A program made the position numbers and the translations under genes. The notes below the pieces were generated by a model. The model did no database searches, was not told the origin of the DNA, and was given only the letters and a program-made list of their open reading frames with translations. This document shows positions 1 to 44,400 of a stretch of 44,400 bases of DNA, piece after piece. Every line of letters starts with the position of its first letter. Within the stretch, counting starts at the first letter, position 1. Source of the stretch: Kofleriaceae bacterium (lineage in GTDB: Bacteria; Myxococcota_A; Polyangia; Haliangiales; Haliangiaceae); assembly GCA_022842285.1 (NCBI GenBank), contig JALHPV010000022.1:1-44400 (forward strand). Reading direction: 5' to 3'.

Positions 1-1
1 A

Positions 2-118
2 TTTCGAGGCATCTGGAAGAACCGATGCGAGTGGCTGCTGATCTGCGCCACGCACAACCTGCTCAAGCTCTGGCGGGCGCTTCGTCCTTCGCCGCCCCAA
101 CTCGCCGCAACCGTATGA
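2..118 (+). pseudogene. C-terminal end of an IS1182-like transposase (partial at window edge)
   Basis: The second reading frame is open from the first bases of the window and ends at a TGA at 116-118. It encodes a tail containing ATHNLLKLWRALRP. The piece 'WxLxCxxHNLLKLxR' near the C-terminus is typical of DDE transposases of the IS1182/IS5 type; this is recalled family knowledge. The 5' part lies outside the window, so I cannot tell whether the element is intact. No terminal inverted repeat could be paired, because the left end is missing. Only 66 bases separate it from the stop of the WYL gene on the opposite strand. Confidence 0.6.
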
Positions 119-184
119 CGGGCCGTCCCCTGGGGGACTCAAGTCACCCGGCGCCGCCGCCGACGGCTTACGACCTACAGGCTC

Positions 185-1151
185 CTAGGTCTGGTTCTCG
201 GAGCGGAGGCGGGCCAGGCGATCGCGCATGGCGACGCGGGCCTCCTCGGGGCCCAGGATCGCGGCGTGGCGACCGAGGCCCAGGACCCAGCTCGTCACCC
301 ATTCGAAGCCGTCGCAGTCGACGAGGAGCTCGGCGGAGCCGTCGTCGGCCATCGTGACCTCGCCGACAGGCCAGTTCACGCCGATGCGCGTGACGGCGAG
401 CGGCGCCAGCTGGACGCGGACCGTGACCGAGTCGGCCGACGGGACGTAGAGGCGCTCGCGGCGGTAGGCCTCGAGGTCGAAGTCCGCGGGCGTCTCGAAG
501 CGCTCGCCGCCGGTGCGGAGGGCGGCGATGCGATCGATGCGGAACGTGCGGACGTCGCCACGCTTGTGGCAGTAGCCGACGACGTACCACTCGCCCGCGT
601 GGTGGACGATGCCGTAGGGGTCGACGGGCCGCGTCTCGGCCTTGCCGCGCGAGACGGCGGAGTAGTCGATCTCGACCCGCTCCTTGCGACGCGCCGCCGT
701 GACGAGCTCGCGCAGGTGCGCGGTGACCACGGTGTCGCCCGCGACGACGGTGCTCGTGGCGAGCGACTGCGCCTCGGTGGCGTCGCGGCCGAGGGCCTTC
801 AGGAGCTTGGTCTCGGCCGACTCCATCGCCGCGTCGAAGGGGGCGATGCCACTCTCGCGCATGGCGCGGATGCCGAGCAGGAGCGAGCAGCCCTCGGCGG
901 GCGTGAGCCGCAAGGGGCGCGTCAGGCGGTGCGCGAGGTCGACGAACACGCGGCCCTCGTCGACGGAGACGAGCAGGTATTCACCCGGGTCACCGTCGGG
1001 CGGACCGACCTGCGAGAGCAGCTCGAGATCGGCCAGGAGCTCGTCGCGCTCGGTGCCCAGCATCTTCGCGAGCTGCTCCACGGGGACGCCGTCGGGATAC
1101 TTCGCGACGTACGGCACGATGTAGAGCAGGCGGCGGAGCTTCTGGGCGACG

Positions 1152-1159
<8 letters not shown>
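185..1159 (-). CDS. WYL-domain transcriptional regulator (PafC-like, second gene of pair)
   Basis: A 324-residue cytoplasmic regulator. The first ~60 residues look like a winged helix (LRRLLYIVPYVAKYPDG, then VEQLAKMLGTERDELLADLE). A WYL domain follows at about residues 155-215, with the signature EWYVVGYCHKRGDVRTFRID; the C-terminal extension (to ~324) is the WCX-type region. WYL proteins sense ligands, often nucleic acid; PafBC in Actinobacteria controls a DNA-damage response. The ATG overlaps the stop of the upstream WYL gene by 8 bases, so the two are translationally coupled and probably act as a heterodimer. The specific PafBC role here is inferred from the pairing only. Confidence 0.85.
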
Positions 1160-2216
<1,057 letters not shown>

Positions 2217-2239
2217 GAGGGCCGTTCTTAGCAGAATTG

Positions 2240-2809
2240 TCAGAAGTAGTAGCGTGCTCCCGCACCTGCGTTGAGCGCGGCCCCGATGCCCTTTCCGTCG
2301 GCGAAGCCATACTCGAGGACGCCCGCGACCTCGACGAAGGCATCGAGCGGGATCTGGAAGTCGAACAGGAGCCCTCCGACCACCCGCGCCCCGAGCGCCA
2401 GGTAGCCCTGATCGTTCGCGTCGTCGCGACCGTCGAGATACTGGATCACGCGCGCGCCGGGTCCGATGTACGTCGCGATCACGAACGTGTCGCGCGTCTG
2501 CAGGATGTAGGGGTGGAAGACGTAGTCGGCGTGGATCTGGAGTCCGCCGCCAAAGAACGCCGAGCCGACGGCGGCCTGGATCGCCTGATCGTCCGTCAGG
2601 TAGAGCCGGGCGGTGATCCCCGTGGGCTCGCCGAGGATGATCCCGAGCCCGATCGAGCCCTTTTCGGTCCCGCGGGCGATCGGGTTCGACAGATCCTCGA
2701 TCTCCTCGGGCTCGCCCTCGGTGGCCTCCTCGGTGGCCTCCTCGTCGTCGGCCCGGGCTTGAGTGGCCGCGAGCGCGATCGCCAGCAGCGCGAATGCCAT
2801 GCGCCTCAT
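2240..2809 (-). CDS. Small outer-membrane beta-barrel-like protein
   Basis: An exported protein of 189 residues. A signal peptide (MRRMAFALLAIALAATQARA, cleavage before DDEE) is followed by an acidic stretch rich in Glu. Then come alternating hydrophobic/polar strands with many Gly and aromatic residues, ending in Tyr-Tyr-Phe, a C-terminal Phe typical of BAM-inserted outer-membrane proteins. Strand-like pieces such as GYLALGARVVGGLLFDFQI suggest an 8-stranded barrel. I chose the ATG at 2809; a GTG three codons upstream is possible. It lies 23 bases downstream of, and co-oriented with, no close partner. No function can be assigned beyond envelope location. Confidence 0.7.
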   Translation of the reverse strand: MRRMAFALLAIALAATQARADDEEATEEATEGEPEEIEDLSNPIARGTEKGSIGLGIILGEPTGITARLYLTDDQAIQAAVGSAFFGGGLQIHADYVFHPYILQTRDTFVIATYIGPGARVIQYLDGRDDANDQGYLALGARVVGGLLFDFQIPLDAFVEVAGVLEYGFADGKGIGAALNAGAGARYYF

Positions 2810-2916
2810 CGGGGACACGCTACCCGGTTACCGGATCGCCCGCTACTTCCGGATGGGTGATGCGATGGGGCCGCGTCGGCGGTGCCGCGGCCGCCGATCC
2901 GGTCTAGACCTGTCCC

Positions 2917-4119
2917 ATGGCGCGGCTCCGTCGCGAGGTCGTGGCCCTCGGCTGGGTGTCGTTCTTCAACGACGTCTCGAGCGAGATGGTGTACCCGCTG
3001 CTGCCGCTGTTCACGGTGGCCGTGCTGGGCGCGTCGGCGACGTCGCTGGGCTGGATCGAGGGACTCGCGCAGGCAACGGTGGCGGGGCTCACCGCGTGGG
3101 CGGGGCTGCACAGCGATCGCATCCGGCGGCGCGTGCCATACGTGCAGTGGGGGTACGGACTGCCGCTCGTCGGCAAGACGCTGCTCGCCCTCGCGGTCGC
3201 GTGGCCGATGGTGCTCGCGGGCCGCGTCGTAGATCGGATCGGCAAGGGCATCCGGTCGGGCCCGCGCGATGCGCTGATCGCCGACGTCACCGATCCGGCG
3301 GATCGCGGGCGCGCGTTCGGCCTGCATCGCGCGATGGACAGCGCGGGCGCGGTGGTGGGCGTGCTGCTCGCGGCCGGGCTCCTGTGGTGGTTCACGGGGC
3401 GCCCGACAGAAGGCGCGACGACGGAGCGGACGGCGAGCGCGTTCCGGACCGTATTCGCCGTCGCAGCGGTGATGGGCATCGTGGCGCTCGCGTTCACGGC
3501 GCGGTTACGCGAACCCGTGCATGAGGAAGCGGCCACGCCGGCGTCCGCTGACGAGCCGCTGACGCGCGGCTTCTGGGTCGTCATGGCGCTCTTGCTCGTG
3601 TTCACGCTCGCCAACAGCAGCGATGCGTTCCTGTTGCTGCGCGCCGCGAACGTCGGCCTGTCCCCGTGGGAGATCGTCTTGCTCTACGCGCTCATGAGCA
3701 CCGTCTACATGCTGGGCTCGTACCCGGCGGGCGTGCTCAGCGATCGCGTCGGCCGCTGGCGGATGATCGGCGTCGGCTGGGTCATCTACGCCGTCGTCTA
3801 CGGCGCCCTCGCGTGCACGGGCGCGGTCGCGATCTGGCCGCTGCTGGCGCTCTACGGCGTGCAGCTCGCGATCACCGACGGCGTCGGCAAGGCACTCCTC
3901 GTCGACCACATCCCACGCGCCCGCCGGGGCTTCGCGCTCGGCATCTTCTACATGGGCCAGGGCCTGGTGACGCTCGCGAGCAGCGTCGTGGCCGGCCTGC
4001 TCTGGGATCGTGTCGACCCCGCGGCCCCGTTCTGGTTCGGGGCGGGCGCGGCGGCGCTGGCGGTCATGCTGCTGGTGATCGTGCGCCCGTGGCGAGGAAG
4101 TCTGCGATCGCCGCGGTGA
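2917..4119 (+). CDS. Major facilitator superfamily transporter
   Basis: A 400-residue inner-membrane transporter with about 12 hydrophobic segments. The N-terminal segment contains FFNDVSSEMVYPLLPLF and the cytoplasmic loop DRIGKGIRSGPRDALIAD, both features of a widespread MFS_1 group of unknown substrate. A second MFS-type loop, LSDRVGRWRM, occurs after the central loop, giving the expected 6+6 repeat. The start is the ATG at the beginning of MARLRREVV. The 3' end overlaps the convergent hydrolase gene by 56 bases. Length is normal for the family. The substrate could be a drug, sugar or organic acid; nothing local decides it. Confidence 0.9.
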   Translation: MARLRREVVALGWVSFFNDVSSEMVYPLLPLFTVAVLGASATSLGWIEGLAQATVAGLTAWAGLHSDRIRRRVPYVQWGYGLPLVGKTLLALAVAWPMVLAGRVVDRIGKGIRSGPRDALIADVTDPADRGRAFGLHRAMDSAGAVVGVLLAAGLLWWFTGRPTEGATTERTASAFRTVFAVAAVMGIVALAFTARLREPVHEEAATPASADEPLTRGFWVVMALLLVFTLANSSDAFLLLRAANVGLSPWEIVLLYALMSTVYMLGSYPAGVLSDRVGRWRMIGVGWVIYAVVYGALACTGAVAIWPLLALYGVQLAITDGVGKALLVDHIPRARRGFALGIFYMGQGLVTLASSVVAGLLWDRVDPAAPFWFGAGAAALAVMLLVIVRPWRGSLRSPR

Positions 4120-4885
4120 CGGCGGCGGGCTCCTCGATCGATGACGAGTGGCCGGCCTTCGGGATGCGGACGAGGGTGGAGCCCTTGATGTGGCGGGCGA
4201 TCAGCTCGGCCTTGGCGGGCACGGTGGCGGTGTCCTCCTCGCCGACGACCACGAGGGTCGGGCAGGTGATGCGGGAGAGCTCGTGCGTGACGCCCGGACG
4301 ATCGACGACCCCCGCGACCGCACGCCAGACGTCACTGCGCGAGGTCATGACGGCGATGGCGGCCGTCACCTCCGCCGTGCGCGCCGGATCGCTGCGGAAG
4401 GACGCCCCGAGCATGATCGGCCCGATGCGGGACGCCAGCCAGCTGAGCGGGACGACGCGCGAGATCTTCGAGAGCAGCCGGTAGCGCGGCACGTTCTCGG
4501 CGGGCTCGGGCTCCGACGACGTCTCGAGGAGGAGGAGCGACGTCACGAGATCCGGACGCCGCGCGGCGATGCGCATGCCGACGAACCCGCCCATCGAGAG
4601 GCCGACGAAGTGGACCGGCCCGGGGGCGAGCCGCTCGATGAGTCGCACGGCGTCGCCGGTGACGAGCTCGATGCCGATGTGGTGGCGGCCGTCTGCGGCG
4701 GACTTGCCCTGCCCGCGGTGGTCCCAGGCGATGCAGCGGTAGCGATCGCGCAGGGCGGCGATCTGCGGGGCGAAGAGGGCGGTGCTCCACAGGAGGCCGT
4801 GGCTCCAGACGATGGTCTCGCCGGTCGAGCCGGGGCCCGTGTCTTCGTAGTAGAGGCGCGTGTCCCCCAGATCGAGCATCGGCAT
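4064..4885 (-). CDS. Alpha/beta-hydrolase fold protein
   Basis: A cytoplasmic hydrolase of 273 residues. The nucleophile elbow is GLSMGG (Ser near residue 97), the oxyanion region is WSHGLL, the acid is probably Asp in VVGEEDTATVP, and the catalytic His is in KAGHSSSIEEP. Order and spacing match the alpha/beta-hydrolase superfamily near 3-oxoadipate enol-lactonase (PcaD) and haloperoxidase types. The WDHRGQGKS segment before the nucleophile is also typical. There is no signal peptide and no pathway genes nearby, so the substrate is unknown. The last 56 bases overlap the end of the MFS gene on the other strand. Confidence 0.88.
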   Translation of the reverse strand: MPMLDLGDTRLYYEDTGPGSTGETIVWSHGLLWSTALFAPQIAALRDRYRCIAWDHRGQGKSAADGRHHIGIELVTGDAVRLIERLAPGPVHFVGLSMGGFVGMRIAARRPDLVTSLLLLETSSEPEPAENVPRYRLLSKISRVVPLSWLASRIGPIMLGASFRSDPARTAEVTAAIAVMTSRSDVWRAVAGVVDRPGVTHELSRITCPTLVVVGEEDTATVPAKAELIARHIKGSTLVRIPKAGHSSSIEEPAAVTAAIADFLATGARSPAA

Positions 4886-5041
4886 GGCCGGTCAGTTTCC
4901 TACAGAACGGCCCCATCACTTCGCCGTTGGCGGCACGAAGAGATCACGGGCTCGATCAGCCGAGCCACAGGCGGTGCTCCAACGAGTTACGCCGCGTCGA
5001 GGCGCGGCAACGCTGCTGGGTCGCGCTGCCTGGCTCGGGCG

Positions 5042-6559
<1,518 letters not shown>

Positions 6560-6600
6560 GTACGGCGCCGTTTCGCGGCGAGCTCTGAGCATACCCGTCA

Positions 6601-7443
6601 TCAAGCGGCGGTGGCGGCCCGCTCCGCATCGCGGGCCCACAGGACCATACCTTCACGTGCCGCGACGGCTCCCGGCAGGTAGGTCCGCGCGGCCCGCTCG
6701 ATACGCTCGAGCTCGCCGTCGGTCCGGCCCGGATCGTGGTGAAACAGGACGAGCTGCGGGACCCCTGCGGCCTTCGCGAGTTCGGCCCCCGCCTGCCACG
6801 TGGAGTGCCCCCAGCCGACCTTGCTCGGATACTCCTCGGGCGTGTACTGCGAGTCGTAGATCAGGATATCCGCGCCCGCGGCGAGCTTCTTGAGCGTTGG
6901 GTCGACGCACGAGTAGTGCTCGGTGTCCGTCGCGTAGACGATCGATTGGCCCGCATGCTCGAGGCGATAGCCGTAGACGGGATCGGGGTGATTGAGCTTG
7001 GCCATCGTGATCGTGATGTCTCCGATCTCGAAGCGGTCGTTCGCGCGGAGCTCGCGCGTCGTGAGCGTGCCGCCGAGCTGCGAGTAGTCGACGGGAAAGA
7101 ACGGCGCCTTGAAGAGCGACTGGATCGCGGCCTCGACCGGCATCACGCCGTTGGGTCCGGTCGCGATCTCGACGCGGTGGCCCGGGACGTAGATCGGCGT
7201 GAAGAACGGCAGACCGCAGACGTGGTCCCAGTGCAGGTGGGAGAGCAGGATCGTCGAATGGCGCGGTCCCTTCGCCATGCGCTCGTTCCCGAGCACCCGC
7301 AGGCCGGAGCCCGCGTCGAGGATGATGCGCGTATCGCCGGCACACACCTCGAGACACGACGTGTTGCCGCCCGCGGTGAACTCGCTGCCCGGAACCGGGA
7401 TCGAGCCACGAACGCCGAAGAAGCGAACCGAAAGGTCAGACAT
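6601..7443 (-). CDS. Metallo-beta-lactamase-fold hydrolase
   Basis: A 280-residue metal-dependent hydrolase. The opening [14 protein letters not shown] and GGNTSC are characteristic of a PhnP/RNase Z-related group of MBL-fold phosphodiesterases. The metal-binding motif is SHLHWDH; the later metal ligands are the Asp of YATDTEH and the His of [10 protein letters not shown] further His is in [14 protein letters not shown]. In myxobacteria such genes often sit beside signalling proteins, and here the downstream partner is a sigma-54 activator. A cyclic nucleotide or similar signal as substrate is an inference. Translation should be strong, because a perfect AAGGAGGT lies just before the ATG. Confidence 0.88.
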
Positions 7444-7448
7444 CAGGG

Positions 7449-7456
7449 ACCTCCTT
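7449..7456 (-). promoter_or_regulatory. Strong Shine-Dalgarno for the MBL-fold hydrolase
   Basis: On the minus strand this reads AAGGAGGT, an uninterrupted match to the 16S rRNA 3' tail, 5 bases before the ATG at 7443. Most other starts here have weak or no such match, so this confirms the start and suggests high expression. Confidence 0.8.
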
Positions 7457-7546
7457 GCCGAAGCGAGGAGACATAGAGCACCCGCAGTGCCAGCCTAACT
7501 ACCTGAAGTTGCACACGCCTCGATGGTGCGCGACGGAGCAGGTGCT

Positions 7547-9013
7547 TCAGATCGAAGCAGGCTGGCGGCGCAGGGCCTGTTTGACGAGCTGGAGGAGGTC
7601 GCGCGCGGCCGCCCGGCAGATGACGAGCGCCGCGCCGACGTAGGCAACCGCGCCGGTCACGATCATCACCGGCAGCTCGAGGGCGGGGGGCGCTTCGCCG
7701 AGCGCGTGGTCGACGGTCCACACCGCCGCTCCCATCACGGCGCACGCGGCGAGCGGCTGGATGAAACCGATGGCGAGGCGGGATGGCGAGACTCCGTTGC
7801 GGGCCGTCATCGCGACACCCGCGATCGCGGTGAGACCGAACGCGATGCCGACCGCGCTGGCCGCGATGACGACGCCAAAGCTCTTCAGCGCGGCGATGCC
7901 CGCGAGCAGCACCACGAGCTTGCCGAGCTCGAGGAACATGAGGCGGCCGGTCTTCGATTCGGATTCGAGGTACGCCGAGAGCACCCACGTGACGGGGCGG
8001 AAGATCGACAGACATGCGAGGACGGCGAGCAGCGGCGCGACCTCCTGCCACTCGTTGTTCGGCAAGAGCAACGCGATGAGCGGGGTGGCGACGAAGCCAA
8101 GGCCCGTCGCGAGCGGGAAGATGATCAGGCTCAAGAGCGCGGTGGATCGCTCCAGCGCACGTGGGCGACGCTCCGGTGGTAGCTCGGCCAGCGACGGCAT
8201 GAGCACGAGCGCGATCTGCTCGCCGACCTGGATCGCGGGGACGTCGGCGAGGTTGTAGGCGAGGTTGTACGTGCCAGTCGCGGTCGTGCCGAAGAAGTAC
8301 GTGATGGCCAGCTTGTCCCAGTAGCGCGACGCCATGTTCGCCATGTTCTGCACGCCGAGCGGCACGCCGAACTTCAACATCTCGACGATGCGCGCCTTAC
8401 GGAGGCGGTGTGGCGTGGTCCAGTCCGCGAGGCCGGCGGCGGCCACGAGGATGCCGAGCATCACGATCGACTGCACGATGTTCGCGACGACGATCGCCAT
8501 CGGCCCCCAGCCGAGTGCGGCGAGCCCGACGGCGATGATCGTGTAGGCGATCTCTCCGAACGCGAGCGACAGGCCCGACGCGCGGAAGTTGAGGGCCCGC
8601 GTGAGCACGCGCTCCGGCATCGCACCGAGCCGGCGAATGAAGATCGCCAGCGCCATGCCGGGGATGTACAGGGCGGCCTCGGGGGTCGCGAGGCTCGCGG
8701 CGATCGGCGTCGCGAGCAGGGCCATCGCGCCGAGGGAGAGCGCGCCGAGCGCGACGTAGAAGACGGTCGCGTGCCAGGTGACTTCCTTCGCGTCGGGTCC
8801 GCGGCCCTTCACGACGGCGTACTGACCGAAGCCCCAGATCGTCACCCAGTTCGCGGTCATCGCGAGGACGGTGGCGGCCGCCACGGCACCGATCTCGTCG
8901 GCGCGCAGGAAGCGCGTCATCACGAGCGTGCCGACGACGCCGATCGTGCGTCCACCCATCGACGACACGATCGTCCAGAGGGCTCCCTTGGCCGCCTTCT
9001 GTGCGATCGACAT
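7547..9013 (-). CDS. Oligosaccharide flippase family protein (Wzx/MOP-like)
   Basis: A 488-residue polytopic membrane protein with about 14 hydrophobic segments. The N-terminal AAKGALWTIVSSMGGRTIGV and TLVMTRFLRADEIGAVA are typical of the polysaccharide-transport (MOP/MATE superfamily) flippases that move lipid-linked saccharides across the inner membrane. The central region GVPLGVQNMANMASRYWDKL matches the second half-repeat. The start is the ATG before SIAQKAAKG; a GTG three codons upstream also exists. No glycosyltransferase gene lies next to it, so it stands alone here, which is unusual for a Wzx. The exported glycan is unknown. Confidence 0.88.
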   Translation of the reverse strand: MSIAQKAAKGALWTIVSSMGGRTIGVVGTLVMTRFLRADEIGAVAAATVLAMTANWVTIWGFGQYAVVKGRGPDAKEVTWHATVFYVALGALSLGAMALLATPIAASLATPEAALYIPGMALAIFIRRLGAMPERVLTRALNFRASGLSLAFGEIAYTIIAVGLAALGWGPMAIVVANIVQSIVMLGILVAAAGLADWTTPHRLRKARIVEMLKFGVPLGVQNMANMASRYWDKLAITYFFGTTATGTYNLAYNLADVPAIQVGEQIALVLMPSLAELPPERRPRALERSTALLSLIIFPLATGLGFVATPLIALLLPNNEWQEVAPLLAVLACLSIFRPVTWVLSAYLESESKTGRLMFLELGKLVVLLAGIAALKSFGVVIAASAVGIAFGLTAIAGVAMTARNGVSPSRLAIGFIQPLAACAVMGAAVWTVDHALGEAPPALELPVMIVTGAVAYVGAALVICRAAARDLLQLVKQALRRQPASI

Positions 9014-9124
9014 CCCGGCCACGAGTTGCAGCCTGCATGCCCGTGGAATCAGGGTGTACGGCGGAGAAACCGTAGCGACAGCGCTCGCTCGAGCACGTAC
9101 CGCCGAGCGGGGTAGCTCGCGCTC

Positions 9125-10483
9125 CTAGCGCGGGTTGCCGAACTTGTCGGGTAGCCCGCCCGCGGGGGCGGCACCACTCACGTCGACGTCGAGGCTGTTC
9201 TCGCCTTCCTTGATCTCGACGGTGCTCTCGACCGGGTCATTCGCGCCCTCGAGATACGCCTTCACCTTGTACTTGCCCGGCGCGAGGCTCTTGAACGCGA
9301 ACGCGCCATCCTGAGCGACGACGTAGTGGGGCGCATCGACGACGACGATGTACGACGCCATGTTCGCGTGGATGTTGCAGCCGAGGCGCACGATGCCCGC
9401 CTTGTCCACCTTCACTTCGCGGGTCTCGCCCTGCTTGTAGAGGCCGAGGTCGAACGACTTCGCCTTCGAGACCGAAAACACGTTGTGATAGACGCCGTCC
9501 ATGTTCGGGAACGACAGGGTCGAGCCGACGGGCACGGCCATCAGGGCCGGCGCGAACTGACGTCCGCGCTGCTCGATGACGCGCTGCTTCGCCTTGCGCT
9601 TCTTGCCGCCCTTCGTCGGGTAGAGCATCACGACGCCCATCTTGCTGCCGGCGGATCCGACGAGCTTGCCGGCGAGCGAGCCCTTCGCCGGCTTCGCATC
9701 GGGTTCATCCGCCTCGGATCCACCGACGACCTGCGGCTGCGGCTCGCTGTCCGCGGGCACGGTCTTCACGGCCGTCGTGATCCGCTGGGGCGCCCCGGCG
9801 CGGAACACCGCGGCGATCGACGAGACCTCCTTCGGTCCCGTGATCAGCTCCGCGCGCGAGAACAGCTGCTCGGCATAATTGATCTGACCGCGCTCGCCGG
9901 CGATCACCGCCCGGTCGAGCAGGCGCTTCGCCTCGGGGTCCTTCACCTTGGCCGCGAGGAGCTGGACCTTGTCGAGCTGGTCCGGATCGATCGGCTTCAG
10001 GGTGCCCTTGGGCACCACCATGGTCGGCGCGAGCGGGCCGAGGGCGCCGAGCAGCTCGGCCTTCTCCTTCTCGGGCACCTTGAACTGCACGAGCGAGGCG
10101 ACGATCGCATCGACGAGCGCATTGAACTCCTCCTCGACGAGCTGCATGCCTGCGTGGCTCGTCTCCATCGAGCGCCCGGTGTACTTGCACCCGCCGCCGC
10201 CCGCGTAGCAGACGAACTCCGCGAGCAAGCGCTTCAGGTTCGGCACATCCGAGTTGAAGAACCGATCCTGGATCCGCGGATCCACCGCCGCGCGATTCAC
10301 GAAGTCGTCGACGACCGCCGTCACCGCCGGCTCGCCACCCAGACGCTCGTAGAGCGACGCCGGCGGCTTGGGCGCCGGGTCCGGCTTCGTCGTCTCGATG
10401 GGCGTCACCGGCACGGGATTCGTCTTGGCGCCGCCGCCGCAGCCAGCCGCCAGGATCAGAGCAACCATCCACCGCATGTTCAT
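9125..10483 (-). CDS. Lipoprotein fusing a truncated haemoglobin to a cupredoxin-like domain
   Basis: A 452-residue exported lipoprotein (lipobox LAAGC, Cys15). Residues ~43-155 form a group 1 truncated globin: LYERLGGEPAV at helix A, Phe75/76 at the CD corner, and proximal His110 in SMETSHAGM. The distal Tyr at B10 is replaced by Val62. Cys92 and Cys99 flank a Gly-rich turn and may form a disulfide. After a linker of ~100 residues, residues ~270-385 form a cupredoxin: His333 in VYHNVFS, then Cys369, His372 and Met375 in GCNIHANM, a complete type-1 copper ligand set. A carboxypeptidase-regulatory-like beta-sandwich (FAFKSLAPGKYKVKAYL) closes the chain. It therefore appears able to hold both heme and copper in the envelope; an electron-transfer or NO/O2 role is inferred. 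Confidence 0.85.
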   Translation of the reverse strand: MNMRWMVALILAAGCGGGAKTNPVPVTPIETTKPDPAPKPPASLYERLGGEPAVTAVVDDFVNRAAVDPRIQDRFFNSDVPNLKRLLAEFVCYAGGGGCKYTGRSMETSHAGMQLVEEEFNALVDAIVASLVQFKVPEKEKAELLGALGPLAPTMVVPKGTLKPIDPDQLDKVQLLAAKVKDPEAKRLLDRAVIAGERGQINYAEQLFSRAELITGPKEVSSIAAVFRAGAPQRITTAVKTVPADSEPQPQVVGGSEADEPDAKPAKGSLAGKLVGSAGSKMGVVMLYPTKGGKKRKAKQRVIEQRGRQFAPALMAVPVGSTLSFPNMDGVYHNVFSVSKAKSFDLGLYKQGETREVKVDKAGIVRLGCNIHANMASYIVVVDAPHYVVAQDGAFAFKSLAPGKYKVKAYLEGANDPVESTVEIKEGENSLDVDVSGAAPAGGLPDKFGNPR

Positions 10484-10512
10484 GCTCAGGATCTAGCGAC
10501 GAGACCGTCGGA

Positions 10513-10541
10513 ACATCAATGGGGTCCGACCCCATTGATGT
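10513..10541. repeat. 29-base perfect palindrome, 14-base arms, 1-base centre
   Basis: The left arm is acatcaatggggtc and the right arm gaccccattgatgt, with a single c between them. It sits between the start of the haemoglobin-cupredoxin gene (10483) and the stop of the next minus-strand gene (10544), three bases beyond that stop. There is no T-run on either side, so it is a poor intrinsic terminator. It resembles REP-type elements carrying a GGGGTC-GACCCC core that occur dispersed in some genomes. It could also stabilise the mRNA 3' end of the upstream gene. Confidence 0.8.
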
Positions 10542-10543
10542 CC

Positions 10544-11647
10544 CTATCGCCAGTCGAGGCCGACTTCGACGAAGAAGGCGCGGTCCGCGAGCGTCGATAC
10601 GCCCTGCTCGGCTCGCACCCCGACGGTGATCGGCGTCGCGAGCGGGGCCAGCTCCAGGCCGGCTGTCACGCCCGCGCCGAAGCGCTCCATCACGTCGCCG
10701 AGCCGGAGCTCGCCGCGCAGCTGCGCGATGGCCGCCACGTCGAGGGCCTCCGTGCGCCGGAGCGAGACGCCGATGCCCGCCGCGGCGCCGAGCAGGTTCA
10801 CGGCGCGCTTCGAGTAGTCCGCGCGGGCCGCGACGAACCACGGGCCTGCCAGGCCGAAGCGTCCCGCCGCCGCGATCGCTCCGCCCGCTTGCGCATCGGT
10901 GTCGCCCAGCACCGTGATGCCGCCGCCGATGCGCACGCCGAGCCAGTTCGGCCGCGCGCGGCCCCGCGTTACCCGCCCCGCGAGGGGGTCGGCGATCTCG
11001 TCCCCCGTCGGGCCGCCGCTGGCGCCGGCGTACTTGCCGCGGATCAGCGATGGATGCTTGATGGCGGGTGGAGGACCCTCCGTCTGCTTCTCGATCGCGG
11101 TCTCCTCGGTGAAGTCGACCGAGGTGACGCCGGGCTCCGTCTCGACCTGCTTCGGCGGTGCGACCATGAACACGGGCGCGCGCTTGCCGGCCTCCGCGAC
11201 GACGCTCGTCGACATCACGAAGTCGCCGTCGGTGGCGGTGATCGTGTGCGGGCCGGGCTTCACCCACACCCTTACCGGCGACGGCATGGCCTCGTCGGCG
11301 AGCGCGGGCAGGGTGATCGTCATGCCCTCGGGCGTGGTGCTGATCGCGAGCTCGGTGAGGTTGGCGCTGGCCAGTCGCTTCGTGATCCCGCGCGCGTGCT
11401 TCCGGATCTCGGGCCCCACGTCGTCGGGTAGGTCGGCGCTCAGGCAGCCATCGAGGTAGAGCGCGGCCCGCGAAAGATCATCGCGTACGGCGTAGACCGC
11501 ACCGAGCGTGCAGCGCGCCGCCGGGTCGGTGAGCTGGGCCCGCAGCGCGGTCACGTCGGCCGCGGAGTGGGTCTTCAGGGCGTCCGTGAGCGGACTCGCG
11601 ACCGCCGGTCCGCTCAGACACACCCCGACGAGGATCAGCGCCCGCAC
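10544..11647 (-). CDS. Exported PEGA-like / outer-membrane barrel-like protein
   Basis: A 367-residue protein beginning at a GTG. It has a signal peptide (LILVGVCLSGPAVA, cleavage before SPLTDAL). About residues 20-110 are helical with two Cys (CTLGAVYAV, DGCLS). A PEGA-like segment at about 110-175 has VWVKPGPHTITATDGDF. Next comes a Pro/Glu-rich linker, and then a strand-rich C-terminal half (~230-367) with alternating patterns (LGVRIGGGITVLG, FFVEVGLDWR) that suggests a beta-barrel. No known family was recognised. It is divergent from the lipoprotein gene starting at 11783, with a shared ~135-base upstream region. A role in envelope structure is a guess. Confidence 0.7.
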   Translation of the reverse strand: MRALILVGVCLSGPAVASPLTDALKTHSAADVTALRAQLTDPAARCTLGAVYAVRDDLSRAALYLDGCLSADLPDDVGPEIRKHARGITKRLASANLTELAISTTPEGMTITLPALADEAMPSPVRVWVKPGPHTITATDGDFVMSTSVVAEAGKRAPVFMVAPPKQVETEPGVTSVDFTEETAIEKQTEGPPPAIKHPSLIRGKYAGASGGPTGDEIADPLAGRVTRGRARPNWLGVRIGGGITVLGDTDAQAGGAIAAAGRFGLAGPWFVAARADYSKRAVNLLGAAAGIGVSLRRTEALDVAAIAQLRGELRLGDVMERFGAGVTAGLELAPLATPITVGVRAEQGVSTLADRAFFVEVGLDWR

Positions 11648-11782
11648 CTGGTCGTTATGACACGGTCACCCGGACCTGGTTGCTGCCCGGATCGAGCGAC
11701 GCCGTGCGCATCGCGCGCAAACGGCACTGGCGCCTGGGCTTCTCGCTCGAGCTGGCCAGGAGCCGTGATATCGGTCGACGTG

Positions 11783-12673
11783 ATGAGGCAGGGAATCTGG
11801 GTGGTCGCGCTCGCGCTCGTGGCGGCGTGTGGTCCTGAACCGCGGGGCTCGGACGGCGATGGCGGCGACGGTGATGCGGACGGCGACGGCAGCGACGACG
11901 CCACGATCGATGCCGCCATCGACGATGGCTGCGGCATGGGCACCGAGCTCGTCTACGTCATCGACCAGTTCGGCTCGCGCATCACGCAGTTCAACCCGAT
12001 GACCAAGGCGTTCACCGACCTCGGCTCGCTCACCACCTGCGCCGTCATGGCCGGGGCGTCGCCGTTCTCGATGAGCGTCGACCGGCAGGGGCGGGCGTGG
12101 GTGCTCTACACGTCGGGCGAGCTCATGGTCGTCGAGGTGAACAACGGCTTTGGCTGCACGAAGCTCCCCTGGAGCTCGCCGAATGGCCTCCGGCTCTTCG
12201 GCATGGGCTTCTCCACCGACGCCGTCGGCAGCGACGCCGAGTCGCTCTACATCGGGGGGGGCACGACGCAGACGCAGAGCACCTTCACGCTCGCGCGTGT
12301 CGATCCGAATACGATGGCCGCGACGGTCATCGGCTCGCAGCCGGCGCTTCCCGAGATGACCGGCAACGGCAACGCCGAGCTCTGGGGCTTCATGCCCGAG
12401 GTCAGCACCGCCCGCGTCGTGCGCTTTGACAAGACCAATGGCACCGTCGCACAGGCCTTCACCGTGCCCCAGCTGGCCGGCAACCAGTCGGGGTATGCGT
12501 TCGCTCACTGGGGTGGTGACTACTGGGTGTTCCTCCAGCGGCCCACCGAGACGAGCTCGACGGTCTACCAGGTCGACGGCACGACGGGGGCCATCGAGTC
12601 CATGACCCCGGCGCCCGGTCGGACGATCGTTGGTGCGGGCGTGTCGACCTGCGCCCCCACCGTCGTCCTATAG
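11783..12673 (+). CDS. Lipoprotein with acidic linker and beta-propeller-like repeats
   Basis: A 296-residue lipoprotein. The signal MRQGIWVVALALVAACGPEP has the lipobox VAAC. A Gly/Asp-rich linker (about residues 22-50) is followed by DDGCGMGTELVYVIDQFG and strand-like repeats (RAWVLYTSGELMVVEVN, ESLYIGGGTTQTQ) resembling a beta-propeller of the YVTN/SMP-30 type. I chose the ATG at 11783 because it gives a clean lipoprotein signal; the frame stays open upstream without one. The enzyme or binding role is unknown. Such Asp-linker lipoproteins recur in this window (24477-25235, 29123-30619, 41548-42552). The shared upstream region with the divergent gene is ~135 bases. Confidence 0.75.
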   Translation: MRQGIWVVALALVAACGPEPRGSDGDGGDGDADGDGSDDATIDAAIDDGCGMGTELVYVIDQFGSRITQFNPMTKAFTDLGSLTTCAVMAGASPFSMSVDRQGRAWVLYTSGELMVVEVNNGFGCTKLPWSSPNGLRLFGMGFSTDAVGSDAESLYIGGGTTQTQSTFTLARVDPNTMAATVIGSQPALPEMTGNGNAELWGFMPEVSTARVVRFDKTNGTVAQAFTVPQLAGNQSGYAFAHWGGDYWVFLQRPTETSSTVYQVDGTTGAIESMTPAPGRTIVGAGVSTCAPTVVL

Positions 12674-12683
12674 ACTGGGCAGT

Positions 12684-13376
12684 ATGCCCACGGTAAAGGC
12701 CGCCGAGGTCCGGCGGATTCTCGATCGCTACATGATCGAGATCGTGGAGCGCTATGACCTCTGTCCGTGGGCGCGGTCGGCGCGCGAGAAGGGCGAGGTC
12801 GCCGTCGAGATCCTGTTCGGGCAGCCGACGCCCGAGGACCTGATCGCCGCCGCCAAGCGCGCCCTCGCCAAGCCCTCGACCCGCGTCGCGATGCTCGTCG
12901 TGCCCGAGCTCTTCCCGTCGGGGCGCGAGCTGCGGGCGCTGCGCGACGCCGTGTCGGACGCGATCACGTCACCACGCGTCGGCATCGCCGACTTCCATCC
13001 GCACGCCCCCCTCGATCTGGAGTCGCCGGGGCGCCTCGTCCCGTTCCTGCGGCGCTCGCCGGATGCGTTGCTCCAGCTCGTCCCGCTCTCCTTGCTCGAG
13101 GCCGTTCGCGGTCAGACTCACGTCATCGATCGCGAGGAGCAGCTGGCCATCCTCGCCGGCACGTCGGAGGGCCCGCGCGGCGACTTCGCCGACGAGATCG
13201 CCGAGACCAACCATCGTCGCGTGGTCGTCGACCAGGCCGCGATCCTCGCGACGCTCGACGACATCGCCGCGGACCGCGTCGCGAGCTACGCGCGCCTCGG
13301 GATCGGCTACTCGGGGACGACGCCCGACAGCGGCACCCACATCGTCTCGCCCGACGAGCCGATCTCGAGCTCGTAG
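12684..13376 (+). CDS. DUF1415 family protein
   Basis: A 230-residue soluble protein. The N-terminal region, VRRILDRYMIEIVERYDLCPWA, matches the DUF1415 signature (a conserved Leu-Cys-Pro-[WF]-Ala after the first helix). LLVVPELFPSG is absent in exact form, but MLVVPELFPSGRELRALRD occupies the equivalent place; HPHAPLDLESPGRLVPFLRR is another conserved block of the family. The function of the family is not established. The start at 12684 lies 10 bases after the preceding lipoprotein stop, so co-transcription is likely. The last 70 bases overlap the end of the convergent SPFH gene, a long overlap for two coding 3' ends. Confidence 0.8.
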   Translation: MPTVKAAEVRRILDRYMIEIVERYDLCPWARSAREKGEVAVEILFGQPTPEDLIAAAKRALAKPSTRVAMLVVPELFPSGRELRALRDAVSDAITSPRVGIADFHPHAPLDLESPGRLVPFLRRSPDALLQLVPLSLLEAVRGQTHVIDREEQLAILAGTSEGPRGDFADEIAETNHRRVVVDQAAILATLDDIAADRVASYARLGIGYSGTTPDSGTHIVSPDEPISSS

Positions 13377-14626
13377 TAGCCCGACACCATCTGGCGCACG
13401 GTCGCCGATTGCATCAGGCCGTTCGGCCCGGGCACGAGGACGCGCCCGCCCACGGGCACCTTGGGACCGATCTCACCCGAGGCCTGGGTCCCTCCGATGG
13501 CGGCCATGCCGATGCCGATGATCGCGCCGCGGGGTTCGTTGGACGCCGGCTTCGAGGCGTGCGCCGTCTTCTTCACGGGCTGCAGCGGCTGCGTCTCGTC
13601 CTCGGTGCGTGGCACGGCGATCTCACCCGCGACGCGGGGCTCGGCGCGCGCCTTGGCCCGGATCACGATCTCTCCTGACGCCGACGCGGGGTTCGGCGGT
13701 CGCGTGGAGGGCGCGGGACGGGGAGGCACGGGGGCCTCGGGCACCGACGCCAGCTGCGGTGGGGGCGTCGGCGCGTCCGGCGTGGCCTTGGCCGGCGCGT
13801 GACCGCGCACGGTCTCGAGCAGCGGGCTCTTCACGCGCGGCGGCGCGACGGCGGGCCCCGGGGCCGTGATCGGTTTCTCGGGGACTTCCGTCGCGGAGTC
13901 ATCGACGATCACGCCGGAGGCGCCCGACGTGATGGGGGGCGGCAGCGTGGGCTCGGCGTGGGTTCGCGCCCGGGCCCGTGGCACCTCGGCGGCGCTCGCG
14001 TCGGGGGCGGCCGGCATGTGCAGCATGGGCGTGGAGCCATCGTCGGCGGCGATGGCCAGGTACCCCATGCGGATCATCTCGATCCCGAAGACCGCACCGG
14101 CCGTCGGGTTGTAGGCGATGAGCTCCTCGACGATGCTCGCGAGCTGCCCCGGGTCGGTGGCCGCGAGCGGCGTGCCGGCCATGACGACGCGGCGCGTGAG
14201 CAGGCGGGCCAGCATGCGCTCGACGCTGCGCGCGACCGACCGCAGCACGCCGTCGTTCACCGAATCGAACGGGAGCCCGACGAACTGCGCGACGAGTAGC
14301 CCCGGATCGGCGCACCGCACCTGGATCGAGCCGACGGCCCGTAGCCGCACCGGCTGCCCCGTCTGCGGGATCATGAACAGCGTCGAGAGGTCGAACGACG
14401 CCTCGACGGCCGAGGTCAGGACGAAGAAGGCGCCGACCGCGCGCGTCGGGTCGGGCGTGCGCCAGACGTGGTGACCGGGACCGAGGCGATCACCGACGGT
14501 CCACGCGGGACACATGACGACCTGTTCTTCATCACCGCACGTCACCTCGCACTCCGGCCCAATCGGGAACGGCCAGCAGTACACGAGGTGGTCGGACGCG
14601 ACAGCGTCGCGTGCGATGACCGTCAT
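13307..14626 (-). CDS. SPFH/virion-core-like protein with Pro-rich linker and C-terminal barrel
   Basis: A 439-residue cytoplasmic protein. Residues ~1-210 (SDHLVYCWPFPIGPECEV, VVMCPAWTVGDRLGPGHHVW, then ASFDLSTLFMIP) resemble the SPFH 'virion core protein' branch that has no transmembrane anchor. Residues ~215-385 are Pro/Ala-rich and low complexity (PTLPPPITSGASGVIVD). The last ~50 residues (VGGRVLVPGPNGLMQSATVR, then GYYELEIGSSGETMWVPL) look like a small SH3/Tudor-like barrel. SPFH proteins assemble into membrane-associated cages. It sits between convergent DUF1415 and the CNNM gene, transcribed in the same direction as CNNM. The exact role is unknown. Confidence 0.65.
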   Translation of the reverse strand: MTVIARDAVASDHLVYCWPFPIGPECEVTCGDEEQVVMCPAWTVGDRLGPGHHVWRTPDPTRAVGAFFVLTSAVEASFDLSTLFMIPQTGQPVRLRAVGSIQVRCADPGLLVAQFVGLPFDSVNDGVLRSVARSVERMLARLLTRRVVMAGTPLAATDPGQLASIVEELIAYNPTAGAVFGIEMIRMGYLAIAADDGSTPMLHMPAAPDASAAEVPRARARTHAEPTLPPPITSGASGVIVDDSATEVPEKPITAPGPAVAPPRVKSPLLETVRGHAPAKATPDAPTPPPQLASVPEAPVPPRPAPSTRPPNPASASGEIVIRAKARAEPRVAGEIAVPRTEDETQPLQPVKKTAHASKPASNEPRGAIIGIGMAAIGGTQASGEIGPKVPVGGRVLVPGPNGLMQSATVRQMVSGYYELEIGSSGETMWVPLSGVVPE

Positions 14627-14660
14627 GCTTCAAATGTTACCGCGGGCGGTCGGGCACCGA

Positions 14661-15980
14661 CTACCCCCCGTCGGCGCTATCGGGCACGTCTTCCCCACCA
14701 TCGTCCGACCGCACGGGGTGGACCCGGACCCGGCGGACGCGGCGCGGCGAGGCCTCGATCACCTCGATGATCGTGCCGTTATCGGTGGTCAGGCGCTCGC
14801 CGGCCTGCGGAATGGCCTGCGCGAGCGACATGCAGAGGCCGGCGATGGTCGTGCGGTCTTTGCCGACTGGTAGGTCCAGGTGCAAATCGCGGTTGGCCTT
14901 GCGGACCGAGGCCCAGCCCTGGACCAGGATGGTCCCGGCCGGCTCGCGGGTGAAGAACTGCTCCGGGACGTCGTCCTCGCTCATGATGTCGCCGACCAGC
15001 TCCTCGATGAGGTCCTCGGTCGTGACCAGGCCGGACAGGCCGCCCGCTTCATCGGTGACGATCGCCATCTGCGTGCGGCGGCGCTGCATCTCGCGCAGGA
15101 GGTCGAGGGCGCGCGTTCCCTCGGGCACCTTGTGCGGCGGCCGCAAGATGTCTTGCAGCACCACGAGGCCCTTCTCCCACGCGAGGGCGAGCACGTCGCG
15201 CGCGACGATGTAGCCGACGATGTTGTCGATGCTGCCCTCGAAGACAGGCATCCGGCTGTGCCCCTCCTCGAGGATCATGCGCTGCACTTCCTGCGGTGAC
15301 GCCTCGCGCGGAATCGCCACCACACGCGTGCGCGGCACCATCACCTCGGCGACCGTGACCTCGCCAAAGCCAAGGGCGCGGGAGGCGATCTCGCTCGCGC
15401 GCGGATCGATCGACCCCGTCTTCGCCGCTTCCTCGACGAGCTGCTGGAGCTCGTCTCGCGAGAGGCGCGTCTCGGTGAACGTCGTCTTGTCGCCGAAGAA
15501 GCGGAGGAACAGGTTCGACGTGACCGTGAGCAGCCACACCAGCGGCCGCGTGAGCGCGGACAGCAGCAGCAGGGGCCGCGCGACGAAGAACGAGTACTTG
15601 TCCGAGTACCGCAGCGCGAGCGACTTCGGCACCAGCTCGCCGACGACGAGCTCGAGGAACACGATGATCAAGATGACGGTGAAGAGCGACGCCGTCTGGC
15701 CGAGGCCGATCGCCTCGAATTTCGGCCGCAGGGCGTGCTCGAGGCGCGCGCCACCGAAGGCGGCGGCGGCGGTGCCAACCGTCGTGATCGCGATCTGGAC
15801 CGTGGCGAGGAACCGCTCTGGCTGATCGCGCAACGCCTTCACCGCGAGGGCCCGCTTGTCCCGGCGCCGGATGAACTCGCGCAGGCGCGTCTTGCGCACC
15901 GACAGCACCGCGATCTCGGCACCCGCGAACACCCCGTTCGCCAGCAGGAAGGCGAACACGATCAGGAAGTCCATACCCAT
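14661..15980 (-). CDS. CNNM/HlyC/CorC family transporter-associated protein
   Basis: A 439-residue inner-membrane protein. The N-terminal DUF21/CNNM domain (about residues 1-195) has FLIVFAFLLANGVFAGAEIA and LVVGELVPKSLALRY. A CBS-pair region (about 215-335) contains VTVAEVMVPRTRVVAIPRE and VVLQDILRPPHKVPEG. The C-terminal CorC_HlyC domain (about 345-430) contains EPAGTILVQGWASVRKANRD. The order matches the bacterial CNNM homologues linked to Mg2+ or Na+ transport and formerly annotated as hemolysins. I chose the ATG at 15980, because the upstream open frame runs antisense through greB. It diverges from greB with only 27 bases between starts. Confidence 0.9.
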   Translation of the reverse strand: MGMDFLIVFAFLLANGVFAGAEIAVLSVRKTRLREFIRRRDKRALAVKALRDQPERFLATVQIAITTVGTAAAAFGGARLEHALRPKFEAIGLGQTASLFTVILIIVFLELVVGELVPKSLALRYSDKYSFFVARPLLLLSALTRPLVWLLTVTSNLFLRFFGDKTTFTETRLSRDELQQLVEEAAKTGSIDPRASEIASRALGFGEVTVAEVMVPRTRVVAIPREASPQEVQRMILEEGHSRMPVFEGSIDNIVGYIVARDVLALAWEKGLVVLQDILRPPHKVPEGTRALDLLREMQRRRTQMAIVTDEAGGLSGLVTTEDLIEELVGDIMSEDDVPEQFFTREPAGTILVQGWASVRKANRDLHLDLPVGKDRTTIAGLCMSLAQAIPQAGERLTTDNGTIIEVIEASPRRVRRVRVHPVRSDDGGEDVPDSADGG

Positions 15981-16007
15981 GCCGTGTCGTCGCGCAGCAT
16001 ACCGGAT

Positions 16008-16541
16008 ATGCTCGGGGCCGTGTCGCCGCGAGGCCGTGTGGGCCCCACCGACCCGAAGGAGCCGAAGGAACAACGCACCGCGTACATCACGCCGGAGGGC
16101 GCGAAGCGGCTGCGTGACGAGCTCGACCAGCTCTGGACGAAGGAGCGCCCGCGCGTGACCCAGGAGGTGGCCGATGCCGCCGCCCAGGGCGATCGCAGCG
16201 AGAACGCCGAGTACATCTACGGCAAGAAGCGCCTGCGCGAGATCGACCGTCGCGTGCGCTTCCTGTCCAAGCGCCTCGACGTGGTGAAGGTCGTCAGCGA
16301 GCCGCCCAGCGATCCATCCCGCGCGTTCTTCGGCGCCTGGGTCACCGTCGAGGACGACGAGGGCGAGGAGAAGACCTACCGCATCGTGGGCGCCGACGAG
16401 TCCGATCTGCCCAAGGGCTACATCTCCATGGACTCGCCCGTCGCGCGCGCCCTCCTCGGCAAGCGCTGCGACGACGAGGTGACCGTGAAGGTCCCCAAGG
16501 GCGATGTCGTCTATACCGTCACGCGCGTGGAGTACCGGTGA
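16008..16541 (+). CDS. greB: Transcription elongation factor GreB
   Basis: A 177-residue protein that rescues backtracked RNA polymerase by stimulating transcript cleavage. The coiled-coil N-terminal domain has YITPEGAKRLRDELDQLW and AAAQGDRSENAEYIYGKKRL; the two acidic residues at the coiled-coil tip lie in GDRSENAEY. The C-terminal FKBP-like domain has RIVGADESDLPKGYISMDSP. The Ile-Tyr-Gly-Lys-Lys motif is characteristic of GreB rather than GreA. The N-terminus carries about 22 extra residues; the GTG at 16020 is an alternative. The cardiolipin synthase gene follows after 7 bases, suggesting an operon. Confidence 0.9.
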   Translation: MLGAVSPRGRVGPTDPKEPKEQRTAYITPEGAKRLRDELDQLWTKERPRVTQEVADAAAQGDRSENAEYIYGKKRLREIDRRVRFLSKRLDVVKVVSEPPSDPSRAFFGAWVTVEDDEGEEKTYRIVGADESDLPKGYISMDSPVARALLGKRCDDEVTVKVPKGDVVYTVTRVEYR

Positions 16542-16548
16542 GAATTCC

Positions 16549-17850
16549 ATGAGGCTCGAGCGGCTCGATCCGGCGACGCCCGAGACCCGGGCTGAGCGGA
16601 AGCGGCGTGTGCGTGACGCCGTCGTCGCGCGCTCCCAGGGCATCCCCGAGCCCGTCGCCGACCAGCCGTCGCGGGCCATCGAGGTCGGGATCCCGCTGGG
16701 AATGCGCCCCTACGCGCGGTCGCTCCTGCGCTGGCGCACCGACTGCGATGTCACCGTCCTGCGCGACGGCGCCGAGACGTACCCCGCGATGCTGGAGGCG
16801 CTGGCCGCGGCGCGAGAGTCGATCTGCCTCGAGACGTACATCCTCGCCGCGGACGTGACCGGCGACCGCTTCAAGGCGGTGCTCATCGAACGCGCCCGCG
16901 CTGGCGTCGCCGTCCGCATCCTCTACGACGCCGTCGGCTCGTTCGGCCTTCCCGACACCTGGGTCGATGATCTGCGCGCCGCGGGCTGCGAGGTGGTCGT
17001 CTTCAATCCCGTCGCCCCGTGGCGCCGGCGCTTCCGCGTCTGGCACCGCGACCACCGCAAGATCCTCGTCGTCGATAACCGGGTCGCCTTCGCCGGCGGC
17101 CTCAACATCTCCGACGACTACGCCTCCGTCGAGGAGGGCGGCGTCGGCTGGCACGACATGCACTGCCGCGTCACCGGCCCCGTCGTCTACGACCTTGCGC
17201 GCATGTTCCGCCGCGCGTGGCTGCGGGGCGGCGGCCCTCGCTACGATCCGGTGAAGGCCCCCACCACGACCGTCGCGCCCGCCGGCAACTCGCCCACGGG
17301 GGCCGCCTACGTCCGCGTCATCGAGAATATGCTGCGCCGCCAGCGGGCGAACACGCGCCGCGCGTACCTCCACGTGCTCAAGGCCGCGAAGAAGTACGTC
17401 TACATCGAGAACGCGTACTTCCTCCCGGATCGCGGCCTACGGCGCGCCATGATCCGCGCCCAGCACCGCGGCGTCGATATCCGCGTGATCGTGCCGGGCA
17501 ACTCCGACGTCCGCATGATCGAGTGGGCGACCTACTACGCGCTGCGCCCGCTCGTGAAGGCCGGCATCACCGCCCTCCGCTGGCGCGGCACGATGCTCCA
17601 CGCGAAGACCTGCGTCGTCGACGGGGTGTGGTCCACCATCGGCAGCTACAACCTCGACGCGATGTCCCGCTTCAACAACCTCGAGGTCAACCTCGAGTTT
17701 CTCGACCCCGGCGTCGGTTCCGCGCTCGTGAAGCACTTCGAGCAGACGCAGGCGAACTCGACGCCGTACACGCTCGAGAGCTGGAAGCAGCTGTCCTGGT
17801 TCACGAAGGCGATGAGCTGGTTCGCGTATCGCCTCCGCCGCTGGCTGTGA
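16549..17850 (+). CDS. cls: Phospholipase D-like cardiolipin synthase
   Basis: A 433-residue member of the phospholipase D superfamily. It bears two HKD motifs, HRKILVVD and HAKTCVVD, at roughly residues 168 and 350, each followed by the expected Gly-Ser/Asn stretch (FAGGLNISDD, IGSYNLDAMSR). The enzyme probably joins two phosphatidylglycerols, or PG with another lipid, into cardiolipin at the inner membrane. There is no N-terminal membrane helix, so it is like the ClsB type (E. coli YbhO) and is probably peripheral. The ATG at 16549 comes 7 bases after the greB stop. A two-gene operon is likely, though no functional link to greB is obvious. Confidence 0.9.
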   Translation: MRLERLDPATPETRAERKRRVRDAVVARSQGIPEPVADQPSRAIEVGIPLGMRPYARSLLRWRTDCDVTVLRDGAETYPAMLEALAAARESICLETYILAADVTGDRFKAVLIERARAGVAVRILYDAVGSFGLPDTWVDDLRAAGCEVVVFNPVAPWRRRFRVWHRDHRKILVVDNRVAFAGGLNISDDYASVEEGGVGWHDMHCRVTGPVVYDLARMFRRAWLRGGGPRYDPVKAPTTTVAPAGNSPTGAAYVRVIENMLRRQRANTRRAYLHVLKAAKKYVYIENAYFLPDRGLRRAMIRAQHRGVDIRVIVPGNSDVRMIEWATYYALRPLVKAGITALRWRGTMLHAKTCVVDGVWSTIGSYNLDAMSRFNNLEVNLEFLDPGVGSALVKHFEQTQANSTPYTLESWKQLSWFTKAMSWFAYRLRRWL

Positions 17851-18085
17851 CGCGTCACTCGACCGTACTTCACGGGTCTGGCTGCTATCGTCGTCGTGGC
17901 TCCGCGTTCAGCGCTGATCGGAAACACTGCGGAGCCTGACCTGGTGCGAGTTCCTCGCTGCCACGACCAAGCGAACGCGTGCACGCGAGCGTCTCTCGGA
18001 GCTCATTCTCGAGAATCCAATCCATGCGTAGCCGCTGACGTTCCCCATCGGCGACCGGATGCACGCGAGGCAGCCGAAGCCCGGG
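17851..18085. other. Intergenic spacer without recognised feature
   Basis: This 235-base gap separates the cardiolipin synthase stop from the convergent ATPase stop. I found no convincing gene, tRNA or hairpin with a T-run in it. It contains the short palindrome-like piece ctcattctcgagaatcc of unknown meaning. Confidence 0.5.
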
Positions 18086-19234
18086 TCAGACGAACAGGGC
18101 GCCGGAGGCGAGCTCATCCACGAACGCGGCGATCGGCAGGATCTCGATACCGTCGTCCGTCGTTCGCCGGCGAGTCTCCAGGCACACGACGAGTCGACGC
18201 TGCACCTTCGGCTGATCGACGGCGAAGGCGCGCAGTCCCTTGAGATGATCACTGGTGATCTTGGCGCTCGCCTTGACCTCGATCGCGATGCGCGCGCGGT
18301 CGATGACGAAGTCGACCTCGATCCCGCTCGCGAGCCGCCAGTACGACAGCTCGCTCGACGACTCGCGATACGCGATCGCGGCCGAGAGCTCGTGACAGAC
18401 CCAGTTCTCCAGGGCCTTGCCGTAGAGCTCGCCGCCCCGTGCGAGCGCTCCGCGCTTGGCGAGCTGATTGACGACACCGATGTCGGCGAAGAAGAACTTG
18501 GGAGCTCCGATCACGCGCCGCTTCGGGCGTGCGGTGTAGGCGGGGAGCCATCGTCCCAGCAGCGTGTCGACGAGGATCTCGAAGTACGATCGAACCGTCG
18601 GCGACGACACGCCGCAGTCCCGCGCGATGTTGGAGAAGTTGACGAGGTCCGTGTCGGAGAGCGCGGCTGCATCCAGGAAGCGCGAAAAGGTCGGCAGGTT
18701 TCTCACCAGCCCCTCGGCCGCGATCTCCTCGCGAAGGTAGTCGGCCACGTACGACCCGAGCAAGCGACCCGCCCGCTCGGCCTCGTACATCCGCGGCAGA
18801 TATCCGCGGTTGAGCACGCGATCGAGCTCGAACTCGGTCCCGAGCTCGGCCGCCGTCATGCCGAACAGCTCGTAGCGGAGAGCGCGACCGCCGAGAAGAT
18901 TGGCGGCACCGCGCTTCAGCTTGCGTGCACTCGAACCGCACATCGCGAAGCTGGTCCGGGTGTTCTCGATGAGCCAGTGCACCTCGTCGAGTAGCGCCGG
19001 GACTTTCTGCACTTCATCGATGACCACGTGCGGCGCGGGGTCTGCGCGGAGCTCTTCGCGCAGTAGCTCCGGTCGGTCGAGATAGCGCCTCAGCTCGTCC
19101 GACTTCAGGAGGTCGAGCCAGCGCGCCCCCGGGTAGGTCTCGCGCAGCAGCGTGGTTTTCCCGCTCTGGCGCGGCCCCCACAGGAAGAACGACTCCGTCC
19201 CCGGCGGCGGAAGACGCACGGACCGATGAAACAT
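18086..19234 (-). CDS. AAA_14 / DUF4143 family ATPase
   Basis: A 382-residue protein. Walker A is GPRQSGKTTLL (about residues 20-30) and Walker B is PHVVIDEVQKVPALLDEVHW (Asp-Glu). A winged-helix-like segment follows (IARDCGVSSPTVRSYFEILV). The C-terminal DUF4143 domain has a PD-(D/E)XK-like core, IEVDFVIDRARIAIEVKAS, with Asp and Glu-x-Lys. The domain order is normal for these widespread, poorly characterised ATPases, which often occur as solitary accessory genes and show presence/absence between strains. I chose the ATG before FHRSVRLPPP; the upstream frame is open but is not convincing protein. The 28-bp palindrome three bases before the start could be its operator. Confidence 0.88.
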   Translation of the reverse strand: MFHRSVRLPPPGTESFFLWGPRQSGKTTLLRETYPGARWLDLLKSDELRRYLDRPELLREELRADPAPHVVIDEVQKVPALLDEVHWLIENTRTSFAMCGSSARKLKRGAANLLGGRALRYELFGMTAAELGTEFELDRVLNRGYLPRMYEAERAGRLLGSYVADYLREEIAAEGLVRNLPTFSRFLDAAALSDTDLVNFSNIARDCGVSSPTVRSYFEILVDTLLGRWLPAYTARPKRRVIGAPKFFFADIGVVNQLAKRGALARGGELYGKALENWVCHELSAAIAYRESSSELSYWRLASGIEVDFVIDRARIAIEVKASAKITSDHLKGLRAFAVDQPKVQRRLVVCLETRRRTTDDGIEILPIAAFVDELASGALFV

Positions 19235-19236
19235 GA

Positions 19237-19264
19237 ACTTTAAACTATCATGACAGTCTAAAGT
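19237..19264. promoter_or_regulatory. 28-bp imperfect palindrome abutting the ATPase start; candidate operator
   Basis: The arms are actttaaactatc and gacagtctaaagt around a TCATGA centre. Only two of the 14 pairs mismatch. The site is A+T-rich in a very G+C-rich region and lies 3 bases before the ATPase start codon. That position suits an autoregulatory operator or a hairpin over the ribosome-binding site. Confidence 0.65.
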
Positions 19265-19394
19265 GAAGCTATGCACTGTCCTCGCGGCCGGAGAGCGTCC
19301 GCGACGAGCACCACGACCGTGACGCCCTGAAGATCGACGATCTACTACCATGGACGGTACGCGGGAGATCGCCGTGTGGGGCGTGCGCAGCCCG

Positions 19395-19625
19395 TCACGA
19401 CGCGAGCGCGTCGATGGCCTTCGCCATTGCATGATCGCGATCGGTGATCGCCTGCTTGTCATGCGACCAGAGCTGGATCGTCAGCTTGTTGTAGACGTTC
19501 GACCATTCGGGGTGGTGATCGCTCTTCTCGGCGAGGAGCGCGACGCGCGTCATGAAGGCGAAGGCCTCGCTGAAGTCCTTGAAGGTCCACTCGCGCGTGA
19601 GCTTGCCGTCGATGGTGTTCCACAT
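19395..19625 (-). CDS. phhB: 4a-hydroxytetrahydrobiopterin dehydratase (pterin carbinolamine dehydratase)
   Basis: A 76-residue enzyme that dehydrates 4a-hydroxytetrahydropterin formed by aromatic amino acid hydroxylases. The sequence shows [38 protein letters not shown] and [20 protein letters not shown]. The two adjacent His of DHHPEW and the later His of SHD are the catalytic set of the family. It is at the short end for the family, which often has ~20 more N-terminal residues, so the start could lie upstream, but no good ATG is seen. No phenylalanine hydroxylase is nearby. It is divergent from the Uma2 gene. Confidence 0.9.
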
Positions 19626-19722
19626 ACGGACAAGCTACTCGACCGTGGGTGAAACCGCCGAAGCTGCGACGACGTCGAATGCGGCGCGGGCGGCGTTGGC
19701 AGGGCATGGTAACCTAGCTCCG

Positions 19723-20331
19723 ATGCGGGCCACGCTGCGACTGGAGCGACGGGCGACGTATGGCGAGTACCTGTCGGTTCAGGCCGATACTCCTCATCGG
19801 CTCGAGTTCATCGACGGCGTGATCGTCGCGATGGCTGGAGGCTCCGTCGAGCACAATGCGGTGGGCGGTCGGCTCGCGGAACTGTTCGGGGCCCGCCGTA
19901 GTGATTCGTGCCGCTACTACACGTCCGACCAGAAGTTCTGGATCGCGGCGACGACGCGGGCCCGGTACAGCGATGGCTCCATCATCTGCGGTCGGCCGGA
20001 GTATCCGCCCCACGATCGCCATGCAGCGACGAATCCGGCCGTGGTGATCGAGGTGCTGTCGCCCAGCAGCGAAGGCGATGACGAAGGCGACAAGCGGGAG
20101 GACTTTGCGTCGCTCGCGACCCTGCAGGCGTACGTCGTGGCCCATCAAGACGAGCGAACCATCCGCGTCTACCGGCGCGGTGCGGACGGCGCGTGGGGGC
20201 GACTACCGGATACGTACCGCGATGGCCAGTCGTTCACGTTGCCGACGTTGACGTCGCCGATCGCGGTCGCCGACGTTTACGACGGGATTCTCGACGAGCA
20301 CGGACGATCGCTGCTCTCCGATCCCGAGTAG
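19723..20331 (+). CDS. Uma2 family (DUF820) putative restriction-endonuclease-fold nuclease
   Basis: A 202-residue protein with the PD-(D/E)XK-like core of the Uma2/DUF820 family. Visible blocks are ERRATYGEYLSVQA, HRLEFIDGVIVAMAGGSVEH, SDGSIICG and NPAVVIEVLSPSSEGDDEGD, followed by KREDFASLATLQAYVV. The catalytic Asp is expected in the SDGSI strand, and Glu in VVIEVLSPSS. The family is expanded in Cyanobacteria, Planctomycetes and Myxococcota, usually as scattered single genes of unknown role. The start is the ATG at 19723, 97 bases from the divergent pterin dehydratase start. It is convergent with gluQ, with stops only 3 bases apart. Confidence 0.88.
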   Translation: MRATLRLERRATYGEYLSVQADTPHRLEFIDGVIVAMAGGSVEHNAVGGRLAELFGARRSDSCRYYTSDQKFWIAATTRARYSDGSIICGRPEYPPHDRHAATNPAVVIEVLSPSSEGDDEGDKREDFASLATLQAYVVAHQDERTIRVYRRGADGAWGRLPDTYRDGQSFTLPTLTSPIAVADVYDGILDEHGRSLLSDPE

Positions 20332-20334
20332 GTA

Positions 20335-21252
20335 CTACTCGATCGCGAGGCCGCGCTCGGCGTTCCAGCGCGCGATGCGGTCGACGGGCGAGACGCGCTG
20401 CCAGTCGAATGTGGCGAGGAGCTCGCGCGGCGTGATCGGATGCGGCGCGGGGCGCAGGCCGGCGGCGTAGGCCAGGAGCCCGCAGAGCATCGGGCCGTCG
20501 TGGTGGAGGCGCAGGCGGGACCACGGGATCGAGCCGTGGAGCTTGGCGAGCTTGTCGCCGCCCGTCGGCTCGAGCAGGAGGAAGTGATGGCGGTACCGCG
20601 GGGTGGGGAGGCCGAGGAGGCGCTGGAGCAGCACCTGCGTCGCCGTCGACGGCGCGATGTCCCGGCCGCGCACCACGTCGGTCACGCCCGAGGCGCCATC
20701 GTCGACGACGACCGCGAGGTGGTACGCGATGACGCCATCCTTGCGGCGGACGACGGGGTCGCCCATGTCGACGGCGGGTGTCTGCGAGAGGTCGAGACCG
20801 CCGAGGTCGACGAGGTCGACGCGGTCGTCCGGAAGGCGGACACGGAGCGCTTCGTTCGTCGCGCGCCAGCCGCCACTCGGCAGGGGGCGCGGGCGGCACG
20901 TGTTCGGGTAGGCCCAGCCCCCGTCGGGGGCGCGGCGACCACCGGAGCGCTGGGCCCGGGAGCACTCGCACGGGTAGAGGCGGCCGGCGCGGGCGAGCTT
21001 GTCGAGGGCCTCGTCGTGCGCGTCGGCCTCGCGGCTCTGGATGACGACCTCGTCCCAGTCGAGGCCGAGCCAGCGGCACGCCTCGACGAGCTGGTCGCTC
21101 CAGCCGAGGCGCACGCGTGTGATGTCGAGGTCCTCGATCCGCAGGAGGGCGCGGGCGCCGCGCGAGCGGGCATCGAGCCAGACGAGCAGCGCCGAGAGCA
21201 GCGTGCCCGGGTGCGCCTCACCCGTGGGCGAAGGAGCGAACCGACCGAGCAC
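20335..21252 (-). CDS. gluQ: Glutamyl-Q tRNA(Asp) synthetase
   Basis: A 305-residue truncated class I synthetase that glutamylates queuosine-34 of tRNA-Asp. It opens with [16 protein letters not shown], the HIGH-like ATP site; LRIEDLD is the next conserved block. The zinc site Cys-x-Cys...Tyr-x3-Cys is intact ([10 protein letters not shown] and AYPNTC). The KMSKS counterpart is DKLAKLHGS. The anticodon-binding domain of GluRS is missing, as expected. The gene downstream of the DUF882 gene is separated by 6 bases, so they are likely one transcript. Confidence 0.92.
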
Positions 21253-21258
21253 GGGAGC

Positions 21259-21906
21259 TCAGAGGCCGACGGAGCGCGTCGGACGCGTCGTGACCGGAGC
21301 GGTGGCCGCGGTCGACCACGCGGGATGGTACTGGTTCGCGCCGTTGAGGAGCGTCCACGCGATGCTCTTCAGGCCGGGGCGCGCGTCGACGTGGAGGAAG
21401 CCATCGCTGGGGTACCAGCCGACGCCGACCTCGCTGTGGCGCGAGAAGTGGCGCCAGAGGTAGTCGCGGAGCTCGCCGATCTCGGAGCCCACGATGCGGA
21501 AGTCGATGGCGCGACCAGCGCGGTGGGGCGAGGTCTTGGATTCGCTCGCCTTGTCGCGGAAGCCGGAGACGAGCTCGACCGTCTTGCCGCGGTAGCGGTC
21601 GGAGGCGTCGGCGATCATGCCGAGCGTGAACTTGGCGATCGGCTTCTCGTTGTTCGTCACCTTGCAGCGCATGACGTGCTCGAGCTGGCCGAAGGTCGCG
21701 GCCGTGACCCCGCCATCCCGGCCGATCACGACCGTCAGCGACTCGACGTGATTGACGTCGAACAGCGGGACCTCGATGGGCTCGACCGCGCGGGCCTCCA
21801 GCGTCAGGGCCACGCTGGCCATGGGCATCGGAGCCGGACTCGAGGCGGCCACGAACCCCGTCATGGCGGAGGTCAGGACCTTGAACTGGGCGACGGCGGG
21901 AAGCAA
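21259..21906 (-). CDS. DUF882 / M15-type peptidase-like protein
   Basis: A 215-residue protein. Its C-terminal half carries the zinc-peptidase pattern of the DUF882/YcbK group: [22 protein letters not shown] (His-x6-Asp) and [14 protein letters not shown] (second His). These enzymes are thought to trim peptidoglycan peptides. The N-terminal ~100 residues ([29 protein letters not shown]) are strand-rich and not recognised. A weak hydrophobic N-terminus ([17 protein letters not shown]) may be a signal, but the start is uncertain. It precedes gluQ by 6 bases; the pairing is probably incidental. Confidence 0.78.
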
Positions 21907-22018
21907 AACGGATCGTTAGCCTGACGCATGAGCGCGGCTGACACAACCCCTTGGTTTCGGCGCGATTACAGGAGGTTCCGGCTCGCATCCGGGTAACGCT
22001 GAGGTAGCCTTCCTGGCA

Positions 22019-23179
22019 ATGCGCTTCACCGAGGACCACAAGAACATCCGCCGCACCGCGCACGAGTTCGCCGAGAAGTACGTGAACCCGTACATCGACG
22101 AATGGGAGAAGGCCGGGCACTTCCCCGCTCACGAGCTCTTCAAGCAGGCCGGCAAGCTCGGCTTGCTCGGCATCACCAAGCCCGAGGCGTACGGCGGGAT
22201 GGGGCTCGATTACTCGTATCAGATGATGGCGACGGAGGGCCTCGGCTCCTGCCGCGCCGGCTCGATCCCGATGGCCATCGGCGTCCAGACGGATATGTCG
22301 ACGCCCGCCCTCGCGAAGTGGGGCAGCGACGAGCTGCGCAAGGAGTTCCTCGCGCCGGCGATCGCCGGTGACGTGGTGACGTCGATCGTGGTCTCGGAGG
22401 CGTCGGGTGGCTCGGACGTCGCGGCGATCAAGACGACCGCGCGCAAGGACGGCAGCGACTACATCATCAACGGCTCGAAGATGTGGATCACGAACGCGAC
22501 CCACGCGGACTGGTTCTGCACGCTCGTGTCGACGAGCGAGGGCGCACCTCACACCAACAAGTCGCTTGTCATCATCCCGACGAAGACGAAGGGCGTGACG
22601 GTCGGCCCGAAGATCGACAAGCTCGGGATGCGCGCCTCTGACACGTGCCCGGTGTTCTTCGAGGACGTGCGCGTACCGCAGCGCAATCGCATCGGTGAAG
22701 AGGGCCTCGGCTTCATGATGCAGATGGTGCAGTTCCAGGAGGAGCGCCTCTGTGGCGCCATCGGCGCCGTGCGTGGCATGGAGCGGCTCGTCGACGCGAC
22801 GATCGCGTACACGAAGGAGCGCCACACGTTTGGCCAGCCCCTGATCGCGAACCAGGTCATTCACTTCCGCTTCGCGGAGCTGAAGACCGAGATCGAGCTC
22901 TTGCGCTCGCTCTGCTACCGCGCCACCGAGGAGTACATCGGCGGAACCGATGTCACGATGCTGGCGTCGATGGCCAAGCTCAAGGCGGGCCGCCTCATGC
23001 GTGAGGTCAGCGACAGCTGCCTCCAGTACTGGGGCGGCATGGGCTTCACGTGGGACAACGTGGCGGCCCGGTCCTATCGTGATTCGCGCCTGCTCTCGAT
23101 CGGCGGCGGTGCCGACGAGATCATGCTCGGCATCATCGCCAAGCTGATGGGGATCTTGCCGGGCAAAAAGAAATCGTAG
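22019..23179 (+). CDS. Acyl-CoA dehydrogenase
   Basis: A 386-residue flavoprotein of fatty-acid or branched-chain oxidation. Signature blocks are present: VVSEASGGSDVAAIKTTA, DYIINGSKMWITNATHADWF, and TKERHTFGQPLIANQVIHF. The C-terminal loop that holds Glu in short/medium-chain enzymes (YEGT) reads SIGGGADEIML, with Gly instead. Long-chain-type enzymes also have Gly there and use a Glu elsewhere; I could not place that residue with confidence. The start is the ATG at 22019. The last base of its TAG stop is the first base of the GTG of the next gene (TAGTG), so expression is coupled to an outer-membrane protein. Confidence 0.92.
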   Translation: MRFTEDHKNIRRTAHEFAEKYVNPYIDEWEKAGHFPAHELFKQAGKLGLLGITKPEAYGGMGLDYSYQMMATEGLGSCRAGSIPMAIGVQTDMSTPALAKWGSDELRKEFLAPAIAGDVVTSIVVSEASGGSDVAAIKTTARKDGSDYIINGSKMWITNATHADWFCTLVSTSEGAPHTNKSLVIIPTKTKGVTVGPKIDKLGMRASDTCPVFFEDVRVPQRNRIGEEGLGFMMQMVQFQEERLCGAIGAVRGMERLVDATIAYTKERHTFGQPLIANQVIHFRFAELKTEIELLRSLCYRATEEYIGGTDVTMLASMAKLKAGRLMREVSDSCLQYWGGMGFTWDNVAARSYRDSRLLSIGGGADEIMLGIIAKLMGILPGKKKS

Positions 23180-24480
23180 TGATTCTCCTCGCTGTCGCTT
23201 CGGTCCTCGTCGGTGTTCAGGTCGAAGGACCATCGAAGACAACCGAGCGGACCGTCGCCCAGCTCGCCCACGTCGACATCGGGCAGCAAATCTCCGAAGC
23301 GGATCTGCCGCTGATCACGACGTACCTGACGTCGAGCCAGCTCTTCGAGAAGGTCGACGTGCGGCTGGAGAAGTCCGACGCGGTCCCCGACGGCGTCATC
23401 CTCTACGCGACCCTCGACGACAAGCACTCGTGGGTCATCGCGCCGACGCTGTACTTGCTGGGAGCGGCGAAGGCGGTCGGCGTGGGGTTCGGCGAGAACA
23501 ACTTCCGCGGCGAGAACCAGAAGTTCTTGCTGTACGGGCAGCTCGGCGAGATCACGTCGCAGTTCTTCGCCGCGTTCCTCGATCCGGCCTGGCGGGGCGG
23601 CAAGTGGACGTGGCGTGTCGATGCCTTCGCGTACCACCGCAACAACAACGAGTACGTCAATCCCCACGACGACGCGACCAACGCCGACCTCGCCGCGATC
23701 CACGGCACGTCCTTCATCGGTGCTGGCGCGCTGCTCGGCTACCGCTTCAAGTGGTGGTTGATCGGCGATATGCGTCTCCGTGGCGCCTACGTCTGGTACC
23801 GCGGCAGTTTCGCGCCCGAGGAGGTGGACGACAACGATCCCGAGACCCAGGGCCCGCGCGTGCCCGTGCCCAATCAAGACGGCCGGGATATCTCCATCCA
23901 GGCTCACCTCGTCGTCGATCGCCGCCAGTTTCGTGACGGGGTGACATGGGGGCCGTACGCGCAGTTCACGCTCGACAAGTCGATCCCCGGCCTCGATGAC
24001 TACGGCTACTTCATCTCGAACCTGCGCGTGCAGTACGCGTGGAAGCTGTTCGGCGAGCATCAGCTCGAGCTGCGGTCGTATCTCGGCTGGGGCTATCACC
24101 TGCCGTTTCACGAGGACTTCACGCTCGGCGCGGCCACCGACCTCCGCGGTTATGCCTACGAGCAGTTTCGCGGTGACACGCGCCTGCTCGGTCGCGTCGA
24201 GTACTCGGTGCCGGTCGCGCGCTACAAGTTCATCCGGCTACGGGCGGTCGGCTTCTTCGACAGCGGCTACATCGGCTTTCACCAGCCACGCGATCCGGGC
24301 GAGCGGCTGTATCAACCATCGCAGCTGAACGGCAACGGCTGGTTCCGCAACGACGTGGGCGGGGGGATCCGCATCTACGTCGGCGCGATCGTGCTGCCCC
24401 TCGTTGGCGTCGACGTGGCGTATGGCATCGAGGGCAAGGAGCCGCAGCTCTACTTGCAGATCGGCCTGACGGACTTCTAG
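23179..24480 (+). CDS. Omp85/BamA-superfamily outer-membrane protein with POTRA-like N-terminus
   Basis: A 433-residue exported protein starting at GTG. The signal peptide ILLAVASVLVGVQVEG is followed by one POTRA-like region (residues ~25-85: ISEADLPLITTYLTSSQLFE, KVDVRLEKSD, GVILYATLDDK). The rest is a barrel of the surface antigen D15 type. The RGYAYEQFRGD segment at about residue 323 is like the [VI]RG[FY] motif of loop L6, and the chain ends LYLQIGLTDF with terminal Phe. Having only one POTRA makes it a small relative of BamA/TamA rather than BamA itself. It overlaps the acyl-CoA dehydrogenase stop by one base. Its stop and that of the next gene share CTAG. Confidence 0.85.
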   Translation: MILLAVASVLVGVQVEGPSKTTERTVAQLAHVDIGQQISEADLPLITTYLTSSQLFEKVDVRLEKSDAVPDGVILYATLDDKHSWVIAPTLYLLGAAKAVGVGFGENNFRGENQKFLLYGQLGEITSQFFAAFLDPAWRGGKWTWRVDAFAYHRNNNEYVNPHDDATNADLAAIHGTSFIGAGALLGYRFKWWLIGDMRLRGAYVWYRGSFAPEEVDDNDPETQGPRVPVPNQDGRDISIQAHLVVDRRQFRDGVTWGPYAQFTLDKSIPGLDDYGYFISNLRVQYAWKLFGEHQLELRSYLGWGYHLPFHEDFTLGAATDLRGYAYEQFRGDTRLLGRVEYSVPVARYKFIRLRAVGFFDSGYIGFHQPRDPGERLYQPSQLNGNGWFRNDVGGGIRIYVGAIVLPLVGVDVAYGIEGKEPQLYLQIGLTDF

Positions 24481-25235
24481 TTCGAGTAGGTGCCGGTGAG
24501 GTTGATGATCGCGCTGCCGGCCATCGCGTTCAGCTGCTTCATCGACGTTGGCGTCAGCACGTCGCAGTCGGGGCCACGCAGATACGTGGGCTGCGTCTCG
24601 GCCGCGGCGCTCGCACCGATGTAGAAGTGCGTGCCCGTCGGCTCGCCATCGGCGGCGCGGATCTCGACGACGACGAGGCTGTTCGCGGGCGCGGTCGCGA
24701 CGATCGGCACCGGCTGGAGCTGGACGTTCACCGCGCCGATGTTCACGGTCATCGCGGCGATCGGCGTGATCTGTGCGGTGTTGATCGTGCTGCCGTTCAG
24801 CGTGCCGGTGTAGGTGCCGATCTTCACGTCGATCGACTGCGGCATGGTCGACGTCTCGATCCCGAAGGTCACGTCGGAGATCGAGAGCGGCCCCGTCACG
24901 CCGGCGCCGGCGAGATCGAACACGCGGTACCAGCTGTTCTCGGCGGTCGACGCGGCGTTGCCACACGCGATGCCTCTGTCGGCGGCGATGATGGAGTCGG
25001 TCTGCGACAGCGTGATCGCGATCGGCGCGGCGTCCGGCGGCGGCGCATCGATCGGCGGGGGCGAGTCGATCGGCGGACGCGAGTCGATCGGGATCGAGTC
25101 GTCCGTCGTGTCGTCGCTGTCGTTCGAATCGGCGTTATCCGACTGGTCGTCGCTGCCGTCATCGTCGGGACCGATTCCCGCCTTGGCACAGCCTACGAGG
25201 GCCAGGGCTGCGACGACGAGGGACGCCTTCCTCAT
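24477..25235 (-). CDS. Lipoprotein with Ile-Asp-Ser-Pro repeat linker
   Basis: A 252-residue lipoprotein. The signal MRKASLVVAALALVGCAKAG has lipobox LVGC. An acidic Asp/Ser-rich stretch is followed by three imperfect 6-residue repeats (IDSRPP, IDSPPP, IDAPPP) encoded by 18-base DNA repeats. The C-terminal domain (about residues 75-252) is strand-rich (LSISDVTFGIETSTM, VDVKIGTYTG in similar form) and resembles a jelly-roll of unknown function. Tokens such as IDAPPPDA are common in Kofleriaceae-type lipoproteins. The start at 25235 gives a clean signal. The stop overlaps the Omp85-like gene's stop. Confidence 0.75.
   Translation of the reverse strand: MRKASLVVAALALVGCAKAGIGPDDDGSDDQSDNADSNDSDDTTDDSIPIDSRPPIDSPPPIDAPPPDAAPIAITLSQTDSIIAADRGIACGNAASTAENSWYRVFDLAGAGVTGPLSISDVTFGIETSTMPQSIDVKIGTYTGTLNGSTINTAQITPIAAMTVNIGAVNVQLQPVPIVATAPANSLVVVEIRAADGEPTGTHFYIGASAAAETQPTYLRGPDCDVLTPTSMKQLNAMAGSAIINLTGTYSN
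25042..25095. repeat. Three tandem 18-base repeats in a lipoprotein linker
   Basis: Units run 25042-25059, 25060-25077 and 25078-25095 and share gagtcgatcggcgg-like cores. In the minus-strand lipoprotein they encode Ile-Asp-Ser/Ala-Pro-rich linker units, a likely site of slippage-length variation. Confidence 0.7.
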
Positions 25236-25278
25236 GGGCGCATCATCCAGCGGCCCGCGGCCCGTCGCAACTGGTAAG

Positions 25279-26046
25279 TCAGACCGCGAGGCGGACCGAC
25301 GACACGCGGGTGTCGAAGGCCGGGCGCGCGGACAGGCGGGCATTGGCCGCCATGAGATCGTCGATGGTGTCGATCTCGCTCGCGTACTTGGAGCCGATGT
25401 CGACGCCGTAGAGCGTGGCACCCTCGTCGAGGATCTGCTGGAACGCCGCCTCGTAGTACTCGTTGACCAGGCCCTGGTCGTGGACGCGGCTGTGGAGGGC
25501 GTCGAACAGGCGGCGCGAGGTGGCGGCCGAGAACAGCTCGATGCCGACGGACTCGCCCATCGCCGAGCGGACGGGGACATGCTTGCCGATGGCGAGGACG
25601 CGGTCCTGGCGGTCGGCGGTCACCTTGACCTCCTCGAGGCCGAGGCCACCGACGGAGCGGACGGCCAGGCAATCGGGGCCCCGGTCGACGAGCTCCTCGA
25701 CCACCGCGAGGTCGAACACCACGTCACCGTCGAGGAGGATGAAGCCGTCGTTCGCGCACGCCTCGCGGCAGAGCCACAGGGAGTACGCGTTGTTGGTCGT
25801 ACGGAAATCGGGGTTCGAGACGAAGGTCACATCGAGGGAGGGGAACCAGCTCGCGACGGCGTCGCGGACCATGTGCTCGAGGTAGCCGGTACCGATGACG
25901 AACTGGTCGAAGCCAGCGCGCAGCAGGCTCGTGAGCGTGCGGCGCAGGATCGGGACGCCTGCCACCGGGAGCAGGGTCTTGGGGGTGTCGTCGGAGTACG
26001 GGCGAAGCCGCGTCGCACAACCAGCAGCCAGGATGACAGCCTTCAT
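25279..26046 (-). CDS. NTP-transferase (phospho-alcohol cytidylyltransferase-like)
   Basis: A 255-residue nucleotidyltransferase. The N-terminus, MKAVILAAGCATRLRPYSDD then TPKTLLPVAG, gives the Gly-x-(G/A)-T-R...Pro-Lys signature. The metal-binding Asp is in GFILLDGDVVFD. The block TTNNAYSLWLCREA matches sugar- and choline-phosphate/inositol-phosphate cytidylyltransferases. The product is probably a CDP- (or NDP-) activated phospho-alcohol. It diverges from a CDP-alcohol phosphotransferase gene, with 159 bases between the starts, so both are likely controlled from one region. I infer that it supplies the CDP-alcohol that the neighbour uses. The exact alcohol (inositol, choline or other) is not evident. 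Confidence 0.85.
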   Translation of the reverse strand: MKAVILAAGCATRLRPYSDDTPKTLLPVAGVPILRRTLTSLLRAGFDQFVIGTGYLEHMVRDAVASWFPSLDVTFVSNPDFRTTNNAYSLWLCREACANDGFILLDGDVVFDLAVVEELVDRGPDCLAVRSVGGLGLEEVKVTADRQDRVLAIGKHVPVRSAMGESVGIELFSAATSRRLFDALHSRVHDQGLVNEYYEAAFQQILDEGATLYGVDIGSKYASEIDTIDDLMAANARLSARPAFDTRVSSVRLAV

Positions 26047-26205
26047 TCGAACACGGGCCCCTTTGCAAATGCCATGACAGTGGAGTTACAGGGGGTTACG
26101 CCATCAACCCGGGTGTGATCTGTCTAACTTTCACCAGATCCGTTGCTCGGCCGCTCAACTCCTGACACCTGGTTTTCAACGCTTGGCGCGTGTACAGGTC
26201 TAGGC

Positions 26206-27468
26206 ATGGACGCGGTCGTCCTCGCCGACAGCCCGCTGGCTCGGGTGCGAATCGCGGGCCTGGAGGCCCGGGAGCGTGCCGTGCGTGTGGCGAAGCGGGT
26301 CGGCGCCGAGCGCGTCCTCGTGATCGAGCGGGCCGAGGATCGCGCGTCGATCACCACGTGGCGGACCGGGAGCGCGCCGCTCCTCGTGATCCGCGCCGAC
26401 CAACTCGTCCACACGCCGCTCGTCGCGCCACTCGTCGAGGCCGGCCGCGAGGGCCTGGCAATCGCCGTCGGTCCCGATGATGCGTACGCCGGGGCCCTGC
26501 ACGCGACAGGCGCGGCGGCACAGGCGATCGTCCGTGGCCTCGCGCAGGGCACGAGTGACAGCGAGCTCGCCGCGGCAGCCGACATCCGCGTGCCGCACGG
26601 GGCGATCGCGCGCCACGCGATCGACACCCCGGCGGCGAAGCGCGCGGCCCATCGCCTGCTCTACAAGATCCTGGTCAAGCCGCAGGACAACGCGATCACG
26701 CGCTACCTGTACCGGCCCGTGTCGTTGCCGTTGACGCGCCTCCTCGTCTGGACGCCGATCACCCCGAACCAGGTCTCGTACCTCGTCGCGATCGTCGTCG
26801 CGATCGGCTGCTGGTTCACCGCCCAGGCCTCGATCGCGAGCGCGGCGATCGGCACCATCATCGTGCTCGCGGCGTCCTATCTCGACTGCTGCGACGGCGA
26901 GATCGCGCGCGTGAAGCTCACGTCGTCGAAGTACGGCGCGTGGATCGACACCGTCATCGACGAGGTCTCGTCCATCGCATACATCGCCGCGCTCGGCTGG
27001 CACTGCTACCAGCACTACGGCCCCGACTACCTCGGCTTCGACGTGTGGAGCCCCGCCATCGTCCTCGGGATCGCCACGAACATCTGGTCGATGTATTGCG
27101 TCTACTACAACATCATCGTCGGCGTCGGCAGCGCCAACAGCCAGGACTACGCGGGACGCTTCGACGTGGTCCCCGGCGACGGCAACACCGTCCACCTCCG
27201 TCCGATCGCCCAGGCCATCGCGCCCGCCGCGGATCGCCCGGCCTGGTTGACCTGGCTCGCGACGTACATGCCTTACATCGTGCGCCGCGACTTCCTCTCC
27301 TGGATGGCCGTCGTCCTCGCCGTCGTCGGCGCGACCCAGCTCCTCTTCGCCATCCTCACCCTCGGCGCCTGGATCATGGTCGTCATCCTCACCGTCGATC
27401 ACATCTGGCTGCGCCGGCTGCGCCACTCCCTCGCCCGCGAGGGCAAGGTCCTCATTCGTAGCGCTTGA
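26206..27468 (+). CDS. CDP-alcohol phosphatidyltransferase with degenerate N-terminal nucleotidyltransferase-like domain
   Basis: A 420-residue protein. The first ~150 residues (MDAVVLADSPLARVRIAGLE, LLVIRADQLVHTPLVAPLVE) have the layout of a sugar-nucleotidyltransferase but lack the Gly-x-Gly-T-R...Lys motif, so are probably inactive. The C-terminal membrane domain has the complete CDP-alcohol motif at about residues 225-255: DCCDGEIARVKLTSSKYG followed by AWIDTVID. The architecture recalls the bifunctional IPCT/DIPPS of inositol-lipid synthesis. The active cytidylyltransferase is the divergent gene next door. The ATG at 26206 is preferred over an upstream extension. The last 17 bases overlap the parvulin gene on the other strand. 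Confidence 0.88.
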   Translation: MDAVVLADSPLARVRIAGLEARERAVRVAKRVGAERVLVIERAEDRASITTWRTGSAPLLVIRADQLVHTPLVAPLVEAGREGLAIAVGPDDAYAGALHATGAAAQAIVRGLAQGTSDSELAAAADIRVPHGAIARHAIDTPAAKRAAHRLLYKILVKPQDNAITRYLYRPVSLPLTRLLVWTPITPNQVSYLVAIVVAIGCWFTAQASIASAAIGTIIVLAASYLDCCDGEIARVKLTSSKYGAWIDTVIDEVSSIAYIAALGWHCYQHYGPDYLGFDVWSPAIVLGIATNIWSMYCVYYNIIVGVGSANSQDYAGRFDVVPGDGNTVHLRPIAQAIAPAADRPAWLTWLATYMPYIVRRDFLSWMAVVLAVVGATQLLFAILTLGAWIMVVILTVDHIWLRRLRHSLAREGKVLIRSA

Positions 27469-27946
27469 TGATGTGGAAGCCGTAGTCCGACTGACACACC
27501 CCGAACTCGCCGACATTCAACCGCAGCGAGAGCTGCCGGAACTCGATCACCAGCTGCGCATCGGGCGTGACCGTCATCGGGGTGCTGCTCGACGCGCTCC
27601 CCGAGTCCTCGGAGAAGCCCCGCATCAACTCCTCGAAGTCGCCGCCGCCCTTCAGCTCCCCCATGAGCCGCGTGATCTCGGCCTCCGCATCCTTCTTCTC
27701 CCGGCGCTGCGCGCGCGGGTCCATCCGGCCCCCGTACGCCTCGCCGAGCTGGGCCCACCCGATCAAGATGTGACGTACCTTCGCGGAGTTGGCCACGGGC
27801 TCGCGCTCGAGGATCGCCCCCGACACGACCGACGACTCCTCCTGCTTCAGCGGGGCGCCCGAGATGCTGTTGTTCATCGTGGGACCGCCCTTGATTCCAG
27901 GTCCACACGCGCTCGCCAGGAGCACGCAGATGAGGGCTCGCTTCAT
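27452..27946 (-). CDS. Lipoprotein parvulin-type peptidyl-prolyl isomerase
   Basis: A 164-residue lipoprotein (MKRALICVLLASACGPG; lipobox ASAC). The rotamase domain spans about residues 55-163: AKVRHILIGWAQLGE is the strand with the conserved His, GGGDFEELMRGFSEDSGSA is the parvulin centre, and VGEFGVCQSDYGFHIIKRYE is the closing strand with the second His. It accelerates prolyl isomerisation of envelope proteins, similar in role to PrsA/SurA, but has no chaperone domain. A ~30-residue insertion rich in Arg/Lys (DPRAQRREKKDAE) splits the domain. It overlaps the CDP-alcohol gene by 17 bases. Confidence 0.88.
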   Translation of the reverse strand: MKRALICVLLASACGPGIKGGPTMNNSISGAPLKQEESSVVSGAILEREPVANSAKVRHILIGWAQLGEAYGGRMDPRAQRREKKDAEAEITRLMGELKGGGDFEELMRGFSEDSGSASSSTPMTVTPDAQLVIEFRQLSLRLNVGEFGVCQSDYGFHIIKRYE

Positions 27947-27994
27947 GGCGCGCACGCTAACACGCACCCGGGGAAACCGTGGCAGGGTGCGCGC

Positions 27995-28321
27995 ATGGCC
28001 GATGACCTGAGCATGGCGAAGCTGGTCGAGGTGCTCCCGCCTCGCATCTGGTACCTGACATCGAACGGACAGGACATGTGGTGCCGGCGGCCATACGGGT
28101 TCCTGTTTTCGACCGGCCAGGCGGCTCAAGAGTTCGCCACGAAGATGGGCACGGGCGAGGAGCTGTTCGCCGTCGGTCTCGATGCCGGCAACCTCGTCTC
28201 GGACGAGATGCTCTCGGGGCTCCGTAACTCGGCGGTCACGCGCATCTTCATCGATCCGACGTTCGACACGGCCAGCGGCGACGTGCACGGCACGATCTTG
28301 CGTCTCGCCCCGCTCACCTAG
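27995..28321 (+). CDS. Small conserved-looking hypothetical protein
   Basis: A 108-residue soluble protein beginning MADDLSMAKLVEVLPPRIWY. It has a strand-helix pattern (TSNGQDMWCRRPYGFLFSTG, then AQEFATKMGTGEELFAVGLD) without signal peptide or transmembrane segments. I do not recognise a family. Its upstream region (27947-27994) is shared with the divergent parvulin gene. It ends 13 bases before the stop of the convergent vapC. Coding is supported by its codon pattern and its placement, but weakly. Confidence 0.6.
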   Translation: MADDLSMAKLVEVLPPRIWYLTSNGQDMWCRRPYGFLFSTGQAAQEFATKMGTGEELFAVGLDAGNLVSDEMLSGLRNSAVTRIFIDPTFDTASGDVHGTILRLAPLT

Positions 28322-28334
28322 GCTGGCAGCCCAC

Positions 28335-28826
28335 TCACAGCGCTCGGGCGCGGGGTCGCGTTCGGTACCGTGACGGCGCTTCTCCAGCCCGGCCTGCTTG
28401 AAACGGATCACGGACGGCGAGGCCACGAAACCGCCGGAAGTCCCGGTCGGCGCTTAGCAGCTCGGTGACCCCGTGCTCGAGGGCGAGCGCCACGATATGG
28501 GCGTCATGGATGAGGCTGCCCATCGGCTGACCGTCATCGATGGTTCGCCGAAGATGTCCGAGATGGGTCGGGCCCTGGCCGAGCAAGAGCACGGCCGGAG
28601 CCGCGGCGAGAGACTCGAGGACGGCCACGGCATCGGCGAGTGACGTCGGCGGCACGAACACGCGCGGGTGCGTGACGACCTTCAGGAACTCGTACAGACA
28701 CGGCCACGCGATGGCCCACGGCGTCGATCCCACCGCCAGCTGCGTCACCAGGGCGCGCGCGGCCACGTGGTGGGGGGCTTCAGCGCGGTGCGCGTACACG
28801 AGAATGTTCGTGTCGACGGCGATCAT
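28335..28826 (-). CDS. vapC: PIN-domain toxin (VapC)
   Basis: A 163-residue PIN ribonuclease, the toxin of a type II toxin-antitoxin pair. It starts MIAVDTNILVYAHRAEAPHH, with the first catalytic Asp5. YEF supplies the conserved Glu, and IHDAHIVALALEHGVTELLS then ADRDF supply the remaining acidic residues. The C-terminus has an extra ~20 residues rich in Arg after RFRGLAVRDPF, where such proteins usually end. Its ATG overlaps the antitoxin stop as ATGA, the normal order antitoxin-toxin. It is probably regulated by the VapBC complex on the inverted repeat upstream of vapB. Confidence 0.92.
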   Translation of the reverse strand: MIAVDTNILVYAHRAEAPHHVAARALVTQLAVGSTPWAIAWPCLYEFLKVVTHPRVFVPPTSLADAVAVLESLAAAPAVLLLGQGPTHLGHLRRTIDDGQPMGSLIHDAHIVALALEHGVTELLSADRDFRRFRGLAVRDPFQAGRAGEAPSRYRTRPRARAL

Positions 28827-29062
28827 CGCTCGTCCTCGTCGAGCCACCGCCGCATCGCCGACCAATCATGGATCGGCACGTTCGGAGCGACCGTTCCGCG
28901 GGTGACCCGCAGATCCAGCTTGTAGCCCTCGATCCGTCGCGTCGGTTCCAGGAGCAACCGCAACGCCTGCTCGAACACCTCGCGAAGCGTGATGCCGCGG
29001 TTCGCGGCCGTTTGCTTGGCGAGGGTCAGCAGGCGGTCGTCGAGCTCGACACTGGTCCTCAT
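28823..29062 (-). CDS. vapB: VapB-type antitoxin
   Basis: A 79-residue antitoxin. The N-terminal ribbon-helix-helix part (MRTSVELDDRLLTLAKQTAA then NRGITLREVFEQALRLLL) binds DNA; the C-terminal tail (VPIHDWSAMRRWLDEDER) probably wraps the PIN toxin. I chose the ATG before RTSVELDD; an upstream frame is open for nine more codons. It overlaps vapC by 4 bases (ATGA). The inverted repeat at 29080-29103 lies 17 bases upstream of the start. Confidence 0.85.
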   Translation of the reverse strand: MRTSVELDDRLLTLAKQTAANRGITLREVFEQALRLLLEPTRRIEGYKLDLRVTRGTVAPNVPIHDWSAMRRWLDEDER

Positions 29063-29079
29063 ACGTATCGATGTATAGC

Positions 29080-29103
29080 ATCGACCCATACTTGTGGGTC
29101 GAT
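29080..29103. promoter_or_regulatory. Inverted repeat upstream of vapB, candidate autoregulatory operator
   Basis: The perfect 9-base arms atcgaccca and tgggtcgat are separated by 6 bases. It lies 17 bases upstream of the vapB start, a usual place for a VapBC operator. It also lies just past the stop of the convergent-facing lipoprotein gene, so a terminator role cannot be excluded, although no T-run follows. Confidence 0.6.
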
Positions 29104-29122
29104 CGATCGTGAGCGCGACGCG

Positions 29123-30619
29123 TCAGTCCAGGTTGTTGTCGCCCGGGGCGCCGCGGCGCGGGTCCGCGCTGTACGAGCTGATGAACGCCGGCGTCGAGAA
29201 GAAGTGGCCGTTGTGCACGAACAGGCCGACCACGACGAGGCTCGAGCGGTGCGGGATCAAGGCGCCACTCGAGCTGCCGAGCGATTCGTAGGTGCCCTCG
29301 GGGTGGCGGGCGAACGTGATCGCGGCTGTCGATTCGTCGTCGGCCGTCGGCGTGATCGTCACGAGGGAGGGGTCACCGCGGAGGACGCGCCAGTGATAGG
29401 TCAGCGGCGCGCCGTTCAGGGCCCGGCTCGCGGTGGCGTCGACGGTGATGGTGCGTGACTCGGCGCCAGCGGCGGAGAACACCCGCGCGATCGTCGTGGT
29501 GCCCGTCAGGAGCTGGTCGGCGGGCGCGAACTCGTCGGCGGTGACGGCCACCGAGGCCACGGGCGGCAGGTGCTCGGTCGTCAGCGAGTGCGCCAGGTCG
29601 ACCGTCGCGCGCTCCACGTCGAGGTTCCCGAAGGCCGTCGGATGGGCCGCTCCGGTGAGGTAGTCCGCATCCGATGCCACGCGTGCGCGGCGATGCACGG
29701 CCGTCATCACCGAGGTCAGCGCGCCCTCGGCGTGCAGCATCGTCCGCACCGGAGCGGGCAGGGCGGCCAGGGCCTCGAGGAGGCGCCGGCCCTCGTCGAG
29801 CTCGCTGCCCGAGCTGCCCTGTGACGTGAGCCAGATCGGCGTCATGAACGCGAACATGTCCTCGACGCCGCAGTCCGTATGCTCGGGATACAGACGCCAC
29901 TTGCTCTGGCCGTACAGCGTCTCGAGGCGGTTGAACTGGAGCTGATTGATGACGTCGTACCGCAGGAGGCTGAAGCCCACGGTGGTGTACGCCTGCGACT
30001 GGTTCGCGAGGACGATCGCAGCCGGATCGGCGCTGACGCCCGTCACGCCCCACGCCGCGTTGCCATCGTTGTGCGTGACATACGCGAGGCCCGGCATATC
30101 CGCGTGCGGGACGACCGCGTGCTCGCCATCGCGGTTCTCGTAGGTGAGCCCGGCGTAGCCCGCTGCCGTGCCGGCCGTGGTCCACGCGTTCACACAGGTC
30201 GCGACGGGATCCGTACACGCCTCGAACGTGGGCACCACGCGCGTCGTCGTCACCGAGGCATCGTCCTGCGCGGGGGCGCGGGCCGTCACGACGACGGGGC
30301 CCGCCGGCCCGGCCGGATCCAGATGAATCAGGCAACGGAAGGGCGGCTCGTTGTCCGTACAGCGGGGCTCGGTCTCGTCGCCGACGAAGAACGTGACCTC
30401 CGAGGCGTTGGACGCGGTCGCCGACGCGACGAAGCTCTCGTGCACCTCCGCCGGGACCGCGAGCTCGAGCTCGGGCGGCGGCGGCCCGTCATCGCCGGAC
30501 GTATCGGCCAGGTCGTCGTCGGCCGAGACCTCGTCGGCTCCATCGGCCGTACTGTCCGCCCCGTCGTCGCCACCGCCACACGCCGCCACCATCGCGATCA
30601 CCGCGCCGAGTGCCCTCAT
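29123..30619 (-). CDS. Large Asp-linker lipoprotein of unknown function
   Basis: A 498-residue lipoprotein (MRALGAVIAMVAACGGGDDG; lipobox VAAC). Residues ~20-50 are an acidic linker. An Ig/PKD-like strand pattern at ~50-130 (LELAVPAEVHESFVASATAS) is followed by a ~250-residue region with YAGLTYENRDGEHAVVPHAD and WRLYPEHTDCGVEDMF, with several Cys that could pair. The last ~110 residues have RTITVDATASRALNGAPLTY, a bacterial Ig/PKD-like domain, then VVVGLFVHNGHFFSTPAF. I know no family for the central part. It is the first gene after the vapBC operator on the same strand. The SNF2 gene upstream ends 15 bases before its start, so co-transcription is possible. Confidence 0.72.
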   Translation of the reverse strand: MRALGAVIAMVAACGGGDDGADSTADGADEVSADDDLADTSGDDGPPPPELELAVPAEVHESFVASATASNASEVTFFVGDETEPRCTDNEPPFRCLIHLDPAGPAGPVVVTARAPAQDDASVTTTRVVPTFEACTDPVATCVNAWTTAGTAAGYAGLTYENRDGEHAVVPHADMPGLAYVTHNDGNAAWGVTGVSADPAAIVLANQSQAYTTVGFSLLRYDVINQLQFNRLETLYGQSKWRLYPEHTDCGVEDMFAFMTPIWLTSQGSSGSELDEGRRLLEALAALPAPVRTMLHAEGALTSVMTAVHRRARVASDADYLTGAAHPTAFGNLDVERATVDLAHSLTTEHLPPVASVAVTADEFAPADQLLTGTTTIARVFSAAGAESRTITVDATASRALNGAPLTYHWRVLRGDPSLVTITPTADDESTAAITFARHPEGTYESLGSSSGALIPHRSSLVVVGLFVHNGHFFSTPAFISSYSADPRRGAPGDNNLD

Positions 30620-30634
30620 GCGGCGATGGTACCG

Positions 30635-33583
30635 CTACGCGAGGAGAGCGAGCAGGTCGTCACGCGTGATCGATGCCGCACCGCCCGCGTCGGAGAGGGC
30701 GGCGTCGGCGAGCCGGCGCTTCTTGGCCTGGAGCTCGAGGATGCGCTCCTCGACGGTGTCGCGGGCGACGAGGCGATAGACCATCACCGGCTTGTCCTGG
30801 CCGATGCGGTGCGCGCGGTCGGCGGCCTGATCTTCGACGGCGGGGTTCCACCACGGATCGACGAGGAAGACGTGGTCGGCGGCGGTCAGGTTGAGGCCCG
30901 TGCCGCCGGCCTTCAGCGAGAGGAGCATGACGGGGGGACCATCTGCGGCCTGGAACTCGTTGACGACGGCGCCGCGGTCGACGGTCGAGCCGTCGAGGCG
31001 GACGTGACGGATGTTGTTCGCGGCGAGGTGCGGTTCGATGAGGTCGAGGAGCGAGGTCCACTGCGAGAAGACGAGGGCGCGGTGGCCATCTGCGGTGGCA
31101 TCGTTGAGGGCTTCCATCAGGCGTTCCAGCTTGGAGGACGACTGAGGGAGGACGGAGCTGCCGCGGACGCCCGTCGGGAGAAGGGCCTGGTGGCATGCGG
31201 CCTGGCGCAGGCGGAGGAGCGCCTCGAGCGCGGCCATGATGCCGCCGCCGGCTTCGAGCATCTTGACGATCTCGGCCTGCGTGGCGGCGCGGATGGTGTC
31301 GTAGGTGACGCGCTCCTGGTCGTCGAGCTCGACGTACATGACGGCATCGGTGCGGGGGGGCAGCTCCTTTGCCACCTCCGTCTTCATGCGGCGGAGGACG
31401 AAGGGACGGATGCGTTCGCGCAGGCGGGCCGCGGCCTTCGGATCGCCCTCGACGATGGGTTGCGCCCAGCGCTCCTGGAAGTCGGCGCGGCCGCCGAGGA
31501 GGCCCGGATTGGTGAAGTGCAGCTGGCTCCAGAGCTCGTCGAGACGGTTCTCGATCGGCGTACCGGAGAGGGTCACGCGCCAGTCGCCACGTAGCTTGTA
31601 GGCGGCGCGGGCGACCTGGCTGTCGGGGTTCTTGATCGTCTGCGACTCGTCGAGGATGACGACGTCCCATTCGACCTCGGTCAGCACCTCGGTGTCGTTG
31701 CGGAGGAGGGGGTAGCTGGTCAGGACGACATCGGCCGACGGGTCCAGCACGCGGCGCGAGCCGTGATAGGTCGCCACGTTCAGGTCGGGGCGGAACTTCT
31801 TGATCTCCGCCATCCAGTTGAAGAGGACGCTGGTCGGTGCGACCACGAGGGACTTCTCGCCCTTCGCGACGATGGCGAGCACCTGGATCGTCTTGCCGAG
31901 ACCCATGTCGTCGGCGAGCACGCAGCCAAGGCCGGTCGAGCGGCAGAAGGTCAGCCAGTCGAGACCACTCTGCTGATAGCCACGCAGCTCGCCGCGGAAG
32001 CCCTTCGCAGGCTTCGCCACGGGAATGCCCTCGAAGCCCGCGAGCAGCGGCCGCAAGCGTTCGAGCTCGGGAGGCGGAGGCGCATCGAGGTCCTCGGCGA
32101 ACTTCGCGAGGTCGGGCAGGGCGAACAGCGGCACTTTCTTGTCGTCGCCGCGCGAGGCGAGGAGGTCGGCCAACCGGTGGCCGTGCTCGTCGAACCACGC
32201 CATCGGCACCTTGCCCCAGCCGCCCCCCGCGAGGGGCACGAGATCCACGCCAGCCTGCCATGCGCGCAAGGCCGCCCCGATCGACGCGGTCTGGCCGCCA
32301 CTGCCGGTCAGCTCCACGTCGAGCCGCGAACCCTCGAGGAGCACCTTCGGATCGAGGATGACAGCGCGCTCCGCATGCACCGAGCGCGCGTCCGTCCGCA
32401 GCCAGGACGACAGGCCGTTTTGCATGTGGAACGCCTCACGGCCCGTCACCTCGACGCGGCGGCCCGGCACGAGGTTCAGCTCGTCACGGAGGCGGTGCAT
32501 CAGGCGGCGCTCCGCGTCGACGTCGCGCAGCGGCAAGGAGCCCTGGAGGTGCACGAGCCGTCCGCCGTCGATGCGAGCGCGAGGGGGCTCGCCGTAGACG
32601 AGGGTGGGGAGGACGAGCAGGCGATCGCCATCCTGCTGGACGTCGAAGGCCATGCGCGGCTCCTCGCGCGTGCCGACCTTGGGCAGCTGATGCGAGCGCA
32701 CGTTCACTTCGATGCGCTGCGCGAGCGCCGGAATCGTCGTCGCCACGAGCTCGGCGAACGCGTTGCGCGGCACCTCGAACACCTGCGGCAGCTTCTCGAG
32801 CCGCGGGCCCGTCAGGTCCACGGCGCCGATGGGATGGAGTGCGTTGTCCGTGGTCCGGACGACGCCGAGCGTCGCCACCTCGCGCACCGACGGGTCGGCT
32901 TCGATCTTCACGCGCACGCCCGTCTTCGAATCTTCGATGAGGGCGCGCGGCAGTACCGGATCGCCACTGGTCGTGACGGGGTCGCCCTTCCAGCGCACGT
33001 CGCGCGCGCCGGCCAGCACGGCGAGCAGACGGTCCACGCGCTCGCCCGTCACGGGGCCCGACTTCACGCCGAGGATCTGGTCCGCCTGCAGGTCGGCCTC
33101 GATCGACGCCACCAGCCCGCCCTTGCCCGCACCGATGAGCGACAGCAGCGAGCCCGGCAGCGGCGAGACCTTCTCCGCCGCCACGAGCACGCGCGAGACC
33201 TCGATCCCGCCCGCGGACGGCGTCAGGAGATAGCGAATCGGCGCCCCGACGCTCGTCGCCTCCGGGAGCCCGCCCTCATTCTGCTCGACCGCGAGGACGG
33301 CCGCGACCACATGCGAGCACGCCTCCTCGCGGCTCGGGCAGTCGCACTCCCACTCCTCGTGGGCCGGGTTCAGCACCACCGCGAAGGGCGTCGGCCGGCC
33401 CGGAACGCGCACCTCGAGCTCGATCTCGTCGCCGCTGTGCCCGCGGCCCGCGACCTTCTTGTCGCGCGCGAGAGTTACGCCCGAGGACCACGTGCGGTCC
33501 GTCGCCGCCGCCCGGATCGCTTCACGCAGGGCCGCAAGCCCCGCAGAACCAGGGGGCGAAGTTCGATCGTCCTTCGCAACCAA
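30635..33583 (-). CDS. SWIM zinc-finger SNF2-family helicase
   Basis: A 982-residue ATP-dependent DNA translocase/remodeller. An N-terminal SWIM zinc finger at about residues 75-90 ([16 protein letters not shown]; Cys-x-Cys-x6-Cys-x-His) is followed by a ~450-residue family-specific region. The SNF2 motor has Walker [15 protein letters not shown] near residue 556, the DExx box DESQTIKN, and C-terminal motifs [20 protein letters not shown] and [20 protein letters not shown]. Length and order match bacterial SWIM-SNF2 proteins such as those of Myxococcus. It begins at a TTG because no ATG or GTG occurs in the first part of the frame. The divergent sigma factor starts 79 bases away. Confidence 0.9.
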
Positions 33584-33662
33584 GCGGGCCTATTACCGCG
33601 CGCTGGGGCGCCGTGCAACCTCGCGGGAGCGCGCACGAATGCCCCGTGATACGGTCCCCACC

Positions 33663-34217
33663 ATGGGAGCCGACAGGGCCGCCGCGACCGACGACGACGT
33701 CGACGCGCGTCTCGTGGTTGCCATGGCCGCCGGTGACCAGGGAGCGTTAGCCGAGCTGTATGAACGGCATGCTTCCTTACTTCTCGGGCTCGCGGTGCGC
33801 ATCGTGCGCGACAAGCAGGAGGCCGAGGACCTGCTGCACGATGTGTTTCTCGAGGCGTTTCGCGCGGCAAAAGGATTCGATCCGAGCCGCGGACGGGTTC
33901 GTACGTGGCTTACGATCCGTATGCGTTCTCGGGCCCTCGACCAGCAGAAGTCAGCGCGTGTCTCCCGCAATAGCGGCGACAGCGCGCTCGAGGCGCTCGT
34001 CGACGACACCACAGGTGCGAGCCCGGACCACGCGCGGATCCGAAAAGCGCTGACCGACCTTGGCCCCGAGCAGCGCAAGGTCCTGGAGCTGGCCTACTTC
34101 GAGGGCCTCTCGTGCTCCGAGATCGCGACCAAGGTCAAGATCCCCATCGGGACCGTGAAATCCCGCATCGCCGCCGGGCTGAACCACCTCCGCACGGGCC
34201 TGGGGGCCCTCCCATGA
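33663..34217 (+). CDS. ECF-family RNA polymerase sigma factor
   Basis: A 184-residue sigma-70-family factor. Region 2 is VRIVRDKQEAEDLLHDVFLE then AFRAAKGFDPSRGRVRTWLT; region 4 is ALTDLGPEQRKVLELAYFEG then LSCSEIATKVKIPIGTVKSR. The chosen start is ATG before GADRAAATDD. The stop overlaps the following anti-sigma gene as ATGA, the standard ECF/anti-sigma arrangement. It should direct an envelope- or oxidation-related regulon. Which ECF group it belongs to cannot be read reliably by eye, but the RskA/ChrR-like partner suggests a redox or oxygen-stress signal. Confidence 0.92.
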   Translation: MGADRAAATDDDVDARLVVAMAAGDQGALAELYERHASLLLGLAVRIVRDKQEAEDLLHDVFLEAFRAAKGFDPSRGRVRTWLTIRMRSRALDQQKSARVSRNSGDSALEALVDDTTGASPDHARIRKALTDLGPEQRKVLELAYFEGLSCSEIATKVKIPIGTVKSRIAAGLNHLRTGLGALP

Positions 34218-34852
34218 GCGCCGTCGATATCAAGGAGCTGCTCCCGCTCTACGCCCTGGGGGTCCTGGACGGCGGTGAGATGGCTCTGGTGGAGCGCGCC
34301 GCGGCCTCCGATCCGGCCATCGCGGCCGAGCTGGCCAGCTTCCAGGCGGCCACCGACAGCCTCGTTATCCCCGTGACCCCGCCGTCGCACATCAAGGCCC
34401 AGCTGCTGGCCTCCGTCGGCGGCGGCCGCTTCGAGAAGTTCGCCAAGCGCCTGGCCACCATGTACGACGTCACCGTCGAACGCGCCTGCGAGCTCCTCGG
34501 CCTCACCGACCGCCCGGCGTCCTGGGAAGCGCAGATGATTCCTGGCGTCCACCTCGTCCACTTCGACGGTGGTCCCGCCTACGCCAACGCCGACTGCGGC
34601 TTCGTCCGCATCGCCGTCGGTGCGACCTTCCCGCCACACACCCACATGGGTGAAGAGATGTCCCTCGTCATCCAGGGCCGGGTGCGCGATGCCTCGACGG
34701 GCCTCGTCCTCGTCCCCGGCGACGAGCTCCTCCTCGCGGAGGCGACCGGGCACTACCTGGTGTGCGAGGGCGACGAGGAGTGCATTTTCGCCGCGCGGGC
34801 CATGAACGGGATCGCGATCGCGGGAGCGTCCGTCCGTCCCAACCGAAGATGA
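34214..34852 (+). CDS. Anti-sigma factor with C-terminal cupin (ChrR/RskA-like)
   Basis: A 212-residue cytoplasmic anti-sigma factor. The N-terminus (SAVDIKELLPLYALGVLDGG) is the helical anti-sigma domain of the RskA/ChrR type. The His-x3-Cys-x2-Cys zinc motif of classical ZAS proteins is absent. The cupin domain (about residues 130-205) has VGATFPPHTHMGEEMSLVIQ with His-x-His...Glu as metal ligands, then GRVRDASTGLVLVPGDEL. In ChrR the cupin senses singlet oxygen; here a metal-bound cupin may sense an oxidant or small ligand. It has no membrane segment, so the signal is likely cytoplasmic. It overlaps the sigma factor by 4 bases. Confidence 0.88.
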   Translation: MSAVDIKELLPLYALGVLDGGEMALVERAAASDPAIAAELASFQAATDSLVIPVTPPSHIKAQLLASVGGGRFEKFAKRLATMYDVTVERACELLGLTDRPASWEAQMIPGVHLVHFDGGPAYANADCGFVRIAVGATFPPHTHMGEEMSLVIQGRVRDASTGLVLVPGDELLLAEATGHYLVCEGDEECIFAARAMNGIAIAGASVRPNRR

Positions 34853-34901
34853 TCGCGTCGGTGTACGATGGGGCGTGAGTCGCGCGGGTCGCAACGACGG
34901 A

Positions 34902-35174
34902 ATGCGAATCGTGGGGACGATCCGCACCATCGAGCTGCACACGCTCGCCGCGAAGTTCAAGGATGTGACCACGCGGCAGGTCGCGAAGATCTCGCTCGAG
35001 ATCGAACGCGCCACCGACGAAGACGGCGAGGAGCTCGACGTCAACAACCTCGCCGGCATGAACTTCACCGGGCCGGCCGAGCTGGTCCCGCGCTACTCGA
35101 CGGGTGATCGCGTGCAGATCATGACGAGCCCCGACATGCAGATCGCCTCGATCAAGTCTGCGCCGCTCAGCTGA
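34902..35174 (+). CDS. Small hypothetical protein
   Basis: A 90-residue soluble protein, MRIVGTIRTIELHTLAAKFK, with strong strand-like alternation (QVAKISLEIERATDEDGEEL, ELVPRYSTGDRVQIMTSPDM). This pattern suggests a small beta-barrel or OB-like fold; no family was recognised. A GTG at 34875 would add nine residues. It lies 49 bases after the anti-sigma gene on the same strand and may belong to that transcript, but the gap and lack of a clear ribosome site leave this open. It is convergent with the kinase gene. Confidence 0.6.
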   Translation: MRIVGTIRTIELHTLAAKFKDVTTRQVAKISLEIERATDEDGEELDVNNLAGMNFTGPAELVPRYSTGDRVQIMTSPDMQIASIKSAPLS

Positions 35175-35186
35175 GCGGTCGCTCCA

Positions 35187-36890
35187 TCACCAGGTGATCA
35201 TGCCCTCGTTGGTGTCCTGGCCGCCGAGGATGGTCACGTCGAGGTGCTTCTCCTTCTTCTTCGGGCCCACGATCTTCACCTTGTGGAAGCCGGGCTTCAC
35301 CGGATAGCGCAGGAGAGGCGCTTCGCCGACGAGCAGGCCATCGACATAGACCGTCGCCTTGGCGCTGGACTTGAGGGTGAGGTAGCCCCAGCGGGCCATC
35401 GCTTCGATCTCTTCCTTCGTCGGTCCCACGTGCGCATCGACAACGATCACGACGGCCGCATCGGGGGTGGAGGTCGAGACGACAGGTTCGGACGGCTCGG
35501 TCGAGGTTGACGACCCGCGCGTCATGACCACGGCGACGATGGCGCCGATCGCGGCCAGCACGCCGAGCACGATCAGGACCCGGAACACGCCCTTCCAGCG
35601 GTGACCGCGGAGGAGGTCCGTGTTCGGGTTCGCCATCCACGTGTCGGGCGAGACGGCGGACTTGTCAGAGAGATCGAGCACACCCTCGGGGAGGAGGAGC
35701 GGGACGGGCGCGGTGTTACCCGACTGCGTCGTGACGATCATCGACGGGACGATCGGGAATTGTGCGCTCGCATGACGCGGGCGATGCGCCAGCTCACCAC
35801 TGCGCGCAGCGGGGACCTCGGCGGTGGTGGCGAGGGCGAGGTTGTGGACCGGCGGCTTGGGCACCGGCGGCGGCTTGGGGGGCGACGGCGGCTGGATGGC
35901 CTGGTCGTCGGCGGCCTTCAGGATCTCGTCGCGCGCGGCCATCTCGTCACCGAAGTCGGTGAAGAGGAGGCGGGCCAGATCGTTCGTCGAGGCCGGACCA
36001 CCCTGCGTGGCGACCGCTCCGCGCAGCGCCGCCGCGAAGCCCGCCGCCGTCGGGAAGCGGCCGTTCGGGTCGCGCGCCATCGCCTGCACGAGCGCCGCTC
36101 GCACGCCGGGCGTCAGATCGGGACGACGCTCGCGGATGTCCGGAATCGGCTCCTCGGTGATCGCCTTGAAGGTCAGGAAGTCCGAGTCGCGATGGAAGAG
36201 ACGCTTGATCGCGAGCATCTCGTACATGACGGTCGCGAGCGCGAAGACGTCGCTGCGCCGATCCAGCGGCTTGCCGAGGATCTGCTCGGGCGACATGTAC
36301 GCGTTCTTGCCCTTCACCGTGCCGGTGCGCGTCCGCGAGTTGGCGCCACGGGCCTTCGCGATGCCGAAGTCGAGGAGCTTCACGGTGCCGTCGTGGCAGA
36401 CCATGATGTTCGGCGGCGAGACATCGCGGTGCACGACGTTCAGGGGCGCGCCGTCGGGGCCGACCGCCTCGTGGGCCGCATGCAGACCCTCGCAGGCCTG
36501 CGCGATGATGCCGGCGACGACGCGGACGTCGAGCATCTTCGCCGCCTTCGAGAGGCGGGTCATCATGCGCGAGAGGGGGACCCCGTGCAGGTACTCCATC
36601 GCGATGTACCAGGTGCCCCCGATCTCGCCGAAGGACTCGACCTGGCAGATGTTCTTGTGCCGCAGCTGGGACGCGAGATCCGCTTCGTCGCGGAACATGG
36701 TCACGAAGTGCTCGTCCTCCGCGAGGTGCGGAAGAATGCGCTTCAAGACGATCAGCTCGGATGCGGGCGCACCCGCTTTGCGCGCAAGAAAGATCTCGGC
36801 CATCCCGCCGGTCGCGAGCTTCGCGATCAGCTGATAGTCCCCGAACTCTCTGGCATCGCGCGGGACAAGCGTGCCCGCCGGAATCGTCAC
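35187..36890 (-). CDS. Membrane Ser/Thr protein kinase with PEGA-like extracytoplasmic tail
   Basis: A 567-residue kinase starting at GTG. The kinase domain (about residues 18-285) has the Gly loop KLATGGMAEIFLARK, the catalytic Lys in LIVLKRILPH, VVHRDVSPPNIMV (HRD), KLLDFGIAKARG (DFG) and NAYMSPEQILGKP (APE-like). One transmembrane helix (VLIVLGVLAAIGAIVAVVM) lies near residues 433-453. The periplasmic tail has a PEGA-like unit (GYLTLKSSAKATVYVDGLLV). The organisation is classical for myxobacterial Pkn kinases. Targets are unknown; the adjacent deacetylase-like gene starts just before it on the same strand. The last residues end in MITW. Confidence 0.92.
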   Translation of the reverse strand: MTIPAGTLVPRDAREFGDYQLIAKLATGGMAEIFLARKAGAPASELIVLKRILPHLAEDEHFVTMFRDEADLASQLRHKNICQVESFGEIGGTWYIAMEYLHGVPLSRMMTRLSKAAKMLDVRVVAGIIAQACEGLHAAHEAVGPDGAPLNVVHRDVSPPNIMVCHDGTVKLLDFGIAKARGANSRTRTGTVKGKNAYMSPEQILGKPLDRRSDVFALATVMYEMLAIKRLFHRDSDFLTFKAITEEPIPDIRERRPDLTPGVRAALVQAMARDPNGRFPTAAGFAAALRGAVATQGGPASTNDLARLLFTDFGDEMAARDEILKAADDQAIQPPSPPKPPPVPKPPVHNLALATTAEVPAARSGELAHRPRHASAQFPIVPSMIVTTQSGNTAPVPLLLPEGVLDLSDKSAVSPDTWMANPNTDLLRGHRWKGVFRVLIVLGVLAAIGAIVAVVMTRGSSTSTEPSEPVVSTSTPDAAVVIVVDAHVGPTKEEIEAMARWGYLTLKSSAKATVYVDGLLVGEAPLLRYPVKPGFHKVKIVGPKKKEKHLDVTILGGQDTNEGMITW

Positions 36891-36897
36891 CCGGGTA

Positions 36898-37995
36898 TTA
36901 TGCCCGAGCGAGGGGCGGCGGCGGCACTATGTAGTCGAAGTAGTCGCTTGGATCCCCGGACTTACCGGCCATGGCGGCCCGGGCCACGTTGAACATTTCC
37001 CTTGCGGTGACGTAGTGCACCGGGCTCCCACCACGACGCACGTCGGCCAGGGCGGTATGTAAGGCTCGCCCCCCCTCCCCGAGCAGGGACTCCGCGGTCG
37101 CCTCGATGGCCCCGTGGGTGTGGACCTTCACGAAGACCCACTCCGGGCGCCCCGCGACGTGAATCCCCTGGTCGATCCACGTCTTCACGCGGTCGGGGGT
37201 CGGCGGGTCGGACCCCGTGATGGCCCCGTTCTCGAGGCGGATCCCGAGCCCCTTCCGCGCCAGCGATAGCGGCCCGGTGATCATGAGGAGCCGGTCCTCA
37301 TAGGCTATTCCGACCCGGGCCCGGTCGCCGTGCTCGTAGCAGCGGGCCTTCGAAAGATCGCCGGTCGGCCAGAAGATCTGGTTGACCTTGTCGGGCTGAC
37401 AGACATCGGGGGCCGACGGGAAGGTCAGGTCCGCGTAGCAGCCCAGGTCGTGGAGCATCTCGAGCTCGTCATCGACGCCGCACCAGCGCCCATCCGGCCG
37501 GCCATTCGCGAGCGACCAGTTGCCGTGGATGAACGCCCACTGGAAGTTCCCCTTCGCGTCGCGGGAGAGGTGCCCGTGCTTGGCGAAGGTCTGCAGATGC
37601 TCCTTGATGCGCGGCTCGACGGTGGCGCGCGTGTCGCCATCGTGATGCAGGTGCAGCTCGACCTCGCCGAAGCCCGCCCGACACAGCTCGGCGAGGCGAT
37701 CGAGAAAGTACGGGTGGTACTCCTCGCCCGGAAAAAAGAAGCCATGCCGCGGCGGGCGACCGTTGCTGTCGCGAAACTCGTCGAGGAGGGGATACCGCTG
37801 CGCCCACGCATCGACGCGCGTCTGGCCCGTCTCGACGGTGGCGCCTCCGTGGAGCGGCTCGTAGTGATCGCAGAGCGCGAAGAGGACATGGCGCTCGCCG
37901 CCGCCCAGGTGGGGCGCTCGCGCACGCCGCACGAGGTGCCGCCCGTAGTCACGGAGCCACGTGTGGAGGTTCTTCTTCCGTAGGCGGGCTAGCAC
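36898..37995 (-). CDS. Glycoside hydrolase/deacetylase-like protein
   Basis: A 365-residue protein with a TIM-barrel-like pattern. Conserved-looking blocks are ERHVLFALCDHYEPLHGGAT, RHGFFFPGEEYHPYFLDRLA, EVELHLHHDGDT, and WAFIHGNWSLANG. The last part has WVFVKVHTHGAIEATAE. This matches uncharacterised polysaccharide-deacetylase-like proteins often found beside CapK-like ligases, as here. The acidic/His residues (Asp in CDHYEP, His-His-Asp in LHHDGD) are likely metal or catalytic residues; this is inferred. The GTG start at 37995 touches the divergent ligase gene, so the true start may be further in. It may act on a cell-surface glycan. Confidence 0.72.
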   Translation of the reverse strand: MLARLRKKNLHTWLRDYGRHLVRRARAPHLGGGERHVLFALCDHYEPLHGGATVETGQTRVDAWAQRYPLLDEFRDSNGRPPRHGFFFPGEEYHPYFLDRLAELCRAGFGEVELHLHHDGDTRATVEPRIKEHLQTFAKHGHLSRDAKGNFQWAFIHGNWSLANGRPDGRWCGVDDELEMLHDLGCYADLTFPSAPDVCQPDKVNQIFWPTGDLSKARCYEHGDRARVGIAYEDRLLMITGPLSLARKGLGIRLENGAITGSDPPTPDRVKTWIDQGIHVAGRPEWVFVKVHTHGAIEATAESLLGEGGRALHTALADVRRGGSPVHYVTAREMFNVARAAMAGKSGDPSDYFDYIVPPPPLARA

Positions 37996-38004
37996 GTGGG
38001 CTGC

Positions 38005-39438
38005 ATGTATAGGGCGCCACCCGCCGTGCGCGACCTCTACGGACCCGTCCTCGCCAACGTCTTATTTCCAGCGTTCGAGGCCCTGCGCGGCCGGCCCACG
38101 ATCCCGCTCCTGCGGCAGCTCCAGACGAGCCAGTGGTGGTCGATCGACCGCCTCCGCGAGCAGCAGCTCGGGCAGCTGCGGCGCCTGCTGCGCCATGCGC
38201 ACGCGCACACCCGCTATTACCGGAAGGTCCTCGACGAGCGCGGCCTGTCGCCCGAGGTCCCGTCGCTGGAGTCGCTGCAGCTGCTCCCACTGCTCGACCG
38301 GCCGACGCTGATGGCGACCCTCGACGATCGCACGACCGATGCGCCGCCGTTCGTCTCCATCGTGAAGGGCACGAGCGGCTCGAGCGGTGCCCCCGTCACC
38401 GTCAAGTACAACGCCGAGTCACGGCACTGGCGCGATGCCACCCGCTGGCGCGGCTACGGCTGGGGCGGTTACCAGATCGGCAAGCGCGCGCTGCACTACT
38501 GGGGCATGACGCCACCGTCGAAGCAGTGGCACAAGCGGACGAAGGTCGCGATCGATCGCGCCTTCAAGCGCGACCTCTACATCGACTGCACGCCGCGCGG
38601 CGACGACGCCCTGCAGGCGGTGGTGCGGGCCATCGAGACCTTCAAGCCCGAGGTGATCGTCGCGTACGCCGCCGGGGCCGCCGCGCTGGCGCGGTTCATC
38701 GTCGCGCAGCGCCTGCGCACGTGGCGGGATATCCCGATCCTGCTCGGCGCCGAGCGCGTGTGGCCCAACGATCGCGAGCTCATGGAGCAGGCCTTCGGGC
38801 CCGTGTTCGAGACGTACGGCTGCCGCGAAGTGATGATGATCGCCTCGGAGTGCGACGCACACGCCGGCATGCACGAGTCGATGGAGACGATGATCGTCGA
38901 GCTGCTCGTGCGCGACGCCAATGGGACCGTGCGGACCGCGAAGCCCGGCGAGACCGGCGAGGTCGCGATCACCGACCTGCACAACCTCGCCTGCCCGATG
39001 ATCCGCTACGTGAACGGCGACCTCGCCGTCGCCCGCGCCTACGAGCCGTGTCCGTGTGGTCGCGGCCTGGCGCGCCTTGGCCCGATCGATGGCCGCGTGA
39101 CCGAGACCCTGCGCGATGGCCAGGGCCGGGCCGTCGGTGGCCTCGTCTTCAACATCCTCCTCGGCGTGATCGAGCACGCGGCCAAGCAGTTCCAGGTCGT
39201 GCAGAAGCTCGATGGCAGCGTCGTGATGAAGGTCGTGCCGATGCAGGCCGGCGCGCTGATCCCTGACGCCGCGCGCGCCGAGATCGATGGCTTTGCCGCG
39301 AAGTACCTGCCCGGCGCGCCGTTCACGATCGAGTACGTCGACGACATTCCGCTCTCCGCGGCCGGCAAGCGCCGCGTCGTCGTGGTCGAGCGCCCGGAAA
39401 ACAAGTCCGACTTAATTTCGGCGCAGATTGCGCATTAA
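38005..39438 (+). CDS. Phenylacetate-CoA-ligase-like / CapK family adenylate-forming enzyme
   Basis: A 477-residue ANL-superfamily enzyme. The nucleotide loop is VKGTSGSSGAPVTVKYNAES. The central motifs are ETYGCREVMMIASECDAHAG and GETGEVAITDLHNLACPMIR, then YVNGDLAVARAYEPCPCGRG. CapK/PaaK proteins adenylate carboxylates and sometimes serve in capsule or surface-polymer synthesis. The pairing with a deacetylase-like gene in divergent orientation suggests surface glycan modification rather than phenylacetate catabolism. I chose the ATG at 38005; a GTG at 37996 also exists. The 3' end runs into a nested inverted repeat that includes the stop codon. Confidence 0.85.
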   Translation: MYRAPPAVRDLYGPVLANVLFPAFEALRGRPTIPLLRQLQTSQWWSIDRLREQQLGQLRRLLRHAHAHTRYYRKVLDERGLSPEVPSLESLQLLPLLDRPTLMATLDDRTTDAPPFVSIVKGTSGSSGAPVTVKYNAESRHWRDATRWRGYGWGGYQIGKRALHYWGMTPPSKQWHKRTKVAIDRAFKRDLYIDCTPRGDDALQAVVRAIETFKPEVIVAYAAGAAALARFIVAQRLRTWRDIPILLGAERVWPNDRELMEQAFGPVFETYGCREVMMIASECDAHAGMHESMETMIVELLVRDANGTVRTAKPGETGEVAITDLHNLACPMIRYVNGDLAVARAYEPCPCGRGLARLGPIDGRVTETLRDGQGRAVGGLVFNILLGVIEHAAKQFQVVQKLDGSVVMKVVPMQAGALIPDAARAEIDGFAAKYLPGAPFTIEYVDDIPLSAAGKRRVVVVERPENKSDLISAQIAH

Positions 39439-39449
39439 CTAAGTCGGAC
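39405..39449. repeat. Nested inverted repeat spanning a stop codon
   Basis: The outer arms gtccgactta (39405-39414) and taagtcggac (39440-39449) pair perfectly. The inner arms gcgca (39421-39425) and tgcgc (39429-39433) form a second hairpin. The ligase stop TAA (39436-39438) lies in the loop, and the GTG of the next gene begins 13 bases after the right arm. It may be a terminator-like structure, an operator or a small mobile element. Confidence 0.6.
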
Positions 39450-39462
39450 ATAATCATCTGGC

Positions 39463-40431
39463 GTGCGAGTCCCCGTCATCGTGCTCACCGGCTTCCTCGG
39501 AGCCGGCAAGACGACGCTGCTGAACGCGCTGCTCGCGCGCCGCGCGGCGCGCAACGCCCCGGGCAAGGTGGGCGTGGTCGTCAACGAGCTCGGCGAGGTC
39601 GGGATCGATGGCGCGTTGTTGAGTGCGGGCACGGATGCGAAGCAGATCGAGCTGCCGGGGGGCTGCGTGTGCTGCGTGATGGGCGACGACCTGGGAGGCT
39701 CGCTCGTCGAGCTCGTCGACAGCACGCCCGGCATCGAGTCGATCATCCTCGAGACGACGGGGGTCGCCGAGCCGATCGGCATCGCGTGGGCGCTGCAGCG
39801 GCCCGGGGTGGTCGACCGCGTGCGGCTCGCGGCGGTCGTCACCCTCGTCGACACGACGAACTTCATCGCCTCGCGGCCGGTGTCGGTGGCGGTCGACGCA
39901 CAGGTGGCATATGCCGACATCTGCCTCGTGACGAAGGCGTCGCTCGCCGAGGGCAACGTCGCGTCAGTTCTGGCGACGATCGAGACACTCGCGCCGCGCG
40001 CCCTCGTGGAAATTCGAGACACGATCGGGCACGCCGCCTACCTCGACGAGCTCCTCGCGGATCCCGATCTCGAGCGTGCCAACCCGGATCCCGGTGAGCC
40101 CACCCACGTTCACGACGACACGTGTCGGCATTCCCACAGCCACGCTGCACACGGAATCGACAGCGTGTGGGTCGCCGCCGACGCTGCCCTCGACATCGAG
40201 GAGCTCGAGGACCAGCTCGCCGCCCTCCCTCCCAACTACGTGAGGATCAAGGGAATCGTCCGCGATCCGGGGGGCGCGTGGTTCGCGGTGCACCGCGTCG
40301 GGCCCCGTGTGTCGAGCGAGCCCGTCGAAACACCGAAAGCGTGGCAACCGCGCATCGTTGCGCTGGGTCCATTGGTCGAGGCCGCTCCGCTGACGGCCTG
40401 CGTCGCCGAGGCTGCCCGGATGGTCGGGTAA
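39463..40431 (+). CDS. COG0523 (CobW/ZNG1-type) metallochaperone GTPase
   Basis: A 322-residue GTPase beginning at GTG. Walker A is LTGFLGAGKTTLLNAL. The metal-binding Cys-x-Cys-Cys site is ELPGGCVCCVMGDDL, and the next conserved piece is LETTGVAEPIG. The usual Asn/Thr-Lys-x-Asp guanine motif reads LVTKASLAE, with Ser in place of Asp. A His-rich segment (HVHDDTCRHSHSHAAHG) at about residues 210-227 probably binds zinc, cobalt or nickel. The C-terminal domain (VRIKGIVRDPGGAWFAVHRV) is normal. Such proteins deliver metal to target enzymes; no target or zinc-uptake gene is nearby. It starts just after the nested inverted repeat. Confidence 0.92.
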   Translation: MRVPVIVLTGFLGAGKTTLLNALLARRAARNAPGKVGVVVNELGEVGIDGALLSAGTDAKQIELPGGCVCCVMGDDLGGSLVELVDSTPGIESIILETTGVAEPIGIAWALQRPGVVDRVRLAAVVTLVDTTNFIASRPVSVAVDAQVAYADICLVTKASLAEGNVASVLATIETLAPRALVEIRDTIGHAAYLDELLADPDLERANPDPGEPTHVHDDTCRHSHSHAAHGIDSVWVAADAALDIEELEDQLAALPPNYVRIKGIVRDPGGAWFAVHRVGPRVSSEPVETPKAWQPRIVALGPLVEAAPLTACVAEAARMVG

Positions 40432-40470
40432 GCGTCGGGCATCCGCCTTGCTAACTCGCTCGTACACTCC

Positions 40471-41547
40471 ATGATGCGCGCGCTCGCTGTCGGACTGCTG
40501 GTCGCTGCCTCGGCGTGCGCCCGCGAGCCGATCCAGGTCGAGACGCAGGCGCCTGTCGGGGACTACGGCGCCGGCGAGCTCCGCACCGCCATCGACAAGT
40601 TCGTCACCGCGGGACGCACGCCCGCGGCGTTCAACGAGCTCTCGGCCAGGGTGCTCGAGCTGCGGCCGGGGATGGATCGCACCGTCGCCGAGCAGTCCGA
40701 GCTGAAGCTCGTCACGCTCGCCCTCCAGCCCGTGCAGTCGGTCAGCGCCAGACCGATCGCGGAGCAGGTGACCGCGCTCGCCCTCACCGTGTGGCCGATG
40801 CTCCTCGCGCCATCGATCGAAGCTGACGCCGTGCTCATGCAGCGCGACCCGAAGGCGGCGGAGCTCATGCCGCGCGCGAAGGAGACCGCGGCGCAGTACC
40901 TCCAGCGCCTCTGCGGCGGCCCGCTCGCGAGCGACTGCAAGCAGATCGTCCCCGAGCACCAGGGGGCCATCGTCGGTGCCCTCGCTGTCCGTCGCGCCAC
41001 CGAGCGCGCGCGCAATGCCGTCGCCGGATGCCTGATGTGCGGCACCGAGCCCGGCTGGCACGAAGCCGTCCGCGGCTGGGAAGCCCAGGACCGCATGATG
41101 AACTCTGCCGTCCACGAGGTGGAGCGCATCGCTGATCCCGCGAACTGGCCCACCGCGGGCAACGCCTCCGAGGTCATGCCATCGCTCCCCTCGGCGCAGC
41201 TCGACTCGATCGGCGCCGTCGTCATCGGTGGCCAGCGCTACGCCGGCTCCGAGCGCATCGCCGCCTTCCGCGACCTCCGCGGCACCGCCAACGCGATCGC
41301 CTTGCATCTTCGCCCCGAGCTGTCGCTCGCGCAGGTGAAGGGCCTCATCGTCGACGCGAAGGCATCTGGGGCGAGCAAGATCGCCGTCGTCGCTCGTCTC
41401 CCCGTGTACCCGTGGGAGCCCCGCGTGTACTGGCTCAGCGAGTCCGGCACCACGCGCGCCGGCCTGCGCCTGACCGATTCGCTGCAGCTCCTGCTGCACA
41501 CCGTCGATCACGTCGCCGGCCCCGGCGCGGTCGCTCGCGTCGATTAG
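40471..41547 (+). CDS. Lipoprotein with ExbD-like C-terminal segment, unknown function
   Basis: A 358-residue lipoprotein (MMRALAVGLLVAASACAREP; lipobox ASAC). A helical region (about residues 40-220) contains the Cys-rich GCLMCGTEPGWHEAV (Cys-x2-Cys). The C-terminal ~110 residues, SLAQVKGLIVDAKASGASKI followed by AVVARLPVYPWEPRVYW, resemble the periplasmic half of ExbD/TolR, but without a TolQ/R partner or membrane anchor beyond the signal. The Cys-x2-Cys may bind metal or be oxidised. I know no characterised homologue. It follows the metallochaperone gene by 39 bases on the same strand. Confidence 0.68.
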   Translation: MMRALAVGLLVAASACAREPIQVETQAPVGDYGAGELRTAIDKFVTAGRTPAAFNELSARVLELRPGMDRTVAEQSELKLVTLALQPVQSVSARPIAEQVTALALTVWPMLLAPSIEADAVLMQRDPKAAELMPRAKETAAQYLQRLCGGPLASDCKQIVPEHQGAIVGALAVRRATERARNAVAGCLMCGTEPGWHEAVRGWEAQDRMMNSAVHEVERIADPANWPTAGNASEVMPSLPSAQLDSIGAVVIGGQRYAGSERIAAFRDLRGTANAIALHLRPELSLAQVKGLIVDAKASGASKIAVVARLPVYPWEPRVYWLSESGTTRAGLRLTDSLQLLLHTVDHVAGPGAVARVD

Positions 41548-42552
41548 CTAGCGTCGCGGCAAGCCCGGGTTCGCGAGTCGCACGCGATACAGCGAGGTCC
41601 GCGCCGTGATGTAGAGCGTGCGGTGATCGGCGTCGCCGAAGGCGCAGTTCGAGGGCTGCTCGGGGACGTCGATGGTGCCCCACGCCTCGCCGGTCGACGA
41701 GAACACCTCGACCCCAGCGGTCGACGTCACGAACACGTTGCCGTCCTCGTCGATGGCGAGCCCGTCGGCCCCGCCGGCGGTCGACGCGTGCACCGTACGC
41801 GTGCCGAGCGCCCCGTCGGGGCCGACCGGAAACCGGTAGACCTCGCCGTCGGCGGTGTCGGCGACGTAGAGCGTCGTGCCGTCGGGAGACAGTCCGATGC
41901 CATTCGGACGCGCCGAGAGCGGACCGCGGTGCTCCGCGGTGAGGACGTTGGACGGCGACAACCGAAACACGCCCATGAAGTCGAGCTCGGCGGCGGGCGG
42001 TTGGATGCCGTAGGGCGGATCCGTGAAGTACACGGTCCCGTCATCGGCGACGACGACATCGTTGGGCGAGTTGAGCCGGTCGCCCTCGAACGTCGATGCG
42101 ATCGCGACGCCGGCCCGCGTCACGTCACGTGCCCCATGGCGGGCGGCGTAGAGCATGCCGGCCGCGTCGACGGCGAGGCCATTGGCGTTCGCGCTCGGCC
42201 GCGTCAACACCGTGGCCGCGCCGGGGCCGGGCACGTACTGGTAGATGGTGTTCGCCGGGATGTCGGTGAACACGAGGTCTCCCTCGGTGTCGCGCCACTG
42301 CGGGCCCTCCGTGAACATGAAGCCGCCTTGCACCCGCTCGACGGTGCCGACGCCGACGAGCGGATCGCCCCCGCCGCCGGGACCGTCCGGGCTATCGGCA
42401 GGCGGACCATCGGCGGTCGGCGCATCCGCACTTGCCGCGTCCGGAAGCGTGGCTGGATCGCCATCACACCCCGCGGCGAGGGCGCTCGCGATCAACCACG
42501 GGGTCACGGCGCGAGAGCGGGGGACACGGGCAAGGAGCGAGGATGGAGGCAT
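41548..42552 (-). CDS. SMP-30/gluconolactonase-like lipoprotein
   Basis: A 334-residue lipoprotein (SRAVTPWLIASALAAGCDGD; lipobox AAGC). After a Pro/Asp-rich linker, a six-bladed propeller contains FTEGPQWRDTEGDLVFTDIP, PSANANGLAVDAAGMLYAAR, SPNDVVVADDGTVYFTDPPY and RPNGIGLSPDGTTLYVADTA. The Glu of FTEGP, Asn of SPND and Asp of the LSPDG-type blade are the expected divalent-metal ligands of SMP-30 lactonases. It probably hydrolyses a lactone or acts as a binding propeller in the envelope. It is divergent from the selenoprotein operon, with 120 bases between the starts. Its stop directly abuts the previous gene's stop. Confidence 0.85.
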   Translation of the reverse strand: MPPSSLLARVPRSRAVTPWLIASALAAGCDGDPATLPDAASADAPTADGPPADSPDGPGGGGDPLVGVGTVERVQGGFMFTEGPQWRDTEGDLVFTDIPANTIYQYVPGPGAATVLTRPSANANGLAVDAAGMLYAARHGARDVTRAGVAIASTFEGDRLNSPNDVVVADDGTVYFTDPPYGIQPPAAELDFMGVFRLSPSNVLTAEHRGPLSARPNGIGLSPDGTTLYVADTADGEVYRFPVGPDGALGTRTVHASTAGGADGLAIDEDGNVFVTSTAGVEVFSSTGEAWGTIDVPEQPSNCAFGDADHRTLYITARTSLYRVRLANPGLPRR

Positions 42553-42672
42553 CGTGCGGGACGAGGATAGGGCCGTCCGCTCCGCGGGACCAGCGCCGAG
42601 CAGGCCGGTCGCGGCGCGGGGAACTCGCGCGTGCCCGTGTAACCTCGGACGCCGTGGTACGTAGGCTCCGGC

Positions 42673-43974
42673 ATGCGCGCCCTCGCCGTCGTACTCGCCG
42701 CTGTCAGCTGGCTCGGTTTCGCCGCGGCTCCGGCAGCGGCGCAATGCACGACCTGAGTGAATCCCGCGCTCCCGGGCGGAGCGGATGGCGCTGTTGACGC
42801 CCCGGACACCGATGGGTGGCTGGTCTCGTCGCGCCTGGCGTACACGTTCGTGCCCTACGGAGAGCTCCAGCAGGGCACCGCGGATGCACCGAATCCCAGC
42901 GACCTCGCGATCGCGGTTCACCTCGGTTCGCTCCAGGCGACCGCCGTCGCACCGACCGGCACCTCGCTCGACCTCCAGCTTCCGTTCGGGTCCCTGCGCA
43001 CGACGTCGCTGGTCGGCGCACGCACGGATCGCGGGCTCGGAGATCTCGAGCTGCGGATCCGGCAGAGCTCCTCGCGGTGGCTGCGGCGACCGCGCTTGGG
43101 CGCCACCGTTGGTCTCGCCCTGCCGACCGGCGACTACGTGGCGCGCAGTGGCGCCGCGAACCTCCCGCCCGAAGCGGTGACGCTCGCGCTGGGGCGCGGG
43201 ACCGTCTGGCTCATTGGCGAGGCCGATGCGCAGGTCGCGATCGCGACCCGCGGCTCCGTGTTCACTCAGCTCTCGGGACGAGCGCCGCTCGGTCGCACGA
43301 GTGATGACTTCTCGTGGGGAGCCGAGCTGCGCGCGAGCGTGGGGGGCACCTTCGTCGCCTCGAGCCGCTGGTCGCTCCTCGGGACGGTCGACCTGCAGTG
43401 GCGAGGAGGGGCGACCGAGCCCGACCCCTTCTCGAGCATGCGGCTCGAGAGCGCGAATGCGGGCGGCGTGTGGTTCACGGCGAGCCCCGCGGTGCGGTGC
43501 GCCGTCACATCCGAGCTCGCGATCACGGCCGGCGCGCGGCTCGCCCTCGCCGCCGATGTCACCGGCAATCAACTCGTCCCGCAGGCCGGTGGCTTCGTGG
43601 CCCTCTCGCTGTCGCGGGCGGTGGCCTCGCCGCCGGCAGCTCGTCGGTCCGAGGAACCGGTGGCGCGCGCACCCACCGGGCGCATCGTCGTCGTGGACTA
43701 CTGGGCCACGTGGTGCAAGCCGTGCGAACAGATCGACGCCGACCTGCGTGCGGCCGAGTCCCGCTGGGACGACGTGCAGATCGAGCGGGTCGACGCGACG
43801 GAGTGGCCTGATCCCGCCGCGCCTGCCCTTCCCATCGGGGCGAGCGGCCTACCGGTGGTAGAGATCTATGATGCGAGGGGGCAGCGAACCCACTTGCTGG
43901 TTGGTACCGATGCCACCCGTGTAGTCGAGATCGTCGACTCGATCCGGTCGTCCCCGAAAGGAATCACACCATGA
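42673..43974 (+). CDS. Putative selenoprotein: secreted beta-barrel with N-terminal CxxU and C-terminal thioredoxin domain
   Basis: A 433-residue protein if the in-frame TGA at 42754-42756 is read as Sec28. The N-terminus MRALAVVLAAVSWLGFAAAP is a clear signal peptide with cleavage near AAA|QC. The next residues are Gln-Cys25-Thr-Thr-Sec28-Val-Asn-Pro, giving a Cys-x2-Sec pair. Residues ~30-320 alternate hydrophobic and polar and look like an outer-membrane barrel (LVSSRLAYTFVPYGELQQG). The last ~105 residues form a thioredoxin domain with WATWCKPC (Cys348, Cys351) and cis-Pro394 in GLPVVEIYD. Starting at the GTG after the TGA would lose the signal, so it is rejected. A SECIS-like hairpin follows the TGA, and the end overlaps the next gene as ATGA. 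Confidence 0.8.
42767..42783 (+). promoter_or_regulatory. SECIS-like hairpin for the first selenoprotein
   Basis: Beginning 10 bases after the TGA, CGCTCC and GGAGCG form a 6-bp stem around the loop CGGGC. GG is in the loop at +18/+19 from the TGA. Bacterial SECIS elements have a short stem-loop with a conserved G near the start of the loop at about this distance, and bind SelB. The geometry is identical to that at 44248-44264. Confidence 0.72.
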
Positions 43975-44400
43975 AGCTCGCCCTTACCTCCTCGCTCCTG
44001 ATCTCGCTTTCGGTCATGGCCTTCGCCTGCGGAGGCACCCCCAGCTCTGATCCCGACGGCGTCGGAAGCGGCGAGCCCGACGCGCCGATCGCGATGATCG
44101 ACTCGAGCATGACCTCCGACCGACCGGCGTGGATGCTCGAGGATGTCCAGCCCGAGTCACCGCGCGCAGGGCAGACGTACGGCCTCGACACGTTCGGCAA
44201 CAAGACCGTTGTCGTGGTCTTGCTGGAAGGGTTTTGAAGCGCCTGTCGGTCCCAGGCTGGGACCATCGATGCACTGGTGACGGGGCTGCGCGACGACGGT
44301 TACCCCGTCGAGCTCGTGGTCCTGTCGGACGCGAACGCGACGGATTTCGTCGGGAGAACGGCGGTGCCGATCTTCCGCGATCCATCGGGGACGCGGATGG
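43971..44400 (+). CDS. Putative selenoprotein: thioredoxin-fold lipoprotein with UxxC (partial, runs off window)
   Basis: The frame opens with a lipoprotein signal (MKLALTSSLLISLSVMAFAC; Cys20). After a linker rich in Asp/Ser/Pro comes GNKTVVVVLLEGF. A TGA at 44235-44237 follows as Sec89, then Ser-Ala-Cys92-Arg-Ser-Gln. The frame continues open to the window end for 163 bases with clear thioredoxin-fold character: GYPVELVVLSDANATDF and the cis-Pro133 of TAVPIFRDPSG. The Sec-x2-Cys pair lies at the start of the expected helix after the first core strand, as in thioredoxins and peroxiredoxin-like redoxins. The ribosome site GAAAGGA precedes the ATG, which overlaps the previous stop as ATGA. Confidence 0.82.
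44248..44264 (+). promoter_or_regulatory. SECIS-like hairpin for the second selenoprotein
   Basis: Beginning 10 bases after the TGA, GGTCCC and GGGACC form a 6-bp stem around AGGCT; the closing A-T can add a seventh pair. The 17-base unit has the same length as the core of the E. coli fdhF SECIS and shares AGG at the start of the loop (recalled knowledge). Confidence 0.78.

Follow-up and report, generated by a model that had tools for sequence, protein, structure and literature searches.

A predicted selenoprotein channel of the outer membrane with a Cys-x-x-Sec tip and a fused thioredoxin domain

A selenoprotein gene with signal peptide, barrel and thioredoxin domain

We describe a gene that very likely encodes a true selenoprotein, one of a large family that none of the sources searched by us lists. 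Its product combines a signal peptide, a Cys-x-x-Sec (CxxU) tip, a 12-stranded outer-membrane barrel and a thioredoxin domain. The gene occupies positions 42673–43974 on the plus strand of the window, by which we mean the whole 44,400-nucleotide stretch of Kofleriaceae DNA that was analysed. The frame opens with ATG at 42673, carries an in-frame TGA at codon 28 and remains open to the stop codon TGA at 43972–43974, giving a product of 433 aa. Start codons and cleavage sites are inferred here and below, most of the genomes are metagenome assemblies, and there is no wet-laboratory evidence.

The predicted signal peptide (residues 1–23, 42673–42741) reads MRALAVVLAAVSWLGFAAAPAAA and is followed by Q-C-T-T-U; it is a hydrophobic leader whose AxA-Q ending is conserved in the orthologues. 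Cleavage before Gln24 is inferred from the sequence. An AAQ-C sequence is not a lipobox. Since no lipobox precedes Cys25, we rejected the possibility that the channel protein is a lipoprotein, and its mature N-terminus is expected at Gln24, directly adjoining the motif Cys25-Thr-Thr-Sec28 (42745–42756, with the TGA codon at 42754–42756). The residues after Sec28 are VNPALPGG, and a SECIS-type hairpin (CGCTCC-CGGGC-GGAGCG, 42767–42783) lies just 3' of the UGA. The barrel comprises residues 49–317 (42817–43623), and the thioredoxin domain follows at residues 336–426 (43678–43950), with the sequence WCKPC at residues 347–351 (43711–43725). Residues 337–401 match PF00085 with an E-value of 1.5e-8 and 35 bits, above the curated cut-off of 23.5, and W347, C348, C351 and P394 are invariant across 44 fused members. 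In its WCxPC site and its fold the domain resembles thioredoxin and TlpA-like thiol-disulfide oxidoreductases, from which it differs in being attached to an outer-membrane channel.

An earlier note, made from the sequence alone, had proposed a signal peptide separated by an in-frame TGA from a barrel protein in the same frame, a C-T-T-U motif at the predicted mature N-terminus with the TGA read as Sec, and a complete WCKPC thioredoxin domain at the C-terminus. All of these proposals held: the Sec reading on comparative evidence, the barrel (at that time a guess) through an AlphaFold2 model with 12 strands, and the thioredoxin domain through PF00085 and AlphaFold2. The suggested novelty of the architecture is also real, in that Pfam, NCBIfam and the selenoprotein reviews searched contained no example of it. 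The idea of two redox centres joined through a barrel held only in part, as a matter of anatomy, since no electron path has been demonstrated. The note had missed the next gene, which starts at 43971 and has its own Sec-type TGA at 44235–44237.

The in-frame TGA almost certainly encodes selenocysteine

On comparative evidence, it is almost certain that the TGA at 42754–42756 encodes Sec. This rests on the orthologues, the exchange of Sec and Cys, the SECIS-type hairpin, the Sec machinery and the co-occurrence with SelB. All 10 orthologues found, which come from the same genus and family and are 50–58% identical, carry the same TGA codon within the context AQCTTU-V-NP[AS]LPGGA. This is more than would be expected by chance, and the coding sequence is conserved on both sides of the UGA.

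Across the family, both positions of the motif are occupied by Sec or Cys. We collected 132 distinct members from profile-search matches in genomes of the phylum and from a DNA pattern scan. At exactly these positions, 81 of them have UxxU, 39 CxxU and 12 CxxC. Because the scan pattern demanded a TGA, these shares overstate the Sec forms. The exchange of Sec and Cys has occurred repeatedly, with the tree requiring at least nine changes at the first position and at least four at the second; the 12 members with Cys at the UGA position reflect several independent changes.

The source genome contains SelA, SelB, SelD and tRNA-Sec (anticodon TCA). Among the genomes with Sec forms, 32 of 34 contain the SelB wing domain, against one of seven with CxxC forms alone (Fisher P 4e-5). 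One of the two Sec-form genomes that lack it is only 59% complete. The P values ignore phylogeny.

The alternative that the TGA is a real stop, with translation starting at GTG 42757 and no signal peptide, is all but excluded. An open frame from this GTG does exist, and GTG is present at that place in 10 of 12 CTTU members. However, it is replaced by GTT or GTC in the other two, and in other Sec members the codon after the TGA is mostly no start codon. Every orthologue keeps what precedes the TGA, both signal peptide and CTT, and the SECIS-type hairpin, the Cys homologues and the Sec machinery all contradict a real stop. Thus, the observations that the earlier note had named as refutations did not materialize: no homologue was seen that lacks a signal peptide and begins at the GTG, and instead of lacking Cys or Sec at the TGA position, the homologues have one or the other throughout. 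A sequencing error as the source of the TGA is excluded by the independent orthologues.

Two nearly identical tRNA-Sec genes, both with anticodon TCA, lie about 7 kb apart (G000:C163:3030-3125 and 10027-10122; L002, L003). They represent a duplicated selC and not a longer assembly repeat; their flanks are unrelated.

A SECIS-type hairpin directly follows the UGA

In the Sec genes, a stem of about six pairs is located roughly 13–30 nt from the UGA, with a GGUC or CGGGU loop, and the stem is retained in the CTTU clade. Positions 18 and 27, which pair in this hairpin, are the wobble positions of Leu33 and Gly36, and changes at both are synonymous. Among the 81 UxxU genes, the pair is C-G in 31, G-C in 15 and U-A in 12, so that 58 genes have a Watson-Crick pair where 29.6 would be expected, a count reached in 0 of 4000 shuffles (without correction for relatedness). 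Codon choice points the same way: Pro34 is encoded by CCG in 118 of 119 Sec genes, compared with 51% in the remainder of these genes, and Val35 by GTC in 61 of 62, compared with 42%. No such hairpin is found in the CxxC genes. The folding energy after the UGA, compared with synonymous shuffles, showed only a weak shift for UxxU genes (mean z -0.39) and none for CxxU genes. The SECIS stem-loop is therefore supported by covariation and the codon tests, with minimum free energy alone being weak evidence.

The barrel resembles COG4313 channels

AlphaFold2, run with a 44-sequence alignment, gave 12 strands at residues 49–317, for the most part with pLDDT above 90, followed by a thioredoxin fold (residues 338–426; mean pLDDT of the model 85.8). 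The barrel alone, modelled with 115 sequences, reached a mean of 89.5. In a Foldseek search, the best solved match of the barrel was the COG4313 channel 4RL8 (E 3.6e-12), with a TM-score of 0.78 normalised to the target and 16% identity. PF13557 is matched by 15 of 115 family members (best E 5.9e-11), but not by the window protein itself. We thus regard the channel as having the same fold as, and being a distant relative of, COG4313/PF13557, without filing it as a member. Like Pput2725 (PDB 4RL8) of the COG4313/PF13557 (Phenol_MetA_deg) group, it has a 12-stranded barrel with a short segment before strand 1; unlike those channels, it has a conserved [U/C]xx[U/C]-x-NPxLP tip, Sec, and a thioredoxin that is fused or adjacent.

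In 4RL8, the lumen is constricted by the N-terminal ~14 residues, which fold into it on the periplasmic side (PMC4493636). The CTTU motif sits in the equivalent segment, which by analogy would place the Cys-Sec tip in the channel lumen. The models do not show this. Both leave the N-terminal tip disordered, and residues 1–18 of the model of the mature form have pLDDT below 50. Neither removal of the signal peptide nor the use of 115 sequences brought the tip into the barrel. The lumen position hence remains an inference. Barrels of this kind have both termini in the periplasm, so that the motif and the thioredoxin domain are probably on the same side of the membrane.

A second selenoprotein gene follows the channel gene

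The next gene on the plus strand (43971–44400) overlaps the channel gene by four bases and encodes a redoxin lipoprotein (PF08534, E 3.9e-6). It is cut short because the contig ends there. Its in-frame Sec-type TGA at 44235–44237 gives the site Sec89-Ser-Ala-Cys92 (44235–44246), followed by a SECIS-type hairpin of its own (GGTCCCA-GGC-TGGGACC, 44248–44264). In all 11 redoxin genes, the sequence after the UGA is able to form a hairpin; nine fold it as the minimum free energy structure, and L008 shows a compensatory change from a G-C to an A-T pair. The redoxin gene follows the channel gene in 10 of 10 orthologues, with the motif [ED]GFU-xx-CRSQ. The two genes thus appear to form a compact redox operon in which the redoxin has its own Sec-x-x-Cys site. 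Beyond the redoxin, no neighbour is common to the orthologues, the flanks differ between genomes, and we rejected a larger conserved operon.

The partner gene resembles NF053656, a thioredoxin-fold (seleno)protein with a TUGYCR motif, in its redoxin-like fold and UxxC-type site. The match (E 6.6e-7, 29.3 bits) is below the curated cut-off of 100, for a gene that is truncated by the contig end. The partner differs in its motif, GFU-S-A-C-R, and in being a lipoprotein paired with a channel.

Redoxin-type lipoproteins also adjoin several CATU relatives. At L145, L152, L182, L196 and further loci of the CATU type, the gene directly upstream of the channel encodes a large Cys-rich lipoprotein that ends in a redoxin-like domain with WCxPC.

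The family spans several phyla and is coupled to thioredoxin

A search with the channel profile gave matches in 142 of 379 genomes of the phylum, comprising Sec and Cys forms and including some distant hits. Hosts include Kofleriaceae, Polyangiaceae, Archangium, Pyxidicoccus, Paraliomyxa, Neomarinimicrobiota, Acidobacteriota and Zixiibacteriota; the Planctomycetota members have long, uncertain tree branches. Only the two Sec/Cys positions, one Pro and one Asp are invariant among 115 members. The form with two Sec residues, UxxU, is the commonest, and the window protein represents one branch of this larger multi-phylum family; that branch comprises the CTTU and CATU members and their CxxC relatives.

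In a pattern test, thioredoxin was fused C-terminally in 58 of 132 members and encoded by an adjacent gene in 34 (32 upstream, two downstream). The test found none in the remaining 40, many of which have short flanks or a thioredoxin that escaped the pattern. When a profile was used to search within 5 kb, 34 members still lacked thioredoxin, largely from Neomarinimicrobiota; half of these have flanks longer than 1.2 kb. Fusion in some members and adjacency in others is a classical sign of a functional pair. For the neighbour analysis we used same-strand neighbours, as clustering of all open frames was swamped by spurious frames on the opposite strand.

Four members (L038, L039, L040, L067) have only the second Cys (ATC[NS]NPG[LV]P), and hence a single-thiol tip, together with a fused WCAPC thioredoxin. 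Two further records on CAMDBH01 contigs (L130, L163) are titled Klebsiella pneumoniae but contain Myxococcota-type members and match genome G228 of the window's phylum. They are likely a mislabelled metagenome assembly.

Relation to known selenoproteins

The motif and the barrel together are not covered by any model in Pfam or NCBIfam; single relatives reach PF13557. Of outer-membrane families, a 2026 table of prokaryotic selenoproteins includes two, both different from this channel, which is absent from it (PMC13188914). We found no such protein in the literature searched, but subscription papers and preprints were mostly outside the search, so that this does not prove absence. The MtrB/PioB-type GSU2204 family (NF041027) and the FCYxU TonB-dependent receptor (NF049945) are also outer-membrane barrels with Sec (PMC13188914). 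They belong to different families: neither model was hit when the window protein, its paralogues and 115 barrel regions were scanned against NCBIfam. The Sec-assisted organometallic (SAO) operon and the UxxU metal-binding protein NF041115 share with our family the UxxU motif and Sec in metal-related operons (PMC13188914), and HMA domains occur beside some channel family members, as in that metal-linked setting. However, SAO and NF041115 have no channel, and the channel does not match their models. Thus, the parts are known, while the combination and the family appear to be new.

The family is apparently an undescribed and widespread one. Most of its Sec members carry two Sec residues, and outer-membrane channels are a type of protein for which Sec is scarcely known. 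With three matched forms occurring in nature (UxxU, CxxU and CxxC) and hosts in culture, the question of what Sec offers over Cys can be tested in a protein of the envelope. Members in cultured strains include those of Polyangium sp. 15x6 (UGAU), Paraliomyxa miuraensis SMH-27-4 (UAGU), and Pyxidicoccus caerfyrddinensis CA032A and Archangium violaceum Cb vi76 (both CAGU). A whole envelope redox or metal system may have been hidden by annotation that ends genes at TGA.

Possible functions of the channel

We lean towards a thiol/selenol relay as the main role of the channel, without wet evidence. What computation has shown is the Sec decoding, the family, the fold, and the coupling to thioredoxin and redoxin; the lumen position, the direction of electron flow, the substrate and any gating are inferred. 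In this view, electrons from the periplasmic thiol system (the source genome encodes a DsbD-type protein) would pass to the redoxin and/or the thioredoxin domain, and from there to the Cys25-Sec28 pair, which would be kept reduced at the periplasmic mouth of the channel. The pair would lie in an N-terminal segment folded into the lumen from the periplasmic side, as in the COG4313 structure. The reduced selenolate could then reduce or capture a substrate that arrives through the channel, be it a peroxide, a disulfide or a metalloid. Alternatively, formation and breakage of an Se-S bond might open and close the channel. Uptake of hydrophobic small molecules would be a further criterion for membership of the COG4313/PF13557 class.

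A bolder reading, possible but less likely than not, is that of a selenium-gated or selenium-powered channel, whose Cys-Sec or Sec-Sec tip would lie in the lumen and be switched by a thioredoxin/redoxin system of the periplasm dedicated to it. If true, bacteria of Myxococcota, Neomarinimicrobiota, Acidobacteriota and other phyla would share a means of carrying out redox or metal chemistry directly at the outer membrane.

The main rival to the relay is soft-metal handling, which is possible. Here, the [U/C]xxU tip would bind a soft metal such as Cu(I), Ag(I) or Hg(II) where the channel opens to the periplasm, the thioredoxin would keep the tip reduced, and the channel would serve metal export, uptake or detoxification. 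In favour of this reading, the UxxU-rich group has conserved HHR and HxH motifs, with His-rich linkers or separate HMA-thioredoxin lipoproteins; the thioredoxin partners of unfused members often contain an HMA domain (PF00403, E 8.9e-11) or CxHxVPxxxC. In one UxxU channel (L035, G004:C94), the fused thioredoxin is followed by a C-terminal cupredoxin (PF13473, E 2.5e-10), and a mer-like UxxU locus in Neomarinimicrobiota (L189) encodes MerR, two HMA proteins, a CopZ-type zinc/2Fe-2S protein and DUF2231. Against it, the histidines and the His-rich linker are present in 0 of 12 CTTU members of the window's branch. This branch has short linkers and no HMA partner; instead, several of its members have redoxin-type lipoproteins next door. 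In the UxxU group, a role in metal binding is no less likely than a relay, and the metal-binding partners of other branches may mean that the family has a different job.

It appears unlikely that the Cys-Sec pair and the thioredoxin domain act on Cys-rich surface lipoproteins close to the outer membrane, reducing or rearranging their disulfides. Several lipoproteins encoded next to CATU members are indeed rich in Cys, with a redoxin-like WCxPC domain at the C-terminus, and Cys-rich neighbours are found in 9 of 31 cases in the CATU group versus 5 of 126 elsewhere. However, these neighbours resemble redox partners and not substrates, the CTTU group has no Cys-rich neighbour, and such a job needs no channel.

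Other genes near the channel gene

The following assignments are based on translation only. A 674-aa open frame on the minus strand (41548–43572) overlaps the channel gene, and its N-terminal part looks spurious. The real gene within it appears to encode an SMP-30/gluconolactonase-like lipoprotein ending at 41548. Two genes upstream of this SMP-30-like gene, which faces the channel gene, a CobW-like GTPase is encoded at 39463–40431; it has a GGCVCC motif and a His-rich stretch and likely is a metal chaperone.

Follow-up and report, generated by a model that had tools for sequence, protein, structure and literature searches.

A 2026 catalogue counts 119 prokaryotic selenoprotein families and subfamilies (PMC13188914). 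The outer-membrane selenoproteins that it names are the FCYXU type of TonB-dependent receptor (NF049945) and the GSU2204/MtrB-PioB-like barrel (NF041027). Its Table 1, as excerpted, also holds a 'Redoxin family protein' (PF08534, motif UxxC), which by its description belongs to the same broad U-x-x-C redoxin class as the lipoprotein reported below. In the cited portion of the GOS survey, a Sec family called 'Prx-like 2', also with a U-x-x-C motif, has low similarity to the N-terminal region of selenoprotein P (PMC2398784). Two further groups come close. The NCBIfam model NF053656 (redoxin_TUGYCR) describes TUGYCR-motif thioredoxin-fold (seleno)proteins with a U/C-x-x-C redoxin domain, and the TlpA/ResA/DsbE thiol-disulfide oxidoreductases have a thioredoxin fold with a C-x-x-C-type site in the envelope.

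We analysed a window of 44,400 nucleotides (the whole stretch of DNA under study), which ends with two genes that each have an in-frame TGA. The original prediction had recognised one of them, a thioredoxin-fold lipoprotein read through its TGA. This reading is supported and incomplete, as the lipoprotein gene comes second in a pair whose upstream member, also with an in-frame TGA, had been missed. We consider it probable that the pair forms an operon encoding two outer-envelope selenoproteins, and these may act together as a thiol/selenol relay. The features of the region are as follows.

42673..43974, plus strand: barrel-thioredoxin gene with predicted Sec (433 aa), whose stop TGA overlaps the lipoprotein start (ATGA)
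42754..42756, plus strand: in-frame TGA, predicted Sec28, in the C-x-x-U pair that directly follows the signal peptide (AQ-CTT-U-VNPALPGG)
42767..42783, plus strand: SECIS-type hairpin CGCUCC-CGGGC-GGAGCG; loop starts 16 nt after the UGA
43675..43920 (approximate), plus strand: C-terminal thioredoxin domain of the barrel protein, with WATWCKPC; Pfam Thioredoxin 35.2 bits vs 23.5
43971..44400, plus strand: predicted Sec-containing redoxin-like lipoprotein gene; 143 codons in the window
44235..44237, plus strand: in-frame TGA, predicted Sec89, in the U-x-x-C active site GF-U-SAC
44248..44264, plus strand: SECIS-type hairpin GGUCCCA-GGC-UGGGACC; tri-loop starts 17 nt after the UGA

The lipoprotein frame opens at the ATG at 43971, runs for 88 codons to the TGA at 44235-44237, where standard ORF calling ends, and continues with 54 sense codons to the end of the window. 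These coordinates confirmed that the TGA falls in a thioredoxin-like active site, that the frame stays open after it and that usual gene finding halts there. Read through the TGA, the product is MKLALTSSLLISLSVMAFAC...TVVVVLLEGF-U-SACRSQ...AVPIF, in which MKLALTSSLLISLSVMAFAC holds a signal peptide followed by a lipobox Cys, as in a bacterial lipoprotein. The lipobox pattern was also present in 10/10 near relatives, in agreement with the proposed location in the envelope. The chain had been described as cut off by the window end, which is also the end of its contig (C22, 44400 bases); the remainder was found on another contig of the same genome, C343 (L047). Bases 1-113 of C343 overlap the last 113 bases of the window with 3 mismatches, all of them synonymous in the lipoprotein frame. 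On C343 this frame meets no early stop and runs 50 residues beyond the window edge before it stops, which supplies the C-terminus and gives a complete protein of ~193 aa. Strain variation could explain the split between C22 and C343: the C343 copy with its three synonymous differences may be a strain variant that broke the assembly. Downstream of the lipoprotein, C343 encodes another exported protein, which by eye resembles a D-Ala-D-Ala carboxypeptidase.

An open frame past the TGA is little proof by itself because the DNA is GC-rich; the comparison with relatives raises the case of the lipoprotein above chance. Searching 317 genomes of the class, we obtained 44 match rows in 34 genomes, from which 30 loci were read (29 fetched and the window), the own-genome fragment on C343 being treated apart. 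Thirteen weaker or second-copy rows were left out of this count, among them three with one TGA and one weak row with two. Codon 89 is TGA in 19 loci (11 of the near clade and 8 distant ones) and Cys in the other 11. Hence every locus carries one or the other at the position singled out by the original prediction, and all of them keep the second Cys of the motif. The homologues do not end at the TGA. The frame past it is kept in the relatives, and within the near clade the mismatch rates at the three codon positions are alike before (0.26/0.16/0.46) and after it (0.25/0.18/0.44). The Pro of AVPIF, taken from the outset for the cis-Pro, is invariant at the proposed place in the family. On the redoxin-family tree 6 Sec/Cys changes are needed, only 2 of which are forced by well-supported branches. 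In a separate search for related loci, the window lipoprotein as query found no match, and the lipoprotein alignment found 8 loci. Seven are Cys forms of the family, because the alignment search reads U as a Cys codon; Plesiocystis, Enhygromyxa and Polyangiaceae are named among these Cys-form relatives, and the eighth locus (L071, weak, E 7e-5) was left out. Second redoxin copies with an in-frame TGA occur on G093:C214, G246:C17 and G249:C11, in genomes that already have one. By these comparisons, the UGA of the lipoprotein gene is very probably read through as Sec, and we hold it to be highly probable that both UGA codons, at 44235 and at 42754, are decoded as selenocysteine.

The RNA after the lipoprotein TGA gave a consistent result. 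The 41-nt stretch from the window folds with a minimum free energy of -14.8 kcal/mol into a SECIS-type hairpin. We observed a hairpin whose G[G/U] tri-loop is closed by CCA/UGG in 19/19 TGA loci and in 0/11 Cys loci. Its loop starts 17 nt after the UGA in 17 of the 19 TGA loci and 25 nt after it in L031 and L036 (genus g87), where the hairpin lies 8 nt further downstream in another reading frame with the CCA-GGU-UGG core kept. Such a shift points to conservation of the RNA rather than of the peptide. Shuffling of synonymous codons favoured the hairpin in the window (p = 0.0005) and in several relatives, the p values of the other TGA loci ranging from 0.0005 to 0.16. In an alignment of 17 of the 19 TGA loci, from which L031 and L036 were left out for their shifted hairpin, 93.3% of the stem cells pair, compared to a shuffle mean of 89.2% and to at most 55.5% when the stem is slid. 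Two doubly changed pairs were present in this alignment. Against dinucleotide shuffles the window stretch reaches a z-score of only -1.18, which counts against the hairpin, and Rfam has no model that fits it.

By its sequence, the lipoprotein is a predicted Sec redoxin of the selenoprotein-P-N-domain kind and a sister group of NF053656. The redoxin core expected past the TGA was detected by Pfam Redoxin (PF08534, cut-off 26.6 bits), which the truncated window protein passes narrowly with 27.2 bits; the core of L018 falls below the cut-off at 24.3. At E <= 0.1, each of the 30 family members has matches to Pfam AhpC-TSA and Redoxin. NF053656 is the top-scoring NCBIfam model for 9/9 family proteins scanned, at scores below its cut-off of 100 bits: 29.3 for the truncated window protein, 38.1 for the full-length L018 and 76.5 for the best, L031. 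The window clade has GFUSACR instead of the TUGYCR of the model name. Pfam SelP_N (PF04592, cut-off 23.2) gave 12.4 bits for the window and 18.9 for L018, and six distant family members, which share the U-x-x-C motif, scored 45.2-62.9. Animal selenoprotein P has a Sec-rich C-terminus, which the window lipoprotein lacks; the latter is a bacterial lipoprotein with one predicted Sec. A structure model of a Cys member of the family (36% identical to the window lipoprotein, which itself was not the protein modelled) reached a pLDDT of 92.9 and shows a thioredoxin fold nearest to the DsbE-/ResA-/TlpA-type, with GPX folds among its Foldseek matches. Unlike the described TlpA/ResA/DsbE proteins, the window lipoprotein would have Sec at the first position of its site and is paired with a predicted Sec barrel-thioredoxin protein. 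We regard the redoxin half of the locus as a new subgroup within a kind already described.

In the upstream gene, the TGA lies near the N-terminal end of the protein. The barrel ORF has an apparent start at GTG 42757, and the in-frame TGA at 42754 immediately precedes it. A clean signal peptide lies 5' of this TGA (MRALAVV...PAAAQ-CTT-U-VNPALPGG), and the product is probably an exported outer-membrane barrel, as judged from its signal peptide and its distant relatives. The label 'barrel' leans on these relatives because the barrel part in the window has no Pfam match at E <= 1 (Phenol_MetA_deg, PF13557, cut-off 22 bits, included) and the structure model of the window protein made without an alignment is unusable (pLDDT 38.8). 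The distant members L089 and L132 pass PF13557 with 35.9 and 27.3 bits against 22, and the sole PDB match to the window barrel part is 4rl8 (E 0.0075). The C-terminal thioredoxin domain scores 33-42 bits (Pfam) in barrel relatives.

The TGA of the barrel gene is present in 11/11 near-clade loci, all of which also have the hairpin CGCUCC-CGGGY-GGAGCG with its loop at 16 nt. The barrel alignment matched 88 genomes in a class-wide profile search. Counting only loci above 200 bits, we obtained 25 full-length loci, namely 11 CTTU, 13 U-x-x-U and 1 CTTC; the weaker rows, which include G210 (UAAU), G083 (one TGA, motif unresolved) and ordinary barrels without TGA, were not counted. From 64 rows of a phylum sample, 20 barrel loci picked for strength and variety were read, and seven longer stretches were taken for their neighbours. 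Thirteen of the 20 have C-x-x-U, 3 U-x-x-U and 4 C-x-x-C (16 Sec, 4 Cys), and a thioredoxin-like domain was found in 10 of the 12 tails read. The exchange of UGA for Cys is seen in the barrel gene as well, in G254 and in 4/20 phylum loci, and the protein is conserved to either side of this codon. No relative of the barrel was found in the plasmids searched. The distant U-x-x-U barrels L084-L087, L089 and L091 have a His-rich linker before the thioredoxin domain, which is absent in the window clade.

A SECIS-type hairpin follows the TGA in the 11 near-clade loci and in all U-x-x-U loci aligned. Codon shuffles of single sequences gave p values of 0.028-0.585 over 24 Sec loci; most were not significant, and we therefore counted them against a stand-alone SECIS claim for the barrel gene. 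In the U-x-x-U alignment (16 rows, 14 distinct), a pair of the stem changes from U-A to C-G or G-C with both sides changing together, a compensatory and synonymous change that in most rows falls on third positions of Leu and Gly codons. The alignment holds 5 doubly changed cells, a number reached by 0/500 shuffles.

Among known selenoproteins, NF049945 and NF041027 resemble the barrel family in being outer-membrane barrels with Sec. However, they are other barrel families, and neither was among the matches for ten barrel-family proteins scanned against NCBIfam, in which no model reached its cut-off. The PF13557 barrels differ in that the barrel family adds a Sec pair and a thioredoxin tail. 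Table 1 of the catalogue, as excerpted, has no matching entry and none with the layout of an N-terminal U/C-x-x-U/C and a C-terminal thioredoxin (PMC13188914), and we recognised no description of the family among open-access journal papers. We tentatively propose, with slightly less than even confidence, a phylum-wide undescribed selenoprotein family of barrels with an N-terminal diselenide-capable U-x-x-U or C-x-x-U and a C-terminal thioredoxin, whose operon in the window clade, with a SelP-N-like Sec lipoprotein, would relay electrons by means of selenium at the outer membrane or across it.

The two genes are closely linked in the near clade. They are adjacent in 12/12 near-clade genomes (the 11 TGA forms and the Cys form G254), and the window barrel as query gave strong matches in exactly those 12. 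The genes overlap by ATGA or similar in 6 of the 12. G254, which is 99% complete and has no convincing tRNA-Sec, has Cys in both genes. In the wider phylum the barrel gene is followed on its own strand by a redoxin in 7/19 genomes, there without a TGA; this adjacency was taken from profile coordinates, the barrel being read in all seven and the redoxin motif in two. Next to the U-x-x-U barrels of six distant genomes we saw no redoxin, and by eye the neighbours of these six have no gene in common. The pairing is therefore not universal, and the two proteins need not always cooperate.

The genome of the window has the machinery for Sec insertion, with tRNA-Sec at 74.8 bits, SelB at 301.4, SelA at 532.6 and SelD at 317.5, all above the curated cut-offs, and ARAGORN concurs on the tRNA-Sec. 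Two equal-scoring tRNA-Sec genes lie ~7 kb apart in the same orientation (G000:C163 3030-3125 and 10027-10122; L014). For the redoxin family, a tRNA-Sec of at least 60 bits was found in 17/19 TGA genomes vs 4/11 Cys genomes (Fisher p 0.009, kinship ignored); one further Cys genome, G225, was dropped from the 2x2 table as ambiguous (50.7 bits, match at a contig end). Few pairs were available for a kinship-aware comparison. The two TGA genomes without tRNA-Sec, which count against the Sec reading, are 73% and 77% complete. For the barrel family, a tRNA-Sec of at least 60 bits was present in 12/13 U-x-x-U genomes of the class and in 17/19 genomes of the phylum. Nor is TGA simply reassigned, because it is the ordinary stop of the upstream barrel gene in 8/11 TGA-bearing operons.

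These data led us to a model in which the two proteins would face each other on the periplasmic side of the outer membrane and form a thiol/selenol relay, a proposal that we regard as evenly balanced. The barrel protein would present a C-x-x-U at its mature N-terminus and a thioredoxin C-x-x-C at its C-terminus, and the U-x-x-C of the thioredoxin-like domain of the lipoprotein would be the substrate-facing site. There, the Sec would attack an oxidised substrate (a disulfide or similar), and the Cys three residues on would resolve the intermediate by closing an Se-S bond. The thioredoxin and the N-terminal C-x-x-U of the barrel protein would give reducing equivalents to the lipoprotein or hand them on in the direction of the barrel. 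Sequence alone does not distinguish between a disulfide, a peroxide and a metal as the substrate.

Two of these substrates correspond to alternative functions, both of which we hold to be unlikely. The pair may handle soft metals (Hg, Ag, Cu or As, for example), with the U/C-x-x-U/C pair, together with the His-rich linker in distant members, binding the metal at the mouth of a channel and the redoxin reducing or releasing it. U-x-x-U is in principle a strong soft-metal ligand, and the linkers of the distant members fit such a role. The catalogue also has, in the part cited, a U-x-x-U metal-binding protein family (PMC13188914). However, the window clade lacks the linker, the six distant loci have by eye no neighbour for metal transport or resistance, and every near-clade member has two thioredoxin-like sites of the ordinary redox type (C-x-x-C and U-x-x-C). 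The other alternative makes the lipoprotein mainly a peroxidase of the Prx/GPX kind that guards the outer membrane and is reduced by the barrel-thioredoxin protein. It agrees with the AhpC-TSA and Redoxin matches of all 30 members, with the GPX folds among the Foldseek matches and with the name Prx-like given to related U-x-x-C families in the cited part of the GOS survey (PMC2398784). However, the nearest folds are ResA/DsbE-type reductases, a U-x-x-C with a resolving Cys is the arrangement of a reductase, and in the excerpted catalogue Sec peroxiredoxins have T-x-x-U and GPX-like proteins U-x-x-T (PMC13188914).

Far less probable than either is that the TGA at 44235 is a true stop, leaving an 88-residue lipoprotein and, beyond it, a decayed gene or an unrelated open frame. 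The end of standard ORF calling at this codon is what speaks for a stop; against it, the frame beyond is conserved in 30/30 loci read, a Cys codon takes the place of the TGA in 11 of them, and a hairpin follows every TGA. With readthrough as the preferred reading, ordinary gene calling truncates both genes at their UGA, so that the lipoprotein loses its redox domain, and the barrel protein its signal peptide and Sec pair. A conserved redox pair is therefore invisible in annotated genomes. If the proposal is true, it would add an outer-membrane barrel family with one or two Sec, would place the selenoprotein-P N-domain fold in a bacterial setting, and would make a route of thiol/selenol redox power to the outer membrane testable.

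Copy number of the barrel varies among the genomes searched. Genomes of family f36 (e.g. G360, G390 and G430) have up to four barrel-family matches each, and in G430 Sec and Cys forms of the barrel occur side by side.
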